A DNA stretch of 64,000 nucleotides, taken from NCBI GenBank assembly GCA_019638355.1, contig JAHBTY010000002.1:387001-451000 (forward strand). The letters run 5' to 3'. Under the pieces are notes generated by a model that was not told where the DNA came from, ran no database searches, and saw only the letters and a list, made by a program, of their open reading frames with translations. Both the position numbers and the translations under genes were made by a program. Position 1 is the stretch's first letter. The number at the start of each line of letters is the position of its first letter. Positions 1 to 64,000 of this stretch are shown here, one piece after another. This DNA comes from Cyclobacteriaceae bacterium (GTDB lineage Bacteria; Bacteroidota; Bacteroidia; Cytophagales; Cyclobacteriaceae).

Positions 1-239
1 TTGCCGATTCGGATTTTCTGCTTCGAAAAAAAATTGAAGCCAAACTTTACGAACTCTTTCCTGATAAATGGATTCCACTCTACCCTATGGTTACGTTTAT
101 GGATACCATGCGGTATTCCGATGCTTTAGCCATCAGCAAAAAGCAAAGTAAAATTATGGATGTGGTGATGAAACAACCTGATATTGAAACCAATTGGCCA
201 AAGCTAGATTTTACTAAAATTGTTAACCAACTTGTTTGA
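1..239 (+). CDS. kmo: kynurenine 3-monooxygenase, C-terminal end (5' truncated by window)
   Basis: An open frame enters from the left edge and stops with TGA at 237-239, giving about 78 visible residues. They contain the segments DKWIPLYPMVTF, YSDALA and KIMDVVM, which match my memory of the C-terminal region of bacterial kynurenine 3-monooxygenases, the FAD enzyme that hydroxylates kynurenine in tryptophan catabolism. The FAD-binding N-terminal part lies outside the window, so the call rests on this tail alone. The next gene starts 87 bases downstream, and I see no terminator between them. Confidence 0.72.
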   Translation, partial: ADSDFLLRKKIEAKLYELFPDKWIPLYPMVTFMDTMRYSDALAISKKQSKIMDVVMKQPDIETNWPKLDFTKIVNQLV

Positions 240-326
240 TAGATTATCAGCCATTACAGCCATTCATCACTAATCAATTTTACTGGACTGAATTTCAGAT
301 TAGTTTTCATCAATAAATTAACTACG

Positions 327-1790
327 ATGAAATTGTTTTGCCTAAGCTTTTTAACCCTTGTAATCATTTCAAATCTGCCAGCACAAAGCCCCGATTTACC
401 CAACGATTTTTTGGGCAAGGAATGGCACAAAGAGCGCAGGCAAAAACTACGCGAAAGCATGCCTGCAAATTCGGTAGCGGTGTTTTTTGCCAATGCTGTT
501 CGCAACCGATCTAACGATGTGGACTATGTTTATCATCAGGATCCTGACTTTTTATATTTAACCGGATACCGTGAACCGGAAGCCGTACTATTAATTTTTA
601 AAGACAACCAAACAGCTGCCAATGGCACTTCGTACAACGAAATAATTTTTGTGCAGGAACGTAATGCCATGCGCGAAATGTGGACAGGCCGCAGAATTGG
701 CGCTGATGGAACTAAAAAATTATTAGGCTTTGAACAAGCCTTTAATGGAAGCCAATTCAAGAAATACAATCTTGATTTCTCGAAATTCAGCGAGGTTCTG
801 TTTTACGATTTTCATAACGATGTGCGCGATAACCCACGCGATTCGGCCGACTTGTATAGCTTAATTGAACAGTTTAAAGAAAAGGCAAATTATCCTAAAA
901 AAGACAATAGCCTGATCGTATCGAAAGAACAACCCAAAAATAACCTGAACACCCGTGGGTTATACGCACTAATGGCCAACTTGCGCGGAGTAAAAACAAA
1001 AGAAGAGATAGAACTGATTCGCAAAGCTGTTATGATTTCGTGTGTAGGCCAGGTGGAAGTAATGAAAGCCATAGAGCCCGGTATGAGCGAACGAGAAATA
1101 CAGGGGATACACGAATTTGTTTTCAAAAAATACCAGGCCGAAGACCTGGGCTATCCATCGATTGTAGGCGGTGGCCACAACGGTTGTATTCTTCATTACA
1201 CCGATAACTATAAACCTTCCTTAGATAACAAAGAGTTGATCTTGATGGATTTAGGAGCCGAGTTTCATGGTTACACAGCCGATATTACCCGCACTATTCC
1301 CGTAAACGGAAAATTTTCGCCCGAACAAAAATTAATTTATGAGTTAGTATTAAGCGCTCAGGAAGCTTCTATGAAAGCATGCAAGCCCGGTGTTGAATTA
1401 TCGCAGCTGACAGTAGTATCGCGCGATGTGGTAAACAAAGGATTGGTTGAGTTAGGTATTATCAAGACAGAAACGGAAAAGCATTTATTTTTTCCGCATG
1501 GCGTATCACATCATATTGGGTTAGATGTACATGATAAAGGAAATCGCGTGCTTGAACCCAACATGGCTATTACCATTGAGCCTGGAGTTTACATTCCGGA
1601 TAATAGTGCAACTGATCCGAAATGGTGGGGTATTGCCGTGCGCATTGAAGATGACTACCTGGTTAATAAAGACGGTTGCGAATTGCTTTCGGGTTATGCA
1701 CCGCGTACAGTAGCGGATATTGAATCGATGATGAAGCAACCAAGCCCACTTCAGAAATTCAAATTGCCTGACATTAATCCAAAAAAATAA
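327..1790 (+). CDS. pepP: secreted Xaa-Pro aminopeptidase (aminopeptidase P, M24B)
   Basis: The 487-residue protein starts with a signal peptide (residues 1-20, ending LPAQS), so it acts in the periplasm or outside the cell, removing N-terminal residues that precede proline. An aminopeptidase P N-terminal domain spans about residues 25-165 and an M24 pita-bread domain about 215-455. All five metal ligands of the dinuclear site are present: D308 and D319 (DLGAEFHGYTAD), H395 (HGVSHHIGLDVHD), E418 (TIEPGVY) and E441 (RIEDDYLV). Length fits the family. It converges on the next gene, whose stop lies 3 bases away. Family assignment is firm; the substrate is inferred. Confidence 0.93.
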   Translation: MKLFCLSFLTLVIISNLPAQSPDLPNDFLGKEWHKERRQKLRESMPANSVAVFFANAVRNRSNDVDYVYHQDPDFLYLTGYREPEAVLLIFKDNQTAANGTSYNEIIFVQERNAMREMWTGRRIGADGTKKLLGFEQAFNGSQFKKYNLDFSKFSEVLFYDFHNDVRDNPRDSADLYSLIEQFKEKANYPKKDNSLIVSKEQPKNNLNTRGLYALMANLRGVKTKEEIELIRKAVMISCVGQVEVMKAIEPGMSEREIQGIHEFVFKKYQAEDLGYPSIVGGGHNGCILHYTDNYKPSLDNKELILMDLGAEFHGYTADITRTIPVNGKFSPEQKLIYELVLSAQEASMKACKPGVELSQLTVVSRDVVNKGLVELGIIKTETEKHLFFPHGVSHHIGLDVHDKGNRVLEPNMAITIEPGVYIPDNSATDPKWWGIAVRIEDDYLVNKDGCELLSGYAPRTVADIESMMKQPSPLQKFKLPDINPKK

Positions 1791-1793
1791 AAA

Positions 1794-3221
1794 TCAGGAA
1801 TTAATACGCAGTTTGTATTCATCGTACCGCTGCAGTACTTCTTTTACATAGCGTACGGGACCATCGCACCGGCAATAACCAACAACTGTAACCGGATCGC
1901 GAAAGTATTTGGGATCGCGTTTTTGTAACAAGAAGTACTCTACATTATCGGCCCACAGGGCTGGGTCTTTACCATACTTGCTGGTTAATTTTTGCGCATC
2001 AATTACATGCGATAGCCCAACATTGTACGAGGCTAACACAAACTTCATACGTTCTTCCGGATCAGGAACAGTTTTAGCCCAGTGTTTATCGAGAAATTTT
2101 AGAAAGCGAATCCCTACGTTTATGTTTTGTGCAGGATCCCACAAATTACTGGCTCCAAAGTATTCGCCTGTTTCGGGCATAATCTGCATTAAACCAATAG
2201 CACCGGCCCACGATTTTACGCGCGGATTAAAATTCGATTCCTGATATACAACCGAGGCCACCAGCCGCCAATCCCAACCAATTTGCTCGGCACCCTTTTT
2301 TAATTGATCGTCAAATGGTGAAAGTTGACCGCCAACCAACGAAGAGTAATCATCCTTTACTCGCGCAAGCGCCAACCGGCTGCTTTTAAAATACTTGTTG
2401 TATATAACTGTAAATACCCCCGCCTTTTTAATTTTAGCTAACCAGGTGTTTAGCTCAGTAAGAAGTTCCGGAGCGTTAGTTCGAACTGCCCACGCAATTT
2501 GTTGAGGTTCGCTTAAAACGGTACTTATGTCCAGGTTAGGATAGTACAATGTGTTTACGTTTGCAATTACTTCATCGGTAACAGTATATTTAATTTCACC
2601 TGTTGCCACCTTCTGAATCAATGATTCCGTTTCGGCAGTGGCGCTATCTTCCTTTATGATAATGGGTGCTGCTAATTGTGTATTTAACTCAACCAACCGA
2701 TCGCGAAAAGCTGAACCTTTCATTACATACACTTCTTGATTGCTGAGTTGCTCCGGCTGCTTAATCAGTTTTTTCTCCAGCATTTCCGGAGCAAGCATGC
2801 GCCAGTTGGCAGGCTTCTTCTGAACCAACACCTGGTGGGTATCGAAATGCGGATTTGTAAAGGTTACAAATTGTTTACGCTCGGCTGTAATGGTTAGGGG
2901 AAACGCCAGTATATCGCCTTCGCCTTTGTTAAGCAGATCAATAGCTTGTTCAATACCTGAAACCAGTTTTACTTTCAGATCAACCTTTAAATGGGCACAT
3001 AGTCGCTTTAACAACTCATACTCATAGCCCATCGTTTGGCCTTTGTAAATAAAATAACTGATGGAGTTGTTGTCCAGTAGCGCTATTAACGAACCTCGTT
3101 TGCGAATGGCATCCAAATCAAATTCTACTTCGGGTTCGGTAGCAAAATTACGTTCGTAGCCAGGCGGCTTGCAGGAAAAGAATGCAATAAAGAGTAAAAA
3201 CAACAATTTCCGCCAATACAT
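1794..3221 (-). CDS. mltF: MltF-like lytic murein transglycosylase lipoprotein
   Basis: 475 residues. The N-terminus is a lipoprotein signal with the lipid-accepting cysteine at C17 (FFSCKPPG). A family 3 periplasmic solute-binding domain follows (about residues 40-275), then a soluble lytic transglycosylase domain (about 300-440) with the catalytic glutamate E328 in VVYQESNFNPR and the downstream AGAIGLMQIMPETG motif. This architecture is that of MltF, which cleaves the MurNAc-GlcNAc bond of peptidoglycan to form 1,6-anhydro ends. It probably sits in the periplasmic face of the outer membrane. The gene lies downstream of the TonB-dependent receptor, but a strong terminator separates them. 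Confidence 0.92.
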   Translation of the reverse strand: MYWRKLLFLLFIAFFSCKPPGYERNFATEPEVEFDLDAIRKRGSLIALLDNNSISYFIYKGQTMGYEYELLKRLCAHLKVDLKVKLVSGIEQAIDLLNKGEGDILAFPLTITAERKQFVTFTNPHFDTHQVLVQKKPANWRMLAPEMLEKKLIKQPEQLSNQEVYVMKGSAFRDRLVELNTQLAAPIIIKEDSATAETESLIQKVATGEIKYTVTDEVIANVNTLYYPNLDISTVLSEPQQIAWAVRTNAPELLTELNTWLAKIKKAGVFTVIYNKYFKSSRLALARVKDDYSSLVGGQLSPFDDQLKKGAEQIGWDWRLVASVVYQESNFNPRVKSWAGAIGLMQIMPETGEYFGASNLWDPAQNINVGIRFLKFLDKHWAKTVPDPEERMKFVLASYNVGLSHVIDAQKLTSKYGKDPALWADNVEYFLLQKRDPKYFRDPVTVVGYCRCDGPVRYVKEVLQRYDEYKLRINS

Positions 3222-3250
3222 AGTTAGGAAGATACGGGTAAGCGGTAAAT

Positions 3251-3277
3251 AAAAAAAGCCCCCGAAGAGGCCTTTTT
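3251..3277 (-). terminator. intrinsic terminator of the TonB-dependent receptor gene
   Basis: Read on the minus strand this is a GC-rich stem (GCCTC/GGGGC with a TTCG tetraloop), extended by A tracts on the 5' side and followed by seven T. It lies 20 bases past the stop of the receptor gene and should end its transcript before the transglycosylase gene. Confidence 0.85.
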
Positions 3278-3297
3278 AAGTATTGTGTTTCAGCTTA

Positions 3298-6200
3298 TTA
3301 GTTGAATGTATAGCGTAGGGTTAATTGCCCTTGCCAGGTGTTATTAACCGTTAAGCTGCGTACAAACCGATCGCGAATTAATACCGTTTCAGTAGCCCCA
3401 TTTGAATTGATTATATTCTGAGTTGCCAAACGATAAGATGGTACACCGGCCGTTACAGAAGCCAGCGTAAGCGGGTTGGCGGTTGTGGCCACGTAGCCAA
3501 CGCCCCATTTATTGCTTAGCATATTACCCACATTCATAATATCAAAGCGTACTTGAATTGCATTTCGTTTACCCGATGGGCCTACTTTAACGAAGAAATC
3601 CTGAGCAATTGTAAAATCAAAACGGGTTAACCAGGGTAATTGCTGGCCATTGCGCTCTGCATACTGACCTCTTCTGCTTGACAAATACTCATCTCCATTA
3701 ATCCAGTCTTCAAATGCCGCTTGTTGATCGGCAGCAGTAAAAGTTTTACCACCGGCTGTAAATTGTGCAAAAACCAGCTCGGAGGCTGAGTTTGGAATGT
3801 AAATCAAATCGTTGTTTTGACCATCACCATTCATATCGTTGCTATATAGGTACGATATTTTTGTGCCACTATTGGCTGTAGCACCTAACGTAAATGTAGT
3901 AGCTCCACCATACTGTCCGCCATATTCAATACGGTAGTTGGTATAACCAATGATACGATGACGCAAGTCGTTGTCAGCAAAAGAAGTTGTCAGGTAATTC
4001 TGACCCACTGTAGTTGGCATATTAGCCTGTACGGTACTTCCTACCGATTGCATATCGCGTGCATAGCCATAGGTGTATGCCAGCATACCACCCAATCCTT
4101 TCGTAGCCGGTTTTTCAAGTTTTGCTGTTAATGTATAGGAGTAACCTTCGCTGGTATTTTTCAATACAAATACGTTGCTAACAGCAGAGTTAATAAATCT
4201 GTTTGAAACGGTTGTGCCGGCATGGTTTCCAGGATAATTAAAACGATCGCGGGTATCAATTCCTGAGAAATTCTCGTTCGCTTCTTTCAGGTTAGCATCG
4301 ATATAACGCAAAGCCTGCAAGTTTTTGTTATAAATGGCTTCCACGGTACCAATTAAACCCCACGGTAACTTTTTATCAACCGCTGCATTGGCTTTCAGGA
4401 TTTTAGGATACTTCAGGTTAGGGTCTGATGCGTTTACTGCAAAACCTACCGGTGCCGTTGGATTGATTAAACCAGCGGGCAGATCGGCTGGATTTAATCT
4501 AAATGGAACATCCGTGCGGTTTTCTAAGGTTACTAATGCGGTGTTAACACCGTTGTTACCTAACTGATTGGAAATTAACACCTGCGGAATGCGCGACACA
4601 AAAGCACCTACACCACCACGAATCTGAACTTTCTGATCGCCCATCAGATCATAGTTAAATCCTAAGCGAGGCGATAATAAAAGTCTGTTTTTAGGGAATG
4701 CTCCGGTTGTTACTTTGTAGTCGTTAACATTTTCATCTTTAAATGTTAGCCCAGCCACTGTTGTGTTGTTATACGCTTCGGTGGTCGAGTTATCATAAAC
4801 AAACACGTCACCACGAATACCTCCTGTTAACTTAAGCTTTTCGTTAACCTGGAATTCATCTTGCAGATAGAAGCTATAGGTTGTGGATTTAAGAGTTTGC
4901 CACGGTTTTTGGCCTGCAGGTAGTAACGAAACCCGCAGGTTGTATCTTCTTACTGTTACTGGCGAAGTGGTTGAATTGGGGTTTGCCAGGTAATCGTTCA
5001 TGGCCGTATAAAAATCGGCTAATGAATTATATACATATACTCCATTTGAGCTTGGGAAAAACAGGTTATCTGATTTGAAGTACTCGTACGATAAACCGGC
5101 CGTTAATGTATGCTTGCCAGCAAAATAGGTTAAATTATTAGTGAAGTTAAGCGTAGAGTATCTCAACTTATTGTCTGGCGTAAACGGATCAAACCCAACG
5201 GTTGTATAAGTTGATCCTCCATTCTGAATTTCGATTGTAGGGAATAAATCCGTCATATACTTTCTATCCTCAATCTGTTTATTGAAAGTAAGAATGGCTT
5301 TGTTGGCTATTTTACTTCCAAAGTTTGAATTTAGCTCCAAAGCAACCGAGCGGGTATTATCCATAATTTTATAACCAGTGTTTTGCATAGAAAGCGCTAA
5401 GTCGCCTGCATAACTTCCGGTTGCATAGCCTTGGCGGTTTCCAAAACCAGCCGTATTACTACTGTTACTATTACTGATTGATTGGCCCGATTCTGAATCG
5501 TGATAGGAATAACGAAGTGCTAGTTTGTGGTTGTTGTTAATATTATAGTCTAACCGAATAAGGGCTTTTTGACTTATAATATCATTGTTCCATCCATCCA
5601 GTGCGCCACCATTCCATCCGAAGTTATTGGACATGAAATCGCGCAAGGTTGATAAATCGCTCTCAGTTACTCTGGAAACATTGGTACCACCCGTGCCACG
5701 ATTTAATGACCAGGTTAAAGCAGGTGCTGAGCTTGTAAACTGTTCAGCGTTTACAAAGAAGAATAGTTTATTTTTTATAATAGGTGCTCCTAACCTGAAG
5801 CCCATGGTTTTTTCATCGATGGTAATGCCTTTTAGTTCGGTACCATAAACTTTATTACCAGTTAATCCATTATTACGGGTTATGTAATAAACAGAGCCCT
5901 GCACATCGTTTGTACCGGAGCGCGTAACTGCGTTAATACTGGCACCAGCAAAACCAGACTGGCGTACGTCAAAGGGAGCAACATTCAATTGAATTTCATC
6001 AAAAGCATCTAACGACACAGGTGTTGTACCCGTACGGCCACCAGCCTGTGCAGAGCTACCTAAACCAAAACCGTTATTGAAAACGGATCCATCAATAGTA
6101 AAATTATTAAAACGGCTATCCTGGCCAGCAAATGAACGTCCATTTCCATAGGCGTTATATTTTACTATATCGTCAACCGTTCTTCCTATGGTAGGTACAC

Positions 6201-6636
6201 TGTTAATTAATGCTGTTCCATAAGAAGCTGCCGCACCTGTACGATCAGAACTAAATATTCCGTCTTTATCAGCAGATACTACTATTTCTTCCAACTGTGT
6301 GCTTTCATCGGCCAACCGGATTGACAAGTTGCTGGCAACACCCAAGGTCAGGTACACTTCCTGAAACACTTGTTCTTTATAACCAACAAATGAAATTTTA
6401 ATGGTGTACGGCCCGCCCACACGCATACCCGGAATAACAAATCTTCCATCGGCCAAGGTAGTGGTTCCGTAAGTTGTACCTGAGGGTACGTGCGTTGCAA
6501 CAACGTTGGCACCCGGTAAGGCACCACCTTGCTGATCGGTAACAAAGCCTGTTACAGAAGAAGTTGTTACCTGGGCAAACAAACTTCCTGCAGCAACCAG
6601 CATCATAATAAGGGTTAACTGTAGAGTTTTCCTCAT
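3298..6636 (-). CDS. TonB-dependent receptor with carboxypeptidase-regulatory-like domain (Oar-like)
   Basis: 1112 residues from the start chosen here. A signal peptide ([22 protein letters not shown], split here as residues 1-22: [12 protein letters not shown] then [10 protein letters not shown]) is followed by a carboxypeptidase-regulatory/Cna-B-like domain (about 25-110), a plug-like region with [13 protein letters not shown], and a long C-terminal beta-barrel rich in aromatic and alternating residues that ends in LTLRYTFN. Segments such as [20 protein letters not shown] are typical of Oar-like receptors of Bacteroidota. It should sit in the outer membrane and take up an unknown ligand with energy from TonB. 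The frame is open 93 bases further upstream, but a -7 element at 6671-6678 lies inside that extension and the signal peptide starts at 6636. No SusD partner is adjacent. Confidence 0.9.
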
Positions 6637-6670
6637 AAAATTGGGTTTAAGTGATTGGATTTTCAGGAAG

Positions 6671-6678
6671 CAAAAATA
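6671..6678 (-). promoter_or_regulatory. -7 promoter element of the TonB-dependent receptor gene
   Basis: The minus strand reads TATTTTTG, a full match to the Bacteroidota -7 consensus TAnnTTTG. Transcription would begin near 6665, leaving a leader of about 30 bases before the ATG at 6636. A TTTG occurs about 14 bases upstream, which is short for the -33 element. Confidence 0.55.
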
Positions 6679-7106
6679 TCCCTTTTGCTTCTCAAAAAAG
6701 ACAGCATTCGTTTTAAATCTTTCGAACATTTTATTAACAATTTAGTAAACCCTGAAGCCGCTGGTACTTTATCGTTTGCAGTTTGCGTGAAAAACCAATT
6801 ATTCTCAATTGATAATCCCAAAAAACCTGTTAAGAATTGGCCCAAATGGGCTTTTACCCAAATTAGTTTACACTATTGTGTAACCTAACCTACTTGGTTT
6901 AGTTGTACGGTCGGTTAAATTTTACAAACCGGAAAATTCTAACTCCAATGTGCAATCGGACACCCGGTGGCAAATAGCCCCTTGATCTTGCTAAGGTTGG
7001 TGTTTAATAATGTATAAATATGCACCCACCCGGTGGGCAGCCAACATGCAAGCTACCTTCCACCAAAAAATTAATCCCGTAACTTACACTCCGATTCTGA
7101 GCGGAT
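6679..7106. other. divergent intergenic region with a short direct repeat
   Basis: About 430 bases separate the receptor promoter from the plus-strand Omp85-like gene. Apart from the receptor promoter at its left edge I see no gene with coding character here. CACCCGGTGG occurs twice, at 6961-6970 and 7027-7036, 66 bases apart; the second copy lies within a C/G-rich partial palindrome about 70 bases before the start of the plus-strand gene. It could be a regulator site, but nothing proves it. Confidence 0.3.
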
Positions 7107-8921
7107 ATGAAAACCGGGGTGCTTGGTCTGATGGGGTTAATCGTTTTGTCCATTTCGGCAACAGCCCAGGACACCGCCCGCGTTAAAAAAATCGAACAAC
7201 TCAAGCAAGGCAAAGTAACCCGGCAGGTGGTGGAGGCTATTAGTCGCACGCCAAAAGCTGATACGGTAATCACCATTAAAAGTGAAGATGCCTTTCTTCC
7301 TTACGAAGGAAAAATTATTCGTCACATCCATATCAACCGCATTGGCTTTGATCGTACCGTGCAGGACACTACGCGCAGGTTCCGGTCGTCTATTGCCCGC
7401 ATGGCCAATCGCCTGCACAACGATACCAAAGAGTGGGTGGTGCGTGAAAATATTTTCTTACGCGAAGGTAAACCGTTTAATCCCTATCGCGCAGCGGATA
7501 ACGAACGTTTCCTGCGCGATCTGGACTTCATTCTCGACTCAAAAATTTTTGTTTCACCTATTTCAGAAAACAGCGACTCGGTTGATTTACTGGTAATGAC
7601 GCGCGATGTGTTTAGCCTGGGCGCCTCGTTTTCGCCACGCGGCATTACCGAACATCGCTTTCGCCTACAGGAAGCAAACCTGGGTGGCATGGGCCAACGG
7701 TTACAACTATCGGGTGTGTATGATGCTGACAGAAACCCAACCACGGGTTTTGAATATCTCTATCGCAAAACAAATCTGTTCAGAAGTTTTGTAAACGCAA
7801 CCGCCAGTTATACGGAAATTAATACCGGCCGCAGTGTGGGAAACGAAAATGAGAGCGCCTATTTTTTTCGTTTAGATCGGCCTTTATTCCATCCGTTTGT
7901 ACGATGGGCCGGGGCGGCCGAAATAAGTCGTAATTGGTCAACCAATATTAATCACAAGGAAAGTTCAGAATTTGCGCGGTATGAATACCTGATACACGAT
8001 GCCTGGGCCGGCTACTCGTTTGGATTTAAAAAACTTCCTAACTCATTGGCTGAAAATCGTAATCGCAGGTTCATAGCGGTGCGTGCCTTTGAAGAGCGAT
8101 TTTTAAAAAAGCCTGAGAACATTTCGGTCAACGATCAACTCTTGTATTCTGATCGAACTACATTTTTAACACAGCTTACTTTCTTTAAACAAGATTTCTA
8201 CAAAACCAATTATGTATTGGGTTTTGGACGAACGGAAGATGTTCCGTATGGTTATAGATTATCGTTTACCAGTGGCTGGGAAAATGAATTTCATAAAAAA
8301 AGAATTTATACGGGTGCTGAACTGAACCTGAGTACCGTAAATAAAATGGGAACCTTTTACACATACAATGTTAAACTCGGCAACTATTGGAGTAATGAAC
8401 TTATTGAAGATGGATTGGCTCAGTTCGGAATTAGTCGCTTCAGCCGTATTTATTTTATGGGTAAAACAAAAATCAGGCACCAGGCCGAAATAAATTATGC
8501 CGCGCAAATTAATCGCGGACAAAAAAGGACGCTGGATATTCGCGATGCAAATGGTATTCAAGGTTTCAGGCCTGATAGTTTGCAAGGTTCACAACGATTA
8601 TATTTTCGTACCGAAACCGTGGTATTTACACCGTGGAAACTGGCCGGATTTCATTTTGCACCCGTTACGCGAATTGATCTGGCTTACCTCGCCAGAGAAA
8701 ACCGCGCGCTTTTTCAGAAGCAAAATTTCTATTCCGGATTTTCGGCAGCCCTGCGTGCCCGAAACGAAAATTTAATATTCAACACGATAGAGGCACGGGT
8801 GTATTTTTATCCTAAAACTGTAGAAGCACTCGATCCCTGGCGATTTGAGTTCAGAGCTAACCTGCGCATCAAGTACCCTACCAATCTAATAACAGCACCA
8901 GCCACGGTGTATGATCCATAA
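7107..8921 (+). CDS. Omp85/BamA-like outer membrane protein
   Basis: 604 residues. A signal peptide (about 1-20, ending ATAQD) precedes a region that reads like one or more POTRA domains (about 65-170; GKIIRHIHINRIGFD, REGKPFNPYRAADNERFLRDL, VDLLVMTRDVFSLG). The rest is a predicted beta-barrel with alternating hydrophobic and polar residues, many aromatics and no transmembrane helices. This fits the Omp85 superfamily, which inserts or transports proteins across the outer membrane. The barrel is shorter than in BamA and only part of the POTRA region is recognisable, so it is likely an accessory member and not the essential BamA. It converges with the next gene; the stops are 2 bases apart. Confidence 0.68.
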   Translation: MKTGVLGLMGLIVLSISATAQDTARVKKIEQLKQGKVTRQVVEAISRTPKADTVITIKSEDAFLPYEGKIIRHIHINRIGFDRTVQDTTRRFRSSIARMANRLHNDTKEWVVRENIFLREGKPFNPYRAADNERFLRDLDFILDSKIFVSPISENSDSVDLLVMTRDVFSLGASFSPRGITEHRFRLQEANLGGMGQRLQLSGVYDADRNPTTGFEYLYRKTNLFRSFVNATASYTEINTGRSVGNENESAYFFRLDRPLFHPFVRWAGAAEISRNWSTNINHKESSEFARYEYLIHDAWAGYSFGFKKLPNSLAENRNRRFIAVRAFEERFLKKPENISVNDQLLYSDRTTFLTQLTFFKQDFYKTNYVLGFGRTEDVPYGYRLSFTSGWENEFHKKRIYTGAELNLSTVNKMGTFYTYNVKLGNYWSNELIEDGLAQFGISRFSRIYFMGKTKIRHQAEINYAAQINRGQKRTLDIRDANGIQGFRPDSLQGSQRLYFRTETVVFTPWKLAGFHFAPVTRIDLAYLARENRALFQKQNFYSGFSAALRARNENLIFNTIEARVYFYPKTVEALDPWRFEFRANLRIKYPTNLITAPATVYDP

Positions 8922-8922
8922 A

Positions 8923-9582
8923 TCAGGCAACCGCTGATTTCAAAAAATCATTGAGCGGTTTCATGGCCTTTGCAATTTCGGCCGCTGTTTTAACAAATTT
9001 TTTATTCTGCACCTGTTTATCTGTAAAGTAGTGCGACACCACAAAACTTTTGTTTTTGAGCAGGTCAATGTGTGGATGATCTTTTGGATAGCCTTTGGGT
9101 GCGGTTTTCAGTTTGTCGAAATCATCTAAACCCGAAAAATATTTTTTGAATTTTTTATCGTTGAGGATTTTCAAAAATCCTTTGGTGTTGTAATCAATCT
9201 CCTGTCGGATTTTAGCAAGGTTCTCAGGGTTTGGCATATAGAATCCACCGGCAATAAAACTTTTTCCAGGTTCTATGTGGATGTAATAACCAGGCTCCTG
9301 ATCCATTTTGCCATGCGGAGAAAGTCCGGCACCCATATTAACTTTATACGGACGTTTATCTTTACTAAACCGAACATCGCGATAAATGCGAAATGCCAGC
9401 TTGCGCGGATTTAATGCAGCCAGGCTTTCATCAAACGTTAAAAGTTCCTTATGAAATGCCTCCACAAAATCATCGAATAACGTTTTTGCTTCTATGTATT
9501 TTGGCTTATTCTTCTCAAACCACTCGCGGTTATTGTTTTTAGCAATGGATTTTAGAAAAGATTGAATTACAACAAGGTTCAT
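8923..9582 (-). CDS. DUF2461 family protein
   Basis: 219 residues. The pattern FLKSIAKNNNREWFEKNKPKY near the N-terminus (first 20 residues FLKSIAKNNNREWFEKNKPK), then PRKLAFRIYRDVRFSKDKRPYK, and GYYIHIEPGKSFIAGGFYMP in the middle are the hallmarks of the DUF2461 (TIGR02453) family as I remember it. The family is soluble and has no established function. There is no signal peptide. It lies 10 bases downstream of a small unknown gene that itself follows murF, so the three may be co-transcribed on the minus strand. Confidence 0.85.
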   Translation of the reverse strand: MNLVVIQSFLKSIAKNNNREWFEKNKPKYIEAKTLFDDFVEAFHKELLTFDESLAALNPRKLAFRIYRDVRFSKDKRPYKVNMGAGLSPHGKMDQEPGYYIHIEPGKSFIAGGFYMPNPENLAKIRQEIDYNTKGFLKILNDKKFKKYFSGLDDFDKLKTAPKGYPKDHPHIDLLKNKSFVVSHYFTDKQVQNKKFVKTAAEIAKAMKPLNDFLKSAVA

Positions 9583-9592
9583 ATTTTTTTAT

Positions 9593-9865
9593 TTACATAA
9601 CTGGTAAAGCAATAGACTGCGCCAAAATTGTTTCATGTTTATTCGAAACAGCTAACTGCGACTTGGTCTTGCAGTAAAAGATCAGACCTTTATGCGAAGT
9701 AACGTAGGTAAACGTGGTTCCAAAAAAAGTAGTGCTGGTAGTTACCACCGCCAGGCCTTCATTTCGGTTTAGCAGATTCTGAAAATCTTCGGGTGTAAGT
9801 TTTATAAAAGCGCCATTCATCTTCAGCGCTTGCTGCGAGTTGTGATAAGCTGTGTGTGGTACCAT
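9593..9865 (-). CDS. small conserved-looking protein of unknown function, downstream of murF
   Basis: 90 residues from the ATG at 9865, five bases after the murF stop. The frame is open further upstream, but that part overlaps the end of murF and reads as its shadow. The protein has no signal peptide or membrane helix and contains a beta-rich core (GLAVVTTSTTFFGTTFTYVT, KGLIFYCKT). I do not recognise a family. The tight spacing to murF and to the DUF2461 gene suggests one transcript. Confidence 0.6.
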   Translation of the reverse strand: MVPHTAYHNSQQALKMNGAFIKLTPEDFQNLLNRNEGLAVVTTSTTFFGTTFTYVTSHKGLIFYCKTKSQLAVSNKHETILAQSIALPVM

Positions 9866-9870
9866 ATTTT

Positions 9871-11154
9871 TTATAGAAATTCCACAATAGTTTCTAACCC
9901 AATACCCCGCGAAGCCTTTACCAATATGGTAGCATCGTTTATCGGATTTTTCTGTAACCACTCCACCAACTCAAATTTTTGTTGGCAGTAAATGGCAGTT
10001 TCAACTTTTGCTTTCGCAGATAGCATAAGCGAACCACATAAAATTACTGCATCAAAGTTTTTACTTTTCAACAGCTCGCCTATCCGCGCATGTTCTTTTG
10101 TGGCCTCTTCTTCTAACTCAAACATATCGCCTACAATGGCTATTTTCTTTTTTGCTTTTAGAGCTGCCAGGCTTTCAATAGCTGCTTCCATCGAACTGGG
10201 GTTGGCATTGTACGCATCTAAAATAATAGTATTGGAACCTTTTGTTATTACCTGCGATCGCATATTGCCAGGCACATACTCAGCAACTGCCCGGTTGGCC
10301 GCTTTTGCCTCTACACCAAAAAATTTTCCAATACAAAGTGCCGCAGCAATATTTTCGAAATTATAAGAACCCATTAATTGTGTTTGTACAACCTGGCCGT
10401 CTTCAGCCTTAAATCGGATAAACGGATCGGCATCAATCAACTCAGCGTGATAATAATCGCCCGCAGCCGGATAAAAATACGGTTGCCTAAATCGTTTGGC
10501 CATGTTAGCCAAAATATGATTTTGAGAATTAATAAATACCGTACCGTTGTTAGTAATTAAATGCTGGTATAACTCGGACTTGCCCCTGATAATATTTTCA
10601 AAACCACCAAACGTACCAATGTGTGCTTTACCAATATTGGTTATAAATCCGTGTGTGGGGTTGGCAATTGAACTTAGCAATGCAATCTCCCCCACATGAT
10701 TGGCCCCCATTTCAACCACCGCTATTTCATAGGTGTTATCAATGGACAAAACAGTAAGCGGCACCCCAATATGATTATTGAGATTGCCTTGGGTAGCAAA
10801 AGTTTTATATTTTTTACTCAACACGGCCAGCACCAACTCTTTGCTGGTAGTTTTACCATTCGATCCCGTAAGGCCCACAACCGGAATAGTCAATTGGCTG
10901 CGATGATGCTTCGCTAACGCTTGCAAAGTAGTTAGCGAATCTTCTACCAAAATACAGCGTTCGTTTATTGCATATTTTTCGTCATCCACTACGGCATAAG
11001 AGGCGCCTTTCTCCAAGGCCTGGGCTGCAAACTCATTGGCATTGAATTTATCTCCGCGCAAAGCGAAAAAAATGGAGCCGGGTACAATTTGCCGTGTATC
11101 GGTTGATACCTTGCCGGCCTCTAAAAAGCGCTGGTAGAGTTGCTGAATGTGCAT
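9871..11154 (-). CDS. murF: UDP-N-acetylmuramoyl-tripeptide--D-alanyl-D-alanine ligase
   Basis: 427 residues. It adds D-Ala-D-Ala to the UDP-MurNAc-tripeptide in the cytoplasm, the last soluble step of peptidoglycan precursor synthesis. The Mur N-terminal domain (STDTRQIVPGSIFFALRG) is followed by the ATP-binding loop GLTGSNGKTTSKE at about residue 107, the central domain (VVEMGANHVGEI) and the C-terminal domain (ILDAYNANPSSMEAAI, IVGDMFELEEE). Length is normal. It stands apart from any dcw cell-wall cluster visible here. The start is preceded by a palindromic -7 element shared with the divergent gene. Confidence 0.96.
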   Translation of the reverse strand: MHIQQLYQRFLEAGKVSTDTRQIVPGSIFFALRGDKFNANEFAAQALEKGASYAVVDDEKYAINERCILVEDSLTTLQALAKHHRSQLTIPVVGLTGSNGKTTSKELVLAVLSKKYKTFATQGNLNNHIGVPLTVLSIDNTYEIAVVEMGANHVGEIALLSSIANPTHGFITNIGKAHIGTFGGFENIIRGKSELYQHLITNNGTVFINSQNHILANMAKRFRQPYFYPAAGDYYHAELIDADPFIRFKAEDGQVVQTQLMGSYNFENIAAALCIGKFFGVEAKAANRAVAEYVPGNMRSQVITKGSNTIILDAYNANPSSMEAAIESLAALKAKKKIAIVGDMFELEEEATKEHARIGELLKSKNFDAVILCGSLMLSAKAKVETAIYCQQKFELVEWLQKNPINDATILVKASRGIGLETIVEFL

Positions 11155-11175
11155 GCGATTGTATAAAACTAAAAC

Positions 11176-11193
11176 TATCTTGCAAGCAAGATA
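11176..11193. promoter_or_regulatory. palindromic bidirectional -7 element between murF and the FG-GAP gene
   Basis: TATCTTGC at 11176-11183 and its reverse complement GCAAGATA at 11186-11193 form a perfect 8-base inverted repeat with a 2-base centre. Both strands therefore carry TATCTTGC, close to the Bacteroidota -7 consensus. The same octamer appears before the M16 peptidase gene (32857-32864). It could drive murF to the left and the secreted FG-GAP protein to the right, with leaders of about 15 and 38 bases. Confidence 0.5.
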
Positions 11194-11237
11194 ACAGGTA
11201 CCTGTGGGTAAGCGTTATAGAGATTGAAAATATTTTT

Positions 11238-13418
11238 ATGAGAACCGGTTGGCTTGTGTGTATCCTGATTTTATCGTGCAGTGCCTACGGTCAGTTTACC
11301 TATACCATCGATCAAAGCATTCCGGTTGAAGTTAACGGCAACGTTTTATCCATGCCGTGGGCAGGTGGCATTAACTCTGCACAAATCAACACAATTGATT
11401 TGAATGGCGATACCAAAGCTGATCTGGTAATTTTTGATCGCACATCAAATAAAATTTTGACTTACCTGAATGCCGGCAATCGCTACGAATATGCGCCTGA
11501 ATACGAATCGTTATTTCCTGCCGAGGTAACGCAATGGCTATTACTGCGCGATTTTAATTGTGACGGAAAGAACGATTTATTTACCAGCGATCCGTTTGGT
11601 ATGGTTGCGTTTGTTAACACAACTAAACCAGGGCAGTTGCTTTCCTGGCGACCGTATGATCCCGGAAGACCTGTGTTAACAAAAGGATTTACATTCAATG
11701 TAAACCTGCAACTCAATGCTTCCGATATTCCGGTTATTGATGATATAGATGGCGATGGTGATCTGGATATTTTGAATGTGCGTTTTGTTGGTATTGGCAC
11801 CATCGAATACCATAAAAACCTGAGCATGGAACGAACCGGCACGTGCGATTCATTACAATTAGAACGCGTAACCCAAACCTTCGGCAACCTGGAAGAATGT
11901 GATTGCAACTTTTTTGCATTTGGTGGAGCCCCGTGTAACTCCATACCGAATGGCCGAATACAACATGCCGGTGGTAAAGCCATGCTTACTATTGATGTGG
12001 ACGGAGACGGTGATCGCGATTTATTTTTTAGCGAAGAAGAATGTACTGAACTCTCATTTCTTCAAAACATTGGTACTGCCGAAACAGCTAACATGAATAG
12101 TGCAACCTTATTTCCATCTGTTAATCCAATCAACTTTATGCTCTTTCCCGCGGGTTATTACGAGGATGTTGACTTCGATGGCAAGCGCGATTTGCTTGCT
12201 TCGCCCAATGTATATGCCCGCACGTTTACCAACAGCATTAACTTCGGCAACTCGCTTTGGTATTATAAAAACACGGGTACCGAACAAACACCCCAGTTCA
12301 CATTTCAAAAAAATAATTTCTTACAAGATGAAATGATTGATGTAGGAGATTATGCCGTGCCTGCTTTTATCGATGCCGATGGCGATGGCGATCAGGATAT
12401 GTTTGTTAGTAATTATGCCGGGCCTGGCTTTGCCAGCACAATTCAGTTTTATGAAAACACCGGCTCAGCAAGGGAAGCTTACTTCAAGCTGCGCAACCAA
12501 AACTTTGCGGGTTTTTCAAACTCGGCTTTCTTTAATGTAAAGCTACAGTTTGCTGATATGAATGCCGATGCTACACTGGACTTTGTATTTACAGCCACCA
12601 ATTTCCAAACCGGAATTACCGGTTTATTTTTTATTCCCAATCAATCTGCAAGCGAGTTAAATCTAAACGGGCAATCGGTTCAGTCGGTAAACTTTTCGTT
12701 CGGGCAGCAGGAAAATATTTTAGTAGTAGATGTTGATCAGGACGGCAAAAATGATATTCTGATTGGTAAAGCTACCGGGGCCGTTCAGTATTGGCGCAAT
12801 ACCGGATCAACAATACCAACTTTCACACAGGTAAACGGAAATTTTTTAGGCCTGGCTGCCAGTACCGACAGGCAAAACCCGGCATTGGCTGCAGCCGATT
12901 TGAATGCTGACGGTCGTTCCGATTTGATAATGGGAAACCAACGTGGTGAGTTAACAATCTTCAAAGATTTCCGCGCGCAGAATTCTAACCTCGCAGGCGT
13001 ATCGGAAATTATTTACAATCCAATAACCGAAACGCACGAATCAAAAAACCTGGGCGGCCGCATCTGGCCGGCTACCGTTAATCTCTTTAACAGCGATAAG
13101 CCAGCTATTGTATGCGGAACTATTACCGGGGGACTTATACTCCTAAAGAATCAGGAAGGCAGTACCCTTTCGGAAGAACCCGTAGTTGATTTATTTCCCA
13201 ACCCGGTTCGCAACAACGAAACATTCAACATCATTGCCGATCGCGATATGATTGTTCAATTCTATAATTTAATCGGGCAACGCATTTCAAATAGTTATTT
13301 CATACCTGCCAACCAGGAATATCCCATCCATGTTTCTGGTTTACTACCCGGTATTTATATTGCGCGCTTTTCCTATCAGGGAAAAACTACTGGCAGGCGT
13401 TTTGTAATTATAAATTGA
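11238..13418 (+). CDS. secreted FG-GAP/VCBS repeat protein with type IX secretion sorting domain
   Basis: 726 residues from the ATG at 11238, chosen because it opens a clean signal peptide (MRTGWLVCILILSCSAYGQ); the upstream open stretch overlaps murF. At least nine calcium-binding-like motifs occur (DLNGDTKADL, DIDGDGDLDI, DVDGDGDRDL, DADGDGDQDM, DVDQDGKNDI, DLNADGRSDL and others), so the body is probably a beta-propeller. The last 80 or so residues (VVDLFPNPVRNNETFN, GLLPGIYIARF, RRFVIIN) form a type A C-terminal sorting domain, which targets proteins to the type IX secretion system. It should end up on the surface or outside. The ligand is unknown. Ten bases separate it from the next gene. 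Confidence 0.9.
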   Translation: MRTGWLVCILILSCSAYGQFTYTIDQSIPVEVNGNVLSMPWAGGINSAQINTIDLNGDTKADLVIFDRTSNKILTYLNAGNRYEYAPEYESLFPAEVTQWLLLRDFNCDGKNDLFTSDPFGMVAFVNTTKPGQLLSWRPYDPGRPVLTKGFTFNVNLQLNASDIPVIDDIDGDGDLDILNVRFVGIGTIEYHKNLSMERTGTCDSLQLERVTQTFGNLEECDCNFFAFGGAPCNSIPNGRIQHAGGKAMLTIDVDGDGDRDLFFSEEECTELSFLQNIGTAETANMNSATLFPSVNPINFMLFPAGYYEDVDFDGKRDLLASPNVYARTFTNSINFGNSLWYYKNTGTEQTPQFTFQKNNFLQDEMIDVGDYAVPAFIDADGDGDQDMFVSNYAGPGFASTIQFYENTGSAREAYFKLRNQNFAGFSNSAFFNVKLQFADMNADATLDFVFTATNFQTGITGLFFIPNQSASELNLNGQSVQSVNFSFGQQENILVVDVDQDGKNDILIGKATGAVQYWRNTGSTIPTFTQVNGNFLGLAASTDRQNPALAAADLNADGRSDLIMGNQRGELTIFKDFRAQNSNLAGVSEIIYNPITETHESKNLGGRIWPATVNLFNSDKPAIVCGTITGGLILLKNQEGSTLSEEPVVDLFPNPVRNNETFNIIADRDMIVQFYNLIGQRISNSYFIPANQEYPIHVSGLLPGIYIARFSYQGKTTGRRFVIIN

Positions 13419-13427
13419 TATTCTCGC

Positions 13428-14084
13428 ATGAGTTCTTTTGGTGTTGTGTTCGATATGGACGGTGTTATTGTTGACACCAATCCATACCATAAAATTTCGT
13501 TAAAACAGTTTTGTGAAAAGTATGGCTATCATTTTACCGATGAGGAATTGATTAAGCGCATCTACGGCCGCACCAATAACGAGTGGATTGCCAATCTCTT
13601 TGGTAAACTTCCCAAAGAAAGATTACTGGAGTTGGGTGAAGAAAAGGAGGCGATGTTTCGGGCTATATACAAAGATGTGATTACACCCGTTGCCGGATTG
13701 GAGTCTTTCTTAAAAAAGTTAACAAACCAGAAAATTCCCTGTGCCATTGGCACTTCGGCCCCGCGCAGTAATGTGGATTTCGTTTTGGACAACACCGGTT
13801 TACGAAAATATTTTCCAGTAATACTCGATCAGGCGCACGTAGAGCATGGAAAACCCAACCCCGAAATTTATTTGAAGACTGCCGCAGCTTTGAACCTCGC
13901 TCCAGCACAAACCATCGTGTTTGAAGATTCCCTTTCGGGGATTGAAGCTGCGCAACGTGCAGGTGCCCCAGTGGTTGGAGTAACTACCACCCACACTCCG
14001 GCCGAGTTAAAACATTGCGATCTCGTAATACCTGATTTTACGCACCTTGAACTTGAAAGTCTGGCGATGATTCTACAAGCTTAA
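13428..14084 (+). CDS. HAD-family phosphatase (beta-phosphoglucomutase-like subfamily)
   Basis: 218 residues. Motif I is GVVFDMDGVIVDT near the N-terminus with the nucleophile and acid aspartates D9 and D11, a helical cap domain follows, motif II is AIGTSAPR, the lysine motif HGKPNPEIYL, and motif III VFEDSLSGIEAAQRAG. This is HAD subfamily IA with a small cap. The true substrate cannot be read from the sequence; sugar phosphates are usual. It follows the FG-GAP gene by 10 bases, probably by chance of packing, and converges on the response regulator gene. Confidence 0.88.
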   Translation: MSSFGVVFDMDGVIVDTNPYHKISLKQFCEKYGYHFTDEELIKRIYGRTNNEWIANLFGKLPKERLLELGEEKEAMFRAIYKDVITPVAGLESFLKKLTNQKIPCAIGTSAPRSNVDFVLDNTGLRKYFPVILDQAHVEHGKPNPEIYLKTAAALNLAPAQTIVFEDSLSGIEAAQRAGAPVVGVTTTHTPAELKHCDLVIPDFTHLELESLAMILQA

Positions 14085-14098
14085 GTTTTGGAGAAAGC

Positions 14099-14734
14099 TT
14101 ACTGAATCAGATTATTCGCGAACGCATATTTGATAAGTCCAACCAGCGTAGTAGTATTCGTTTTTCTGAAAATATTTTTTCGGTGCGTTTCTACCGTACG
14201 CTCGCTTATAAATAGTTTGTCGGCAATTTGTTTGTTGGAATATTCTTTAGCGATCAGGTTCAATACTTCACGCTCGCGGGAAGTCAGCAACTCTTCCGGC
14301 TGCTGCCCCATTTCAGTAAGCAGCAAGCGTGTTATCTCCGGACTTACATACGGCATACCTCGGATAATCTGGTGCAACGCATTTTTTAATTCTAGTTGTT
14401 GCACGCTTTTCAGAATATAACCATCCACACCTTCTTTTAAAATCTGGCGCACCAAGGCACCTTCATCGTGCATACTCAGAATTACCCTTTTGGTGTTTGG
14501 TAGTTTATTTTTAATCCACACACATAAATCCAAACCACTGGCATCGGGCAGGCGATAATCGGTAAGTAAAATATCGGGGCGCTTGGTTTGCAATAAACTC
14601 ATCGCTTCTTCAGCACTACCTGCGGTGGCTTCAATCTTAAAATTCACATCCTGATCGAACATGGATTTCAAACCATCCAAAACAATGCGATGGTCATCAA
14701 CCAGCATAAGTTTAATGGGTAGGTTTGCGTTCAT
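14099..14734 (-). CDS. NarL/FixJ-type response regulator
   Basis: 211 residues. The receiver domain (1-125) has the acidic pair D13-D14, the phosphoacceptor D59 (LLTDYRLPD) and the conserved threonine/serine and lysine positions (ILSMHDEGA, GYILKS). The C-terminal LuxR-type helix-turn-helix (about 145-205) contains LTSREREVLNLIA and ISERTVETHRKNI. It is a DNA-binding transcription regulator. Its likely partner is the TPR-containing HisKA_3 kinase encoded at 15804-17618 on the same strand, with two small genes between them; NarL-type regulators pair with that kinase type. Confidence 0.94.
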   Translation of the reverse strand: MNANLPIKLMLVDDHRIVLDGLKSMFDQDVNFKIEATAGSAEEAMSLLQTKRPDILLTDYRLPDASGLDLCVWIKNKLPNTKRVILSMHDEGALVRQILKEGVDGYILKSVQQLELKNALHQIIRGMPYVSPEITRLLLTEMGQQPEELLTSREREVLNLIAKEYSNKQIADKLFISERTVETHRKNIFRKTNTTTLVGLIKYAFANNLIQ

Positions 14735-14804
14735 AGGTAAGGTTGTGACTTAAAGATGCGATTTTTTATCGCTTAATGAAATTGAAGGGCACGTTGCCTG
14801 TTGT

Positions 14805-15119
14805 TTATTTGGTTAATCCCGGAAAGGATTCTACGTATTGGATTTTTAGATCGGGGAATGAAGTAACAAACTGGATTTTTATATCCGGAAAATTGCTCAC
14901 CATTTTCCATTCGCCACAAGTGGATGGATTGCTATCTACAACTTTTACTTTTAGGTCGGGAAATGCATTCACTACTTGTACCTTCAGGTCGGGAAATGAA
15001 TCTACAACTTGTACCCTGCCATAAAGCCGATGGTTGTTGAAACTACATTCGGCCTCTGTTTGTCCGGTGTGGATATTAAATATAAGAACGAAAGGAACTA
15101 TGAGTTTTGATAGTGTCAT
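14805..15119 (-). CDS. small secreted protein with 11-residue FPDLK repeats
   Basis: 104 residues. A signal peptide (about 1-19) is followed by repeats with exact 11-residue spacing: VQVVDSFPDLK (36-46), VQVVNAFPDLK (47-57), VKVVDSNPSTCGEWK (58-72, interrupted), MVSNFPDIK (73-81), IQFVTSFPDLK (82-92) and IQYVESFPGL (93-102). Two cysteines, C25 and C68, could pair. The alternating V/I strand followed by F-P-D-hydrophobic-K suggests a small beta-solenoid. I have seen similar small Bacteroidota proteins but cannot name the family with confidence. Its position between a sensor kinase and its regulator, in the same direction, suggests a role connected to that signal pathway. The opposite strand also carries an open frame, rejected because the repeats and signal peptide are on this strand. 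Confidence 0.78.
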   Translation of the reverse strand: MTLSKLIVPFVLIFNIHTGQTEAECSFNNHRLYGRVQVVDSFPDLKVQVVNAFPDLKVKVVDSNPSTCGEWKMVSNFPDIKIQFVTSFPDLKIQYVESFPGLTK

Positions 15120-15178
15120 GTGATTTCAACTTTCAGTTACGAAAAGATGTTGTTGTTATTTAAATTTATTCAAAATAT

Positions 15179-15727
15179 TTACTGCGGCAAAAACTGAAAC
15201 GGAATTTGATCGGGTTTATAAATATTCGGAAACCGACCCCAATTTGAAGCAACCAGGATCAGTAACGAACCCACCGAAAGCAGCAAGGCAAGGCCCCATG
15301 TACTAATGGGATTTACATTTATAAACTCAAGAACAAATGCTGCAGCAAACGAAAGCACTACCAAAACACAAGCCCAGGTAATTAACCGATGCAAGTGTTT
15401 TCCGCATACATATTCCGGGGTACTTTTTTCTTTTAAATGAAAATGCAGAATGCGCACAAACGTGGTATACTGCCGCGACCGATCTTCCCGCTCGCGGCCC
15501 GATAAATAAAATTGATTGCTTACCGTAATAGCCGACTGACCATCGGGTTGAATAATAATTTTAAACCGGTTACGCGATCGGCACAAACGTACCTCAGCTA
15601 TGTTAGCATATGGGATAGATCGCTGCTGGCCATCCGTTTGCACGATCAGGTTATAATCGGTAAGCATTACCGTACACGGTTTTTCACCGGCACTATTTTT
15701 AAATGTGTATTCAGCTGAAACTTTCAC
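15179..15727 (-). CDS. two-helix membrane protein with PH-like N-terminal domain
   Basis: 182 residues of no family I can name. Residues 1-100 are beta-rich and read like a bacterial PH-type domain (CTVMLTDYNLIVQTDG, SIPYANIAEVRL, RFKIIIQPDG). Two membrane helices follow at about 111-131 (LITWACVLVVLSFAAAFVLE) and 141-160 (GLALLLSVGSLLILVA). The gene lies 75 bases downstream of the TPR histidine kinase and 59 bases upstream of the repeat protein, all in one direction, so it probably belongs to the same operon. Confidence 0.7.
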   Translation of the reverse strand: MKVSAEYTFKNSAGEKPCTVMLTDYNLIVQTDGQQRSIPYANIAEVRLCRSRNRFKIIIQPDGQSAITVSNQFYLSGREREDRSRQYTTFVRILHFHLKEKSTPEYVCGKHLHRLITWACVLVVLSFAAAFVLEFINVNPISTWGLALLLSVGSLLILVASNWGRFPNIYKPDQIPFQFLPQ

Positions 15728-15803
15728 GCAAGCAAAGTAGCTGCGTTTGGTATTGCGTTAAATACCTCCATGCTGGTATTCAAACCTACGTGGTGGCACG
15801 GAG

Positions 15804-17618
15804 TCAGGCAGCTTGGGCCATGGCCAACGGCACGGCTACTACCAGTGTAGTTCCTCTGCGACCGGGTGCGGTATCAATTTCAATAGTGCCTTTAATCATG
15901 TGTAGTCTCGAGTTAATATTTTTCCAACCATTGCCCTGGCCCGCAGTGAGGGTACTCAAATCAAAACCAGTACCATCGTCTTCAATAGTAAGCACCAACT
16001 CTTGCGGATGTTGCACCATTTGAATGGTAATATGGTTGGCTGCGCCATACTTTAAAATATTGTTTACCCACTCCTGGCAAATACGGTACAAGGCAATGCG
16101 CAAATCTGCGGGCATGGCCTCATCCAAATTAAAAGTTTGTACCGTTACAACAACCGCCCCAGCTCGGTTGATCCGAGCAGCAAATTCTTTTACTGCTTCG
16201 CTTAGTCCGTTTTTTACCAACACCTGGGGCATCAGGTTAAAAGCAATGTTGCGAATTTCGGTATTCATTTCATTTAATACACCCAAGGCATGATCTACCG
16301 TTGGCTTCTCAATTTTTTCTTTCGATAGTGTTAAGCGTAAAGCCGAAATCATTTGTCCGAAACCATCGTGCAGATCGGCCGCAAAACGTTTGCGTTCTTC
16401 TTCCTGCGAGGCAATTACCGCTTTCAATTGACTTTCGCGCAAGGCAGCACGTGTGGACTGCAATTCGGCCTGTTGTTTTAGCTGCAACCGATTTTTCCAT
16501 AAGTAACCCAACGCCAGAATCAGCGCAAGCACTACCAGCAGAATTACTATAGCCTGCATGCTTTGGGCCAGCCGCGAGTCTTTAACTTCGTTCTCCTGTT
16601 TTAGCAACAGAATTTCGTTTTCCTTTTTTACAGTTTCGTACCGGGTCTGCATTTCCTGAATTACTTTGGCCTTATCGAGGTTGAACAGACTATCGTTTAA
16701 AGCATGGTGCTGTTCACGATAAGTGTAGGCCGTTTTGTAATCATTTAGTTCAATATGTGCATCGGCCAAAGCACCCAAAGTAAATTTAACCAGATCGATA
16801 TAGCCAATGGCTTCGCCTTGCTTTAATCCGGCTTCAAGCGATGCGATTGCTTCTTTTATTTTTTTTGCCTGAAGAAGTACCTCGCCTTTTGTTACCAGGT
16901 TTACGGCCACACCTTGTTTATCGCCAATTTTTTGGCGGATGTTGCTCGACTCACTTATATAATTGAGTGCCTGGTTTAGATTTCCTTCGTGCAGCGCTAT
17001 TTCTGAAAGATCCAGCAGTACATAGCCCAACCCCACACTGTCCGCGGTTTTTTTGCGGATTTCGTAAACTTCCAGGTAGTACGGTTTTGCTGCTTCAATT
17101 TTTCCACGTCTGGAAAGAAATGCTCCCCGATGCGCAAGCGAGGTACCCAGGTGCTTAAGGTCATTTACTTCGCGGGCATTTTTTTCAGCTACAGCCAAAC
17201 ATGCAAGGGCTTTGTCCAGGTCATTTTGCTTGTGATAGAAAACTGCCATTTCGTTGTTCACCGCAGCTATACCATTTTTGTCGTTCAGTTCTTCAAATAA
17301 TGAAAGTGATCGGAAATATTTTTCCGGAACGTGTTCATAATCACCCGATAAATAAGTAACAATTCCCCAGTTCATTTGTGCATAGGCTTCTTCCTGCTGC
17401 CACTGGTTTAATGCCGCATTTGCAGCCGCCCATTCGGCAAGGGCTTTGGCATTCGCAAAATCAGCACTATAAAGGGCATAAAAATTCTCATTAATGAACC
17501 GAACCTTCTGCTGGTCCGCCATGCCTTGCATTTGCGTTTGGCTACCGGCAGCATCAAACTGACGGGCAAGGGCTGAAATGCTAAATAGAATAAACAGAAA
17601 AGGCCAGCAAGCTTTCAT
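15804..17618 (-). CDS. TPR-containing sensor histidine kinase (HisKA_3, NarX/NreB-like)
   Basis: 604 residues. A signal peptide (MKACWPFLFILFSISALA) precedes a region of tetratricopeptide repeats (about 60-330) predicted to lie in the periplasm. One membrane helix (about 358-378, AIVILLVVLALILALGYLW) leads to a short coiled coil, a HisKA_3 dimerisation domain with phosphoacceptor H417 (KRFAADLHDGFGQM), and a HATPase_c domain (LTIEDDGTGFD, GNGWKNINSRL). It phosphorylates a NarL-type regulator, most likely the one encoded at 14099-14734. The periplasmic TPR sensor suggests a protein or peptide signal, but the ligand is unknown. Confidence 0.9.
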   Translation of the reverse strand: MKACWPFLFILFSISALARQFDAAGSQTQMQGMADQQKVRFINENFYALYSADFANAKALAEWAAANAALNQWQQEEAYAQMNWGIVTYLSGDYEHVPEKYFRSLSLFEELNDKNGIAAVNNEMAVFYHKQNDLDKALACLAVAEKNAREVNDLKHLGTSLAHRGAFLSRRGKIEAAKPYYLEVYEIRKKTADSVGLGYVLLDLSEIALHEGNLNQALNYISESSNIRQKIGDKQGVAVNLVTKGEVLLQAKKIKEAIASLEAGLKQGEAIGYIDLVKFTLGALADAHIELNDYKTAYTYREQHHALNDSLFNLDKAKVIQEMQTRYETVKKENEILLLKQENEVKDSRLAQSMQAIVILLVVLALILALGYLWKNRLQLKQQAELQSTRAALRESQLKAVIASQEEERKRFAADLHDGFGQMISALRLTLSKEKIEKPTVDHALGVLNEMNTEIRNIAFNLMPQVLVKNGLSEAVKEFAARINRAGAVVVTVQTFNLDEAMPADLRIALYRICQEWVNNILKYGAANHITIQMVQHPQELVLTIEDDGTGFDLSTLTAGQGNGWKNINSRLHMIKGTIEIDTAPGRRGTTLVVAVPLAMAQAA

Positions 17619-17744
17619 GGTAGCGTTTGGAGGTTTTGCCTTAAAGTTAAGGGTGGGAGAATGTTCGACAAAACATTAATAATCAACTAAAAATCAGTTA
17701 TTTACATTCATTAAGAGTAATTCCCTCATTAATTTAAAATCGGT

Positions 17745-17777
17745 TTTGGATTATTGGGGTCGATTTCCCGATATTTG
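17745..17777 (+). promoter_or_regulatory. probable promoter of the rpmB-rpmG-DUF4295 operon
   Basis: TTTG at 17745-17748 and GATATTTG at 17770-17777 (7 of 8 to TAnnTTTG) are 21 bases apart, near the Bacteroidota -33/-7 arrangement. The leader of about 35 bases holds a small hairpin, CCCTT/AAGGG at 17782-17797, ahead of the rpmB start at 17818. Confidence 0.5.
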
Positions 17778-17817
17778 CAGTCCCTTTTTAAGAAGGGTAA
17801 CTAATTTCAAATCAAGT

Positions 17818-18057
17818 ATGGCACGAGTTTGTCAAATTACCGGAAAAAGACCTCAGGTTGGAAATAACGTTTCGCACGCAAACAACAAGACCAAGCGCAG
17901 GTTCTACCCTAATCTTCAAACCAAGCGTTTCTTCATTCCAGAGGAAGACAAATGGATCACACTGAAGCTTTCGGCAAAAGCTATAAAAACCATCAATCTG
18001 AAAGGTATTACGGCAGTTTTGAAAGAGGCCAAGGCTAAAGGAACGCTCTCCATCTAA
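17818..18057 (+). CDS. rpmB: 50S ribosomal protein L28
   Basis: 79 residues, [17 protein letters not shown] at the N-terminus followed by [16 protein letters not shown] and [15 protein letters not shown], the standard L28 pattern. The ATG at 17818 is chosen because L28 begins here in relatives; the frame extends upstream without coding character. It is a structural part of the large ribosomal subunit. It heads the operon rpmB-rpmG-DUF4295, a gene order typical of Bacteroidota. Confidence 0.97.
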
Positions 18058-18079
18058 TCACGATTAATCAGGCTGAACC

Positions 18080-18262
18080 ATGGCAAAGAAAGGTAATAGA
18101 ATACAGGTAATTTTAGAGTGTACAGAACACAAGGCTACTGGCCAGGCTGGTATGAGCCGCTACATTACCACCAAAAACCGTAAAAACACTACCGAGCGTA
18201 TTGAGTTAAAGAAATACAACCCGGTTTTGAAAAAATATACTCTTCACAAAGAAATTAAGTAA
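18080..18262 (+). CDS. rpmG: 50S ribosomal protein L33
   Basis: 60 residues: [18 protein letters not shown], then [20 protein letters not shown], the L33 signature. Only one of the cysteines seen in zinc-binding L33 forms is present (C14), so this is the zinc-free type. It lies 22 bases after rpmB and two bases before the DUF4295 gene. Confidence 0.97.
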
Positions 18263-18264
18263 TC

Positions 18265-18423
18265 ATGGCAAAGAAAGTTGTTGCGACCTTAAAGAAAACA
18301 GATGGTAAAAATTACGCCAAAGTAATTCGTGCCGTGCGCTCTGAAAAAACGGGTGCCTATATCTTCAAAGAAGAAATTGTTGTTTCTGACCTGGTGAAAG
18401 AAACACTAGCAAAGAAAGGATAA
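18265..18423 (+). CDS. DUF4295 family small basic protein
   Basis: 52 residues (MAKKVVATLKKTDGKNYAKV at the N-terminus, ending VKETLAKKG). It starts 2 bases after the rpmG stop. In Bacteroidota a small lysine-rich protein of the DUF4295 family normally follows L28 and L33; this one matches in size, composition and place. It is probably ribosome-associated, but I know of no proven function. Confidence 0.9.
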   Translation: MAKKVVATLKKTDGKNYAKVIRAVRSEKTGAYIFKEEIVVSDLVKETLAKKG

Positions 18424-18445
18424 TTCTTCCCTTCCAGATCGAATT

Positions 18446-18473
18446 AAAAGTCCCCTTTGCGGGACTTTTTTTG
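18446..18473 (+). terminator. intrinsic terminator of the rpmB-rpmG-DUF4295 operon
   Basis: A perfect 9-base-pair stem, AAAAGTCCC at 18446-18454 and GGGACTTTT at 18461-18469, with a 6-base loop and a trailing T run. It lies 22 bases after the DUF4295 stop. Confidence 0.9.
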
Positions 18474-18593
18474 TTTGGTGGGTTGTACTCATAAACCTCT
18501 GACCGCCACCAAAATTTTCCAAGGTTAGTATCCTCACAAACCTTTAACCTCTTCATCAACAAATTATCTGTTTTACTTGCTAACTTCACCGCC

Positions 18594-19553
18594 ATGTCTT
18601 TTTTATCTAACCTGTTCTCTAAAGAAAATAAAGAGAGCCTCGACAAGGGCCTGGAGAAATCAAAAGAAAGTTTTTTCGGTAAACTGAGTAAAGCTATTGC
18701 CGGTAAATCGACTGTAGATGATGAGGTGCTGGATAACCTGGAGGAAACCCTGGTTTCGTCTGATGTGGGTATTAATACCACATTAAAAATTATTGAACGC
18801 ATACAAGCCCGTGTGGCACGCGATAAATACCTCGGCACTTCTGAGTTGGACAGAATTCTGAAAGAAGAAATTGCCGGGTTATTGGCAGAAAGTAATACGC
18901 AGCAAGGCGACTTCGAAATTCCAAAAGACAAAAAGCCCTATGTGTTGATGGTTGTGGGGGTAAATGGTGTGGGCAAAACTACTACCATCGGAAAGTTATC
19001 CGCACAGTTTAAGCAGCGTGGCAAAACGGTAGTGCTGGGTGCAGCCGATACTTTTCGTGCAGCAGCGGTTGATCAACTTAAACTTTGGGGCGAGCGTGTG
19101 GGTGTACCGGTAATTGCAAGAGGTATGAACACCGATCCTTCAGCTGTGGCTTTTGATGCTGTAGAGTATGGTGTAAAAGAAAATGCCGATGTAGTAATTA
19201 TTGATACAGCAGGGCGGTTACATACCAAAGTTAATCTGATGGCTGAGCTTTCAAAGATCAAGCGCGTAATGCAAAAGGTAATTCCCGATGCGCCTCACGA
19301 TGTAATGTTAGTATTGGATGGAAGTACCGGTCAAAACGCTGTAATACAAGCGCGCGAGTTTACCAAAGCAACCGATGTAACTTGTTTAGCCATTACCAAA
19401 TTAGATGGTACTGCTAAAGGTGGCGTAGTAATTGGAATTAGTGATGAATTTAAGATACCCGTGCGCTATATTGGCGTGGGCGAAAAAGTGGACGACCTGC
19501 AAGTATTTAATAAAAATGAATTTGTGGATTCGTTGTTTAAGCGGATCGGTTAA
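18594..19553 (+). CDS. ftsY: signal recognition particle receptor FtsY
   Basis: 319 residues. The SRP54 helical N domain (about 15-95; DEVLDNLEETLVSSDVGI) is followed by the GTPase G domain: P-loop GVNGVGKTTTIGKL, DTFRAAAVDQL, DTAGRLH, TKLDGTAKGG and the closing GVGEKVDDLQVFN. It receives the signal recognition particle at the inner membrane. The acidic A domain of the E. coli protein is absent, as is usual in this phylum. It follows the ribosomal protein operon but has its own upstream region after a terminator. Confidence 0.97.
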   Translation: MSFLSNLFSKENKESLDKGLEKSKESFFGKLSKAIAGKSTVDDEVLDNLEETLVSSDVGINTTLKIIERIQARVARDKYLGTSELDRILKEEIAGLLAESNTQQGDFEIPKDKKPYVLMVVGVNGVGKTTTIGKLSAQFKQRGKTVVLGAADTFRAAAVDQLKLWGERVGVPVIARGMNTDPSAVAFDAVEYGVKENADVVIIDTAGRLHTKVNLMAELSKIKRVMQKVIPDAPHDVMLVLDGSTGQNAVIQAREFTKATDVTCLAITKLDGTAKGGVVIGISDEFKIPVRYIGVGEKVDDLQVFNKNEFVDSLFKRIG

Positions 19554-19576
19554 ATCACGCTATTTACGATCAATTA

Positions 19577-19608
19577 CTAATGTTAGTCAACATTAGATGA
19601 TTTTTTCT
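19577..19608 (+). terminator. probable ftsY terminator overlapping the end of the DUF6048 gene
   Basis: CTAATGTT (19577-19584) and AACATTAG (19589-19596) form a perfect 8-base-pair stem with a 4-base loop, followed after four bases by six T. It lies 24 bases after the ftsY stop. The stop codon and last residues of the convergent DUF6048 gene lie inside the hairpin, so the same DNA serves as coding end and terminator. The stem is AT-rich and the T run is not adjacent. Confidence 0.5.
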
Positions 19609-20260
19609 TAAACGGTATTCGCCAAAACACCTGGTAATTGAAACCCCAATAGAGCCCTTTAAAAGGCAAACCAAAACCCGGAATATCATACGAATCAAAA
19701 CCCGAAGTACCCGTAGTGTGAGGCGCAAATTTCATACGGCCGGTATAACCCATCCAGAATCCCCGCCATATTTTTACACGCAAGCCGGTAGTTAGTTCAA
19801 TCCAACCCGCGGCAGCATCCGTATTGGCAACAGCCTGCTCTACTACTGGAAATAATTGGGGTGCAATGGAATACACTACCCGCTCGCTGTATTGAGCACG
19901 TCCATACCGCATGCCCAGAAAAAACATATTCTTATCGGGATCTTTTAATAAAAAATTAATATCAACACCCAGGCGGTAATACTGACCTTCGTTGGTATAA
20001 ACACCGTTAGTAAGTGTTGCTTCGCGCGACCATTTTCCTGCTTCAACTATTGGATAGTAGCGGCCCAAATCTACATCGGCTGTAACCTCCCAGCTTTGTA
20101 ACGGTTGTTGTGCAATAGTTTTTCCAAGGGCAATCAGATCGGTACCAATGCGCAAACCGGTTGGTTTGCGAATGGCACGCAACGAATCACGCTGGTTAAC
20201 TTGTGCCACCACTTGCAAACAGCACACAACCAATAAACTACTGTATAACAACTTTAACAT
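19583..20260 (-). CDS. DUF6048-like secreted outer membrane beta-barrel protein
   Basis: 225 residues from the ATG at 20260, which opens a signal peptide (MLKLLYSSLLVVCCLQVVAQ). The body reads as a small outer membrane barrel (LRIGTDLIALGKTI, EVTADVDLGRYYPIVE, YYRLGVDINFLLKD, FFLGMRYGRAQY, IELTTGLRVKIW, GLYWGFNYQVFWRIPF). I recognise the DUF6048 pattern of Bacteroidota; no function is established. It overlaps the end of the upstream DUF6452 gene by 23 bases, which points to translational coupling and joint function. Confidence 0.75.
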   Translation of the reverse strand: MLKLLYSSLLVVCCLQVVAQVNQRDSLRAIRKPTGLRIGTDLIALGKTIAQQPLQSWEVTADVDLGRYYPIVEAGKWSREATLTNGVYTNEGQYYRLGVDINFLLKDPDKNMFFLGMRYGRAQYSERVVYSIAPQLFPVVEQAVANTDAAAGWIELTTGLRVKIWRGFWMGYTGRMKFAPHTTGTSGFDSYDIPGFGLPFKGLYWGFNYQVFWRIPFKKKSSNVD

Positions 20261-20687
20261 TGGTACCGGCATTGGTTGCAAGTTGTTTATTAAGTACGGT
20301 AATATTATCGAAAGAAGAATCAACAAGACTCAAGTCCGAAATGTAGGCAAGCGCACCACAATCTTGCGAAACCACTTCAGTTTTTAACTGATACCTTAAC
20401 GATACGGTTTGAGGTACATTGCCAAAGTAAAATGTAACCGTTACACCCGGCTCGGCAGGGTTAAAAGGTAGTGCAATCTGCCGGAAAGTTGTAGGTGTGG
20501 GAATTAATAATTGGGGCAATCCCGAAATAGCAATAGAGTCAACCTGAACATCTGCCGGGTTATTGGAAGCATTAAAAAACGCAAAAGTGCACAGGTTGGC
20601 AGAAGTATCAAAACAATCGGGTTCGGTAAGGCAACCCCACAACCCCAACAACAAAATCAACGATAGTCGAACGAATTTCAAATACAC
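20238..20687 (-). CDS. DUF6452-like lipoprotein
   Basis: 149 residues from a GTG at 20687. The start is chosen because it gives a lipoprotein signal peptide (MYLKFVRLSLILLLGLWGC, cysteine 19) and because a full -7 element lies just upstream at 20700-20707; the longer open frame upstream would overlap the divergent rimO gene. The rest is a beta-rich domain with conserved cysteines (EPDCFDTSANLCTFAF, VVSQDCGALAYI). DUF6452 and DUF6048 genes are usual neighbours in Bacteroidota. It probably sits in the outer membrane next to the DUF6048 barrel. Confidence 0.72.
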   Translation of the reverse strand: MYLKFVRLSLILLLGLWGCLTEPDCFDTSANLCTFAFFNASNNPADVQVDSIAISGLPQLLIPTPTTFRQIALPFNPAEPGVTVTFYFGNVPQTVSLRYQLKTEVVSQDCGALAYISDLSLVDSSFDNITVLNKQLATNAGTNVKVVIQ

Positions 20688-20699
20688 TAAGTTTAGGTG

Positions 20700-20707
20700 C
20701 AAATATA
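20700..20707 (-). promoter_or_regulatory. -7 element of the DUF6452-DUF6048 operon
   Basis: The minus strand reads TATATTTG followed by CACC, a full match to TAnnTTTG. A TTG lies 18 bases upstream as a possible -33 element. The leader to the GTG start would be only about 8 bases, close to leaderless. Confidence 0.6.
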
Positions 20708-20745
20708 CCGTGCTTGCCGGAAACTCAATTACCTCGGGCATTTCG

Positions 20746-20753
20746 TATTTTTG
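20746..20753 (+). promoter_or_regulatory. -7 element of rimO
   Basis: TATTTTTG, a full match to TAnnTTTG, 17 bases before the rimO GTG. It lies about 40 bases from the opposed -7 element of the DUF6452 operon, so the two promoters are back to back. Confidence 0.55.
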
Positions 20754-20770
20754 CCATCTAATTACTAGTT

Positions 20771-22081
20771 GTGAAAACCAAAGGCTCCAAAAAGACCAAA
20801 GTAAATATTGTAACACTGGGTTGCTCCAAAAACCTGGTGGATTCGGAGGTACTATTAACCCAACTTCGTGGTAACGGTATCGAAACTTCGCACGAATCAA
20901 AAAAAGACGATGCCAACATTGTAGTTATTAATACCTGCGGATTTATTGATAACGCCAAACAAGAATCCATCGACACCATATTACGCTATGTAGATGCCAA
21001 AGAAGAAGGCATTGTAGAAAAGGTTTACGTTACCGGATGTTTATCGGAACGCTACAAAGACGATCTGCAAAAAGAAATTCCGGATGTGGACGCCTGGTTT
21101 GGTACGCGCGATTTATCGCGATTACTAAAACAACTAAACGCCAATTACAAACACGAACTGGTTGGCGAACGCATCCTCACCAACCCCAGCCACTTTGCCT
21201 ATTTAAAAATTTCGGAAGGCTGCGATCGGCCTTGTTCTTTCTGTGCCATTCCCATTATGCGTGGCAAACACGTTTCAAAACCCATGGAAGAATTAGTGTT
21301 GGAAGCAAAAAACCTTGCTAAAAAAGGAACGAAGGAACTGTTATTGATAGCGCAGGATTCCACTTATTACGGAATGGATTTATATAAAAAACGAAATCTG
21401 GCTGAGTTACTAAACCGCCTGGCTGATGTAGAAGGCATCGACTGGATTCGGTTACACTATGCATTTCCTACTGGCTTTCCATTAGATGTGCTGGATGTGA
21501 TGGCCAACCGACCCAACATCTGCAACTACCTGGATATTCCCTTACAACATGGCAGCACGCGTATGTTGCAATTGATGAGGCGCGGTACTACGCGCGAAAA
21601 AACGGAAGCACTTTTAAACACCATTCGCGAGAAAGTGCCAAACATTGCTATTCGCACAACATTAATTGCCGGGCATCCGGGCGAAACGGAAGCTGAGTTT
21701 GACGAGATGATGAAGTTTGTTGAGACATCGCGTTTCGACAGATTGGGTGTGTTCCCCTATTCGCATGAGGACAATACACATTCTTATTCAATGGCCGATG
21801 ATGTGCCCGATGAAGTAAAGCAAGAACGTGTGGATCAATTAATGGATTTACAACAAGGTATTTCGCTTGAACTGAATCAAGAGAAAATTGGAAAAGTGAT
21901 GAAGGTGTTAATTGACCGTAAAGAAGGTGAGAGTTTTTATGGTCGCACCGAGTTCGATTCGCCTGAAGTAGATAACGAAGTGATTCTGGATGCGAGTAAA
22001 AACTATTTACGCATAGGCGATTTTGTTACTGCTAAGATTACAGCCGCCAGTGAGTTTGACCTGGTAGCCGAACCGGTTTAA
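20771..22081 (+). CDS. rimO: ribosomal protein S12 methylthiotransferase RimO
   Basis: 436 residues from a GTG start. The UPF0004 domain carries the three cysteines of the auxiliary 4Fe-4S cluster (LGCSKN, NTCGFID, VTGCLSER), the radical SAM domain has CDRPCSFCAIP, and a C-terminal TRAM domain follows (GRTEFDSPEVDNEVI). It methylthiolates the conserved aspartate of ribosomal protein S12. RimO is told from MiaB by features such as SKNLVDSE and the motif MRGKHVSKPMEELV. Length is normal. The GTG follows a -7 element by 17 bases. Confidence 0.96.
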   Translation: MKTKGSKKTKVNIVTLGCSKNLVDSEVLLTQLRGNGIETSHESKKDDANIVVINTCGFIDNAKQESIDTILRYVDAKEEGIVEKVYVTGCLSERYKDDLQKEIPDVDAWFGTRDLSRLLKQLNANYKHELVGERILTNPSHFAYLKISEGCDRPCSFCAIPIMRGKHVSKPMEELVLEAKNLAKKGTKELLLIAQDSTYYGMDLYKKRNLAELLNRLADVEGIDWIRLHYAFPTGFPLDVLDVMANRPNICNYLDIPLQHGSTRMLQLMRRGTTREKTEALLNTIREKVPNIAIRTTLIAGHPGETEAEFDEMMKFVETSRFDRLGVFPYSHEDNTHSYSMADDVPDEVKQERVDQLMDLQQGISLELNQEKIGKVMKVLIDRKEGESFYGRTEFDSPEVDNEVILDASKNYLRIGDFVTAKITAASEFDLVAEPV

Positions 22082-22176
22082 CAAGATTTTAACAAGCCAC
22101 TCCGCTTATAATTGTTGTGAACTTTAAATGAAAATAGACGTTATTCGGGATATGTTTTCACACACCTGCTGTTAGT

Positions 22177-23742
22177 ATGCGCATTCAGAAACTGGAACTG
22201 GCCGATACCCAGGCTTTCTCTTCATTCTTTCTCGATTACATTCATGGAAAAGAAGCTCTTAAATCGTACTACTCACAATTTCCCCGCATTGAAAATTTTA
22301 AAACCCAGATTGAAAGCAAAGCCAAATCGTTTCCGCAACAGAATAGAAACACTTTAGCGGAAGTACTGCAGGAACAATACAAAGGGCTAACAATTTCAAC
22401 ACTCACCCAAAAAAATCTTGATGCGCTTAAAAACCAAAACACGTTTACGGTTACTACAGGTCACCAACTCAATATTTTTACCGGCCCGCTTTATTTCGTT
22501 TATAAAATTGTAACGGTAATCAATGCCTGCAAGCAACTGAAACAACACTATCCTGACTACAATTTTGTTCCGGTTTATTGGATGGCGTCCGAAGATCATG
22601 ATTACGAAGAGATAAAATACTTCAGAGCCTTTGGGAAAAAATATGCGTGGGAAACTAATCAGATCGGAGCTGTAGGCCGATTTAATCCAAGGTCAATTGA
22701 AAAACTTTTCGATCAGGTTCCGGGTGATATTTCCATTTTCAAAAATGCCTACACTAAAAATAAAACCTTAAGTGGAGCCGTTCGGCAGTACGTAAATGAT
22801 CTGTTTGCGGATGAAGGTTTAGTAGTAGTGGATGCTGATCATCCAAAACTGAAACGGATCCTTGCACCAGTCATGAAGGCCGACATCCTCGAGAATACTC
22901 CGGCCAAATTAGTAAACCAAACCAATCAACAGCTAGAAAAAACTGGTTATCACCCACCGGTGAATGCTCGTGACATAAATTTCTTTTACCTGAAAGATGC
23001 GTTGCGTGCCCGCATTGAAAAACGTGGTGAAACTTTTCACGTAGTGGATTCAAAACTTTCATTTAGTAGTGAAGAAATACAATCGCGAATTGAAAGCAAC
23101 CCCGAAGAGTTTAGCCCGAATGTAATCTTGCGCCCGCTTTACCAAGAAATGATTTTACCTAACCTGGCATACATTGGTGGTCCTGCTGAATTGGTGTATT
23201 GGCTCGAACTAAAAAAAGTGTTCGATCACTTTGAGCAACCCTACCCTATTTTATTGCCCCGCAACTTTGCAATGGTGGTAGATGCACCCACCGATCGCAA
23301 AATGAAAAAAACCGGCATTGATTTAAAGTTATTCTTCGCGCAAAAGAATTTTATTTTCAATCATTGGGTGCTGCATAACTCAACACAGGAACTTACCATC
23401 AGCAAAGAAATGCAACAGGTAAGCGTGTTGTTTGAAAAATTGCAGGTTAAAGCCAATTCCATTGATGCCACTTTAACACAATTTGTTGGTGCTCAAGCCA
23501 AACGCACTGCCAATGCGCTTAATCGCATTGAACAAAAAATGCTGCGGGCAGAAAAACGCAGACATTCAGACAAACTTCAGCAAATTGAAGCAGTAAAAGA
23601 TGCGTTGTTTCCAAATGGCAACTTGCAAGAGCGTACCGACAATTTATTAAACTTCTATCCGGCCGATTCGCAATTTATTCAACAGCTTTTAATGCACTTC
23701 GATCCGTTCGATTTCCGGTTTTATACCTTGATTTATGAATAA
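22177..23742 (+). CDS. bshC: bacillithiol biosynthesis cysteine-adding enzyme BshC
   Basis: 521 residues. The N-terminal TTGHQLNIFTGPLYFVYKI and VPVYWMASEDHDYEEI motifs are diagnostic of BshC, which joins cysteine to glucosaminyl-malate in the last step of bacillithiol synthesis. A coiled coil near the C-terminus (about 430-490) is also typical. It means this cell uses bacillithiol as its low-molecular-weight thiol; ytxJ at 39059 supports this. The gene overlaps the next one by 8 bases. Confidence 0.95.
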   Translation: MRIQKLELADTQAFSSFFLDYIHGKEALKSYYSQFPRIENFKTQIESKAKSFPQQNRNTLAEVLQEQYKGLTISTLTQKNLDALKNQNTFTVTTGHQLNIFTGPLYFVYKIVTVINACKQLKQHYPDYNFVPVYWMASEDHDYEEIKYFRAFGKKYAWETNQIGAVGRFNPRSIEKLFDQVPGDISIFKNAYTKNKTLSGAVRQYVNDLFADEGLVVVDADHPKLKRILAPVMKADILENTPAKLVNQTNQQLEKTGYHPPVNARDINFFYLKDALRARIEKRGETFHVVDSKLSFSSEEIQSRIESNPEEFSPNVILRPLYQEMILPNLAYIGGPAELVYWLELKKVFDHFEQPYPILLPRNFAMVVDAPTDRKMKKTGIDLKLFFAQKNFIFNHWVLHNSTQELTISKEMQQVSVLFEKLQVKANSIDATLTQFVGAQAKRTANALNRIEQKMLRAEKRRHSDKLQQIEAVKDALFPNGNLQERTDNLLNFYPADSQFIQQLLMHFDPFDFRFYTLIYE

Positions 23743-24304
23743 GACCGAGTTACGAAAAATCTATTTGGAAAAGCGACAAGCTCTTTCAGATGCAGCATCT
23801 GCTCAACTCAGCTTCCAGGTTTACCAACAGTTTTTCACCACCATTGATCTTTCCTTTGTTAAGGTCATTCATACATTTCTTCCCGTTGTTTCGAAGCGCG
23901 AACCCGATACCTGGCTGATAATCGATCGGCTACGGAGAGAGTTTCCATACATTCAGATTTCTATTCCGAAAACCAACGTACTCCATAACACACTTGAGAA
24001 CTTCTACTTTGAAGGATTGCATCAACTGGTAACTACCTCGTGGGGAATTCAGGAACCTGCGCATGGGATACTTACTGAAACAGAAAAAATTGATTTGGTA
24101 TTAGTTCCCCTTCTGGCCTTCAATAGAAGCGGGCATCGCGTGGGTTATGGCAAGGGGTATTACGATCGGTTTCTAAAACTTTGCCGGCCCGATTGTAAGA
24201 AAGTTGGTTTATCGTTTTTTGAGGCTGAACAAGAATTTGAAACTTCTGCACTGGATGTTCGCTTGGATGTTTGCGTTACGCCTGGCGGTTTAAAATCATT
24301 CTAA
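23735..24304 (+). CDS. 5-formyltetrahydrofolate cyclo-ligase
   Basis: 189 residues. The C-terminal motif GHRVGYGKGYYDRFL is the signature of the family, with LVPLLAFNRSG just before it; the N-terminus KTELRKIYLEKRQAL carries the nucleotide-binding basic residues. It converts 5-formyl-THF to 5,10-methenyl-THF with ATP. It overlaps bshC by 8 bases, so translation is probably coupled. The stop codon shares bases with the stop of the convergent permease gene. Confidence 0.95.
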   Translation: MNKTELRKIYLEKRQALSDAASAQLSFQVYQQFFTTIDLSFVKVIHTFLPVVSKREPDTWLIIDRLRREFPYIQISIPKTNVLHNTLENFYFEGLHQLVTTSWGIQEPAHGILTETEKIDLVLVPLLAFNRSGHRVGYGKGYYDRFLKLCRPDCKKVGLSFFEAEQEFETSALDVRLDVCVTPGGLKSF

Positions 24305-25212
24305 GCATTAGCTCGGGTCGTTAAACGCACCCGCATTTTCTGCAGGTTGGGATAATTAAATAAACCCAATGCAACCAGAATTATCAGGTACCCGATGGCT
24401 TGCAGCGAAGTAATGGTTTCGTCAAAAACCAAAAACGCAATTATAAAATTCATGAGCGGATTGATGTACAACAAAATCCCAACGGTGGTCGAGTTAATGC
24501 CGTTTAGAGCATAAAGGTTTAGAAATAATGGCAATACCGTAAATACTCCAGCCACAACTATAATCAATCCGTAAAAGTGAAAAGTTTGCGGTACATCATT
24601 CACCAACCAAGGAAACGAAAACGAAAGAATCAGCAATGCAAAAAGCATTTGAACAAATAAGACCGATAATCGATCAAACCCATTGTTCCGCCTTTGGGTT
24701 ATCAGGTACAAGGCATACGATAAGGCTATTGCAAAGCTATAACCTAACTCCGCGGCCGAATTCAGGCCCAGTAATACACAACTAATAATACATAATGAAA
24801 CTGCCAGCCATTGTAAATGTGATAGCCTTTCTTGCAGCATAAAGTTTCCAAGTACGGCCGTTAGCACAGGACAAATAAAATATGAGAATGAGGCTGTTTT
24901 AATATTGATGGCGTTGATTACATAAATAAAAATCAGCCAATTAACTATCAGCAAAATGCCACCAACCAAAATTAATCCTACAATCTGGTTGCGTTGCGTT
25001 GGCTGAAAAGTTCTCAACCGCATCAGGTCTAGCTTCAATTTATGCCTTCGGAAACCAAACAGAATGACCAGCAGAATAATTACAGATGAAGCAATTCGGA
25101 AATATAGAATTTCACCGGCTGTAAAATCTTTAAGCGCCCGAAGCGGTAATGAGAAAAATCCCCACACCAGAAAAGCCGAAACCGCTGCCGCATAATGCTT
25201 ACGAGTATCCAT
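24301..25212 (-). CDS. rarD: EamA-family permease, RarD-like
   Basis: 303 residues with about ten membrane helices in two EamA repeats. The start KHYAAAVSAFLVWGFFSLPL and the end of the first repeat (SYFICPVLTAVLGNFMLQER), together with the second-repeat segment GILLYINPLMNFIIAFLVF, are the RarD subgroup pattern. It is an inner membrane transporter of unknown substrate; E. coli RarD is linked to chloramphenicol sensitivity. The gene stands alone, with a -7 element 9 bases upstream. Confidence 0.87.
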   Translation of the reverse strand: MDTRKHYAAAVSAFLVWGFFSLPLRALKDFTAGEILYFRIASSVIILLVILFGFRRHKLKLDLMRLRTFQPTQRNQIVGLILVGGILLIVNWLIFIYVINAINIKTASFSYFICPVLTAVLGNFMLQERLSHLQWLAVSLCIISCVLLGLNSAAELGYSFAIALSYALYLITQRRNNGFDRLSVLFVQMLFALLILSFSFPWLVNDVPQTFHFYGLIIVVAGVFTVLPLFLNLYALNGINSTTVGILLYINPLMNFIIAFLVFDETITSLQAIGYLIILVALGLFNYPNLQKMRVRLTTRANA

Positions 25213-25220
25213 AACGACCG

Positions 25221-25228
25221 CGAAGGTA
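25221..25228 (-). promoter_or_regulatory. -7-like element before the RarD gene
   Basis: The minus strand reads TACCTTCG, 7 of 8 to TAnnTTTG, 8 bases before the start codon. A TTTTTG lies about 16 bases upstream as possible -33 element. The leader would be very short. Confidence 0.4.
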
Positions 25229-25293
25229 GAGAAAACCGAATCGGCAAAAACAAACCCGTAGACAAAAATCTATTCACACGATTTCGGTGAACA

Positions 25294-26331
25294 TTAAACC
25301 TCTGGCTCCTGCTGACTCAAACAATGAAATGATCCCAATCCCCAAATGATGTCTGTCGAATCGATGCCGATTACTTTGCGGTCGTTGAAGCAGGATTGCA
25401 AAATATCTAATGCGCGATCGTCATGCTTATCGCGGAAGGTTGGCACTACTACATACTTATTGGCAATGTAGAAGTTGGCATACGAAGCTGGTAAACGCTG
25501 ATCGTCATATATTACCGGTGAAGGCATCGGTAATTCTACGATGTTCATTTGTTTGCCATTCTCCAGGCGAAGTGTTTTTAGTTCTTTCAGATTTTCCTGC
25601 AGGATTTGGTAGTTCTCATCGCTTTTGTTTTCCTCCACAATGGTTACTACCGTATCTTCATTTACAAAACGGGTCAGGTCATCGATGTGGCCATCGGTAT
25701 CGTCACCAATAATGCCATCGCCCAACCAAAGAATGTGATCGACACCATAATAATCAATCAAGTACTTTTCAATCTGAGATTGATTTAACTGCGGGTTTCT
25801 GTTTTCATTCAACAAACATGCACGTGTGGTAAGTAATGTTCCCTTTCCATTAAACTCTACCGAGCCACCTTCCATTACAATACCCGGCTCCACCACCGGA
25901 ATATTATAATGTTTGGCAATCAAGGTTGGGATCACATCATCTAAATCAAATGGCGGATATTTTCCACCCCAGGCGTTATAACCCCAATCCACAATCATTT
26001 TCTTTTTTTCTTTCGGATTGATCAGAAACGCTGGGCCATGATCGCGACACCACGCATCGTTGGTTGGGTGAATAAAAAATTGAATGTTACGCAGATCAGC
26101 ACCAGCCTCGTTTAAATATCGCGTTGCCTTTTCACGCATCGCTTCATTTACTACATTAATGTTCACTGTTTCACCTTCGGCTACACGTTTAATAAAATCT
26201 GCGTAGCGCGGATAAATCGTTTCGATCTTGCCGGGCCATGATGCCTCCTTGTGTGGCCAGCTTAACCAGGTTGCTGTATGTTTGGCAAATTCGGCAGGGA
26301 AGTGGAAGCCGAGTTCTTTAGGTGTATTCAT
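25294..26331 (-). CDS. aguA: agmatine deiminase
   Basis: 345 residues. It hydrolyses agmatine to N-carbamoylputrescine and ammonia. Visible family motifs are TWLSWPHKEASWPG, DAWCRDHGPAF, VDWGYNAWGGKYPPFD, EGGSVEFNGKGTLLTT, DTDGHIDDLTRFV and the catalytic cysteine C337 in GSFHCLSQQEPEV. Length is normal. The gene lies 61 bases downstream of aguB on the same strand; together they make putrescine from agmatine. An inverted repeat fills the gap between them. Confidence 0.96.
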   Translation of the reverse strand: MNTPKELGFHFPAEFAKHTATWLSWPHKEASWPGKIETIYPRYADFIKRVAEGETVNINVVNEAMREKATRYLNEAGADLRNIQFFIHPTNDAWCRDHGPAFLINPKEKKKMIVDWGYNAWGGKYPPFDLDDVIPTLIAKHYNIPVVEPGIVMEGGSVEFNGKGTLLTTRACLLNENRNPQLNQSQIEKYLIDYYGVDHILWLGDGIIGDDTDGHIDDLTRFVNEDTVVTIVEENKSDENYQILQENLKELKTLRLENGKQMNIVELPMPSPVIYDDQRLPASYANFYIANKYVVVPTFRDKHDDRALDILQSCFNDRKVIGIDSTDIIWGLGSFHCLSQQEPEV

Positions 26332-26352
26332 CTTTTAGTCAATAGTATGGTG

Positions 26353-26393
26353 GTCGATAGTCCATAGTCGGCTATCGACCATGGACTATCGAC
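26353..26393. repeat. inverted repeat between aguB and aguA
   Basis: GTCGATAGTCCAT (26353-26365) and ATGGACTATCGAC (26381-26393) are a perfect 13-base inverted repeat with a 15-base centre that itself contains CTATCGACC. The right arm reaches into the aguB stop codon. It could form a hairpin in the aguB-aguA mRNA. Phrases such as GTCGATAGTCCATAGTC are common in intergenic repeats of this phylum, so it may also be a copy of a dispersed element. Confidence 0.75.
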
Positions 26394-27271
26394 TAATCCT
26401 CGTCAATAAATCGTTTGGTAATCGGCTGGTACGAATCAATTCTTCTATCGCGCAAGAAAGGCCAATGCGTGCGTACACTATCTGTCTTTTTCAAATCAAG
26501 CTCCAGCACGTTAACTTCTTCTTTGTCGTGCGAGCCTTGATAGAGAATGCTACCCAGTGGATTGGCGATAAACGATCCGCCCCAAAATTTCATCGCTCCG
26601 TTTTGTTCGAAGCCTACCCGGTTCACACTCACTACGTGTAAACCGTTGGCCACAGCGTGGCTGCGCTGAATGGTTTGCCACGCTCCGTATTGTTCGGTGT
26701 TGGTGGCTTCGTCTTGCGAGGTTGCCCAGCCAATAGCCGTTGGATAGAATAATACTTCTGCACCCATCAGCGCAGTAATGCGTGCTGCTTCGGGGTACCA
26801 TTGATCCCAACAGATTAAAATACCAATGGTGGCATACCTGGTTTTGAATACTTTATAGCCCAGGTCGCCCGGAGTGAAATAAAATTTTTCGTAATAAGCC
26901 GGATCGTCCGGAATGTGCATCTTGCGATACTTGCCCAAATATTTTCCATCGGCATCAATCACAGCGGTAGTATTATGGTATAAACCTTCGGTACGTTTTT
27001 CAAACAACGATGCAATAATCACCACGCCCAGTTCTTTCGCAACCGCTGATAATGATTCGGTTGACGGACCAGGAATGGATTCGGCCAGCTTAAAGTTTTC
27101 GTAATCTTCCACATCGCAGAAGTAAAGCGAGGTAAAAAGCTCTTGCAGACAAACAATCTGCGCCCCTTTTCGGGCGGCTTCGCGTACACGTTCAATAGCC
27201 TTTGCTAAATTCTCTGCTGGTTCTTTTGTGCAGCTCATTTGCACAGTACCAATTTTTACAAGCTTGCTCAA
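26393..27271 (-). CDS. aguB: N-carbamoylputrescine amidase
   Basis: 292 residues from a TTG start at 27271. The nitrilase-fold triad is visible: glutamate in CLQELFTSLYF, lysine in KYRKMHIPDD and cysteine in ILICWDQWYPEAAR. The sequence is of the AguB subgroup (KIGTVQMSC at the N-terminus). It hydrolyses N-carbamoylputrescine to putrescine, CO2 and ammonia, completing the agmatine route with aguA. The frame runs 24 bases further upstream to another TTG, but that part is covered by the -7 element at 27293-27300, so the TTG at 27271 is preferred; no ATG fits. Confidence 0.93.
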   Translation of the reverse strand: MSKLVKIGTVQMSCTKEPAENLAKAIERVREAARKGAQIVCLQELFTSLYFCDVEDYENFKLAESIPGPSTESLSAVAKELGVVIIASLFEKRTEGLYHNTTAVIDADGKYLGKYRKMHIPDDPAYYEKFYFTPGDLGYKVFKTRYATIGILICWDQWYPEAARITALMGAEVLFYPTAIGWATSQDEATNTEQYGAWQTIQRSHAVANGLHVVSVNRVGFEQNGAMKFWGGSFIANPLGSILYQGSHDKEEVNVLELDLKKTDSVRTHWPFLRDRRIDSYQPITKRFIDED

Positions 27272-27292
27272 TGTTCTGTTTTTTTTGTGCTG

Positions 27293-27300
27293 CAAAGGTA
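27293..27300 (-). promoter_or_regulatory. -7 element of the aguB-aguA operon
   Basis: The minus strand reads TACCTTTG, a perfect match to the strongest form of the Bacteroidota -7 element. It lies 21 bases upstream of the proposed TTG start of aguB and so helps fix that start. Confidence 0.65.
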
Positions 27301-27374
27301 AAAACTTTGTGGCTTTGCGAAATAGTATGATAAATTCAGTAAAGCAGGTTATTATTGAGAAAGTTTGAATTTTG

Positions 27375-28691
27375 ATGATGCCCTCGCCCTTCTTTACAGA
27401 AAGGAAAAACTCCTTTGAACGCTATTTGAAAAAACTGATATTAGGTAACCAGCCTGAAGCGGATGAGCCTACCGTAACCAAAATGACAATGCTGCGCGGC
27501 CAGTTTGCATTGGTTGCCATTACTGTAGGGGTTATTTATGCAACCATTGTAATGGTACAGGGCGAGTTTAACTTTATACCCTGGCACGTTTTACTGATTG
27601 GCGGCAGTGCCCTTTCGTTTTACCTGAATCGTAGCGGCAAACACCTGGCATCAAGCCTGCTTATTGTTGTTCTCAGCAACGCTTTTGTCTATCTGTTTTC
27701 ATCCGTAAACAGGCCGCAGGATGGTATGTTTTTCTTTTTCTTTCTTACTAATACGCTTACAATCGTGTTGTTAGGTCATCGGTACAAATGGCTAACTATA
27801 TTATTAATATTGGTTACGGTAGCACTTGCCATATTTGCCTACTTGTTTCCTACCATGATTGCCCCCGTACCTAAAAATATCTCGCCTCAGATAGAGCGTA
27901 CTATTTTTTTGATTAACCTGGTTATAAGCTTGCTGTTTGGATCGTATGTGCTGGTTATTTTGCTTCGAGCCAATTATCAAACCGAACGAAAATTACTAAA
28001 ACAGCATGAAGCGCTAACCAAAATAAATAAAGAGTTAGATCGGTTTGTTTACAGCGCAAGCCATGATATGCGCGCTCCGCTTTCATCGCTGTTGGGTCTT
28101 ATTGCTGTAACTGAAAAAACAACTTCGCCCCAGGAAATTGTTACTTGCCTGAAAATGATGCGCGAACGCATTGGTGTGATGGAAGGATTTTTAAAGGAGA
28201 TTACGGACTACTCGCGCAATGTGCGCACCGAAGTTGATAAAAAACCTTTGAACGTTAACGATGCTATACAGGCATCGCTAAGTAGTTTAAAGTTTTTGTA
28301 TGAGCGCGAAAAAATTGCAGTAACGATAAACACAACTGCCGACCTGATGATTCAAACCGATGAGCCTCGGTTTAATGTAGTATTGAACAACCTCATATCA
28401 AATGCCATAAAATATTATGATACACAAAAAGCCGATCCTTTTATCAAGATCAGCGCAAGCATTCATAAAAATCAATTCATACTTTCGGTGGAAGATAATG
28501 GTATGGGTATCGCCCCCGAACATCAGGTACGAATTTTTGAGATGTTTTACCGTGCCACTACCCGGGGCGAAGGTTCCGGTTTAGGCTTGTACATAGTGCG
28601 CGAAACCGTTGAAAAACTTGGTGGCGTGATTGATGTTAAATCAACACCGGCTGTAGGAAGCACCTTTACAGTACGCCTTCCTGTTCATTAA
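27375..28691 (+). CDS. membrane histidine kinase (paralogue A)
   Basis: 438 residues from the ATG at 27375. The N-terminal third has about six membrane helices (about 45-205) and no extracellular sensor domain of note. A short coiled coil (about 205-225) leads to HisKA with the phosphoacceptor in RFVYSASHDMRAPLSSLLG, and HATPase_c with N box VLNNLISNAIKYYD, SVEDNGMGIAPEH and GEGSGLGLYIVRE. It is closely similar over the kinase region to the kinase at 29910-31598, two genes away. No response regulator is adjacent, so the partner is elsewhere. Confidence 0.88.
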   Translation: MMPSPFFTERKNSFERYLKKLILGNQPEADEPTVTKMTMLRGQFALVAITVGVIYATIVMVQGEFNFIPWHVLLIGGSALSFYLNRSGKHLASSLLIVVLSNAFVYLFSSVNRPQDGMFFFFFLTNTLTIVLLGHRYKWLTILLILVTVALAIFAYLFPTMIAPVPKNISPQIERTIFLINLVISLLFGSYVLVILLRANYQTERKLLKQHEALTKINKELDRFVYSASHDMRAPLSSLLGLIAVTEKTTSPQEIVTCLKMMRERIGVMEGFLKEITDYSRNVRTEVDKKPLNVNDAIQASLSSLKFLYEREKIAVTINTTADLMIQTDEPRFNVVLNNLISNAIKYYDTQKADPFIKISASIHKNQFILSVEDNGMGIAPEHQVRIFEMFYRATTRGEGSGLGLYIVRETVEKLGGVIDVKSTPAVGSTFTVRLPVH

Positions 28692-29359
28692 GAATTTAAT
28701 CTCACAGCCCTAATCATTTCGCGTTTACCCGGTGGACCTGGCAAACTCTCAACTTCCAATCCCAATGCTTTCAGGTCGCGCTTAAGCTGGCCTTTGGCAC
28801 AATACGTTACAAATACACCACCGGCTTGTAACTTCATTACCACTTTTTGCAATACATCCATCGTCCACATATCAGGTTGCTTGTTGGGAGCAAAGGCATC
28901 GTAGTAGATTATATCAAAACTTAAATCGGGCAACACAATTTGATGCAATGAACTTTCACTTTTAAATAGCATTGCCAATGGTGTAACTTGTTGCCAGCTA
29001 TTCCACGCAAGCGCATGAATTTTTTCAAATAAATTCCGATCGTGTGCAGCATAATTAAGTTGTTGCCAAACCGCTTTGGTAAGTGGAAATTTTTCAATTG
29101 CAAAGTAACTGATCTGCCGCCCGGCTAATTCCGGCAACCGAAAAGTGAGCCATGCATTTAGGGCCGTACCTAACCCAACCTCCAGTATAGTAAGTTGCTG
29201 CTGTTTGTTTTGTTCAAGCCAATAATTCAAACCCTGTTTGATAAACACATATTGCGATTCTTGAACTGCCCCGTGGCGGGAATGGTAGGTTTCATCCAGT
29301 TCGGCATTTAGTAAAGAATGCGATCCATCTCCGGTTAAAATCACGCGGATGTCGGGCAT
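28688..29359 (-). CDS. mnmD: tRNA 5-methylaminomethyl-2-thiouridine methyltransferase (MnmD, stand-alone)
   Basis: 223 residues. The pattern GDGSHSLLNAELDETYHSRHGAVQES, quoted here as GDGSHSLLNAELDETYHS, then EVGLGTALNAWLT, and YDAFAPNKQPDMWT matches the methyltransferase half of MnmC. The FAD oxidoreductase half is absent, as in many Bacteroidota, so the protein does only the final S-adenosylmethionine-dependent methylation of the wobble uridine. It follows ispF by 9 bases on the same strand and overlaps the stop of kinase A by 4 bases. Confidence 0.9.
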   Translation of the reverse strand: MPDIRVILTGDGSHSLLNAELDETYHSRHGAVQESQYVFIKQGLNYWLEQNKQQQLTILEVGLGTALNAWLTFRLPELAGRQISYFAIEKFPLTKAVWQQLNYAAHDRNLFEKIHALAWNSWQQVTPLAMLFKSESSLHQIVLPDLSFDIIYYDAFAPNKQPDMWTMDVLQKVVMKLQAGGVFVTYCAKGQLKRDLKALGLEVESLPGPPGKREMIRAVRLNS

Positions 29360-29368
29360 ATACCTTAC

Positions 29369-29848
29369 TTAATCCTTCTTGATTAACGCTACTGCCATTG
29401 CATTAACACCTTCCTCGCGCCCCACATAACCCAGCTTTTCATTGGTAGTGGCTTTTATTGATACGTCTTCTTCGGCTATATTCATAAGGGGAGCCAAAAC
29501 TTTTTTCATTTCATCTATGTGTGGATTCACTTTAGGGGCTTCCAGGCAAACTGTGCAATCTACATTTTCAATTTTCCAGCCAAGCTCAGTAAGCATGCGG
29601 GTTACGTCTTTTAAAAAAACCTTACTATCCATACCGCTCCAGCGCGGGTCCTTGTTGGAATAATGATGACCAATATCGCGCAGGTTGGCCGCACCCAATA
29701 GGGCATCGCAAATGGCGTGTATCAAAACATCGGCATCGCTATGACCTACCGCACCTTTAGAAGCAGGTAATTTTATACCACCCAGGTAAAAATCTCTGCC
29801 GGTTTCCAACTCGTGCACATCGAAACCTAACCCAACCCTAAACTTCAT
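29369..29848 (-). CDS. ispF: 2-C-methyl-D-erythritol 2,4-cyclodiphosphate synthase
   Basis: 159 residues from the ATG at 29848. Motifs VGLGFDVHEL (metal-binding D and H), GAVGHSDADVLIHAICDALLGA, and KATTNEKLGYVGREEGV are those of IspF, the fifth enzyme of the MEP isoprenoid pathway. An in-frame TTG lies 9 bases upstream, but the -7 element at 29868-29875 and the usual N-terminus favour the ATG. It is first in a likely two-gene operon with mnmD. Confidence 0.96.
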   Translation of the reverse strand: MKFRVGLGFDVHELETGRDFYLGGIKLPASKGAVGHSDADVLIHAICDALLGAANLRDIGHHYSNKDPRWSGMDSKVFLKDVTRMLTELGWKIENVDCTVCLEAPKVNPHIDEMKKVLAPLMNIAEEDVSIKATTNEKLGYVGREEGVNAMAVALIKKD

Positions 29849-29867
29849 GTTTTCCAATACTTTTCTT

Positions 29868-29875
29868 CAAAGGTA
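29868..29875 (-). promoter_or_regulatory. -7 element of ispF-mnmD
   Basis: The minus strand reads TACCTTTG, a perfect match to the consensus, 19 bases upstream of the ispF ATG. Confidence 0.6.
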
Positions 29876-29909
29876 ATAGTTGGTACATGATTATTACATT
29901 TTATATTTA

Positions 29910-31598
29910 ATGTCCATAAAACGTATGAGCTACCGAGACTTCCTGGTTGGCAAGAAAGAAATTCCATCGCGTACTGATTTCAAGTATGCGAAGTTGCGAA
30001 GTCAGTTTGCCGGAATTATTCTTACTGTAGCCTTATTCTATATTATTCTGGATAGCTCCAATGGCGTAACTGTATTTATTCCCTTTTATGGATTAATGAT
30101 AGCCGGAGGGCTCGCGTCATTTTTTTTTAACCGGCAACAAAAATATACCGCGGCTACACTTACTCAGCTCATAATGTTGAATTTGCTGGTATTCATATTT
30201 GCCGATGTGGACCATCCGTATGGAGGAGTGTACTTTTATTTTATTACCTGTGCAGGTGTTGGGTTAATTTTATTTAATTATTACAATCGGGTTTTGAGTG
30301 TTTTGTTTGCTTTGTTACCTGTGCTGTTGGGGCTGGTTGCCTTTTATGCCGATCTGAATCTTATTCCAGAACCCAGCTACGAGCCTCACATGGTAAGGAT
30401 GAACTTTGTTTCAAATATGATTATTGGAATCTTATCCAATGGGTTTGTGGTTTATTTTCTGATTAATCGTAATCGCGAGATTGAACAAAATCTTGTGCAA
30501 ACCTCCAACGATCTGAGAAAAAGTGAGGAGCGATTTTTAATGGCCTTGCACGGAACTAAAGCCGGTGTTTACGAATGGAGAATGGCCGAAAACTCAATTT
30601 ACGTTAGTGCCGACTGGAAACGCTTATTAGGTTACCAAGAGCATGAATTGAATAACCTCAGGGAAGAAGATTTTTCGCCATTGGTATTTCCGGAAGACCG
30701 TGCCCGTACCCGCCAGCTAATTGGTGAACACTTGGTTTTACAAAAACCATATCAGAATGAATTCCGGTTGCTCACAAAAAACGGAGTTTATAAATGGTTT
30801 CAGGATAGCGGAGTATTTAAACAGGATGAAAACGGTAAAACAGTTTTGGTTGGAACACTTATCGATATAGACGAACGCAAAAAGGCTGAAGCTGAACTTG
30901 CCTTGAAAAATGAACAATTGGCTAAGACTAATGAAGAACTTGACCGGTTTGTATATAGCGCCAGCCACGATATGCGGGCGCCTCTCAGTTCCTTGTTAGG
31001 ATTAATTCATCTATCAGAAAAAACCGATCGCCCCGAAGAAGTAGGTTTGTTTTTACAAATGATGAAAGACCGGATTAAAACGATGGAAGGTTTTATTAAA
31101 GAAGTAACAGACTATTCGCGCAACAAACGACTTGATTTATTACCAACACCCGTCAAGCTCAATGAGCTTGTGCGCGAAGTAGTGCAAAACCTTGCCTACT
31201 CAGTTGTAAATAAAAAAGTACACATCGATGTACAAATCGATCCGACACTTGAAATTTCAACCGACCCTAATCGTTTAAAAGTGATTATCAACAACCTGGT
31301 TTCAAACGCTTACAAATACCATAAGTTCGATCAGCCCAACCCCTTCATTAACATCAGCGCACTAAAAAAAGGCGACCATCTATTACTAACCGTTAAAGAC
31401 AATGGTATGGGCATTTCACCAGAACATCATAACCGGATTTTTGATATGTTCTACCGCGCATCCGAATCGAGCGAAGGCTCTGGCTTAGGTTTGTATATTG
31501 TAAAAGAAACGTTGGATAAACTGGAAGGCAACATTAGCGTACAATCGGATGTAGGTGATGGTTCTGAATTTACGGTTACGCTTCCGCTGAGTTTGTAA
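29910..31598 (+). CDS. membrane PAS-domain histidine kinase (paralogue B)
   Basis: 562 residues from the ATG at 29910; a second ATG at 29925 is equally possible. About six membrane helices (about 35-195) are followed by a PAS_3-type domain (about 208-325; HGTKAGVYEWRMAENSIYVS, YKWFQDSGVF, GTLIDIDERKKAEAEL), then HisKA with RFVYSASHDMRAPLSSLLG and HATPase_c with IINNLVSNAYKYHK, VKDNGMGISPEH and EGSGLGLYIVKE. It shares the kinase core almost word for word with the kinase at 27375-28691 but has the added PAS domain. No regulator gene is adjacent. Confidence 0.9.
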   Translation: MSIKRMSYRDFLVGKKEIPSRTDFKYAKLRSQFAGIILTVALFYIILDSSNGVTVFIPFYGLMIAGGLASFFFNRQQKYTAATLTQLIMLNLLVFIFADVDHPYGGVYFYFITCAGVGLILFNYYNRVLSVLFALLPVLLGLVAFYADLNLIPEPSYEPHMVRMNFVSNMIIGILSNGFVVYFLINRNREIEQNLVQTSNDLRKSEERFLMALHGTKAGVYEWRMAENSIYVSADWKRLLGYQEHELNNLREEDFSPLVFPEDRARTRQLIGEHLVLQKPYQNEFRLLTKNGVYKWFQDSGVFKQDENGKTVLVGTLIDIDERKKAEAELALKNEQLAKTNEELDRFVYSASHDMRAPLSSLLGLIHLSEKTDRPEEVGLFLQMMKDRIKTMEGFIKEVTDYSRNKRLDLLPTPVKLNELVREVVQNLAYSVVNKKVHIDVQIDPTLEISTDPNRLKVIINNLVSNAYKYHKFDQPNPFINISALKKGDHLLLTVKDNGMGISPEHHNRIFDMFYRASESSEGSGLGLYIVKETLDKLEGNISVQSDVGDGSEFTVTLPLSL

Positions 31599-31600
31599 AC

Positions 31601-32842
31601 TCAGTTGCCCTCGGCACAATAATATAATACACTGGCATTTTCGGGGCGCAGTATTTCTATTGCCGCTTGTTGAATATCCGGCAAGCTCACACCTGCAATC
31701 TTTTCACGCTCATAATTAACATAATTTACATCGCCCGACAAGGCTGCAAAAGCCAGGTTCATAGCCCGGTTCATTACCTCCACCTTTTCAAACTCCATGG
31801 TAGTAAGTGCTTGGTTTTTTGTTTTGGTTAGTTCTTCTGCCGTTGCGCCATTCACTACCAAATCCTGAATAACCACATCTACTGCAGCCTCTGCTTTCTC
31901 TATTTCAATGCCTGGTTTTATCCGGCCATTCACAACAATCAAGCCCGGATCGATGGTACCCATTGTAAAAGAAGAAATGGATGTAAAAATCTCTTTCTCC
32001 TTAACCAACTGGTTGTACAACCGGCTGGAGTGGCCGCGCCCTAACACATCACTCAACAAATCGGCCGCATGAAACCCGACATCAAACCTACCAGCCATAT
32101 GATAACTTTTATAAAGCGCATGGGCCGGAACCTTAGCCGTAATTTTTTCTGTGCGCTTTTGCGTTTGTTTTGGCTCAGCCGTCAAGTTGCGAATTGGTTT
32201 TTTTCCGGCCGGTATGGGGCCAAACCATTTTTCGGATAATGCCTTTACCTGCGCCTCTGTTACATTACCGGCCACTACTAATATGGCGTTGCTGGGAACG
32301 TAATGGGTAAAGAAAAAATCCTTTACATCCTGCAGGGTCGCATTTTCTATATGACTTATCTCTTTGCCAATAGTTGCCCATTGATAGGGATGCCTGGTGT
32401 ATGCAAGTGGGCGCAATTTTAACCACACATCACCGTAAGGTTGATTGAGGTAGCGCTGTTTAAATTCTTCAATTACCACTTTACGCTGCACTTCCAGCAC
32501 CTGCGGATCGAACGATAAACTCAACATACGATCGCTCTCTAACCAAAAACCCGTTTCAAGATTGGAGGCTGGCAGGGTGAGGTAATAATTGGTTATATCG
32601 GTATTGGTAAAGGCATTGTTCTCGCCCCCCACAACCTGCAAAGGTTCATCGTATGATGGAATGTTGGCCGAACCACCAAACATCAGGTGTTCAAACAAAT
32701 GCGCAAAACCTGTTTTGTCTGGTTTTTCATCGCGCGAACCTACATCGTACAAAATATTCATTACAGCTATTTGCACGGTGGGATCTTCATGCACTATAAC
32801 CTGCAGGCCATTGGCGAGTGTAAACGTTGTGTAGGGTATCAT
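31601..32842 (-). CDS. M16-family zinc metallopeptidase
   Basis: 413 residues from the ATG at 32842, chosen because a -7 element sits at 32857-32864 inside the upstream GTG extension. The inverted zinc motif HLFEH is at residues 48-52 (GFAHLFEHLMFGG), and the third ligand is probably in VVIEEFKQR. The C-terminal half is the inactive-type M16 domain. There is no signal peptide, so it appears cytoplasmic, unlike many M16 proteins of this phylum that come as secreted pairs. The substrate is unknown. Confidence 0.9.
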   Translation of the reverse strand: MIPYTTFTLANGLQVIVHEDPTVQIAVMNILYDVGSRDEKPDKTGFAHLFEHLMFGGSANIPSYDEPLQVVGGENNAFTNTDITNYYLTLPASNLETGFWLESDRMLSLSFDPQVLEVQRKVVIEEFKQRYLNQPYGDVWLKLRPLAYTRHPYQWATIGKEISHIENATLQDVKDFFFTHYVPSNAILVVAGNVTEAQVKALSEKWFGPIPAGKKPIRNLTAEPKQTQKRTEKITAKVPAHALYKSYHMAGRFDVGFHAADLLSDVLGRGHSSRLYNQLVKEKEIFTSISSFTMGTIDPGLIVVNGRIKPGIEIEKAEAAVDVVIQDLVVNGATAEELTKTKNQALTTMEFEKVEVMNRAMNLAFAALSGDVNYVNYEREKIAGVSLPDIQQAAIEILRPENASVLYYCAEGN

Positions 32843-32856
32843 TACCTGAATTTGGT

Positions 32857-32864
32857 GCAAGATA
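32857..32864 (-). promoter_or_regulatory. -7 element of the M16 peptidase gene
   Basis: The minus strand reads TATCTTGC, the same octamer as in the palindromic element at 11176-11193. It lies 15 bases before the ATG at 32842. Confidence 0.5.
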
Positions 32865-32915
32865 GGTTGACGCACGGTTTTTTCTATATTTTAGCAGCCT
32901 AAGACAATTTGCTGT

Positions 32916-34145
32916 ATGTCCGTTGAAATTACACTCATGATTCTTAGTGGTTTGGTAATTTTCAGTTACCTCTTTGATCTGATCGCTAAGCAATTTAAAA
33001 TCCCATCTGTAATTCTGTTGCTGTTAAGTGGCATCGGGCTTCGATACCTTGCTACCTGGGTAAACATCCCCATTCCTAACTTTGAGCCGATCTTACCACT
33101 GGTGGGCACTATCGGGTTAATTCTAATTGTATTAGAAGGTGCGTTGGAATTAAAATTAGAAAGAGAAAAGTCTGCACTTATTAAAAGCTCGTTGGCTTCA
33201 GCTTTTTTTATTCTGATACTCACCACAACGGGAATTGCCTTTTTCTATTATTACCTGCTGGATGCCGATTTCAAAACCTGTTTCCTGAATGCAGTACCGT
33301 TGGGTGTAATCAGTTCGGCCATTGCAATTCCTTCGGCAGCCTCGCTACCAGTAGCCCGTAAAGACTTTATTGTATATGAATCTTCCTTGTCGGATATCTT
33401 TGGAATTATCTTATTCAACTTCATGCTGGCTAATGAAACAATCGGATTCAATTCGTTTTTGAGATTAGGCTGGCAAACTATCCTCATCCTGATCTTATCG
33501 GCCGCATTTTGTCTTATACTGCTTTACTTGCTTAAACGTATCACCCATCATCTAAAGTTTTTCCTCATCATTGCCGTATTAATATTAGTGTATGCTATTG
33601 GTAAGTATTATCATTTACCCACGTTGGTAATTGTGCTGGCGTTCGGGTTATTTTTAAATAACCTGCATTGGATTCGAAACGCGTGGTTCAAGCGCACATT
33701 TAAATACGATAATTTTTATAAAGATCTGCATCAGTTAGTACAACTTAGTGGCGAGAGTGCCTTTATTGTGCGAACTTTCTTTTTTCTGATTTTTGGTTTT
33801 ACACTTAACGTACAATCGCTACTAAATGCAGATGTGCTTATTTACGGATCTATTGTAGTGGTTATCATCTATGTTATCCGAATTGCTTATCAAAAGCTAT
33901 TTGTGCGCACCGCCTCACTGGCTGAATTTTTTCTTTCCCCGCGCGGGCTTATTAGCATATTATTGTTCTTCAGCATACCCGATGCACAAAAACTAAAGGG
34001 CGTTGAAAACGGGTTGCTCTTCTTTGTTATTCTTGCCACCAGTATTGTTATGACATTCGGGTTGGTGTCAACAAAAGAAAAGAAGCAAACAATCCCTGAT
34101 CTTAAATCCGAAATCAATTCAGATTCGTTACAACAACATTCTTAA
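32916..34145 (+). CDS. CPA1-type cation:proton antiporter
   Basis: 409 residues with about 11-12 membrane helices. It shows the sodium/hydrogen exchanger pattern: KIPSVILLLLSGIGL, LILIVLEGALELKLE, a discontinuous-helix segment around VPLGVISSAIAIPSA, and SSLSDIFGIILFNF with the acidic residue expected in the ion pathway. No RCK or TrkA domain follows; the tail is a short hydrophilic stretch. It probably exchanges Na+ or K+ for H+ at the inner membrane. It is divergent from the M16 peptidase gene and precedes the E1 gene by 9 bases. Confidence 0.87.
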   Translation: MSVEITLMILSGLVIFSYLFDLIAKQFKIPSVILLLLSGIGLRYLATWVNIPIPNFEPILPLVGTIGLILIVLEGALELKLEREKSALIKSSLASAFFILILTTTGIAFFYYYLLDADFKTCFLNAVPLGVISSAIAIPSAASLPVARKDFIVYESSLSDIFGIILFNFMLANETIGFNSFLRLGWQTILILILSAAFCLILLYLLKRITHHLKFFLIIAVLILVYAIGKYYHLPTLVIVLAFGLFLNNLHWIRNAWFKRTFKYDNFYKDLHQLVQLSGESAFIVRTFFFLIFGFTLNVQSLLNADVLIYGSIVVVIIYVIRIAYQKLFVRTASLAEFFLSPRGLISILLFFSIPDAQKLKGVENGLLFFVILATSIVMTFGLVSTKEKKQTIPDLKSEINSDSLQQHS

Positions 34146-34154
34146 AATTTCAAT

Positions 34155-36152
34155 ATGAAATTTCAGCGCAAAAAACTTGCAGACACCACGCTACTTCAAC
34201 TGTACGAAGCATTACTATTTCCGCGGCTAATCGAAGAAAAAATGCTGGTGCTTTTGCGTCAGAATAAAATCAGCAAATGGTTTAGCGGTATTGGCCAGGA
34301 AGCTATCTCGGTTGGCATTACACAAGCCTTGGAAAAAGACGAATACATTTTACCCATGCACCGCAATCTGGGTGTATTTACGGGGCGCAATGTTCCTTTC
34401 GCCAAACTATTTGCCCAATGGCAAGGCACAGGTTCCGGGTTTACGAAAGGCCGCGATCGGTCTTTCCACTTCGGAAGTAATGAACACTATATTGTAGGTA
34501 TGATCTCGCACCTCGGCCCGCAAAACGGAGTAGCCGATGGTATTGCGCTCGCCTCCACCCTAAAAAAAGAAAATAAGGTTACGGTAGTTTTTAATGGCGA
34601 TGGTGGCACCAGCCAGGGCGATTTTCACGAAGCCATAAATGTAGCAGCCGTATGGAACCTCCCCGTAATTTTTGTAATCGAAAACAACGGCTACGGACTA
34701 TCAACACCCAGTAGCGAGCAGTTTAAATGCAAGCAGTTTATCGATAAAGCCATTGGTTATGGAATAGAAGGCGTTAAGGTTGATGGCAATAATGTTCTGG
34801 AAGTTTACAGTACCGTAAAATCATTAGCCGAAAACCTACGCAAGAATCCACAGCCGGTTTTGTTAGAGTGTATTACGTTTCGAATGCGGGGCCACGAAGA
34901 AGCATCGGGCACTAAATATGTACCTAAAAAATTAATGGACGAGTGGGCTAAAAAAGATCCACTCTCCAACTACGAAAACTTTTTGTTGGACGAAAAACTA
35001 CTCGATCAAAAACAGATCGATAGCATCCGAAAAAAATTAAAGAAAGAAATTGAAGCGGGTCTGGCAGAAGCCTTTCAGGAAACATTGCCTGTACCTGATA
35101 CAGAATTGGAGCTGAATGATATGTACGCTCCCTTCAATCAAACCGTAATCTCCCCCCTCTCCTCCGAAGATGGGTCGGGGGTGAGGTCGTCCGAAAAAAG
35201 ATTTATCGATGCCATTAGCGATGGACTACGCCAAAGTATGGAACACCACGGCAATCTTGTTTTAATGGGACAAGACATTGCCGACTATGGTGGTGTATTT
35301 AAAATAACCGAAGGTTTTGTAGAGCAGTTTGGGAAACATCGTGTGCGCAACACACCATTATGCGAGTCGGCCATTATTGGCACCGGGCTTGGTCTTTCTA
35401 TCAAAGGTATGAAAGCTATGGTAGAAATGCAGTTTGCCGATTTTGTTACCGAAGGCTTCAACCAGATTGTAAACAATCTGGCAAAAATTCATTGGCGTTG
35501 GGGTCAGCCTGCCGATGTAGTGGTGCGTATGCCAACGGGCGCAGGTACTGCTGCCGGTCCGTTTCATAGTCAAAGCAATGAAGCATGGTTCTTCCATACA
35601 CCCGGTTTAAAAATTGTATATCCATCAAACCCGTACGATGCCAAGGGCATGCTTTGTGCTGCCTTCAACGATCCCAATCCTTATCTCTACTTTGAGCACA
35701 AACTTTTATACCGATCCATCAAAGCTACCATCCCCGATGATTATTACACGGTTGAAATTGGTAAAGCCAGGTTGGTAAACGAAGGTCATGATCTATCCAT
35801 CATCACCTATGGCATGGGTGTGCATTGGGCGCAGGAAATACTGGCTCAATTACCTGATGTAAGTGCCGATGTACTGGACTTGCGCACATTATTACCGTGG
35901 GATAAAGAGGCCGTACTTCAAACCGTAAAAAAAACCCACCGTGTGTTGGTATTGCATGAAGATACCCTTACGGGAGGTATTGGTGCCGAAATAGCTGCCT
36001 GGATAAGCGAACATGCTTTTCAGCACCTCGATGCACCCGTGCTGCGCGAAGCAAGTTTAGATACTGCTATCCCCTTTGCCTCCACGCTGGAACAGAATTT
36101 TTTACCAAAGGGAAGGTTGAAAAGTAGAATTGAAATGCTTTTAAAATTCTGA
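34155..36152 (+). CDS. fused E1 alpha/beta subunits of a 2-oxo acid dehydrogenase (branched-chain type)
   Basis: 665 residues. The N-terminal half (about 1-310) is E1 alpha with the thiamine diphosphate motif GDGGTSQGDFHEAINVAAVW and NNGYGLST; the C-terminal half (about 350-665) is E1 beta (GQDIADYGGVFKITEG, VRMPTGAGTAAGPFHSQS, FEHKLLYRS, VLHEDTLTGGIGAEIA). The complex decarboxylates a 2-oxo acid and passes the acyl group to lipoyl E2. Fusion of both subunits is known in Bacteroidota; substrate is most likely branched-chain 2-oxo acids. The linker (about 330-348) carries a stretch that looks like an inserted repeat (35150-35187). No E2 gene is near. Confidence 0.93.
   Translation: MKFQRKKLADTTLLQLYEALLFPRLIEEKMLVLLRQNKISKWFSGIGQEAISVGITQALEKDEYILPMHRNLGVFTGRNVPFAKLFAQWQGTGSGFTKGRDRSFHFGSNEHYIVGMISHLGPQNGVADGIALASTLKKENKVTVVFNGDGGTSQGDFHEAINVAAVWNLPVIFVIENNGYGLSTPSSEQFKCKQFIDKAIGYGIEGVKVDGNNVLEVYSTVKSLAENLRKNPQPVLLECITFRMRGHEEASGTKYVPKKLMDEWAKKDPLSNYENFLLDEKLLDQKQIDSIRKKLKKEIEAGLAEAFQETLPVPDTELELNDMYAPFNQTVISPLSSEDGSGVRSSEKRFIDAISDGLRQSMEHHGNLVLMGQDIADYGGVFKITEGFVEQFGKHRVRNTPLCESAIIGTGLGLSIKGMKAMVEMQFADFVTEGFNQIVNNLAKIHWRWGQPADVVVRMPTGAGTAAGPFHSQSNEAWFFHTPGLKIVYPSNPYDAKGMLCAAFNDPNPYLYFEHKLLYRSIKATIPDDYYTVEIGKARLVNEGHDLSIITYGMGVHWAQEILAQLPDVSADVLDLRTLLPWDKEAVLQTVKKTHRVLVLHEDTLTGGIGAEIAAWISEHAFQHLDAPVLREASLDTAIPFASTLEQNFLPKGRLKSRIEMLLKF
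35150..35187. repeat. C-rich/G-rich repeat-like insert within the E1 linker
   Basis: The linker codons contain a run of C (CCCCCCTCTCCTCCG) followed after a few bases by GGGTCGGGGGTGAGG, an imperfect inverted pair. It resembles a short palindromic element that I remember scattered in Bacteroidota intergenic DNA. It adds SPLSSEDGSGVRSS in frame between the two domains and does not break the gene. Confidence 0.5.
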
Positions 36153-36227
36153 GGCGGTTGCTGCGTTAAATTCACAATAAAAGTAACATCCGCATTTTCC
36201 TTATCTTAGCCTGTTTATTGCCATATT

Positions 36228-39059
36228 TTGAAGCGATTCATCTTTCTGCACAAGCCAACACAGGGTTTAATCCTTACGGGATTAATTGCCCTGCTTTGCC
36301 TTTCGGCAGAGGTGAGTTTCGCACAGGATAAACGCCCCATTAATAACAAGTCCACCATCCGGCAAACACGGGCCAAGTCAGTAAAGAAAAAAGAAAAAGC
36401 CACCACCCGCGATCTTGCCGGCTATAAATTGCGTACCGCCAATCAATCTTCAGCTAAGCGGGCTGTTACAATGTTTAAATCACCGTACAAGGCCAGCCGC
36501 CAATCGGGTGATAAAGCAGGGCAACCCATTGGCGGCAAACCTGTAGGAATTCGCTCCCGCTCCATCAATGCCGGCCGTGCTAATATTTACCCGCAAAAGG
36601 GACCGTTCGTAAATCATTCCTCCAAATCGCCCGAAAAAGCCTATGATAATCGAAAAGAACTTTCGCGCCTGGCGCGATTGCAAACCCGGCAAGATCCGCC
36701 CGGTCGCAAGCAACGAATTACACCCCGCTCAGGCTCTCAGGCTTATGTAACACGCAGTCGAAAAAATGTGTATTGGGGAAAATACTCTAAAGGAGAGCGC
36801 GCCATTACTACCGATTTAGCAGGCAGACCCTTACGCACCAAAAATTTCCGTTCACCAGCCAATCCACTTGTTAAAGCTGATAACCCTTATTATGGACGCA
36901 AAAACCGTGGCGACCGGGCCTACAATGGAACCTTCCGTTCGGGTTATGCCACTGCTTCAAGGAGAGGAGAACGCGCCTGGAAGGGTGATGTTGCCGGCCA
37001 TGCTATTCGCAGAAGTTCTGGCCGCGATAACCAGGTTGCCGGCCAGCGTGGCGATGGCCCAAAAATTTCGCCCGGCTTCAGTGCAAGAATGATTCGAAAA
37101 GATCTTTCCCGCGTAAGCGGAACCAAACGAAAACAAGGTGGTGGGTCTATTAGTGGTACGTTGGGCTCAAACAAACCTTTACCTCCACGCCAACCGGGAA
37201 TAGGTGGCACTTTTATGAAGCAGGACTTTGGCAAACTAAAAGGTATAAAGCCACAGAAAGGCGGGGGTTCTGTTTCGGGCAAGTATAGTTCCAATCAGCC
37301 GCTAACACCTCGGCCACCTGGAGCAAGTGCCAACTTTATGCGAAAAGATTTGGGCAAGTTGCGCGGAATAAAACCACTTAAAGGAGGTGGTAGCATTTCG
37401 GCAAAAATGAAACAAGGCAAAAATACTCCGCTTAGTGTTCGTATGCCGGCCAACCCTAAATCGGCCAGTATGCAAGCCAATTACAGAGGCACCACCCCCC
37501 GTATTGAGCGCAGTTTTAGCCAAACCGGCTTGAGCTATTCAGGTAATATAAAAGCCGCGCGACCACCCAAGGGCGGGGGTAGCATAAGCGGTTTTAACCG
37601 TAACAACAATCATATGCCGGTAGCTGTACGGCAACCTTTGGATCAACGAGCTGCGCGGTTTCAAGTTAATTACAAGGGATTTATGCCTCAAAGCCGGGCC
37701 GCACGCAATTTCAGCCAGCAAGGTCTTAGTTATACAGGAAGCATAAAATCGCAACGGCCACTTAAAGGCGGTGGTAGTATAAGCGGTAAACTCTGGAACA
37801 ACAAAGAACAACCACTACCGGCTAAATACTCGGCCAGCAGTGCTGCCCGGTTTCAAGGCAATATGCCCTTTAAGGTTAAATCGTTTAGCCGTGAAGGGTA
37901 TGATTGGGCCGGTAATTCAAAAGCAAGTAAACCACTAAAGGGTGGTGGCAGTGTGAGCGGGCAACTATGGAATAACAATGAACAACCACTACCAGCTAAA
38001 TACTCGGCCAGCAGTGCTGCCCGGTTTCAAGGCAATATGCCCTTTAAGGTTAAATCGTTTAGCCGTGAAGGGTATGATTGGGCCGGTAATTCAAAAGCAA
38101 ATAAACCACTAAAGGGTGGTGGCAGTGTGAGCGGGCAACTATGGAATAACAATGAACAACCGTTGCCGGCAAAGTACTCAGCCAGTAAGGCAGCCCGGTT
38201 TCAGGGCAACATACCATTTGTACGAAAGTCATTTAGCCGCGAAGGCTATGATTGGGCTGGTTATGCACGCACAAGAAAACCCGAAAAAGGTGGTGGAAGT
38301 ATTAGCGGACAGCTTTGGAACAATAAAGAACAACCCTTACCACCGCGAATCCCAACAGGCAAGCAAGCAAGCGAAGTGGACTATTCCGGAAAAATAAAAT
38401 TACCGCTATTAAAACGCGAGTATGTTCGTAACCCCAATGCGGCCGAGCAAGCACTAAAGAAGCATAGCCCGTATGAAAATGTTTACTCGGTAAACAACCT
38501 TACTGCCCGTGTAAAACAACGCGAAACAGGTAAGAATAAACTCTCAGCTAAAGGAGCCTTGCCTGGGCTTTCGCCTAGCCGCGAAACGGTTAAAGCCGGA
38601 GAATATACCGGTGCTCTTAAACGCTACTGGGAGTACAAGCACAATCCCAGTAGTGCCGATGCGGCCCTTAACACAATCAAATATTCACGGTCGTTTGCCG
38701 AGGCTACTGCTTTTACCGGTAAGGTTAGGTTAACCAAAAACTACAGGCATGCTCCGTTAGCCAACAAAGATGCACTGAAAGTGCTTGCCCCAGGAAGAGC
38801 CTATGCACGCATTGGCGATTATCAAGGTAATATCCGGATGAATAAATTCAACCATCAAAAACATTTCCCGGATGCCACATTTGCTCATAATAGGGACAAC
38901 AATGTGAAAGGTGAAAGAACCATTTTTACCAATATCAAGTTGTTTTGGGCAGGAGTATTTAAACGCCAGAGCACACAGCCCGATGCCGTTAAGGATAAGG
39001 TGCGCAAACCGCGTTACGACAAAAAAGAAAAAGAATTGTGGAAAGACCTGTACGACTAA
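36228..39059 (+). CDS. large secreted basic protein with GGGSISG-motif tandem repeats, unknown function
   Basis: 943 residues from a TTG at 36228, preferred because it opens a signal peptide (KPTQGLILTGLIALLCLSAE, then VSFAQ). I recognise no family. The protein is strongly basic, low in hydrophobic segments and repetitive. Residues about 300-700 hold eight copies of a K-GGGS-[IV]-S motif about 40-60 residues apart, each followed in the later copies by LWNN-EQPLP and SFSREGYDWAG; three adjacent units of 58 residues are nearly identical at DNA level (37755-38276). The N-terminal third has a different repeat (DLAGYKLRT, DLAGRPLRT, DVAGHAIRR). No membrane helix, cysteine cluster or sorting domain is visible. 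It may be a periplasmic or surface polymer-binding scaffold. It overlaps ytxJ by one base. Confidence 0.72.
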   Translation: MKRFIFLHKPTQGLILTGLIALLCLSAEVSFAQDKRPINNKSTIRQTRAKSVKKKEKATTRDLAGYKLRTANQSSAKRAVTMFKSPYKASRQSGDKAGQPIGGKPVGIRSRSINAGRANIYPQKGPFVNHSSKSPEKAYDNRKELSRLARLQTRQDPPGRKQRITPRSGSQAYVTRSRKNVYWGKYSKGERAITTDLAGRPLRTKNFRSPANPLVKADNPYYGRKNRGDRAYNGTFRSGYATASRRGERAWKGDVAGHAIRRSSGRDNQVAGQRGDGPKISPGFSARMIRKDLSRVSGTKRKQGGGSISGTLGSNKPLPPRQPGIGGTFMKQDFGKLKGIKPQKGGGSVSGKYSSNQPLTPRPPGASANFMRKDLGKLRGIKPLKGGGSISAKMKQGKNTPLSVRMPANPKSASMQANYRGTTPRIERSFSQTGLSYSGNIKAARPPKGGGSISGFNRNNNHMPVAVRQPLDQRAARFQVNYKGFMPQSRAARNFSQQGLSYTGSIKSQRPLKGGGSISGKLWNNKEQPLPAKYSASSAARFQGNMPFKVKSFSREGYDWAGNSKASKPLKGGGSVSGQLWNNNEQPLPAKYSASSAARFQGNMPFKVKSFSREGYDWAGNSKANKPLKGGGSVSGQLWNNNEQPLPAKYSASKAARFQGNIPFVRKSFSREGYDWAGYARTRKPEKGGGSISGQLWNNKEQPLPPRIPTGKQASEVDYSGKIKLPLLKREYVRNPNAAEQALKKHSPYENVYSVNNLTARVKQRETGKNKLSAKGALPGLSPSRETVKAGEYTGALKRYWEYKHNPSSADAALNTIKYSRSFAEATAFTGKVRLTKNYRHAPLANKDALKVLAPGRAYARIGDYQGNIRMNKFNHQKHFPDATFAHNRDNNVKGERTIFTNIKLFWAGVFKRQSTQPDAVKDKVRKPRYDKKEKELWKDLYD
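37755..38336 (+). repeat. tandem 174-base repeat inside the GGGSISG gene
   Basis: Units begin at 37755, 37929 and 38103, exactly 174 bases (58 codons) apart, with a partial fourth from 38277. Stretches of more than 100 bases are identical or nearly so between units 1 and 2, including synonymous positions, which points to recent tandem duplication or ongoing conversion. Confidence 0.9.
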
Positions 39060-39412
39060 TGAATTGGACTGAACTTAAAGAAGCCGGTCAACTTGAAATT
39101 ATAAAGGCCGAATCGCACCAACAACCAGTTCTTATTTTTAAACACAGCACCCGTTGCTCCATAAGCCGGGCCGTTTTAGATAGATTGGAACGCAACTGGA
39201 ATCATACCGAGTTTGCCGCTATTAAGCCGTACTTTCTGGATTTACTCGCCCACCGAAGCATATCCAATCAAATTGCTGCAGACTTTGCTATAGAGCACGA
39301 GTCGCCACAGGCCATTCTGATTTATCAGAACAAACCGCTTTATGCACAATCACATTTTGGAATAGACCTAACTGAAATTAATCGGGCTGCTAACAAAACG
39401 GTAGTATCTTAG
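39059..39412 (+). CDS. ytxJ: YtxJ-family bacillithiol-system monothiol protein
   Basis: 117 residues from the ATG at 39059 that overlaps the preceding stop (TAATG). A thioredoxin-like fold with a single cysteine, C33 in KHSTRCSISRAV, and ESPQAILIYQNK near the C-terminus match the YtxJ family, predicted to act as a monothiol bacilliredoxin that removes bacillithiol from proteins. This agrees with bshC at 22177. It is translationally coupled to the large repeat protein. The stop overlaps the convergent OsmC gene by 4 bases. Confidence 0.88.
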   Translation: MNWTELKEAGQLEIIKAESHQQPVLIFKHSTRCSISRAVLDRLERNWNHTEFAAIKPYFLDLLAHRSISNQIAADFAIEHESPQAILIYQNKPLYAQSHFGIDLTEINRAANKTVVS

Positions 39413-39807
39413 AAATTAAACACAACAGTTTGCTTTACACTATCAGCCAAGCTTAAGGCTACCGGACAGGTAAGAGCAGCGTTTTTCAATTTTTGTTTTT
39501 GAACATCCGTAGCAACCAAACCGGGGTGCGAAAAAGTGATCTGTACCTCAGCTATTTTTCGTGGATTGGAAGCCATAATTTTTATTACTTCAGAAGTAAG
39601 GCCTTTTAAGTCCACACCTTCTCGTTCGGCAACCATGCCCATAATCGTCATCATACAACTGCACAATGCTGCACTTACCAAATCGGTAGGGCTAAAGGCT
39701 TCGCCACGCCCATTGTTATCGGTTGGTGCATCGGTTACAACCAAATTACCCGATTTTAAATGTTTGGCCTGTGTGCGCAAGCCACCCAAATATTCTACAG
39801 TTGCCAT
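39409..39807 (-). CDS. OsmC/Ohr-family peroxiredoxin-like protein
   Basis: 132 residues from the ATG at 39807 (another ATG at 39816 is possible). The two redox cysteines are in SAALCSCMMTIMG and ALTCPVALSL. TDAPTDNNGRGEAFSPTDLV is typical of the OsmC subgroup. These proteins reduce organic hydroperoxides, usually with dihydrolipoamide or a low-molecular-weight thiol. Its place next to ytxJ fits a thiol-redox theme but they are convergent. Confidence 0.88.
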   Translation of the reverse strand: MATVEYLGGLRTQAKHLKSGNLVVTDAPTDNNGRGEAFSPTDLVSAALCSCMMTIMGMVAEREGVDLKGLTSEVIKIMASNPRKIAEVQITFSHPGLVATDVQKQKLKNAALTCPVALSLADSVKQTVVFNF

Positions 39808-39885
39808 AATTGCCATAACAAACTCTGTTTTTTGTGCGTTAGTTGTTTTACTTTTAGTTTTCGGAAAGGAACGAATGCCGTAGGT

Positions 39886-40623
39886 ATGAAGCAAGTTTTA
39901 AATCTGGTTCTTATTGGCCTATCGCTAAGTTTAGTTTGTCCGGCTGGGGCACAAACGCAGGATAGCTACGAATATAACTCTGAATTTACCTGGGGTATTA
40001 ACAAGAACTCGGCTGGCGGGTTTATTGGGGGTTTGGTTTTTAAGAAAGCCCGAAAGCTAACCAGTACCATGCTCGAAACATACGGCTTAGAGGTAATGAA
40101 TGTTAAACATCCGCAGGAGGTGCGCCATAGTTCCATTTATACGGGTAACTTTTTCATTTTCGGAAAAAGTAATTACCTGTACGCACTGCGGTTTCAATAT
40201 GGTCGCGATTTTATTCTCTTCTCCAAAGCCCCGCAGCAAGGAGTTGAGATTAAGGCGGTTTTTGCCGCTGGCCCCAGTTTGGGTGTTGTTGCCCCCTATT
40301 ACATTGAACGCACGGTAGATAACAGTATCTGGACATCGAGACGAGAGCAATACAATCCGGCCAACCCGGATCATGTATATTCTAAAATATTAGGTACCGG
40401 AAACATTTTTGAAGGCTTAGGTGATTCTAAAATTCAATTGGGAACCAATTTAAAAGCCGCAATCAATTTTGAATTAGGTTTTCTTAAGTCTCAGGTTACA
40501 GGTTTTGAAGTTGGGGTATTGGTAGATTCTTATTTCAAGAAAATTGAGATAATGCCATCCACCGAGAATAAAGCTATTTACCCAACCGTGTTTTTCACAA
40601 TGTTCTACGGTAACCGCAAATAA
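39886..40623 (+). CDS. secreted protein, probable small outer membrane barrel, unknown family
   Basis: 245 residues from the ATG at 39886, which opens a signal peptide (MKQVLNLVLIGLSLSLVCPA, then GAQTQ). The frame extends upstream into the divergent OsmC gene and is not coding there. The body has alternating beta segments (EFTWGINKNSAGGFIGGLVF, LYALRFQYGRDFI, IKAVFAAGPSLGVV, LKAAINFELGFL, GFEVGVLVDSYF, FFTMFYGNRK) and ends in an aromatic-rich strand, as outer membrane barrels do. I cannot name the family. Confidence 0.7.
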   Translation: MKQVLNLVLIGLSLSLVCPAGAQTQDSYEYNSEFTWGINKNSAGGFIGGLVFKKARKLTSTMLETYGLEVMNVKHPQEVRHSSIYTGNFFIFGKSNYLYALRFQYGRDFILFSKAPQQGVEIKAVFAAGPSLGVVAPYYIERTVDNSIWTSRREQYNPANPDHVYSKILGTGNIFEGLGDSKIQLGTNLKAAINFELGFLKSQVTGFEVGVLVDSYFKKIEIMPSTENKAIYPTVFFTMFYGNRK

Positions 40624-40681
40624 TTTCCTTAAAAAATTCTGGTTTTTCCGTGACTGGCCTGCGCCAAGTGGATTCTATTGC

Positions 40682-40689
40682 TATATTTG
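40682..40689 (+). promoter_or_regulatory. -7 element of the TonB gene
   Basis: TATATTTG, a full match to TAnnTTTG, 29 bases before the ATG at 40719. No clear -33 element precedes it. Confidence 0.5.
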
Positions 40690-40718
40690 AAATTCCTAAA
40701 CTGTAAAGATTTTCGCGT

Positions 40719-41390
40719 ATGGAAGCTAAAAAGACTGATAAAGCGGATTTAACCAAAAAGACGTCCTTTTTCTTTAGCATAGGGCTATTGGTAACGCTTG
40801 GCATTGCATTCATGGCTTTTGAATGGAAGAGCTACGATGAATTGGTAGAAATTCAGGGTAAGAGCACGAATGTGTTTGAAGAAATGATAGAAGTACCCCC
40901 CACAGAGCAACCACCGCCACCAGCACCCATTATACAACAACCTCAAATTGTTGAAGTGCCGGATGAAGAAGAAATCAAAGAAGATATTCAACTAAAATTT
41001 GATGTGGAGGTAACAGAAGACACCAAAGTTGAACAGGTGATTGTAGCTCCTGTTGAAGAAAAAGAAGATGTAGATCAGATTTTTAGTGTGGTTGAAGAAA
41101 CCGCTGAGCCTAAAGGAGGTATGACAGCTTTCTACAAATATGTTGGCGAAAAAATTAAATATCCGGCTCAAGCCCGCAGGATGGGTGTTGAAGGAAAAGT
41201 ATTCGTAGAGTTTGTTGTTAACCGCGATGGTTCTATCGTAGATGTAAAATCAATTAAGGGTATTGGTGCCGGCTGCGATGAAGAAGCCGTTCGTATTGTA
41301 CAAAGCGCCCCAGCCTGGAAGCCCGGCAAGCAAAGAGGAAAACCCGTTCGCCAGAAAATGGTTATTCCTATTACTTTCAAACTTGGTTAA
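40719..41390 (+). CDS. tonB: energy transducer TonB
   Basis: 223 residues. One N-terminal membrane helix (about 18-36, FFFSIGLLVTLGIAFMAFEW), a proline- and acid-rich periplasmic spacer (PPTEQPPPPAP, DEEEIKEDIQ), and a C-terminal TonB domain (about 140-222; YPAQARRMGVEGKVFVEFVV, CDEEAVRIVQSAPAWKPGKQ). It carries proton-motive energy to outer membrane receptors such as the one at 3298. No exbB or exbD is adjacent. A clear terminator follows. Confidence 0.95.
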   Translation: MEAKKTDKADLTKKTSFFFSIGLLVTLGIAFMAFEWKSYDELVEIQGKSTNVFEEMIEVPPTEQPPPPAPIIQQPQIVEVPDEEEIKEDIQLKFDVEVTEDTKVEQVIVAPVEEKEDVDQIFSVVEETAEPKGGMTAFYKYVGEKIKYPAQARRMGVEGKVFVEFVVNRDGSIVDVKSIKGIGAGCDEEAVRIVQSAPAWKPGKQRGKPVRQKMVIPITFKLG

Positions 41391-41412
41391 GGTTAATCGC
41401 AAATAAATAAAC

Positions 41413-41440
41413 AACCCGGGCATTGTCCGGGTTTTTTTTT
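41413..41440 (+). terminator. intrinsic terminator of the TonB gene
   Basis: AACCCGG (41413-41419) pairs with CCGGGTT (41427-41433) around a 7-base loop, followed by a run of T to 41440. It lies 22 bases after the stop codon. Confidence 0.9.
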
Positions 41441-41453
41441 GAACTCAAACGGA

Positions 41454-42662
41454 TTACAAAATCAGTCCGCAACCAATACCAATTAATATAACTGCCCAGG
41501 CCGGTATTTTTGTAAAAGCCGTGAGCAGGAAAGTGCCAACCACAAATCCAATGTTTGTAATAAGCGAAACACTGGTATCGATAATTAACGGTTGAAACAG
41601 TAATACAGCAGCCGCTGCCACCAGGCCGGCATTAGCAGCATTTATACCTTCCAATGAAGCCCGGATTGGTCTGAATTTCTTCAAACTATCCCAAATGCGA
41701 ATCATAAAAAATATGAGGAAAGTACCCGGTAAGAAAATTCCGGCTGCCGACATAACAGCACCAATTATTTCGCCCGTAACTCCATAATCGCGCATAGCCA
41801 GTGCCCCTATGTACGAACTGAATGAAAACACCGGGCCGGGCAAGCCTTGCACAAATGCATAACCCGAAAGAAATTCTTCCGATGAGAGATATTGCTTGGG
41901 TGCATATTGTACAAACTCGGTGTACAGCATGGGTGTAAGTACCTGGCCGCCTCCAAAAATCAAGCTCCCATTTCGATAAAAATTTTCGAATAAACGAACC
42001 GGCAAAAACTCAGGTATTGATTTGGTAGCGGCACCCAGTAAAGCGGCAAACACCAACACACCCCCCCATAAAAAGAAGTTTGCCCACGACACCTCAAACT
42101 TTTGTTTTTCCTGGCGCGGATGTGCTTTGTAGTTAAGTGCCGTTATTAATCCTGCCACCAACAAAATTATTGGAAATACTACCGGTGATTTACTAAAATA
42201 AGTAGCTACACCGGCCATAATCATGATAACTGCACCGCGCTTTGTTGTTACGGTTTTCAAACTAATGGTATAAGCTGCATACGCCACAAAGCCCACCGCC
42301 ATTGGTTGAATAAAGCGCGTGAATTCCAACGATGAATATTTAAGTGCGAAACTATTAATGAGGATACCGGCCACTGTCATTATAGCAACCGAAGGCAACA
42401 ACCAGATGAGCAGCGTGAGATAGGCCAATCGTGCGCCACCCAATTTATAACCTATTGAAGAAAGTGTTTGCGTTGAGCTTGGGCCGGGTACTACCTGGCA
42501 TAGCGCATTCAACTCAATCAATTCTTCTTCGGTAATGTAGTTGCGCTTTTGCACTAACACATTTTGGAAATGTGCAATATGTGCTTGTGGGCCTCCAAAG
42601 CCTGAAACCGAAAGCAGGAATACGTCTTTGAGAAACTGGCTATACCGTATTCCTTTCTTCAC
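41454..42662 (-). CDS. chrA: chromate transporter ChrA family, two-domain form
   Basis: 402 residues with about 10-12 membrane helices in two chromate-transport repeats. The first repeat shows GFGGPQAHIAHF and QVVPGPSSTQTLSSIGYKLG, the second GSLIFGGGQVLTPMLYTEFV and GLPGPVFSFSSYIGALAM, the matching pairs of the ChrA family. It is annotated as a chromate/sulfate-linked transporter; the true substrate here is not known. It follows the 2-oxoglutarate oxygenase gene by 4 bases, so they are one transcript. Confidence 0.9.
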   Translation of the reverse strand: MKKGIRYSQFLKDVFLLSVSGFGGPQAHIAHFQNVLVQKRNYITEEELIELNALCQVVPGPSSTQTLSSIGYKLGGARLAYLTLLIWLLPSVAIMTVAGILINSFALKYSSLEFTRFIQPMAVGFVAYAAYTISLKTVTTKRGAVIMIMAGVATYFSKSPVVFPIILLVAGLITALNYKAHPRQEKQKFEVSWANFFLWGGVLVFAALLGAATKSIPEFLPVRLFENFYRNGSLIFGGGQVLTPMLYTEFVQYAPKQYLSSEEFLSGYAFVQGLPGPVFSFSSYIGALAMRDYGVTGEIIGAVMSAAGIFLPGTFLIFFMIRIWDSLKKFRPIRASLEGINAANAGLVAAAAVLLFQPLIIDTSVSLITNIGFVVGTFLLTAFTKIPAWAVILIGIGCGLIL

Positions 42663-42666
42663 GGCC

Positions 42667-43638
42667 TTATTTTTTCAATCCAATTTCGCGTAAGCGCTGA
42701 TTCAGAAACTCACCGGCCGTTATATCATCCCAAAGTTTAGGATGTTGCTCATCCACGCACGAAGGCAAAGCCGCAAGGTCCATTTCAGAGCGCGGGTGCA
42801 TAAAGAAAGGGATGGAGTACCGGGGTGTGTTCATTAAATGCCTGGGCGGATTTACTACCCGATGAATGGTGGACTTCAATTTTTTGTTGGTTAATCTTTC
42901 TAACATATCGCCTACGTTTACCACCAATTGTTCGGGCAATGCCGTGATTGGAATCCACTTACCATCTCTGCGCAATACTTGCAATCCATCGGCACTGGCG
43001 CCCATCAATAGCGTAATCAGGTTAATGTCACCATGCTCAGCAGCCCGCACAGCATCTTCTGGCACCGAATCCGGATCCTCAATTGGGAAATAATGGATGG
43101 GCCTTAAAATACTGTTACCATGATGTACCTTATCATCAAAATAATTTTCAGGAAGGTTGAGGTAAAGGGCAATGGCTTTCAACATATGAACTCCGGTTTT
43201 CTCCAATCGCCTGTAAACTTCAAGGGCTATTTCTTTAAATTCCGGAATCTCAGAAGGCCAAACGTTATCGGGATATTCATTCTTAATCGGGTCGTTATCC
43301 AATACTTCCTGCCCCACGTGATAAAACTCTTTCAGGTCACCGGTATTCCGGCCTTTGGCATGTTCTTTACCCTTACCAATATAGCCGCGTTGACCGGCCA
43401 AACCGGCAATTTCATATTTCTGTTTAACGGCATCGGGTAAGGCATAAAACTTTTTGATGGTGCTATACAGTTTTGCCGAAAGTTCATCGGTTAAATAGTG
43501 GTTCTTGATCGCTACAAATCCAATATTGTTATAGGCAGCGCCAAGTTGTTGCACAAATTTACTTTTGCGTTGCGCATCGCCACTGGTAAAATCCGCCAGA
43601 TCGAGTGAAGGTATTTCATCGAACAGAATATCAGCCAT
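42667..43638 (-). CDS. 2-oxoglutarate/Fe(II) oxygenase, isopenicillin-N-synthase family
   Basis: 323 residues. The DIOX_N domain at the start (PSLDLADF, NNIGFVAIKNH) and the 2OG-Fe(II) oxygenase fold at the end carry the ligands: H and D in AAEHGDINLITLLMG, H in STIHRVVNPP, and the 2-oxoglutarate-binding arginine in RYSIPFFMHP. The reaction substrate is unknown; related proteins hydroxylate or cyclise small molecules. Coupling to chrA by a 4-base gap is unusual and suggests the exported compound and the oxygenase may be connected. Confidence 0.9.
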   Translation of the reverse strand: MADILFDEIPSLDLADFTSGDAQRKSKFVQQLGAAYNNIGFVAIKNHYLTDELSAKLYSTIKKFYALPDAVKQKYEIAGLAGQRGYIGKGKEHAKGRNTGDLKEFYHVGQEVLDNDPIKNEYPDNVWPSEIPEFKEIALEVYRRLEKTGVHMLKAIALYLNLPENYFDDKVHHGNSILRPIHYFPIEDPDSVPEDAVRAAEHGDINLITLLMGASADGLQVLRRDGKWIPITALPEQLVVNVGDMLERLTNKKLKSTIHRVVNPPRHLMNTPRYSIPFFMHPRSEMDLAALPSCVDEQHPKLWDDITAGEFLNQRLREIGLKK

Positions 43639-43744
43639 AGGTGTACAATTGAGATTACAAGCTAATTATTTTCGGTAAATTTACACACATACCAGAAGTT
43701 GGGCATGATATTGGTCAGGTGAAAGGAACTAAAATCAAAGAACC

Positions 43745-44440
43745 ATGGAAACTATCAATAGAAGAAAATTTGTAAAACAAACTGTAACGGCTGCCGCTGT
43801 ATTAGCGGTTCCGGCATCGGCTTTTTCAGAACTTATTACTCCGGCATTGCAGTTTTCGCAAGTAGCTTTGCCGTATGCTGCAAATGCATTAGAGCCGAAC
43901 ATTGATGCTCTAACAATGGAAATTCATTATAGCAAACACCATACTGCCTATATAAAAAATGTGAACGATGCGATTGCCGCTGAGGCCATCAACTTTTCAA
44001 CCGAGAAAGATTTTTTTGCCAACACATCCAAACTTTCAGCGAAAGCGCGCAACAATGGCGGTGGCGCCTGGAATCACAACTTTTTTTGGCAAGTGATGAA
44101 ACCAAATGGTGGAGCGCCTACCGGCAAAATTGCTGATGCAATTAACGGTGCATTTGGGTCGGTAGATAAATTTAAAGAACAGTTTACTCAAGCCGCCATG
44201 ACACGCTTTGGATCGGGCTGGGCCTGGTTGGTAAAAGATGGTAGCACGTTGAAAATTGGAAGTACCCCCAACCAGGACAACCCCATGATGGATGTAAGTG
44301 AACTGAAAGGTACACCGCTATTGGCATTGGATGTATGGGAACATGCTTACTATTTAAAATACCAGAACAAACGCAACGAGTATGTGGCCAACTGGTGGAA
44401 TGTGGTAAACTGGGATGAAGTGACGAAACGCTTGAATTAA
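43745..44440 (+). CDS. sodA: Tat-exported Fe/Mn superoxide dismutase
   Basis: 231 residues. The N-terminus NRRKFVKQTVTAAAVLAVPA is a twin-arginine signal (R6, R7), so the folded enzyme is sent to the periplasm. The mature part has the SOD pattern: EIHYSKHHTAYIKNVNDAI with the first histidine ligand, WNHNFFWQVM with the second, and ALDVWEHAYYLKYQNKR with aspartate and histidine. It dismutes superoxide. Metal choice cannot be read with certainty. It is 4 bases upstream of a small membrane-associated protein. Confidence 0.94.
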   Translation: METINRRKFVKQTVTAAAVLAVPASAFSELITPALQFSQVALPYAANALEPNIDALTMEIHYSKHHTAYIKNVNDAIAAEAINFSTEKDFFANTSKLSAKARNNGGGAWNHNFFWQVMKPNGGAPTGKIADAINGAFGSVDKFKEQFTQAAMTRFGSGWAWLVKDGSTLKIGSTPNQDNPMMDVSELKGTPLLALDVWEHAYYLKYQNKRNEYVANWWNVVNWDEVTKRLN

Positions 44441-44444
44441 ATTT

Positions 44445-44906
44445 GTGAAAAAGATAACTGTAGTATCGCTGCTGCTGATTTCAGCATTCACTTTATATGC
44501 ACAAGATCGCACCGAAATAAAAATGTATAAAACATTTGGTGGTGCCCGGTTTGAAATGGATACACTCGTGCTAAGTCCCAAGCAAGTATTGGAAATAGTA
44601 AAAGTAGAACCGCTTGCCTATGAAAAATTTAAGAAGGCCAAGGCTAATTATAATGCGGCTGGTGTATTAGGATTTACCGGAGGTTTACTGGTTGGAATTC
44701 CGTTAGGAACAGCCATTGGTGGAGGCGACCCCGAATGGGGAATGGCCATAGCTGGCGGTGTTTTAATTCTTGGTTCATTCTCCCTCAACAGTATATTCCG
44801 AAGTCATGCATTTGAAGCGATCGAACTTTACAACGGTAAAACAGTCCGCATAAAACCTCAGTTTCAATTTTACGGAACCGGTGCTCGCTTAGTGATGCGT
44901 TTTTAG
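44445..44906 (+). CDS. small exported protein with glycine-rich hydrophobic hairpin, unknown function
   Basis: 153 residues from a GTG at 44445. A signal peptide (MKKITVVSLLLISAFTLYAQ) is followed by a hydrophilic part and two glycine-rich hydrophobic segments (about 70-88, AAGVLGFTGGLLVGIPLGTA, and 96-112, AIAGGVLILGSFSLN). I do not recognise the family. Four bases separate it from the SOD stop, and its last 18 bases overlap the convergent ribD gene. Confidence 0.65.
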   Translation: MKKITVVSLLLISAFTLYAQDRTEIKMYKTFGGARFEMDTLVLSPKQVLEIVKVEPLAYEKFKKAKANYNAAGVLGFTGGLLVGIPLGTAIGGGDPEWGMAIAGGVLILGSFSLNSIFRSHAFEAIELYNGKTVRIKPQFQFYGTGARLVMRF

Positions 44907-45929
44907 TTCCGGTGAAAAGACCCGGAGTATATCGCTTTCAATTTTTTCTTCAGCAAGTAATGTTCCCACAAAAGCTGGTGCAGCAATGCCTGAATAAAAT
45001 TGTCGTGAAGAGGTAAACACACGAGCCTCGTCCCACAAGCCTGCGCTGATAAAAAGTGATAACGTAGTGCTACCACCTTCTACTATTACCGATTGAATTC
45101 CAATCGAAACCAGGTGCTCCAATAATGACTCAAGGAAGTTTGTTTCGGACAGCCGGATTAACGTTAAGTTAGGATGTTCTTCATGCTTTAACACATTGTA
45201 GCAAATGGTTTTTACCGAGCCATCAAAAAGCGAAAGCTTATCCGGCAATCGCAAGAAACGATCAATCACAATCCTTACCGGATTGCGGCCGGACCAATCG
45301 CGTACGGTTAGCACCGGGTTATCGTGGCCTGCGGTTTTAGTTCCAACCAACACTGCATCTTCTTCACTTCGCCACTTGTGAACAACCTGCCGCGAAAGTT
45401 CATTACTGATCCACTTTGATTCGTAATTAGATCGTGCAATAAATCCATCTAAGGTCTGGGCCCATTTAAGAATTATGTATGGCCGTTGTTTTTCATGCCG
45501 TGTGAAGAACCGTTTATTGAGTTCGCGGCCTTGCTTCTCAAGTATTCCTTGTACTACTTGAATACCAACTCCTTTTAATTTAGCTATTCCATTACCACCA
45601 ACCAAGGCATTGGTGTCGGTATTGGCAATAACAACTCTGCCGACCTTATGTGAAATTAACAAATCAGTACAGGGTGGAGTTTTACCAAAATGCGAACATG
45701 GTTCCAGGTTAACATAAACCGTACAGCCTGCTAATTGACTTTTATCAGCTACACTATTAACTGCGTTTACTTCAGCATGTGCGCCACCATATTGTTGATG
45801 CCAACCTTCGCCTATAATTTTATCATTCTTTACAATAACGCAACCGACCAACGGATTAGGGCTAACTGCGCCTGTGCCCAACTGGGCAATTTCCAGGCAC
45901 CGTAACATGTAGAGTTCGTCTAGCTGCAT
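44889..45929 (-). CDS. ribD: bifunctional riboflavin biosynthesis deaminase/reductase RibD
   Basis: 346 residues. The N-terminal deaminase has the zinc ligands and catalytic glutamate in GGAHAEVNAV and LEPCSHFGKTPPC; the C-terminal domain is the NADPH-dependent reductase (RPYIILKWAQTLDGFIA, NPVRIVIDRFLRLP, IVEGGSTTLSLFI). It performs steps 2 and 3 of riboflavin synthesis. Its ATG is 34 bases from that of the divergent prmC. Confidence 0.95.
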   Translation of the reverse strand: MQLDELYMLRCLEIAQLGTGAVSPNPLVGCVIVKNDKIIGEGWHQQYGGAHAEVNAVNSVADKSQLAGCTVYVNLEPCSHFGKTPPCTDLLISHKVGRVVIANTDTNALVGGNGIAKLKGVGIQVVQGILEKQGRELNKRFFTRHEKQRPYIILKWAQTLDGFIARSNYESKWISNELSRQVVHKWRSEEDAVLVGTKTAGHDNPVLTVRDWSGRNPVRIVIDRFLRLPDKLSLFDGSVKTICYNVLKHEEHPNLTLIRLSETNFLESLLEHLVSIGIQSVIVEGGSTTLSLFISAGLWDEARVFTSSRQFYSGIAAPAFVGTLLAEEKIESDILRVFSPELKTHH

Positions 45930-45939
45930 GCAAAATTAT

Positions 45940-45947
45940 TACCTTGC
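45940..45947 (+). promoter_or_regulatory. -7-like element of prmC
   Basis: TACCTTGC, near the -7 consensus, 17 bases before the preferred prmC ATG at 45964. The opposite strand reads TAATTTTG at 45931-45938, right at the ribD start, so the two promoters are nearly back to back. Confidence 0.4.
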
Positions 45948-45963
45948 AAAGATCAATTTCGGC

Positions 45964-46803
45964 ATGACTAATTCCAAAGAACTTTTCAGCGAAGTAGTAA
46001 GACAAATTACCTTACCTGAGGCAAAAGCAGAAATAGAAAGTATTGTTTACCTGCTATTTGAAAAGAAATGGAAACTTACCCGCACCCATATTATTGCTGA
46101 AACGAAAACCGGTTTGCAATTGAATGATATAATGCCGTTAATAGATCGCATTAATTCGCACGAGCCCATACAATACATTTTAGGTGAAGCTGATTTTTTC
46201 GGAAGAGTATTTAAGGTTACACCCGATGTGTTGATTCCAAGACCGGAAACCGAATTGTTAATACACGAAATTCTCAAAAACACAAAATCAATTGATAAAC
46301 CTAACGTATTGGACATCGGAACGGGAAGTGGTTGTATTGCAATATCATTGGCGTTGGAAATGCCTTGCGTTGTACAGGCTATGGATGTGAGTTTAAATGC
46401 TCTTAAAGTTGCGCAGGAAAATGCTACGCTATTAAGCGCACCTGTAAAGTTTTATCTGCAAAATATCTTACAGCAACCTATCATTGAAAAGTTTGATCTG
46501 ATTGTAAGCAATCCGCCCTATATCTCACAACAGGAAAAACAACACATGAAACAAAATGTGTTGAACTATGAACCGCACACAGCCTTATTTCCAATTGGTG
46601 ATGATCCACTTGTATTTTATCGGGTAATAGCGCAGTCGGCTCAACAAGCATTAAATACAGGTGGATCGTTATGGTTTGAGATTAATGAACATTATTCCAA
46701 AGAGGTTAGTGAAATAATGATCACAAATGGATTTGGAGATGTAACCGTGGTAAAAGACTGGAATGGAAAGGAGCGTGTGGTTTGGGGAAAGAAATTAGCT
46801 TAA
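45964..46803 (+). CDS. prmC: peptide chain release factor N5-glutamine methyltransferase PrmC
   Basis: 279 residues from the ATG at 45964 (an upstream ATG at 45928 overlaps the ribD start and is less likely). The helical N-terminal domain is followed by the methyltransferase with VLDIGTGSGCIAISLALEM, the hallmark LIVSNPPYISQQE and FEINEH. It methylates the glutamine of the GGQ motif in release factors RF1 and RF2. It overlaps the convergent TPK-like gene by 9 bases. Confidence 0.94.
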   Translation: MTNSKELFSEVVRQITLPEAKAEIESIVYLLFEKKWKLTRTHIIAETKTGLQLNDIMPLIDRINSHEPIQYILGEADFFGRVFKVTPDVLIPRPETELLIHEILKNTKSIDKPNVLDIGTGSGCIAISLALEMPCVVQAMDVSLNALKVAQENATLLSAPVKFYLQNILQQPIIEKFDLIVSNPPYISQQEKQHMKQNVLNYEPHTALFPIGDDPLVFYRVIAQSAQQALNTGGSLWFEINEHYSKEVSEIMITNGFGDVTVVKDWNGKERVVWGKKLA

Positions 46804-47370
46804 CTCCTCTCCTACCCAAAACAATTTCCCGGCATTCAATCTAACCACACCATCCTTTTCAATACTGAATCTACTATTTAAAAATTCCGAGCACGAATCT
46901 TTTGGAAAACAGTGCAACACCGTTCCCATCGGCAACCACTTTTCAAAACGACCAGACTTTACCCGGCTCCACCGAATATTATTCATAAACACTTCCATAT
47001 CGCCATTAAAGCCGGATAACCTTAAAAGTAGCTGTGTGTCCGATGCCAGCCAGTTTACAGCTGGTATGGTTCGGGATTGTAAAAATGAAATGGCCTTGTC
47101 TATGGCAGATTCTTCCGCACTAAATGAAACTACCTCAATTGGCTGCTGCTCTTTGGTGCGATCAATCCACATAGCCTCTTCGATTATGGGCACCAGCACT
47201 ACATCTATTTTAATTCCCCACCCCAATACGGTTTCAATTTGTGAATGCAATACGATTATAGTGGGCATCCACTCCAACAGTTCCTGAACTTTTTCAAAAG
47301 GTATTGCATGCGCCTCCAGAATTACAAGTGCTGGTTCCTGGTTTTCGCGCACAATGTGATGGCTGGACAT
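46795..47370 (-). CDS. thiamine-pyrophosphokinase-like fold protein, active site degenerate
   Basis: 191 residues. The N-terminal MSSHHIVRENQEPALVILEA and the layout VLHSQIETVLGWGIKIDVVL recall thiamine pyrophosphokinases of Cytophagales, and a beta-rich C-terminal part (about 120-190) fits the TPK B1-binding domain. The usual acidic loop (D-G-D-x-D-S type) is not visible, so catalysis is doubtful. It may be a diverged paralogue; the name is tentative. Confidence 0.5.
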   Translation of the reverse strand: MSSHHIVRENQEPALVILEAHAIPFEKVQELLEWMPTIIVLHSQIETVLGWGIKIDVVLVPIIEEAMWIDRTKEQQPIEVVSFSAEESAIDKAISFLQSRTIPAVNWLASDTQLLLRLSGFNGDMEVFMNNIRWSRVKSGRFEKWLPMGTVLHCFPKDSCSEFLNSRFSIEKDGVVRLNAGKLFWVGEELS

Positions 47371-47436
47371 ATTGATTTGGAAATTACATCAATCCTATTG
47401 TTCAATTACAAAAGTAACTTTCTGTTCCCAGCTCTG

Positions 47437-47488
47437 GTACTTTTTTGTCTTGACACAAAAAAGTACCCAAAAAAAGTCAAGACAAAAA
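47437..47488. repeat. intergenic repeat with two overlapping, mutually exclusive hairpins
   Basis: Between the TPK-like gene and the amidoligase cluster (47371-47617) lies a repeat. GTACTTTTTTGT (47437-47448) pairs perfectly with ACAAAAAAGTAC (47455-47466); alternatively TTTTTGTCTTGAC (47442-47454) pairs perfectly with GTCAAGACAAAAA (47476-47488). Since they share one arm they exclude each other. I remember similar TTTTTGTCTTGAC repeats in intergenic DNA of Bacteroidota. It lies about 130 bases past the last gene of the cluster and could end that transcript. I see nothing else in the 247-base gap. Confidence 0.75.
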
Positions 47489-47617
47489 GATGCTTCCTCG
47501 CACAAGCCAACACACGCCCGCCTTTTTGTCTGGCCAGCGCACTTGAGTTTCAGAATTTAGTCCATGTAAATTTAAGGAGATGTCGGTACAAAGACTGCCT
47601 CAAAATCCTACGATACA

Positions 47618-48805
47618 CTATTCAAAAAAGCAAACAGAACCGCCTACCCAGGTTTTGTCTTTATTAAATTTTACACCAATCATTTCGCCACGGCTAAGGC
47701 GCGCCAGGTTGGTGATAAGTTTAGGGCGGGATTCGTTTTCGTTCCATAAGAACAACAAGCGAATTTCTGTTTTCACCAAACCATCGGGCGCTTGTATTAC
47801 GGGTTCGTAATGCACCTTGCGTTGCAACATAAAATTTTTACGATCTTCATGAGGAATGGCATCCAAATCGTTTTGCGTAACATGAAAAATTACACCACTT
47901 CCTGAAAAAGAAAAGAGCGGCTTCAATACATATTCTTCCAGGTTTGCCGGCCAGGTGGAGTACTCATGTAAAAATTTACATTCAGGCACAGCATCGCTCT
48001 GTACAAACGGCATGGTGTATTTACTGATGTAGAAAAACCAATTGGGATGCCCTGCCCATTCTACATCTACATCTTCCGTTAGATTAAATTGTGTTTTCAA
48101 ATCTTTTTTCGCCAACAATTCATCGAAGATTACCCGATTATAAATGCGGTGTACCGGAGTTTCAACTCCGTTTTTTTTATAAAACAATTTCCTCCCTCTG
48201 ATAATAATATCTCCCAAATGAACGGGCGCAATACCAAGATGTTTCTGCGTAATCAAAAAATCGATAGCTGTATTTTGTTGCAGCGGATTGATTTCGAGCA
48301 GAATTACATTTTCAGGATTGTGTTTTCCAACAATAGCCTCGCGTAGTTGTTGCCAGTAGGTTGGCGAGTTTAATCCAAAATGAAAATGCAAATCGTCAGG
48401 GATTTTATAATGCTCACGAAACTTATTCCCCAAAAAATCCTGGTACCCAAACAACGAAGGGAACCCTTGCATTTCAATTAATCGAGGAACGCGTTCACCA
48501 TTTTCAGAACACACCGCAAAGTCCAGCGCAATGAATAATGAGTTTGCCGTTTCGTTGGGAACATTAAGGTTTGATGGAAGCGCACCCTGCATTTTTGTTT
48601 TGAAGTTGGGCTGCACAATTACATCAATGATTTCGTTAGCAGCTTTGAAAAGTTTTGCGCTAAACTCTTTACCTACAAACACCGGGCTTTCTGCAACCCG
48701 AAATGGAATTTTGTAATTAAACTCACGATCCAGATCAGCAATAAAATTTTTATACTTCTCTTCCGAGAACTGTTGATTAAATAGCTGTCGGGTATAGGGT
48801 ATCAT
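47618..48805 (-). CDS. ATP-grasp-like ligase A of the amidoligase cluster
   Basis: 395 residues. The N-terminal 170 or so residues are unlike known domains to me (PRLIEMQGFPSLFGYQDFLG is notable). The C-terminal half has features of an ATP-grasp fold: a glycine-rich loop after a lysine (YVLKPLFSFSGSGVIFHV), then FMLQRKVHYEPVIQAPDG and an E-x-R pair (VKTEIRLLFLW) where the Mg/ATP acidic residues are expected. No signal peptide. If correct it activates a carboxylate as acyl phosphate for attack by an amine. It overlaps the upstream amidotransferase gene by 4 bases and is the last gene of the five-gene unit. Confidence 0.62.
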   Translation of the reverse strand: MIPYTRQLFNQQFSEEKYKNFIADLDREFNYKIPFRVAESPVFVGKEFSAKLFKAANEIIDVIVQPNFKTKMQGALPSNLNVPNETANSLFIALDFAVCSENGERVPRLIEMQGFPSLFGYQDFLGNKFREHYKIPDDLHFHFGLNSPTYWQQLREAIVGKHNPENVILLEINPLQQNTAIDFLITQKHLGIAPVHLGDIIIRGRKLFYKKNGVETPVHRIYNRVIFDELLAKKDLKTQFNLTEDVDVEWAGHPNWFFYISKYTMPFVQSDAVPECKFLHEYSTWPANLEEYVLKPLFSFSGSGVIFHVTQNDLDAIPHEDRKNFMLQRKVHYEPVIQAPDGLVKTEIRLLFLWNENESRPKLITNLARLSRGEMIGVKFNKDKTWVGGSVCFFE

Positions 48806-49641
48806 ACTATAACTGAACTTAGGCGGTTGCGAAGAGCCAGCATTAAAAATCGAGGAACTACCGTGGCATAGGTGAGCATAATCTTATCAGGATCGTTCAG
48901 GTGGTTCAACATCTCCCAATATTTTTTCTCACCATGCTTTTCGATTACGAGCGCTTTCTTATCATCACGCAACAGGTACATCCGCATGCCCGCTGCATCA
49001 GCCTCCGGGTGAAACTGCATGCCGATTATCGCATCGTTAAACCGAATAGCCATTACGGCCCGCTCCAGATCTACGTGCGGACGATATTTTTCAATACACA
49101 ATAAGGCTCCCCCTTCGGCTTCAATTTTCTCAACATCCGGTTGGGTAATCTGGTAATCGCGCGAGTCAACAGCCCACATGGGGTTGCCCAACGAGCGAAA
49201 TAAAGGATCGTGCAAACCTTCGGTAGTTTTATGAACAGGCATTACGCCAAACGAGGTTGACTTTCGCTTTGTGAGTACACCCAACTCATAGTACCGGCAA
49301 TAAATCTGGAAGCTGTGGCAAATCAACAATACATGTTTCTTTTTATCGGGATATTGCTGATTATGATCTTTGATAGAATCCATTAACGCGAAGTAGCGTT
49401 CTTCCCATAACGAGCCGGCACTATCCAACGGACTACCGGGCCCGCCCGATGAAATATAGGCATCATACTTTAAGTCGGGTACTTCATTCTTACTGCGTAC
49501 ATCGAATATCTCATACACGATGTTGAGGTTGCAATCACTCGCAAAACTTGAGATCAGTTGTTTAATGCCGCGCATCCCCTCATTCGCTTCGCCCTCATAC
49601 AAATCGAGCACGGCAATTTTGATCTGGCTTTCCTGAATCAA
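48802..49641 (-). CDS. class I glutamine amidotransferase-like protein of the amidoligase cluster
   Basis: 279 residues. The triad of class I glutaminases is visible: nucleophile cysteine in VLLICHSFQIYCRYYELG and histidine-glutamate in IIGMQFHPEADA. The oxyanion segment SSGGPGSPLDS is present near residue 65. No synthetase domain is fused. It may release ammonia from glutamine for a partner ligase or cleave gamma-glutamyl bonds. It lies 10 bases after the GCS2 gene and overlaps the next gene by 4 bases, which implies tight co-expression. Confidence 0.85.
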   Translation of the reverse strand: MIQESQIKIAVLDLYEGEANEGMRGIKQLISSFASDCNLNIVYEIFDVRSKNEVPDLKYDAYISSGGPGSPLDSAGSLWEERYFALMDSIKDHNQQYPDKKKHVLLICHSFQIYCRYYELGVLTKRKSTSFGVMPVHKTTEGLHDPLFRSLGNPMWAVDSRDYQITQPDVEKIEAEGGALLCIEKYRPHVDLERAVMAIRFNDAIIGMQFHPEADAAGMRMYLLRDDKKALVIEKHGEKKYWEMLNHLNDPDKIMLTYATVVPRFLMLALRNRLSSVIV

Positions 49642-49651
49642 TTTTTTTGGT

Positions 49652-50749
49652 TTAAAGTCCGCGCAAGGTTTCGTCTGTTATGTAGTCCACTACTTTTTCC
49701 AAACTTCCGGTTTCTTTAAAAACTGCCAATTGTCTGTCGGCACCGGTTCCTTGCTCCAATATGGTGCGAATATAGTTGATCGCATTGCGGCTGCCAAGTT
49801 CATCCACTACATCATCGATAAACTCGAGCAACTCAAGTATTAATCCGCGTGTATCAAACTCAGTTTGTTTACCAAAATCAATCAGGCGGCCATCCAATCC
49901 ATAGCGTGAGGCACGCCATTTATTTTCGTTGATGAGTGCTCTTGTGTACATAATAAAACTCATGTTCTGCAAGCGTAGCTTGTACAACTTTACAACCAAC
50001 GCCTGAAACACTGCTGTGATAGCTATAGTTTCTTCCACACGCATGGGCACATCGCAAATGCGAAACTCAATGGTATCGAAGAACGGATGTACGCGCACAT
50101 CCCACCAGATTTTTTTAGCATTGTCGATGCAATTAGTTTTGATGAGCAGGTTTACATAGTTTTTGAAATCGTCCCAGCTATCAAAGCGATCGGGAATGCC
50201 GGTGCGTGGAAATTTATCAAACACCTTTGTGCGAAACGATTTGAAACCCGTGTTGCGGCCCTCCCAAAAAGGAGAATTACAACTAAGGGCATACACGTGC
50301 GGCAAAAAGTAGCGCACCGTGTTTTGAATATGAATAGCCATATTCTTGTCTTTGATGCCCACATGCACATGCAACCCAAAAATTAAATTTGAACGTGCAG
50401 CTTCCTGCATCTCCTGCACAATTTCATCGTAACGCGGGTTAGGCGTAATCAACTGTTTACTCCAATGCGAAAATGGATGTGTGCCTGAAGCCCCGATTTT
50501 TAAACCGAGCGTTCCGGCCACTTCGCCAACAACTTTACGCAGGGTTGCAATTTCCTGATAGGCTTGCGTTACATCCTTACAAATACCGGTGCCTACCTCC
50601 ACTACAGCCTGGTGCATTTCGGCTTTTACACTGTCTTTTATAACATGTGCTGCCAGTTCAACTATTTTCTGATCGTGCGAGGTGAGTTCCCGCGTTTGCG
50701 GATCAATTACCATGTATTCTTCTTCAACGCCCAGTGTAAAGGTTTCCAT
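49652..50749 (-). CDS. GCS2-type carboxylate-amine ligase (YbdK-like)
   Basis: 365 residues. The start FTLGVEEEYMVIDPQTREL carries the metal-binding glutamates of the glutamate-cysteine ligase 2 fold; further motifs are GTHPFSHW, FGLHVHVGIKD, NSPFWEGRNTGFKSFR and WWDVRVHPFFDTIEFRICD, all typical of the YbdK group. These enzymes join a carboxylate to an amine with ATP, most often gamma-glutamate to an amino acid. True glutathione synthesis is unlikely because the cell uses bacillithiol. It is the centre of the five-gene unit. Confidence 0.9.
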   Translation of the reverse strand: METFTLGVEEEYMVIDPQTRELTSHDQKIVELAAHVIKDSVKAEMHQAVVEVGTGICKDVTQAYQEIATLRKVVGEVAGTLGLKIGASGTHPFSHWSKQLITPNPRYDEIVQEMQEAARSNLIFGLHVHVGIKDKNMAIHIQNTVRYFLPHVYALSCNSPFWEGRNTGFKSFRTKVFDKFPRTGIPDRFDSWDDFKNYVNLLIKTNCIDNAKKIWWDVRVHPFFDTIEFRICDVPMRVEETIAITAVFQALVVKLYKLRLQNMSFIMYTRALINENKWRASRYGLDGRLIDFGKQTEFDTRGLILELLEFIDDVVDELGSRNAINYIRTILEQGTGADRQLAVFKETGSLEKVVDYITDETLRGL

Positions 50750-50776
50750 AAGCCAACAGAATAATTATATCCTAAA

Positions 50777-51799
50777 CTACTTTTTCGATGATTTTGGTTT
50801 TGTTTCTTTGGCCGCTGCAACTTTGGTTGCTTTTGGTTTCACAAGGCCAGCCTCAAACGATGCAACTGAACTGGCAACAAATGTTCCCCACGTTAGGTTG
50901 TCCTTTCCTGGCTTTTGAATCTGCGCCCGCTCTACAGCCATTTTCGCTGCATGTTCCACTACCCAATCAAAATTTTCCTGGCCAACGGAATGTACATCAG
51001 CATCCGGAGCGGGGTTACAGAAGTCAATAGCATACGGCACGCCATTGCGCACGGCCATTTCCACCGTGTTAAAATCATAACCCAACGCATTACACAAATC
51101 CAACACATAATCGTGTACTTTCTTCAATAACTTTTCGGAGGCAGGGCCATTGTTGCTTTGATAACGCAAATGATGTGGGTTGCGTGGTTCGTATTGCATT
51201 ATGCGCACATACTTACGGCCCAGGCAATAACAACGGAAATAATCTTCGAAGATAATTTCCTCCTGCAACATCATTACCAGTTGACCGGTTTCGGCATAGG
51301 CTTTAAAGAAATCGTCCATGTTGTTGAGTTTATACACACTCTTCCAACCACCACCGGCATGTGGTTTCATATAAGCAGGCCAGCCAATGTGTTCAAAGAT
51401 TTTTTCCCAACTCAATGGGAACTTCAAATTGCTGAAAGAGTTTTCGCCTGTATCGGTTGGGCGCTCGTGCGAAGGAAGGATAACGGTTTTAGGAACCGGC
51501 ACTCCAATCTTTACGGCAAGTGCATTGTTAAAAAATTTTTCATCCGCACTCCACCAAAACGGATTGTTGATTACGGCTGTTCCTGAGATGGCAGCGTTTT
51601 TTAAATACGCTCTGTAAAAGGGAACATCTTGCGAAATGCGATCGATAATTACTGCATAATCGGTAGGTTCGGCCTGGCTTACCATATCAACTAGTACGGG
51701 CTCAGCTTTAATATCTTTCAATCCCATTTTATTAATGCGCTCAACAAATGCCTCGGGGAAGGTACGTTCCATGCCGTGCAGGATTCCAATCTTTTTCAT
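50777..51799 (-). CDS. ATP-grasp ligase B of the amidoligase cluster
   Basis: 340 residues. The order is a RimK/D-Ala ligase-like N-terminal domain (MKKIGILHGMERTFPEAFVE), the glycine-rich ATP loop PAYMKPHAGGGWKSVYKL, and the Mg-binding segment VPYAIDFCNPAPDADVHSV with the D-x-x-N pair of ATP-grasp enzymes. The last 25 residues (KPKATKVAAAKETKPKSSKK) are a flexible lysine-rich tail. It lies 33 bases after the esterase gene and 27 before the GCS2 gene. The likely job is a second amide bond. The substrate is unknown. Confidence 0.84.
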   Translation of the reverse strand: MKKIGILHGMERTFPEAFVERINKMGLKDIKAEPVLVDMVSQAEPTDYAVIIDRISQDVPFYRAYLKNAAISGTAVINNPFWWSADEKFFNNALAVKIGVPVPKTVILPSHERPTDTGENSFSNLKFPLSWEKIFEHIGWPAYMKPHAGGGWKSVYKLNNMDDFFKAYAETGQLVMMLQEEIIFEDYFRCYCLGRKYVRIMQYEPRNPHHLRYQSNNGPASEKLLKKVHDYVLDLCNALGYDFNTVEMAVRNGVPYAIDFCNPAPDADVHSVGQENFDWVVEHAAKMAVERAQIQKPGKDNLTWGTFVASSVASFEAGLVKPKATKVAAAKETKPKSSKK

Positions 51800-51832
51800 A
51801 TGATGCAGGTTTAGTTCAACTTAATTTTTTAT

Positions 51833-52543
51833 TTAACGGATTAAGGAAAGGTAATGCGGAAACATTTCGCGCCAGGCGGGCCAATCGTGTGGTGCATTTT
51901 GACGTACGTCCAACCAGTAGTTAACTCCCTTATTCTGCAGTACGTTAGCCATCTTCACGTTGGCATCCCAACACATATCGTGTGTGCCCGTGCCCAATAC
52001 CACATACATATCAGCAAAGTATGGGTTATGCGCATTCGGTATAAAATCAAGAGGGTTGTTGAAATACACGTTATCATCATAATATCCATCCAACTGATCT
52101 TTAATATCGAAGGCTGCCCCCATATTAAATACATACTTTACTACTTCCGGATGTTTAAATGCAAAGTTAGTGGCATGGTAGCCCCCAAAGCTACACCCGG
52201 CTGTAGCTACCCGCCTTACTCCCGTTTCGTGTTGTGCCAGTGGTACCAACTCGTCCAACAGCATTAAATCATACCAAATGTGATTGCGCACGCGGTCGGC
52301 CGGATGAATATTTTTATTATACCAACTCATTTCATCAATGCCATCTACACAATAGATTTTAACCAGGCCTTCATCTAAAAACCAGGCTACACTATCAATT
52401 AATTTAAAATCTTTATTCTCATTAAAATGCCCCATCGATGTGGGAAACAGAATTACCGGATAACCGCGCGTGCCAAAAGCCAGCACTTCAATATCGCGGC
52501 TAAGGCGGGGCGAATACCATTTATGATAATGTTCGTGCGGCAT
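51833..52543 (-). CDS. esterase-like alpha/beta hydrolase of the amidoligase cluster (COG4947-like)
   Basis: 236 residues. The nucleophile elbow is ATAGCSFGGYHA with S118, and the catalytic histidine is in NAPHDWPAWREMFP near the C-terminus. The fold is that of the PF00756 esterase family; there is no signal peptide, so it is cytoplasmic. Its start is 70 bases from that of the divergent second esterase. It leads the five-gene minus-strand unit and may trim, cyclise or hydrolyse the product of the ligases. Confidence 0.85.
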   Translation of the reverse strand: MPHEHYHKWYSPRLSRDIEVLAFGTRGYPVILFPTSMGHFNENKDFKLIDSVAWFLDEGLVKIYCVDGIDEMSWYNKNIHPADRVRNHIWYDLMLLDELVPLAQHETGVRRVATAGCSFGGYHATNFAFKHPEVVKYVFNMGAAFDIKDQLDGYYDDNVYFNNPLDFIPNAHNPYFADMYVVLGTGTHDMCWDANVKMANVLQNKGVNYWLDVRQNAPHDWPAWREMFPHYLSLIR

Positions 52544-52557
52544 AGGTTTGTAAGTTC

Positions 52558-52565
52558 TATTTTTG
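52558..52565 (+). promoter_or_regulatory. -7 element of the divergent esterase gene
   Basis: TATTTTTG, full match to TAnnTTTG, about 50 bases before the annotated TTG start and 30 before the alternative ATG at 52595. I found no equally good element for the five-gene unit on the other strand. Confidence 0.45.
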
Positions 52566-52613
52566 CGTGGGTAATTTTCCGTTGAAAATCGGAAATGCCT
52601 TTTAAAATAGCTA

Positions 52614-53459
52614 TTGAATTTAATTATTTCATACTTGGCCCCTGCTGCACATTATCAACTCGAAAAACTTACCGACATACATTCTAAGCTGCTGGAACGC
52701 AATACCGTGGTTGAAATATTTGTTCCGGAAGGGCATAGTAAGTCGGGCACAGGTTTTCCGCTTCTTATTTTGAATGATGGCCAGGATAGCGAGGCCATTG
52801 CATTAAAAGCCACACTGGAGCAATTAGCCGGGCAAAAAGCTATTCGCAACCCCATTGTGGTAGCGGTGCACGCAGGCGACCGAATGCAAGAGTACGGTGT
52901 TGCCGCAAAGGCCGACTTTAAAAAGCGAGGCACCAAGGCAAAACCATATAGCCGTTTTATTATGAGCGAGCTGATTCCATATCTGGAGTATCGATATGCA
53001 ATTTCAAAACAACCGGCCGAGCGGGCCATTGCCGGATTTTCATTGGGTGGACTATCGGCTGTTGATATTGGCTGGCATCATGACTACTTCGGGCGAATTG
53101 GCGCCTTTAGCGGATCGTTCTGGTGGCGTAAGCGCGACTCGGCCAGCCGGTTTTACTCCGAACATTATGATCGCATTATGCATCATCAAATCCGGAAAGG
53201 AAAATACCGCCCCGGATTAAAATTCTGGTTTCAAACCGGGTTGTTGGATGAGCAGAGCGACCGGAATAAGAATGGCGTAATTGATTCGATTGATGATACG
53301 TTGGATCTGATTGTGGAACTTACCAAAAAAGGATACCGACCCTTTCATGATATTCACTATCTGGAATTACCGCAAGGCGCACATGATTTACCAACTTGGA
53401 AACTAGCTATGCCAGAATTTCTGAAATGGGCCTTTCCTACACCTGCTCAGAAAGTTTAG
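52614..53459 (+). CDS. second esterase-like alpha/beta hydrolase of the amidoligase cluster; N-terminus uncertain
   Basis: Up to 281 residues. The nucleophile elbow is AIAGFSLGGLSAVD, and the histidine is in PQGAHDLPTWKLAMPEF; the fold is again PF00756-like (LLILNDGQDSEAI). The frame has no ATG near its beginning; the TTG at 52614 is the first usable codon. An ATG at 52595 in the neighbouring frame would read MPFKIAIEFNYFILGP and enter this frame if the CCCC near 52640 were CCC, so a frameshift or sequencing error at the N-terminus is possible. Divergent from the cytoplasmic esterase gene, it likely serves the same pathway. Confidence 0.78.
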   Translation: MNLIISYLAPAAHYQLEKLTDIHSKLLERNTVVEIFVPEGHSKSGTGFPLLILNDGQDSEAIALKATLEQLAGQKAIRNPIVVAVHAGDRMQEYGVAAKADFKKRGTKAKPYSRFIMSELIPYLEYRYAISKQPAERAIAGFSLGGLSAVDIGWHHDYFGRIGAFSGSFWWRKRDSASRFYSEHYDRIMHHQIRKGKYRPGLKFWFQTGLLDEQSDRNKNGVIDSIDDTLDLIVELTKKGYRPFHDIHYLELPQGAHDLPTWKLAMPEFLKWAFPTPAQKV

Positions 53460-53475
53460 TTATATTTGTTTTGTT

Positions 53476-53706
53476 ATGAGAGCCGATGAGCGAATTATCA
53501 TTGATGAAACTATTTGTGGTGGTAAACCTGTCATAAGAGGAAAACGCATTACTGTTCAAACAATACTGGAATTTTTAAGTGCGGGTGAAAGCCCTGAGGA
53601 AATCCTTAAGCAATTTCCTTCACTGGAAAAAGCAGACATAGATGCAAGTCTTCGATTTGCCTCAGACTTAATGAATCATAACTACATTATTAAAGAACTG
53701 GCTTAA
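53476..53706 (+). CDS. DUF433-family antitoxin-like protein
   Basis: 76 residues with the DUF433 pattern: CGGKPVIRGKRITVQTILEF and GESPEEILKQFPSLEKADID. The fold is a small winged-helix type. In many bacteria a DUF433 gene is paired with a DUF5615 PIN-like gene, as here with a 2-base gap, so it is taken as the antitoxin. A transferred module is plausible, but its composition does not stand out. Confidence 0.9.
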   Translation: MRADERIIIDETICGGKPVIRGKRITVQTILEFLSAGESPEEILKQFPSLEKADIDASLRFASDLMNHNYIIKELA

Positions 53707-53708
53707 TT

Positions 53709-54050
53709 ATGCCAAGATTCTTAGTTGATGTAAACTTACCTTACTACTTCTCCATTTGGAACAATCCGGATTATATTCATCAATTTGATATTGATGACAC
53801 CTGGAAAGACTCTATGATCTGGAACCATGCCCGGGAAAATAACCTGATGATTATTTCCAAAGATAGCGACTTTTCTAATCGGGTATTGCTGTTAAATCCG
53901 CCACCTAAAGTTATTCATATCAGGTTTGGTAACCTTAAGATGAAAGACTTTTTCAATCGAATGACACAAGTTTGGCCTGAAGTAATTAGGTTAAATGAAA
54001 ACTATAAACTTGTAAATGTATTTATCGATAGAATAGAAGCAATAAACTAA
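53709..54050 (+). CDS. DUF5615 PIN-like toxin candidate
   Basis: 113 residues. PRFLVDVNLPYYFSIW carries the first acidic residue of the PIN-like fold, MIISKDSDFSNR the second pair, and IHIRFGNLKMKDF the usual closing segment. The family is thought to be a ribonuclease toxin counteracted by the DUF433 partner just upstream. It overlaps nothing but ends one base before the next gene. Confidence 0.86.
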   Translation: MPRFLVDVNLPYYFSIWNNPDYIHQFDIDDTWKDSMIWNHARENNLMIISKDSDFSNRVLLLNPPPKVIHIRFGNLKMKDFFNRMTQVWPEVIRLNENYKLVNVFIDRIEAIN

Positions 54051-54051
54051 A

Positions 54052-54672
54052 ATGACAAACACTGTAAACACCATTGTATTTGATCTGGGTGCCGTACTGA
54101 TTGATTGGAACCCGCGCTACCTGTATCGTAAAATTTTTAAAACCGAAGAAGAAGTAACCTGGTTTCTGGAAAACATCTGCACACACGATTGGAACGAGAA
54201 ACAAGATGCGGGTCGTTCTTTTGAAGAAGCAACAGAAGAATTACTTGCGAAATTTCCTGAGCATGAAGTTCCCATTCGTGCGTGGTACGGGCGCTGGCAA
54301 GAAACCATGAATGGACCGATACAAGGCACGGTTGACATTCTGAAAGAAATCCGCGATTCGAAAAAGTATAAGCTCTACGCACTCACCAACTGGTCGGCCG
54401 AAACATTTCCATGGGCGTTAGAAAAATTTGAGTTCTTACATTGGTTTGAAGGCATTGTGGTTTCGGGGCATGAAAAAACCCGTAAGCCATTTCCGGAATT
54501 TTTTCAGATCTTATTTGATCGCCATAAAATAAATCCTGCGCAAGCATTATTTATTGATGATAGCTTACGCAATATCAATGGGTCGTTGAATGTGGGTATG
54601 CCAGGCATTCATTTTCAATCGCCCGAACAATTGCGAGCTGAATTAATAAATAGAAATATTCTGGAAGCTTAA
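54052..54672 (+). CDS. HAD-family phosphatase, subfamily IA (YihX-like)
   Basis: 206 residues. Motif I VFDLGAVLIDWNPRYLY has D-x-G instead of the usual D-x-D, a form shared by the YihX/2-haloacid dehalogenase-like group. A helical cap follows, then ALTNWSAETFPWAL, HEKTRKPFPEFFQILF and LFIDDSLRNINGS. E. coli YihX dephosphorylates glucose-1-phosphate; the substrate here is unknown. It starts one base after the DUF5615 gene stop. Confidence 0.87.
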   Translation: MTNTVNTIVFDLGAVLIDWNPRYLYRKIFKTEEEVTWFLENICTHDWNEKQDAGRSFEEATEELLAKFPEHEVPIRAWYGRWQETMNGPIQGTVDILKEIRDSKKYKLYALTNWSAETFPWALEKFEFLHWFEGIVVSGHEKTRKPFPEFFQILFDRHKINPAQALFIDDSLRNINGSLNVGMPGIHFQSPEQLRAELINRNILEA

Positions 54673-54687
54673 TTCACCCTTTTAAAG

Positions 54688-55569
54688 ATGAAATTATTTT
54701 TATTTTCTCTCCTGATTGTATTAACCGCAAGCACCACACAGGCACAAATTGAGTTATTTAAAGATTCCAAAACCGGAAAGTTTGGGTTTACCGATGAAAA
54801 CGGGGATTGGGTAATTCAACCTCAGTTTGAAGAAGGTGAAGATTTTTTTGACTACAATTTTACATTCGTAAAAAAAGGTGGCAAGTGGGGATTAATAAAC
54901 CGCAAAGGAGAAACCGTGTTGCCATTTGAGTATGGTAAACCCGGCTACCCGCAATACGATGACAACCTGATACCTGTTGTGAAAAATAAAAAGCATGGCC
55001 TGGTAAATAAAAATACCGGCACTGAAAGCATTGCTTGTGTGTACAATCAAAAACTGGTGTTTCAGGAAAATTTTTATTGGACAGATACCATGTTGCTACT
55101 GGCCATAAAAGAAAACAAAGCCGGACTTATTGATGTGTCAGGAAAAGTAATCATCAATTTTTTATACGACACTTTTGAGCGAGAACCATTCACTGCAATA
55201 GAAACGGTTCTAAAATCAGGCGTAATATTAACTACCCAGAATAAAAAAAGCGGCATTATCGATAATCAAGGTAACGTCCTGGTTCCCTTTCAATACGATC
55301 AAGTACGTGTGCGCGAATATCCAGACACCTTGTTGTTCGACATTGCTTCCAAAAAGAAGTTTGGGATTTATTCAGCGTTAGATAAAAAAGAGCTGGCACC
55401 AACAGTTTATGATGAGAAAATATACTTTGAGGATAATGGCTATGCTGTTGTAAGTCGTAAGAAAAAATACGGTGTAATTGATCGCACCGGAAAAGAAGTT
55501 GTTCCCTGTACACGTACCATGGCCACAGCCTTAGAGGAAATGGATAAGCTTCCATCCAATAACAATTGA
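54688..55569 (+). CDS. secreted WG-repeat protein
   Basis: 293 residues. A signal peptide (MKLFLFSLLIVLTASTTQAQ) is followed by about seven WG repeats: GKFGFTDENGDWVIQPQFEE, GKWGLINRKGETVLPFEY, KKHGLVNKNTG, NKAGLIDVSGKVIINFLYD, KKSGIIDNQGNVLVPFQYD, KKFGIYSALDKKEL and KKYGVIDRTGKEVVPC. WG repeats fold into a beta-propeller-like or solenoid structure of unknown role. It is 16 bases downstream of the HAD gene and 4 upstream of the NlpE-META gene. Confidence 0.85.
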   Translation: MKLFLFSLLIVLTASTTQAQIELFKDSKTGKFGFTDENGDWVIQPQFEEGEDFFDYNFTFVKKGGKWGLINRKGETVLPFEYGKPGYPQYDDNLIPVVKNKKHGLVNKNTGTESIACVYNQKLVFQENFYWTDTMLLLAIKENKAGLIDVSGKVIINFLYDTFEREPFTAIETVLKSGVILTTQNKKSGIIDNQGNVLVPFQYDQVRVREYPDTLLFDIASKKKFGIYSALDKKELAPTVYDEKIYFEDNGYAVVSRKKKYGVIDRTGKEVVPCTRTMATALEEMDKLPSNNN

Positions 55570-55572
55570 ACC

Positions 55573-56313
55573 ATGAGGTTGAATTATTTTATTCTTCTTT
55601 TGATAATAGTCTTTGCTTGCAAAGCTCCGCACGAGAAGAAAACGGATGTGGGCATGCTTACCCAACAGGTTATTGGAAGTTATGAAGCATCCTTACCCTG
55701 TGATGGTTGTGTTAGTATTGAGTATCAATTAGAACTTGAATCGGATTCATCATTTATAGAACACATCGCTTTTCTGGGTGACCCTAACGGAAACTATGAA
55801 GTACACGGTAAGTGGTATGCCGAGGTTGATTCCACGCTTACACTAAACCCCGGTCGGTTAGCGTATAAGATAAAAGTAAATGCCAACGGAACTTTAACCA
55901 TTACCGATGCCATTGAAAACCATCTGGAAAAACAGCCGGCTGTGCTTTCGCGAACCGGAACCTCAGGAATGGATCAATCTGTTTTGTTGAACGACATCTG
56001 GGTATTGGAAGCTATCGACAATATTGAAATTTCAGATGCTGATTTTCGCGAACGTCCACAACTGGAGTTCCACAAAGTGGATGGAAAAGTAATGGGCACC
56101 ACCGGGTGCAACAGGCTTAACGGAACTTATGCAACAACCGGAAACAATATCAACTTAGGACCTTTGCTCACCACCAAAATGGCTTGTGCCGGAAAAGGTG
56201 AAGCTCAACTTACTCAGGCGTTGAGTGAAGTATCCGCTTTCAAAATTCTTAACCTGAAACTCTACTTGTTTGCCGGCACTACCGAAAAGTTACGTTTTCG
56301 CAAAGCGGATTAA
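55573..56313 (+). CDS. NlpE-META domain lipoprotein
   Basis: 246 residues. The lipoprotein signal ends at cysteine 15 (IIVFACKAPHEKK). The N-terminal domain has the NlpE N-terminal motif LPCDGCVSIEYQLELESD with its CxxC, and the C-terminal domain is META/HslJ-like (VMGTTGCNRLNGTYATTGNN, LTTKMACAGKGEAQLTQAL). NlpE senses copper and envelope stress in E. coli; META domains occur in heat-shock and resistance proteins. The combination suggests an envelope-stress lipoprotein. It is coupled to the WG-repeat gene by a 3-base gap. Confidence 0.88.
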   Translation: MRLNYFILLLIIVFACKAPHEKKTDVGMLTQQVIGSYEASLPCDGCVSIEYQLELESDSSFIEHIAFLGDPNGNYEVHGKWYAEVDSTLTLNPGRLAYKIKVNANGTLTITDAIENHLEKQPAVLSRTGTSGMDQSVLLNDIWVLEAIDNIEISDADFRERPQLEFHKVDGKVMGTTGCNRLNGTYATTGNNINLGPLLTTKMACAGKGEAQLTQALSEVSAFKILNLKLYLFAGTTEKLRFRKAD

Positions 56314-57552
56314 TTACTTCGTGTAATTCAGAATCACAAACTCAATAATATCACAACATTCGTGAATCTGCTCTTCGGTAATCACCAGGGGTGGCGCCAA
56401 CCGGATAATGTTACCATGGGTTGGTTTGGCAAGCAGTCCTTGGGTGGCAAATTGCACACACAAATTCCACGCTGTTTCACTTTCAGGCGAATCGTTAATT
56501 ACAATTGCATTTAACAAACCTTTACCGCGCACCAGCTTAACGAGTGATGTTTTTTCCATTAACCCCTTCATGCGATCACGAAATACTTCGCCCAGGTTTG
56601 CAGCGTTAACGGCAAGGTTTTCATCTTTAACAACCTGCAAGGCTTCAACTACAATAGCAGCTGCTAACGGGTTACCCCCAAAGGTAGAACCGTGTTCACC
56701 CGGTTTTATCACCAGCATAATTTCATCATTGGCCAAAACCACCGAAACGGGTAAAACACCACCCGAAAGGGCTTTGCCAAGAATCAACAGATCAGGTCTT
56801 ACATCTTCATGATCGCTGGCCAGCATTTTACCGGTGCGTGCAATACCGGTTTGTATTTCATCCATCATCAGCAATACATTGTACTGCTTGCATAAATCGG
56901 CTGCTGCTTTCAAATAACCGCGCTGTGGAACATAAACTCCTGCCTCGCCTTGTATAGGCTCAATCCATAACCCACATACGTTTGGATTGGCGAGTGCTTG
57001 TTCCAATTCGGTTACATTATCGTACTCAATCATTTCAAAGCCGGGCATAAACGGGCCGAATCCCTTGCGGGCCGATGGATCGCTGGATGCTGAAATAATA
57101 GTAGTAGTGCGGCCGTGAAAATTTTTACGCGCCACCACAATCACAGCCTTGTTATCTTCTATTCTCCTTTTGGTGTAACCCCATTTACGCGCCAACTTAA
57201 TGGCTGTTTCGTTTGCTTCGGCACCGCTGTTCATAAACAAAGCTTTGTCGTAACCAAACGTATCGCACACATATTTTTCGGCAATACCTAATTTATCATT
57301 ATAAAACGCACGCGAGGTTAGCGTAAGTTCTTTGGCTTGCGCGATTAATGCATTGATGATACGCGGATGGCAATGCCCCTGGTTAACCGCACTATAGGCC
57401 GACAGGAAGTCGTAATACCGTTTACCTTCCACATCCCATAAAAAAACACCTTCGCCCCTGGTAAGTACTACCGGCAGCGGATGATAATTATGTGCACCAA
57501 ATTTTTCTTCCAGATCAATAGCCTCCTGGCTGGATGTGATTGTCGTTACCAT
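56314..57552 (-). CDS. rocD: ornithine--oxo-acid transaminase
   Basis: 412 residues from the ATG at 57552, preferred because the -7 element TAACTTTG (minus strand, 57571-57578) sits 18 bases upstream and the extension above is not family-like. It is a class III aminotransferase with AIDLEEKFGAHNYHPLPVVL at the start, the pyridoxal-phosphate lysine in LLILGKALSGGVLPVS, and SGAEANETAIKLARKWGY, HGRTTTIISAS. It converts ornithine to glutamate semialdehyde. Length and motifs are those of RocD. Confidence 0.94.
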   Translation of the reverse strand: MVTTITSSQEAIDLEEKFGAHNYHPLPVVLTRGEGVFLWDVEGKRYYDFLSAYSAVNQGHCHPRIINALIAQAKELTLTSRAFYNDKLGIAEKYVCDTFGYDKALFMNSGAEANETAIKLARKWGYTKRRIEDNKAVIVVARKNFHGRTTTIISASSDPSARKGFGPFMPGFEMIEYDNVTELEQALANPNVCGLWIEPIQGEAGVYVPQRGYLKAAADLCKQYNVLLMMDEIQTGIARTGKMLASDHEDVRPDLLILGKALSGGVLPVSVVLANDEIMLVIKPGEHGSTFGGNPLAAAIVVEALQVVKDENLAVNAANLGEVFRDRMKGLMEKTSLVKLVRGKGLLNAIVINDSPESETAWNLCVQFATQGLLAKPTHGNIIRLAPPLVITEEQIHECCDIIEFVILNYTK

Positions 57553-57601
57553 AACTGAATATTTACTTGCCAAAGTTAAACATTTGGCCGTGAGTTTATG
57601 T

Positions 57602-57632
57602 TTTGCACAGGCGTGCGAATGCACTACCTTTG
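57602..57632 (+). promoter_or_regulatory. full Bacteroidota promoter of the RmuC-like gene
   Basis: TTTG at 57602-57605 and TACCTTTG at 57625-57632 are 19 bases apart, an exact copy of the Bacteroidota promoter TTTG-N19-TAnnTTTG. The start codon follows 24 bases later. Confidence 0.75.
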
Positions 57633-57655
57633 AACATTACTTTTTAAACTAACAC

Positions 57656-59029
57656 ATGGATTTTTTTCTCGACCATACACGCAGGTTATTCGATACCCTG
57701 AAAACTATTAGTTTGTGGAGCAGATTGTTTGGCTGGGGCCAGGTAAAATCGCAACTAGTGGAAGCCAATGGCGAGTTGCAAAAACTAAGTGCTACGGCTA
57801 CAGCCATCAAATCTGAAAATACCCGCCTGGAAAATGCACTTACTATAGAAAAAGCTGCACTTAAAAATTTACAGGATGGATATAACCGTGTAAGTACCGA
57901 ATTGGAAGTGTTTAAAAACTCCCAACTCCATCAAACTGAAAAATTGAAAGAGCTTCAGGATAAAAATGTTACACTCGAAACTCTCAACCATCAATACCTG
58001 AAACGCGGCCAGGAGTTGTCCAACGAATTAAACGGGTTGAAACAAAAACTTGAAACGCTGGATAAAAATCAGCAAGAGTTAAAAGAAGAAAACAGTAAGC
58101 TTAAAAAAGACGAGGAGTTTCGCAGGCATGAACACTCCAATGCCATGGCCTCACTTCGGGAAATACAGCGCAAAATTCAAGATGATCGCGAACAGGAACT
58201 TGCTGCTAAAAACCAAGCGGAAATACTTCGCATTCGCAAACTGAAAGAAACCTGGCTGAAGCACGAAGAGAATGTAAAGAACCGAATGCGCGCCATCTGC
58301 CACCGGCATGGAATTGAGTATGTAGATAAAGTTCCCTTTAAAGGAAAACCCGATAACACCGTAAAGATTAACGATGAGTATATCATCTTCGATGCGAAAA
58401 GTCCTGCCGGAGATGATTTATCTAACTTTCCATCTTATCTAAAAGTACAAGCCGAAGGAGCAATAAAGTATGTGAAAGAAGAGAACGTGCGCAAAGAAGT
58501 TTTTTTGGTTGTACCTACCAACACGCTGGAATACCTGGAGACTTTTGAATACCGATTAAGCGATTATACGGTGTATGTTATCTCGCGCGATTCGTTAGAG
58601 CCTATGCTGCTTACGCTGAGGCGAATTGAAGAGTACGAATTTGCCGAACAGATGAGTCCTGAAGAACGAGAAAATATATCGCGGGTAATTGGCAAGTTCG
58701 TTCACCTGAGCAAACGCAGAATTCAGATTGATGGATTTTTCGCCAAGCAGTTTTTCGAATTGGTGTATCGTACCGAAGCCGATTTATCAAAAGAGTTTTT
58801 GGAAAAAGTGGCTGAGTTTGAGAAATCTGAAAAATTAAATCCACCACAAGAAAAGCGCGAGAAGCAAATCAGCATGAAAGAACTAGAGAGTGATGCTGAG
58901 AAGATTCAAGGCGAAGCACAGCAAAAAGGAATTGACATGCAGGATAACCTGCTGATGAAAGAACTAAACAAACTCCCACTTTACTTTACTACCGAACCCG
59001 ATAAAAGTCAAAAAGACCTGTTTGAATAA
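57656..59029 (+). CDS. coiled-coil protein with RmuC-like PD-(D/E)XK nuclease domain
   Basis: 457 residues. Residues about 30-215 form a long coiled coil (LVEANGELQKLSATATAIK, ELSNELNGLKQKLETLDKN). The following domain has the PD-(D/E)XK signature: D233 in GKPDNTVKINDE, then D246 and K248 in YIIFDAKSPAG, with beta strands between, as in RmuC. RmuC is linked to DNA recombination and to restricting inverted repeats and foreign DNA. A final charged region includes KEKRE-type helices and ends in DLFE. It may be membrane-near; no membrane helix is certain. It is separate from other repair genes, and a lipoprotein gene starts 11 bases downstream. The RmuC family assignment is inferred from the motif. 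Confidence 0.72.
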   Translation: MDFFLDHTRRLFDTLKTISLWSRLFGWGQVKSQLVEANGELQKLSATATAIKSENTRLENALTIEKAALKNLQDGYNRVSTELEVFKNSQLHQTEKLKELQDKNVTLETLNHQYLKRGQELSNELNGLKQKLETLDKNQQELKEENSKLKKDEEFRRHEHSNAMASLREIQRKIQDDREQELAAKNQAEILRIRKLKETWLKHEENVKNRMRAICHRHGIEYVDKVPFKGKPDNTVKINDEYIIFDAKSPAGDDLSNFPSYLKVQAEGAIKYVKEENVRKEVFLVVPTNTLEYLETFEYRLSDYTVYVISRDSLEPMLLTLRRIEEYEFAEQMSPEERENISRVIGKFVHLSKRRIQIDGFFAKQFFELVYRTEADLSKEFLEKVAEFEKSEKLNPPQEKREKQISMKELESDAEKIQGEAQQKGIDMQDNLLMKELNKLPLYFTTEPDKSQKDLFE

Positions 59030-59040
59030 ACCACCTGATT

Positions 59041-59415
59041 ATGAAAAATTATTCTATCGCTATTTTTATTGCGCTTGCCTTCACGGCTTGTGTAGCTTCA
59101 AAAACCACCAGTAAAGCCCCATCGCCCACAGGCAGTTGGGATTACACCATTACCGGCACTCCGCAAGGAGATTTTAAAGGTGTAATGATTATTGCCGAAG
59201 TTAACAAAGTGCTTGGCGCTAAATTGATAAGCGATGGAGCCGAACTTCCCATTGATAAGTTTGTATTCAACAAAGAAACACGCAAGATGTCGGGCGAGTT
59301 TGATTACTCAGGTGCGTTGATTTTGTTTGATGGTTTATTTGCTACCAATGAAATAACCGGCAGTATGTCCACCAGTGGCATGAACTTTCCTTTTAAAGCA
59401 ACCCGAAAAAACTAA
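59041..59415 (+). CDS. small lipoprotein of unknown function
   Basis: 124 residues. The lipoprotein signal ends at cysteine 17 (AIFIALAFTACVASK). A beta-rich domain follows (GSWDYTITGTPQGDFKGVMI, GALILFDGLFATNEITGSM), of the type seen in small lipid- or ligand-binding lipoproteins of Bacteroidota. I cannot name the family. Two bases separate it from the GroES-like gene, so both may be one transcript. Confidence 0.72.
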   Translation: MKNYSIAIFIALAFTACVASKTTSKAPSPTGSWDYTITGTPQGDFKGVMIIAEVNKVLGAKLISDGAELPIDKFVFNKETRKMSGEFDYSGALILFDGLFATNEITGSMSTSGMNFPFKATRKN

Positions 59416-59417
59416 GC

Positions 59418-59798
59418 ATGTCAGTAAAAATTACAGCCGATAATAAACTTAAAAAACTGATAGTAGTGGGCGATCGGGTATTGATCCGCCCGGCCAAAGA
59501 AAATGACAAAACCGAAAGCGGTTTGTACCTTCCACCCGGGGTACAAGAAAAAGAAAAAATTCAGAAGGGTTACGTAATTAAAGTGGGGCCTGGCTATCCA
59601 TTACCGATGCCAGCCGATGAAGATGATGTGTGGAAAGGCAAAGAAGAGCAGGTAAAGTATTTGCCGTTGCAAGCACAGGAAGGCGATCTTGCTATTTTCT
59701 TACAGAAAGGGGCTATTGAAGTAATGTACGAAGGGCAAAAATATTTTATTGTGCCACAGGTTTCAATCCTGATGCTGGAACGCGAAGAAGAATTATGA
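59418..59798 (+). CDS. GroES-like co-chaperonin paralogue
   Basis: 126 residues with the Cpn10 fold: IVVGDRVLIRPAKENDKTES, GLYLPPGVQEKEKIQKGYVI, KVGPGYPLP and a longer than usual insert (PADEDDVWKGKEEQVKYLPL) before YEGQKYFIVPQVSILML. It is not next to a groEL gene and is longer than standard GroES (about 95), so it is probably a second, specialised copy. Its stop overlaps the start of the next gene by 4 bases (ATGA). Confidence 0.87.
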   Translation: MSVKITADNKLKKLIVVGDRVLIRPAKENDKTESGLYLPPGVQEKEKIQKGYVIKVGPGYPLPMPADEDDVWKGKEEQVKYLPLQAQEGDLAIFLQKGAIEVMYEGQKYFIVPQVSILMLEREEEL

Positions 59799-60001
59799 AG
59801 GGCCTTTCGTTCGATGTACTGCGAGTAGGCAAAAAATACCGGCTCAAAAATTTTGGCGAAACCTACGAGTTTGAAATAGAACGCATTCTTACCAATGGCG
59901 ATTTTAAGGTTAAAGACCTCCACACATTGGAGCGTTACCTGCTGAAAGACACGATCAAATTCGGAACTGGTAAAGATTTTGAAATTCGTGATCTCGACTA
60001 A
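59795..60001 (+). CDS. 68-residue protein coupled to the GroES-like gene, unknown family
   Basis: MKGLSFDVLRVGKKYRLKNF at the N-terminus, then EFEIERILTNGDFKVKDLHT. It is a small, charged, probably beta-barrel-like protein with no signal peptide. The 4-base overlap with the GroES-like gene shows coupled translation. I do not recognise a family. Confidence 0.72.
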   Translation: MKGLSFDVLRVGKKYRLKNFGETYEFEIERILTNGDFKVKDLHTLERYLLKDTIKFGTGKDFEIRDLD

Positions 60002-60179
60002 GGCGAGGTAACCTGACTCTTGGTAGAATTTAATCTCAAAATATTTGCATTTAGCTGGTTTCATTACATGCCATTGCCGAATACAACATCAAATTCAACA
60101 CCCATGTAACCACAATCGGTAGTTGCAATCAGGTGCTAACCTGACTAAAAAAATCAAAACAATCAAAAATTTATTACTC
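60002..60179 (+). promoter_or_regulatory. promoter and long leader before the 39-residue peptide and SPFH genes
   Basis: TTG at 60020-60022 and AATATTTG at 60040-60047 (7 of 8 to the -7 consensus) are about 18 bases apart. The leader to the ATG at 60180 would be about 130 bases. TAACCTGACT occurs both at 60009-60018 and again near 60137, which may mark a regulator site. I see no other gene. Confidence 0.4.
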
Positions 60180-60299
60180 ATGATTCGGTTAGCTCTTGCA
60201 ATCGGCTTTATGGCCGTATTTGGAATAGTAGCATACGCTATTGTACTATTACTTACCGATTATTTCTCAAATAAAAACAAGTCTAACCAAAACCCCTAA
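60180..60299 (+). CDS. 39-residue single-helix membrane peptide upstream of the SPFH gene
   Basis: From the ATG at 60180 to the TAA at 60297-60299 the codons give MIRLALAIGFMAVFGIVAYA, then IVLLLTDYFSNKNK and a short tail. One membrane helix (about residues 4-26) is followed by a basic, asparagine-rich cytoplasmic end. It is too short for most gene finders. It lies 5 bases before the SPFH gene and shares its promoter. Such micro-proteins often regulate or anchor a neighbouring membrane complex. Confidence 0.6.
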   Translation: MIRLALAIGFMAVFGIVAYAIVLLLTDYFSNKNKSNQNP

Positions 60300-60304
60300 C
60301 AGTT

Positions 60305-61537
60305 ATGAATCCAATTAACAGAAAGTCCATTGTCGTTGGCGTCCTGTTTGTACTGGCGCTCATTTTCTTCATTATTGTAAATCCGTTTTCGTGGAACGAT
60401 GCCGGTAACCGCACAGTTGTAGAGCGTACCAATGGTGAACAAATTGTTCAATTTGCACCGGGTATTTTTTATGCCGGCTTCTTTGCCAAAGAAAAAGAAT
60501 GGCCCAATCAAATTTCGGTTACCTACCAGGAAACCAATCCAAAACTAGAATTGGAAGACAACGGTATTGAAGTAGGTCAGATTATGATCCGCTTTAGCGA
60601 TGCTACCACTGCCGAGGTTCGTGGTATTACCCAATTCATTTTGCCATCCGATGAAAAAGAAATGATTTTGATTCATAACACGCACCGCACACCGCAATCG
60701 CTGGTAGTAAAACGCCTGGCGCCTTACACCAAAGAATGCTTGCAATCATCCGCTCAGCTAATGAGCAGCGAAAAACACTACGGTGGCGGTCGTGCTCAAA
60801 TGGCCCAGGATTTTCTCGATCAGTTAAAAGAAGGTGTGTTCTTATTAAAAACCGAAGAGAATTTAGTTTACGATTCGCTCGAAATGGAAAAGAAGCGTAT
60901 TTATCAGACCGAAATTCAGATAGACTCCAAAACATTAGCTCCTAAGCGCAAAATCTCTTCTATAAAAGAATATGGCATTACCGTGGCCGATGCTGCTATT
61001 ACGGATGTGGACTACGAAGAAAAAGTAGATGAAAAATTAGTGAAGATTATTGATGCTGCAACCAAATCGGCTATTTCCAAACAAGAGTTGATGACAGCCC
61101 AACAACAAACTTTAACAGCCAAGGCAAAAGGTGAACAGGCGCTTGTTGAAATTGAATATCAGCAAAAGCAAGATCAAACTAAACAAGTGGTGGAAGCAGA
61201 AACAAAAGTAAAGGTGGCTGAACAAGATAAACTTCAGCAAAAGATTGCTTACGAAGCTTCTATTTTGGAAGCTCGTAAAATCAAAGAGTTAGCCGATGCG
61301 AATGCGTACGCCCGCCAGCGCATTATGCAAGCTGACGGTGCCCTTGAATTAAAACTGAAGGCCCAGGTTGAAGTACAAAAAGTGTGGGCCGATGCCTTTA
61401 GTAAATACCAGGGCGCAATTGTTCCACAAATTCAAACAGGGGCAGGCACAACCACCAATGGTGCATTGAGTTTTATGGACATCATGACTGCTAAAACAGC
61501 CAAAGATTTTGCATTGGATATGAAAAACAAAAATTAA
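60305..61537 (+). CDS. SPFH/Band 7 membrane protein (stomatin-like)
   Basis: 410 residues. One N-terminal membrane helix (about 8-27, IVVGVLFVLALIFFIIVNPF) is followed by a Band 7/SPFH domain (about 30-230) and a long coiled coil (about 235-370; QELMTAQQQTLTAKAKGEQA, VVEAETKVKVAEQDKLQQK). SPFH proteins form oligomeric rings that organise the membrane and often guard proteases such as FtsH. The local partner gene is the 39-residue peptide, not an NfeD or protease. A clear terminator follows. Confidence 0.92.
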   Translation: MNPINRKSIVVGVLFVLALIFFIIVNPFSWNDAGNRTVVERTNGEQIVQFAPGIFYAGFFAKEKEWPNQISVTYQETNPKLELEDNGIEVGQIMIRFSDATTAEVRGITQFILPSDEKEMILIHNTHRTPQSLVVKRLAPYTKECLQSSAQLMSSEKHYGGGRAQMAQDFLDQLKEGVFLLKTEENLVYDSLEMEKKRIYQTEIQIDSKTLAPKRKISSIKEYGITVADAAITDVDYEEKVDEKLVKIIDAATKSAISKQELMTAQQQTLTAKAKGEQALVEIEYQQKQDQTKQVVEAETKVKVAEQDKLQQKIAYEASILEARKIKELADANAYARQRIMQADGALELKLKAQVEVQKVWADAFSKYQGAIVPQIQTGAGTTTNGALSFMDIMTAKTAKDFALDMKNKN

Positions 61538-61558
61538 AAATTGCTTTTAGATAAGATG

Positions 61559-61582
61559 GGGCAACTTCGGTTGCCTCTTTTT
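61559..61582 (+). terminator. intrinsic terminator of the SPFH operon
   Basis: GGCAAC (61560-61565) and GTTGCC (61570-61575) pair around a TTCG tetraloop and are followed by a T-rich run to 61582. The final bases overlap the stop of the convergent cytochrome gene. Confidence 0.85.
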
Positions 61583-62651
61583 ATTTCAACTCTTTTATCC
61601 ATTGCCTTACCAGGGCTACTCCCTCATCGTGTGTAATGGAACGACCCAGTTCGGGCATCATTACCCCCGGATGAACAGATTCAATTCTATATTGAAGAAT
61701 AGAAGCATCCGGATTACCGGGTACAATTCCGTACAATAATCCACCGGAGCCTTTGCCTGCAGCTACCGGAGCTTTGCCAACTCCTAATCTTGATGGATCG
61801 CTTTCACTTGCCAATAAGTACAGTCCACTATTTTTTGCGGGTCCATCAGCCCGATGGCAATGCGCACAATTTATTTCGAGCCAGGCGCGCGCCCGATCGT
61901 TAATTGAAATAGACTCATCTTCGTACGATGCCAACTTATCAATCGCATTTATTGATGGCATACCCTGCAACAAATTATTCGTTTGCCAATACACCAACTG
62001 GTTATGTTTACCCGTAGAAAATTCCAAATCACCATTCAATTGCCTAGCACTTGGCCCAATGGGCATTACTTTATCGCCCCGTAAATGACAACCCTTGCAT
62101 TGATTCATATTGGGTACCACATACTGAATATTGCGAAGTTGGCCATCGGTATGTTTCCATGAAACAGGCATCGTTTTACCAGCCACATTCAGGTAAGCTT
62201 CGGTTTGTTCTTCGTTCCAGATGTAAGGCAAAGCTTTCCACACGCCAACTTCATTAATTAATAACCTCGTCTCGAGTATTCGAATGTCACTTTCTGGCTT
62301 ATTGAAATTGGCAGGGTAATAAAAATTTTTTATCAGGATTGTTCCTTCTGGAAAGTCAAATACATCATCAGGGTTATATTCAACTGTTCTTCCTTGCGGG
62401 ATTTTTACAAATCTTTTTTTAAAAGCATAATCTGTAAATAACGATGAGTTAAGTGCGTAAGGAACCGCACCTGCTACCGGATTAAGTTCATTCAAGGGTT
62501 CTTGAAAAAAACCGTACTCCGAAAGTTTTGTTTTGCCCAAATGCGAAAGATCAACTGTTGATACTGCTTCCGGCAAAACAACAGGCTCAGATTTCTTTTC
62601 CTGGCAGGCAATCAGGAATAACAACAGCACGGTAGTTGGTAATCGTTTCAT
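61581..62651 (-). CDS. diheme c-type cytochrome lipoprotein (SO2930/HNE_0200-like)
   Basis: 356 residues. The lipoprotein cysteine is C16 (LLLFLIACQEKKSE). Two heme c motifs are visible: MNQCKGCHLRG and INCAHCHRAD. The N-terminal half is a beta-rich domain (FSTLF-type pattern: LNSSLFTDYAFKKRFVKIP). This fits the TIGR03806 (SO2930/HNE_0200) family, whose genes occur next to TIGR03805 beta-helix proteins, exactly as here. It is probably an outer membrane or periplasmic electron carrier; its partner oxidation reaction is unknown. The two genes are 5 bases apart and co-transcribed. Confidence 0.88.
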   Translation of the reverse strand: MKRLPTTVLLLFLIACQEKKSEPVVLPEAVSTVDLSHLGKTKLSEYGFFQEPLNELNPVAGAVPYALNSSLFTDYAFKKRFVKIPQGRTVEYNPDDVFDFPEGTILIKNFYYPANFNKPESDIRILETRLLINEVGVWKALPYIWNEEQTEAYLNVAGKTMPVSWKHTDGQLRNIQYVVPNMNQCKGCHLRGDKVMPIGPSARQLNGDLEFSTGKHNQLVYWQTNNLLQGMPSINAIDKLASYEDESISINDRARAWLEINCAHCHRADGPAKNSGLYLLASESDPSRLGVGKAPVAAGKGSGGLLYGIVPGNPDASILQYRIESVHPGVMMPELGRSITHDEGVALVRQWIKELK

Positions 62652-62656
62652 CGCAC

Positions 62657-63889
62657 CTATATCCTAACACCTTCACAATCAAACTGGCGGGCGTCCTTTT
62701 TCAGGTTTTCAAAATCATTTGCAGCATCCAGATTGATTACAATAACTTTATCACCTTGCTGAACACAGATTTCCCGTTGTAACCGTGTAGGGTCTTCAAT
62801 ACCATCAAATACAATATCAGGTGGGTTCATAAATGATTTCATAAAAAATAGTTTACCAATATCATGACCCAGAGCCGGAAACCATTTACTATTCCGATAA
62901 TTGTTATCGTGAATGTAAATCCCGTATGGAAAAGGATTATACAACGAATCGGCCCTGAAATTATTGGCTACTGTTTGTACACCTCCAATGGAAGTTTCTT
63001 GTTCCACTTCACCTTCGTTTAAAGCAGCCACCAATTCGTAGCTGATTATTCCGGTACCTACTGTTTTATTGTCAATGATTTCATTCCCGGTTAACTCCAG
63101 GTTGTGTGTGGCCAAAATCATAACTCCTGTGCCCGGTGGAATACTTGCTACAATATTTCCTTTCATGGCAAAGTTGTCATGATTGTTTTCGCGAATAATA
63201 TTGTTGTAAACTTTGGTGGTATGTCCATACTGGGTTAGGCCTGGCAGATCAAAAATCAAAATACCGCCCGTGTTTTTGTACGCTTCGTTGCCATAGATTT
63301 CTACCCACCGCGAATTTTCACTTTCAATACCCGCCACATTCCAATACGCTTTACTATTGCGGATAATTACTGAATCGGATTGGCCCACATAAATACCAGC
63401 ATCGGACGAGCCCATGGCAATGCATTCATCAATCAACACGTGCTTACACAAAACGGGGTACAAGGCATACGCTCCATTTTCCGTTTTGGGTCCATCGGCC
63501 CACACCGAGCGAATTCTTTTTAATGTAATGCCCATCACTTCGCTCACTTTCAGGTTATCACCTTTTGCATCCTCAATCGAAAAATCTTCGAGCGTAATAT
63601 TTCTGCCATTGCTAACCAATAAACCTTGTGCTCCTTCGGTTTGATATTTAAACGACAATATGGTTTTATCCATTCCTTTTCCCCGGATAGTAATGTTGGA
63701 TTTTCCTTCCAGCATCAGACTTTTGGTGAACATAAAATTACCTTCCGGCAAGAAAAGCGTATCGCCATCCTGAATGGTTATCAATTGAGTTTGAAGACTC
63801 TGTTCAATACTTTGCCACACACGGGGTTCTGATTTTTGTATGGAGCAAGTCACGAACAAAACGGAAGCAATAAGGAGCGCGTAACGCAT
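62657..63889 (-). CDS. parallel beta-helix repeat lipoprotein (TIGR03805-like)
   Basis: 410 residues. The lipoprotein cysteine is C15 (IASVLFVTCSIQKSEP). The rest is a right-handed parallel beta-helix with repeats such as NITIRGKGMDKTILSFKYQ, NGRNITLEDFSIEDAKG, SDSVIIRNSKAYWNVAGIES and HDNFAMKGNIVASIPPG. This matches the family that always accompanies the diheme cytochrome next to it. Beta-helix proteins usually bind or cleave polysaccharides. It opens a two-gene operon on the minus strand. Confidence 0.88.
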   Translation of the reverse strand: MRYALLIASVLFVTCSIQKSEPRVWQSIEQSLQTQLITIQDGDTLFLPEGNFMFTKSLMLEGKSNITIRGKGMDKTILSFKYQTEGAQGLLVSNGRNITLEDFSIEDAKGDNLKVSEVMGITLKRIRSVWADGPKTENGAYALYPVLCKHVLIDECIAMGSSDAGIYVGQSDSVIIRNSKAYWNVAGIESENSRWVEIYGNEAYKNTGGILIFDLPGLTQYGHTTKVYNNIIRENNHDNFAMKGNIVASIPPGTGVMILATHNLELTGNEIIDNKTVGTGIISYELVAALNEGEVEQETSIGGVQTVANNFRADSLYNPFPYGIYIHDNNYRNSKWFPALGHDIGKLFFMKSFMNPPDIVFDGIEDPTRLQREICVQQGDKVIVINLDAANDFENLKKDARQFDCEGVRI

Positions 63890-63986
63890 ACAGTAGAATT
63901 TACTATTAAAGTTAAAGTTTTTACAATATGTTTCACTACCTGATTACGATTGTAACAATTTATTACCTTGAACAAAAAAATTAACT

Positions 63987-64000
63987 ATGATATTACGCGC
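63987..64000 (+). CDS. start of a further gene (truncated by window end)
   Basis: An ATG at 63987 follows a -7-like TACCTTGA at 63964-63971 by 15 bases, a spacing seen for other genes in this window, and is divergent from the beta-helix gene. Only four codons are visible, so nothing can be said about the product. Confidence 0.3.

Follow-up and report, generated by a model that had tools for sequence, protein, structure and literature searches.

The established route to glutathionylspermidine employs three ligases, GCS, GshB and GspS, and the fold classes of these enzymes correspond to those of the operon analyzed here, namely a GCS-type ligase (GCS2), an ATP-grasp ligase (AG1) and a circularly permuted ligase of the GspS type (AG2). 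In E. coli Gss, the last ligase is fused to an amidase, and the operon can likewise be predicted to couple a C-N hydrolase to its final ligase. The two systems differ in that AG1 does not belong to the GshB family, AG2 and GspS are only remotely related, the hosts of the operon that were tested possess BshC, and the hydrolase is a class-I GATase-like protein (GAT) whereas the amidase of Gss has the CHAP fold. The Puu pathway of putrescine use, with PuuA and PuuD, shares with the operon the pairing of a gamma-glutamyl ligase and a class-I GATase-like hydrolase, but the ligase classes differ and the six genes of the locus include neither an oxidase nor a dehydrogenase. Furthermore, Iyer, Abhiman, Burroughs and Aravind reportedly predicted amidoligase gene neighbourhoods in 2009, using comparative genomics; in these predicted neighbourhoods, peptidases and hydrolases likewise accompany ligases of the ATP-grasp and GCS types, and the operon falls within this known kind, the amidoligase operons, as a variant.

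Among individual proteins with a solved structure, E. coli YgiC comes closest to AG2 in profile comparison. The two have comparable lengths (386 and 395 amino acids, respectively) and a similar motif order, but the similarity is low, and no GCS2, ATP-grasp or GATase neighbours are annotated in the stretches of E. coli DNA inspected for YgiC and YjfC. RefSeq names both of these proteins peptide--spermidine ligases, and the passages devoted to them in a recent report present them as newly characterized peptidylpolyamine synthetases (PMC12568646); the pertinent passage of another paper describes YgiC as devoid of Gsp synthetase activity (PMC12506659). The passages on the fungal E-64 pathway depict an NRPS-independent route with a standalone ATP-grasp enzyme, the closest structures including homoglutathione synthetase and YgiC/YjfC; unlike the operon, this pathway is fungal and starts with an oxygenase, and neither GCS2 nor GATase appears in those passages (PMC12568646). 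A literature search found no publication on the product of the operon, in agreement with the original prediction, which knew of no product for this arrangement of genes.

Layout and gene content of the locus

The window, a stretch of 64,000 nucleotides from a Cyclobacteriaceae genome, contains between positions 47618 and 53459 six intact open reading frames, five on the minus strand and one divergent on the plus strand (Table 1). The gaps between consecutive genes, from EST1 through AG1, GCS2 and GAT to AG2, are 33, 27, 10 and -4 bases, the last value reflecting a 4-nt overlap of the AG2 start with the GAT stop; the list of open reading frames reproduces exactly the arrangement originally described, including the second, divergent esterase. 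Both predicted promoters presumably reside in the region between EST1 and EST2, and a promoter scan yielded sites not above those in shuffles (10 versus 13.7). Terminator-like sites exceed the shuffles (13 versus 6.9), and no RNA elements at the gathering score and no tRNAs were detected.

Table 1. Features of the six-gene locus, with positions in the window
Feature	Positions	Strand and start	Assignment
EST1	51833-52543	-	PF00756-type alpha/beta-hydrolase; heads the operon
AG1	50777-51799	-	canonical-order ATP-grasp ligase; remote RimK/LysX/Ddl relative
GCS2	49652-50749	-	YbdK/PRK13515 carboxylate-amine ligase (gamma-glutamyl ligase class)
GAT	48802-49641	-, TTG start	class-I glutamine-amidotransferase-like, Cys-His-Glu intact; probable C-N hydrolase, partner of AG2
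AG2	47618-48805	-	circularly permuted ATP-grasp; very likely a remote GspS/YgiC-type acid-amine ligase
EST2	52614-53459	+, TTG start, exact start uncertain	second PF00756 esterase, divergent
EST1-EST2 intergenic	52544-52613	.	70 bp, divergent

The active-site motifs of the ligases, the amidotransferase and the esterases were said to be intact, and this is borne out by alignments of sequences picked by length (and, for the esterases, also by identity), in which at least 96% of the sequences conserve K145, E247, D259 and N262 of AG1 (65 sequences), E111, Q113, K295, G302 and G304 of AG2 (53), C108, H211 and E213 of GAT (55), S118, D189 and H219 of EST1 (39), and S143 and H257 of EST2 (32). Searches of Pfam and NCBIfam, with matches taken at E values up to 0.1, assign GCS2 to PF04107 and to NCBIfam PRK13515 (NF010039; 533.8 bits against a cut-off of 371, over residues 2-364 of 365). 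At the same threshold, AG1 has no Pfam match and the GshB model, TIGR01380, is absent from its matches; it weakly resembles LysX and RimK (E values of 1.8e-6 and 2.4e-6, far under the family cut-offs). Homology between AG1 and AG2 is undetectable (hhalign p 0.49). As a remote relative of RimK and LysX, families that act on protein or carrier C-termini, AG1 could help to tag proteins or some other polymer with peptides in a RimK- or Pup-like manner, the product not being a free metabolite, but this is quite improbable given that the short gaps within the operon cannot accommodate a gene for a small carrier or tag. The same gaps leave no room for a precursor gene inside the operon, which speaks against a graspetide RiPP.

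Both esterases match PF00756, and EST1 lies within 6.5 kb of AG1, on the same strand, at 37 of the 85 mapped AG1 loci. The nearest named family of EST2 is the enterochelin esterase PRK10439 (E 3.4e-15, yet 55.9 bits where the cut-off is 222); EST1 scores 14.3 bits with this model, under the cut-off, and neither protein matches the S-formylglutathione hydrolase model at E up to 0.1. The resemblance of EST2 would be compatible with a siderophore or other ester-linked metabolite, with EST1 and EST2 as enterochelin-esterase-like releasing enzymes; we consider this very improbable, PF00756 being a broad family and the six genes including neither an iron regulator nor a TonB receptor. Anti-phage defence was rejected, with PADLOC matching none of the six proteins (E up to 0.01).

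AG2 and the conservation of the block

The assignment of the second protein, originally called ATP-grasp-like, has to be corrected to a circularly permuted ligase of the GspS/YgiC type. In AG2, E111-x-Q113 precedes K295-P296...G302-x-G304, an order that is invariant in 28 sequences and is that of circularly permuted ATP-grasp enzymes; we take E-x-N/Q to be the metal site and K-P the glycine loop. YgiC displays the same motif order, with similar spacing and at similar positions, and its structure (7uk8) is the best solved match of a profile of the 28 AG2 sequences (E 0.0063). The AG2 protein of the window has no family match at E up to 0.1, PF03738 (GSP_synth) included; at E up to 10, PF03738 is matched by 14 of the 28 AG2 members, the best at 5.2e-5, and none of the member scores shown (11.5-21.3 bits) reaches the cut-off of 29.3 bits. 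Local hhalign comparison of AG2 with Gss, YgiC and YjfC produces a co-linear alignment with p=6.7e-5, compared with 0.28 and 0.32 for the controls AG1 and GAT, respectively, and the global comparison gives nothing (p 0.85-0.88). The likeness to GspS/YgiC is remote and resides mostly in one stretch of ~60 residues. Judging from these profile and motif data, AG2 is very likely a circularly permuted, remote acid-amine ligase of the GspS class, so that the three ligases would match GCS, GshB and GspS in fold class.

The block is almost certainly one functional unit. At 22 of 30 related loci, all six genes are present in the order and orientation seen in the window, and the three amide-forming ligases, which had been predicted to form part of one unit, are indeed conserved together. 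At one of these 22 loci (L060), GAT is split in two pieces. AG1 has a strong match in 108 of 296 Bacteroidota genomes; AG1 and AG2 are both present in 89 genomes, AG1 only in 19, AG2 only in 3 and neither in 185 (p=3e-52, not corrected for phylogeny), and the association persists when counted by genus (p=3e-26), the level at which the correction for kinship stops, and after removal of the 49 genomes in which the two genes are no more than 8 kb apart (p=6e-28). GCS2 is absent from 5 of the 89 genomes with both ligases. All four core genes, AG1, GCS2, GAT and AG2, fall within 10 kb in 30 genomes from 17 genera and 7 families.

Free variation of the gene neighbours among relatives, which would have refuted the original prediction, is not what is seen for the core, although several families have the genes scattered: AG1 and AG2 are at most 8 kb apart in 49 of the 89 genomes carrying both, and in just 7 of the other 40 do they share a contig at a distance of more than 20 kb. 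Some of the remaining cases may be due to contig breaks. At L057, the locus of a named strain of Pollutibacter soli, a culturable environmental carrier, the genes are present but lie farther from one another. The neighbourhood maps come from a simple gene caller, with that of L121 empty and those of L123, L124 and L128 incomplete. The flanks that the block has in the window are kept only in close relatives (outside the 30-locus relative set, they were seen at 3 of 58 AG1 loci), and no plasmid-borne copies of AG1 or AG2 were found. That the genes belong to no common pathway and are linked by shared ancestry and lifestyle alone would fit the dispersal and the genus-level limit of the correction, but is hardly credible in view of the compact core in 7 families, the co-occurrence that survives removal of neighbouring pairs, and the rarity of the flanks of the block elsewhere.

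Hydrolase genes beside AG2

GAT matches PF00117 (38 bits, cut-off 22.8), and its second-best solved relative is homoserine O-succinyltransferase (2vdj, E 3.4e-4), which makes an acyl-transfer role possible. It is co-resident with AG2 in 55 genomes, whereas AG2 occurs without GAT in 37 and GAT without AG2 in 15; it is missing from 35 of the 89 genomes that carry both ATP-grasp ligases. Of 76 AG2 loci, 32 have GAT as the same-strand gene at most 30 bp upstream, 24 of these pairings coming from close relatives (the 30-locus set), and 10 have Amidohydro_3 in this position, a pairing confined to two families (f42 and f45). An M29-like gene lies between GCS2 and AG2 at three loci (L131, L132 and L138) that represent three further families. 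At 27 of the 76 loci, the 250 bp upstream of AG2 show neither GAT nor M29 nor Amidohydro_3, in a few cases through gene-caller misses or a small intervening ORF. Peptidase genes (S33, M29 and M17) are recurrent.

Because so many of these genomes lack GAT and unrelated hydrolases, M29 or amidohydrolase, take its place in some, GAT is likelier to be a C-N hydrolase than the glutaminase originally envisaged; it is probably paired with AG2 and not an obligatory supplier of ammonia. This may be a synthetase-hydrolase pairing arrived at with unrelated hydrolase folds. Could GAT and AG2, by the logic of CarAB and MurT-GatD, nevertheless form a glutamine-dependent amidotransferase, in which ammonia from GAT would be used by AG2 to make a primary amide on the peptide built by GCS2 and AG1? 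The class-I GATase assignment, the intact Cys-His-Glu residues with a glutamine at Cys+4, and the 4-nt GAT-AG2 overlap, which recurs at 24 of the 29 AG2 loci of close relatives, are all compatible with this possibility. It is unlikely, considering the genomes without GAT, the substitute hydrolases and the nucleophile motif ICHSFQ, which lacks the usual glycine; the genomes with GAT but no AG2 point the same way, though in 6 of the 10 mapped ones GAT adjoins c15, another permuted ATP-grasp protein. Homology between c15 and AG2 is weak (hhalign p 0.0046), and for this reason we call c15 an analogue of the same fold class.

The putative product and its hosts

So what could the operon make? A peptide or amide is a likely product: the three ligases in a conserved unit are in line with the original proposal of a route to a small non-ribosomal peptide or amide, minus the glutaminase that was part of it. 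The complete scheme of three ligases and a hydrolase is possible rather than probable. We infer an order of steps in which a small non-ribosomal peptide-amine conjugate would be built by three successive ATP-dependent ligations and could be reopened: GCS2 would form the first bond, between a gamma-carboxylate, most likely that of glutamate, and either an amino acid or an amine; AG1, as a RimK/Ddl-like ATP-grasp ligase, would lengthen this product; AG2 would cap the peptide by linking its C-terminal carboxylate to the final amine; GAT would work in the direction of hydrolysis, cleaving an amide of the product as does the amidase part of Gss from E. coli; and the two esterases might have ester or thioester forms of the precursor or product as substrates.

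Somewhat more doubtful is the broader reading that this is an undescribed reversible peptide-amine conjugation, glutathionylspermidine-like but without glutathione, in which a GspS-type synthetase and an interchangeable hydrolase regenerating the peptide would operate beside bacillithiol in ~30% of the sampled Bacteroidota. The interchangeable hydrolases would be class-I GATase-like, M29 or amidohydrolase proteins. Given the joint presence of AG1 and AG2 in 89 of the 296 sampled genomes, the product would be a metabolite widespread in a major group of bacteria. The evidence replaces a vague ATP-grasp cluster with a testable three-ligase scheme that has one named analogue, and the amine substrate of AG2 would reveal the identity of the product.

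BshC is over the cut-off in all 79 genomes tested, with and without the cluster, which rules out an alternative thiol replacing bacillithiol. The glutathione synthetase model TIGR01380 exceeds its cut-off in one of 40 genomes; there is some match in 21 of the 40, the rest of these being below the cut-off, and that in the genome of the window is located on a different contig, far under the cut-off. On both counts, glutathione, already suspected to be an unlikely product, can be ruled out for most hosts. With regard to the amine, nspC is over the cut-off in 4 of 74 genomes (3 of the 40 that have AG2 and 1 of the 34 that lack it), so norspermidine is unsupported in this role. A polyamine substrate in general is unsupported. 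Alternatively, GCS2 and an ATP-grasp ligase might serve the uptake or detoxification of an amine by glutamylating it, with GAT freeing it as a PuuD-like gamma-glutamyl hydrolase. Such a Puu-like function is decidedly unlikely, as three ligases exceed the need and the six genes encode neither oxidase nor dehydrogenase, but the gamma-glutamyl ligase class and the class-I GATase-like protein are compatible with it, and so are two loci of one family (f46): an SSF symporter gene is located 18 bp upstream of AG2 at L184, and a symporter-like stretch shares an open frame with AG2 at L135.

Composition and conservation of the operon

Analysis of open reading frames reproduced the six ORFs and every spacing of the original prediction, the intergenic gaps along the series EST1-AG1-GCS2-GAT-AG2 (esterase, ATP-grasp protein, carboxylate-amine ligase, class I amidotransferase-like protein, second ATP-grasp protein) being 33, 27, 10 and -4 bases. 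The window corresponds to positions 387001-451000 of contig 2 in a genome of 4.49 Mb (G000), and tRNA and Rfam searches of it gave zero matches.

Features of the window and of compared loci
Feature	Location	Strand	Size	Remarks
EST1		-	236 aa	first in transcription order
AG1		-	340 aa	second in transcription order
GCS2		-	365 aa	third in transcription order
GAT		-	279 aa	fourth in transcription order
AG2		-	395 aa	fifth in transcription order
EST2			up to 281 aa	esterase; divergent from the operon, 70 bases away
ORF downstream of AG2	46795-47370	-	191 aa	no family match (Pfam, NCBIfam)
DUF5615 gene	53709-54050	+		PF18480; product presumably PIN-like; adjoins a HAD hydrolase gene
BshC	22216-23718 (G000:C2:409216-410718)	+		
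Inserted gene	L046:5635-6780; L060:5641-6786		381 aa	unrelated; between AG1 and GCS2
AG2 with symporter-like stretch	L135:6637-9240 (G181)			one open frame

All six genes are found in the same order in 22 of the 30 loci of close relatives that were retrieved with GAT, including one (L060) in which GAT is in two pieces; in four loci (L038, L042, L044, L049) the contig stops within AG1 or close to it, and four show a deviating arrangement (L055, L056, L057, L059). Between the window and the close relative L037, EST1, AG1 and GCS2 are 95-97% identical, AG2 87%, EST2 79% and GAT 76%, with 60-89% for five flanking genes. The flanking genes of the window accompany the block in many close relatives but appear at only 3 of the 58 AG1 loci beyond these 30, so that the block persists in changing surroundings. 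The 191-aa ORF is present in 15 of the 30 loci and evolves fast (31-83% identity). The gene inserted in L046 and L060 encodes a protein that we take to resemble a DUF1016/PDDEXK nuclease.

Among 296 genomes sampled from Bacteroidota, strong matches were obtained for AG1 in 108, AG2 in 92, GAT in 70 and GCS2 in 103, the last figure including about ten distant matches (<41% identity). AG1 and AG2 occur together in 89 genomes, AG1 only in 19, AG2 only in 3 and neither in 185 (Fisher p=3e-52); the association persists upon removal of the 49 genomes with both genes within 8 kb (p=6e-28) and in counting by genus (139 genera; p=3e-26), the level at which kinship is allowed for in these tests. Seven of the other 40 genomes with both genes carry them on one contig, >20 kb apart, and contig breaks may explain some of the rest. 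AG1, GCS2, GAT and AG2 lie within 10 kb of one another in 30 genomes from 17 genera and 7 families. Several AG1 matches (G198, G279, G320 and others) contain in-frame stops, which may lie past the true C-terminus.

Protein families and the affinity of AG2

With a score of 533.8 bits, GCS2 clearly belongs to the PRK13515 carboxylate-amine ligases, and it is the sole such match in a search of G000. GAT falls into PF00117, its residues Cys108, His211 and Glu213 being conserved across 55 sequences, and its profile matches two solved structures: 3l7n, a GATase-like protein (E 2.8e-5), and 2vdj, a homoserine O-succinyltransferase (E 3.4e-4). Both esterases fall into PF00756, with conserved residues S118/D189/H219 in EST1 (39 sequences) and S143/H257 in EST2 (32 sequences). 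A Pfam search with AG1 gave zero matches; its profile matches D-Ala-D-Ala ligase and biotin carboxylase (E about 7e-4) and the single sequence matches LysX and RimK, which identifies AG1 as an ATP-grasp protein of canonical order.

AG2 alone has zero matches in Pfam and NCBIfam (E 0.1) and in PDB (E 1). For a profile of 28 diverse AG2 sequences, the best solved structure is E. coli YgiC (E 0.0063), and with E up to 10, 14 of the 28 members match PF03738 (GSP_synth; best 5.2e-5), compared with 5 for CP_ATPgrasp_2, 4 for ATPgrasp_ST and 3 for CP_ATPgrasp_1. Scanned singly, 3 of 10 members match PF03738, every one below the Pfam cut-off; a search of 60 genomes with this family recovered over-cut-off members in 9, each a gene separate from AG2, and picked up the AG2 of G045 below cut-off. 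Local comparison of the AG2 profile with E. coli K-12 Gss, YgiC and YjfC aligned 59 co-linear columns at p=6.7e-5, whereas the controls AG1 and GAT reached p values of 0.28 and 0.32; forced global alignment gave no signal. The E-x-Q motif of AG2 (109-113) and the E-x-N motif of YgiC (113-117) both come ahead of the lysine-glycine loop (AG2, YVLKPLFSFSGSGV; YgiC, YVVKPIFSREGANV), an arrangement that corresponds to circular permutation. RefSeq names YgiC and YjfC peptide--spermidine ligases; a passage of the E-64 paper terms them recently characterised peptidylpolyamine synthetases (PMC12568646), and Gsp synthetase activity itself is absent from YgiC according to an excerpt of another paper (PMC12506659).

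Replacement of GAT and a proposed product

GAT is missing from 35 of the 89 genomes with AG1 and AG2. In three loci without it (L131, L132 and L138, of families f56, f64 and f37), an M29 aminopeptidase-like gene, assigned by Pfam in L131, lies between GCS2 and AG2, and in ten loci of families f42 and f45 the gene directly upstream of AG2, overlapping it by 4 nt in six, encodes an Amidohydro_3 protein (Pfam run on two of the ten, L191 and L148, and on L153, a further cluster member). Of 76 AG2 loci, 32 have GAT as the same-strand gene within 30 bp upstream (24 of these 32 belong to the 30 loci retrieved with GAT), 10 have Amidohydro_3, 1 has GCS2 and 5 have another gene; within 250 bp, the counts are GAT 37, Amidohydro_3 10, M29 2, GCS2 1 and others 14, so that 27 of the 76 have none of GAT, Amidohydro_3 or M29 close upstream. 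The others include a CNNM-type membrane protein, a beta-helix protein, an aminotransferase, NamZ and an SSF symporter.

Could GAT be an obligatory ammonia donor? The 4-nt overlap of GAT with AG2 and its intact triad are compatible with such a role, whereas its replacement by unrelated hydrolases argues against it. On the most likely reading, the operon would make an amine-capped gamma-glutamyl-type peptide, with amide hydrolysis by GAT or its stand-ins. GCS2 and then AG1 would build the gamma-glutamyl-type peptide, AG2 would cap it with an amine, and GAT or the substituting hydrolases would cleave an amide of the product; EST1 and EST2 probably handle ester or thioester forms. In this three-ligase scheme, the amine, the involvement of glutamate and the succession of the steps are inferred. 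The ligases of the route from glutathione to glutathionylspermidine belong to the same fold classes as GCS2, AG1 and AG2, and the operon resembles the fused amidase/synthetase Gss in that a likely C-N hydrolase is coupled to the last ligase.

The BshC gene of the window supports the original statement that the genome makes bacillithiol; given that each of the 79 genomes tested, whether or not it has the cluster, carries BshC above the cut-off, a substitute thiol is rejected as the product. Glutathione is an unlikely product for most hosts, one of 40 genomes having a canonical glutathione synthetase match above the cut-off. Norspermidine as the amine finds no support in the distribution of nspC (3 of 40 genomes with AG2, 1 of 34 without). 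A defence-model search of the six proteins gave zero matches, and a plasmid search found no copies of AG1 or AG2. In the titles, abstract openings and few passages considered, no description of the operon or its product was recognised; such a neighbourhood may be covered by the 2009 amidoligase survey of Iyer and colleagues.

Optional neighbours of the ligase genes

In seven regions (L120, L122, L123, L125, L126, L127, L130), AG1, GAT or both have as a neighbour c15, which encodes a permuted ATP-grasp protein of greater length whose profile matches the putative GspS 3n6x (E 1.7e-8); a search of the respective genomes found no AG2. GCS2 is missing from five genomes with AG1 and AG2, four of them from one family. 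An S33 proline-iminopeptidase-like gene is an optional presence in 7 of the 30 loci retrieved with GAT, and in L155 another S33-like gene precedes AG2 by 52 bp; an M17 aminopeptidase and a third ATP-grasp occur in L151 and, by clustering, in L157. In family f42 (L142-L144, L209, L211, L213), a histidine-ammonia-lyase gene (NCBIfam hutH, 685 bits for L144; the other loci by clustering) adjoins AG1, overlapping it or nearly so in some. As judged by eye, AG2 of L135 shares its frame with a sodium:solute symporter-like stretch; in L184 an SSF symporter gene (PF00474) precedes AG2 by 18 bp, and in L136 a related ORF precedes it by 104 bp. These neighbours suggest a possible link to uptake in family f46.
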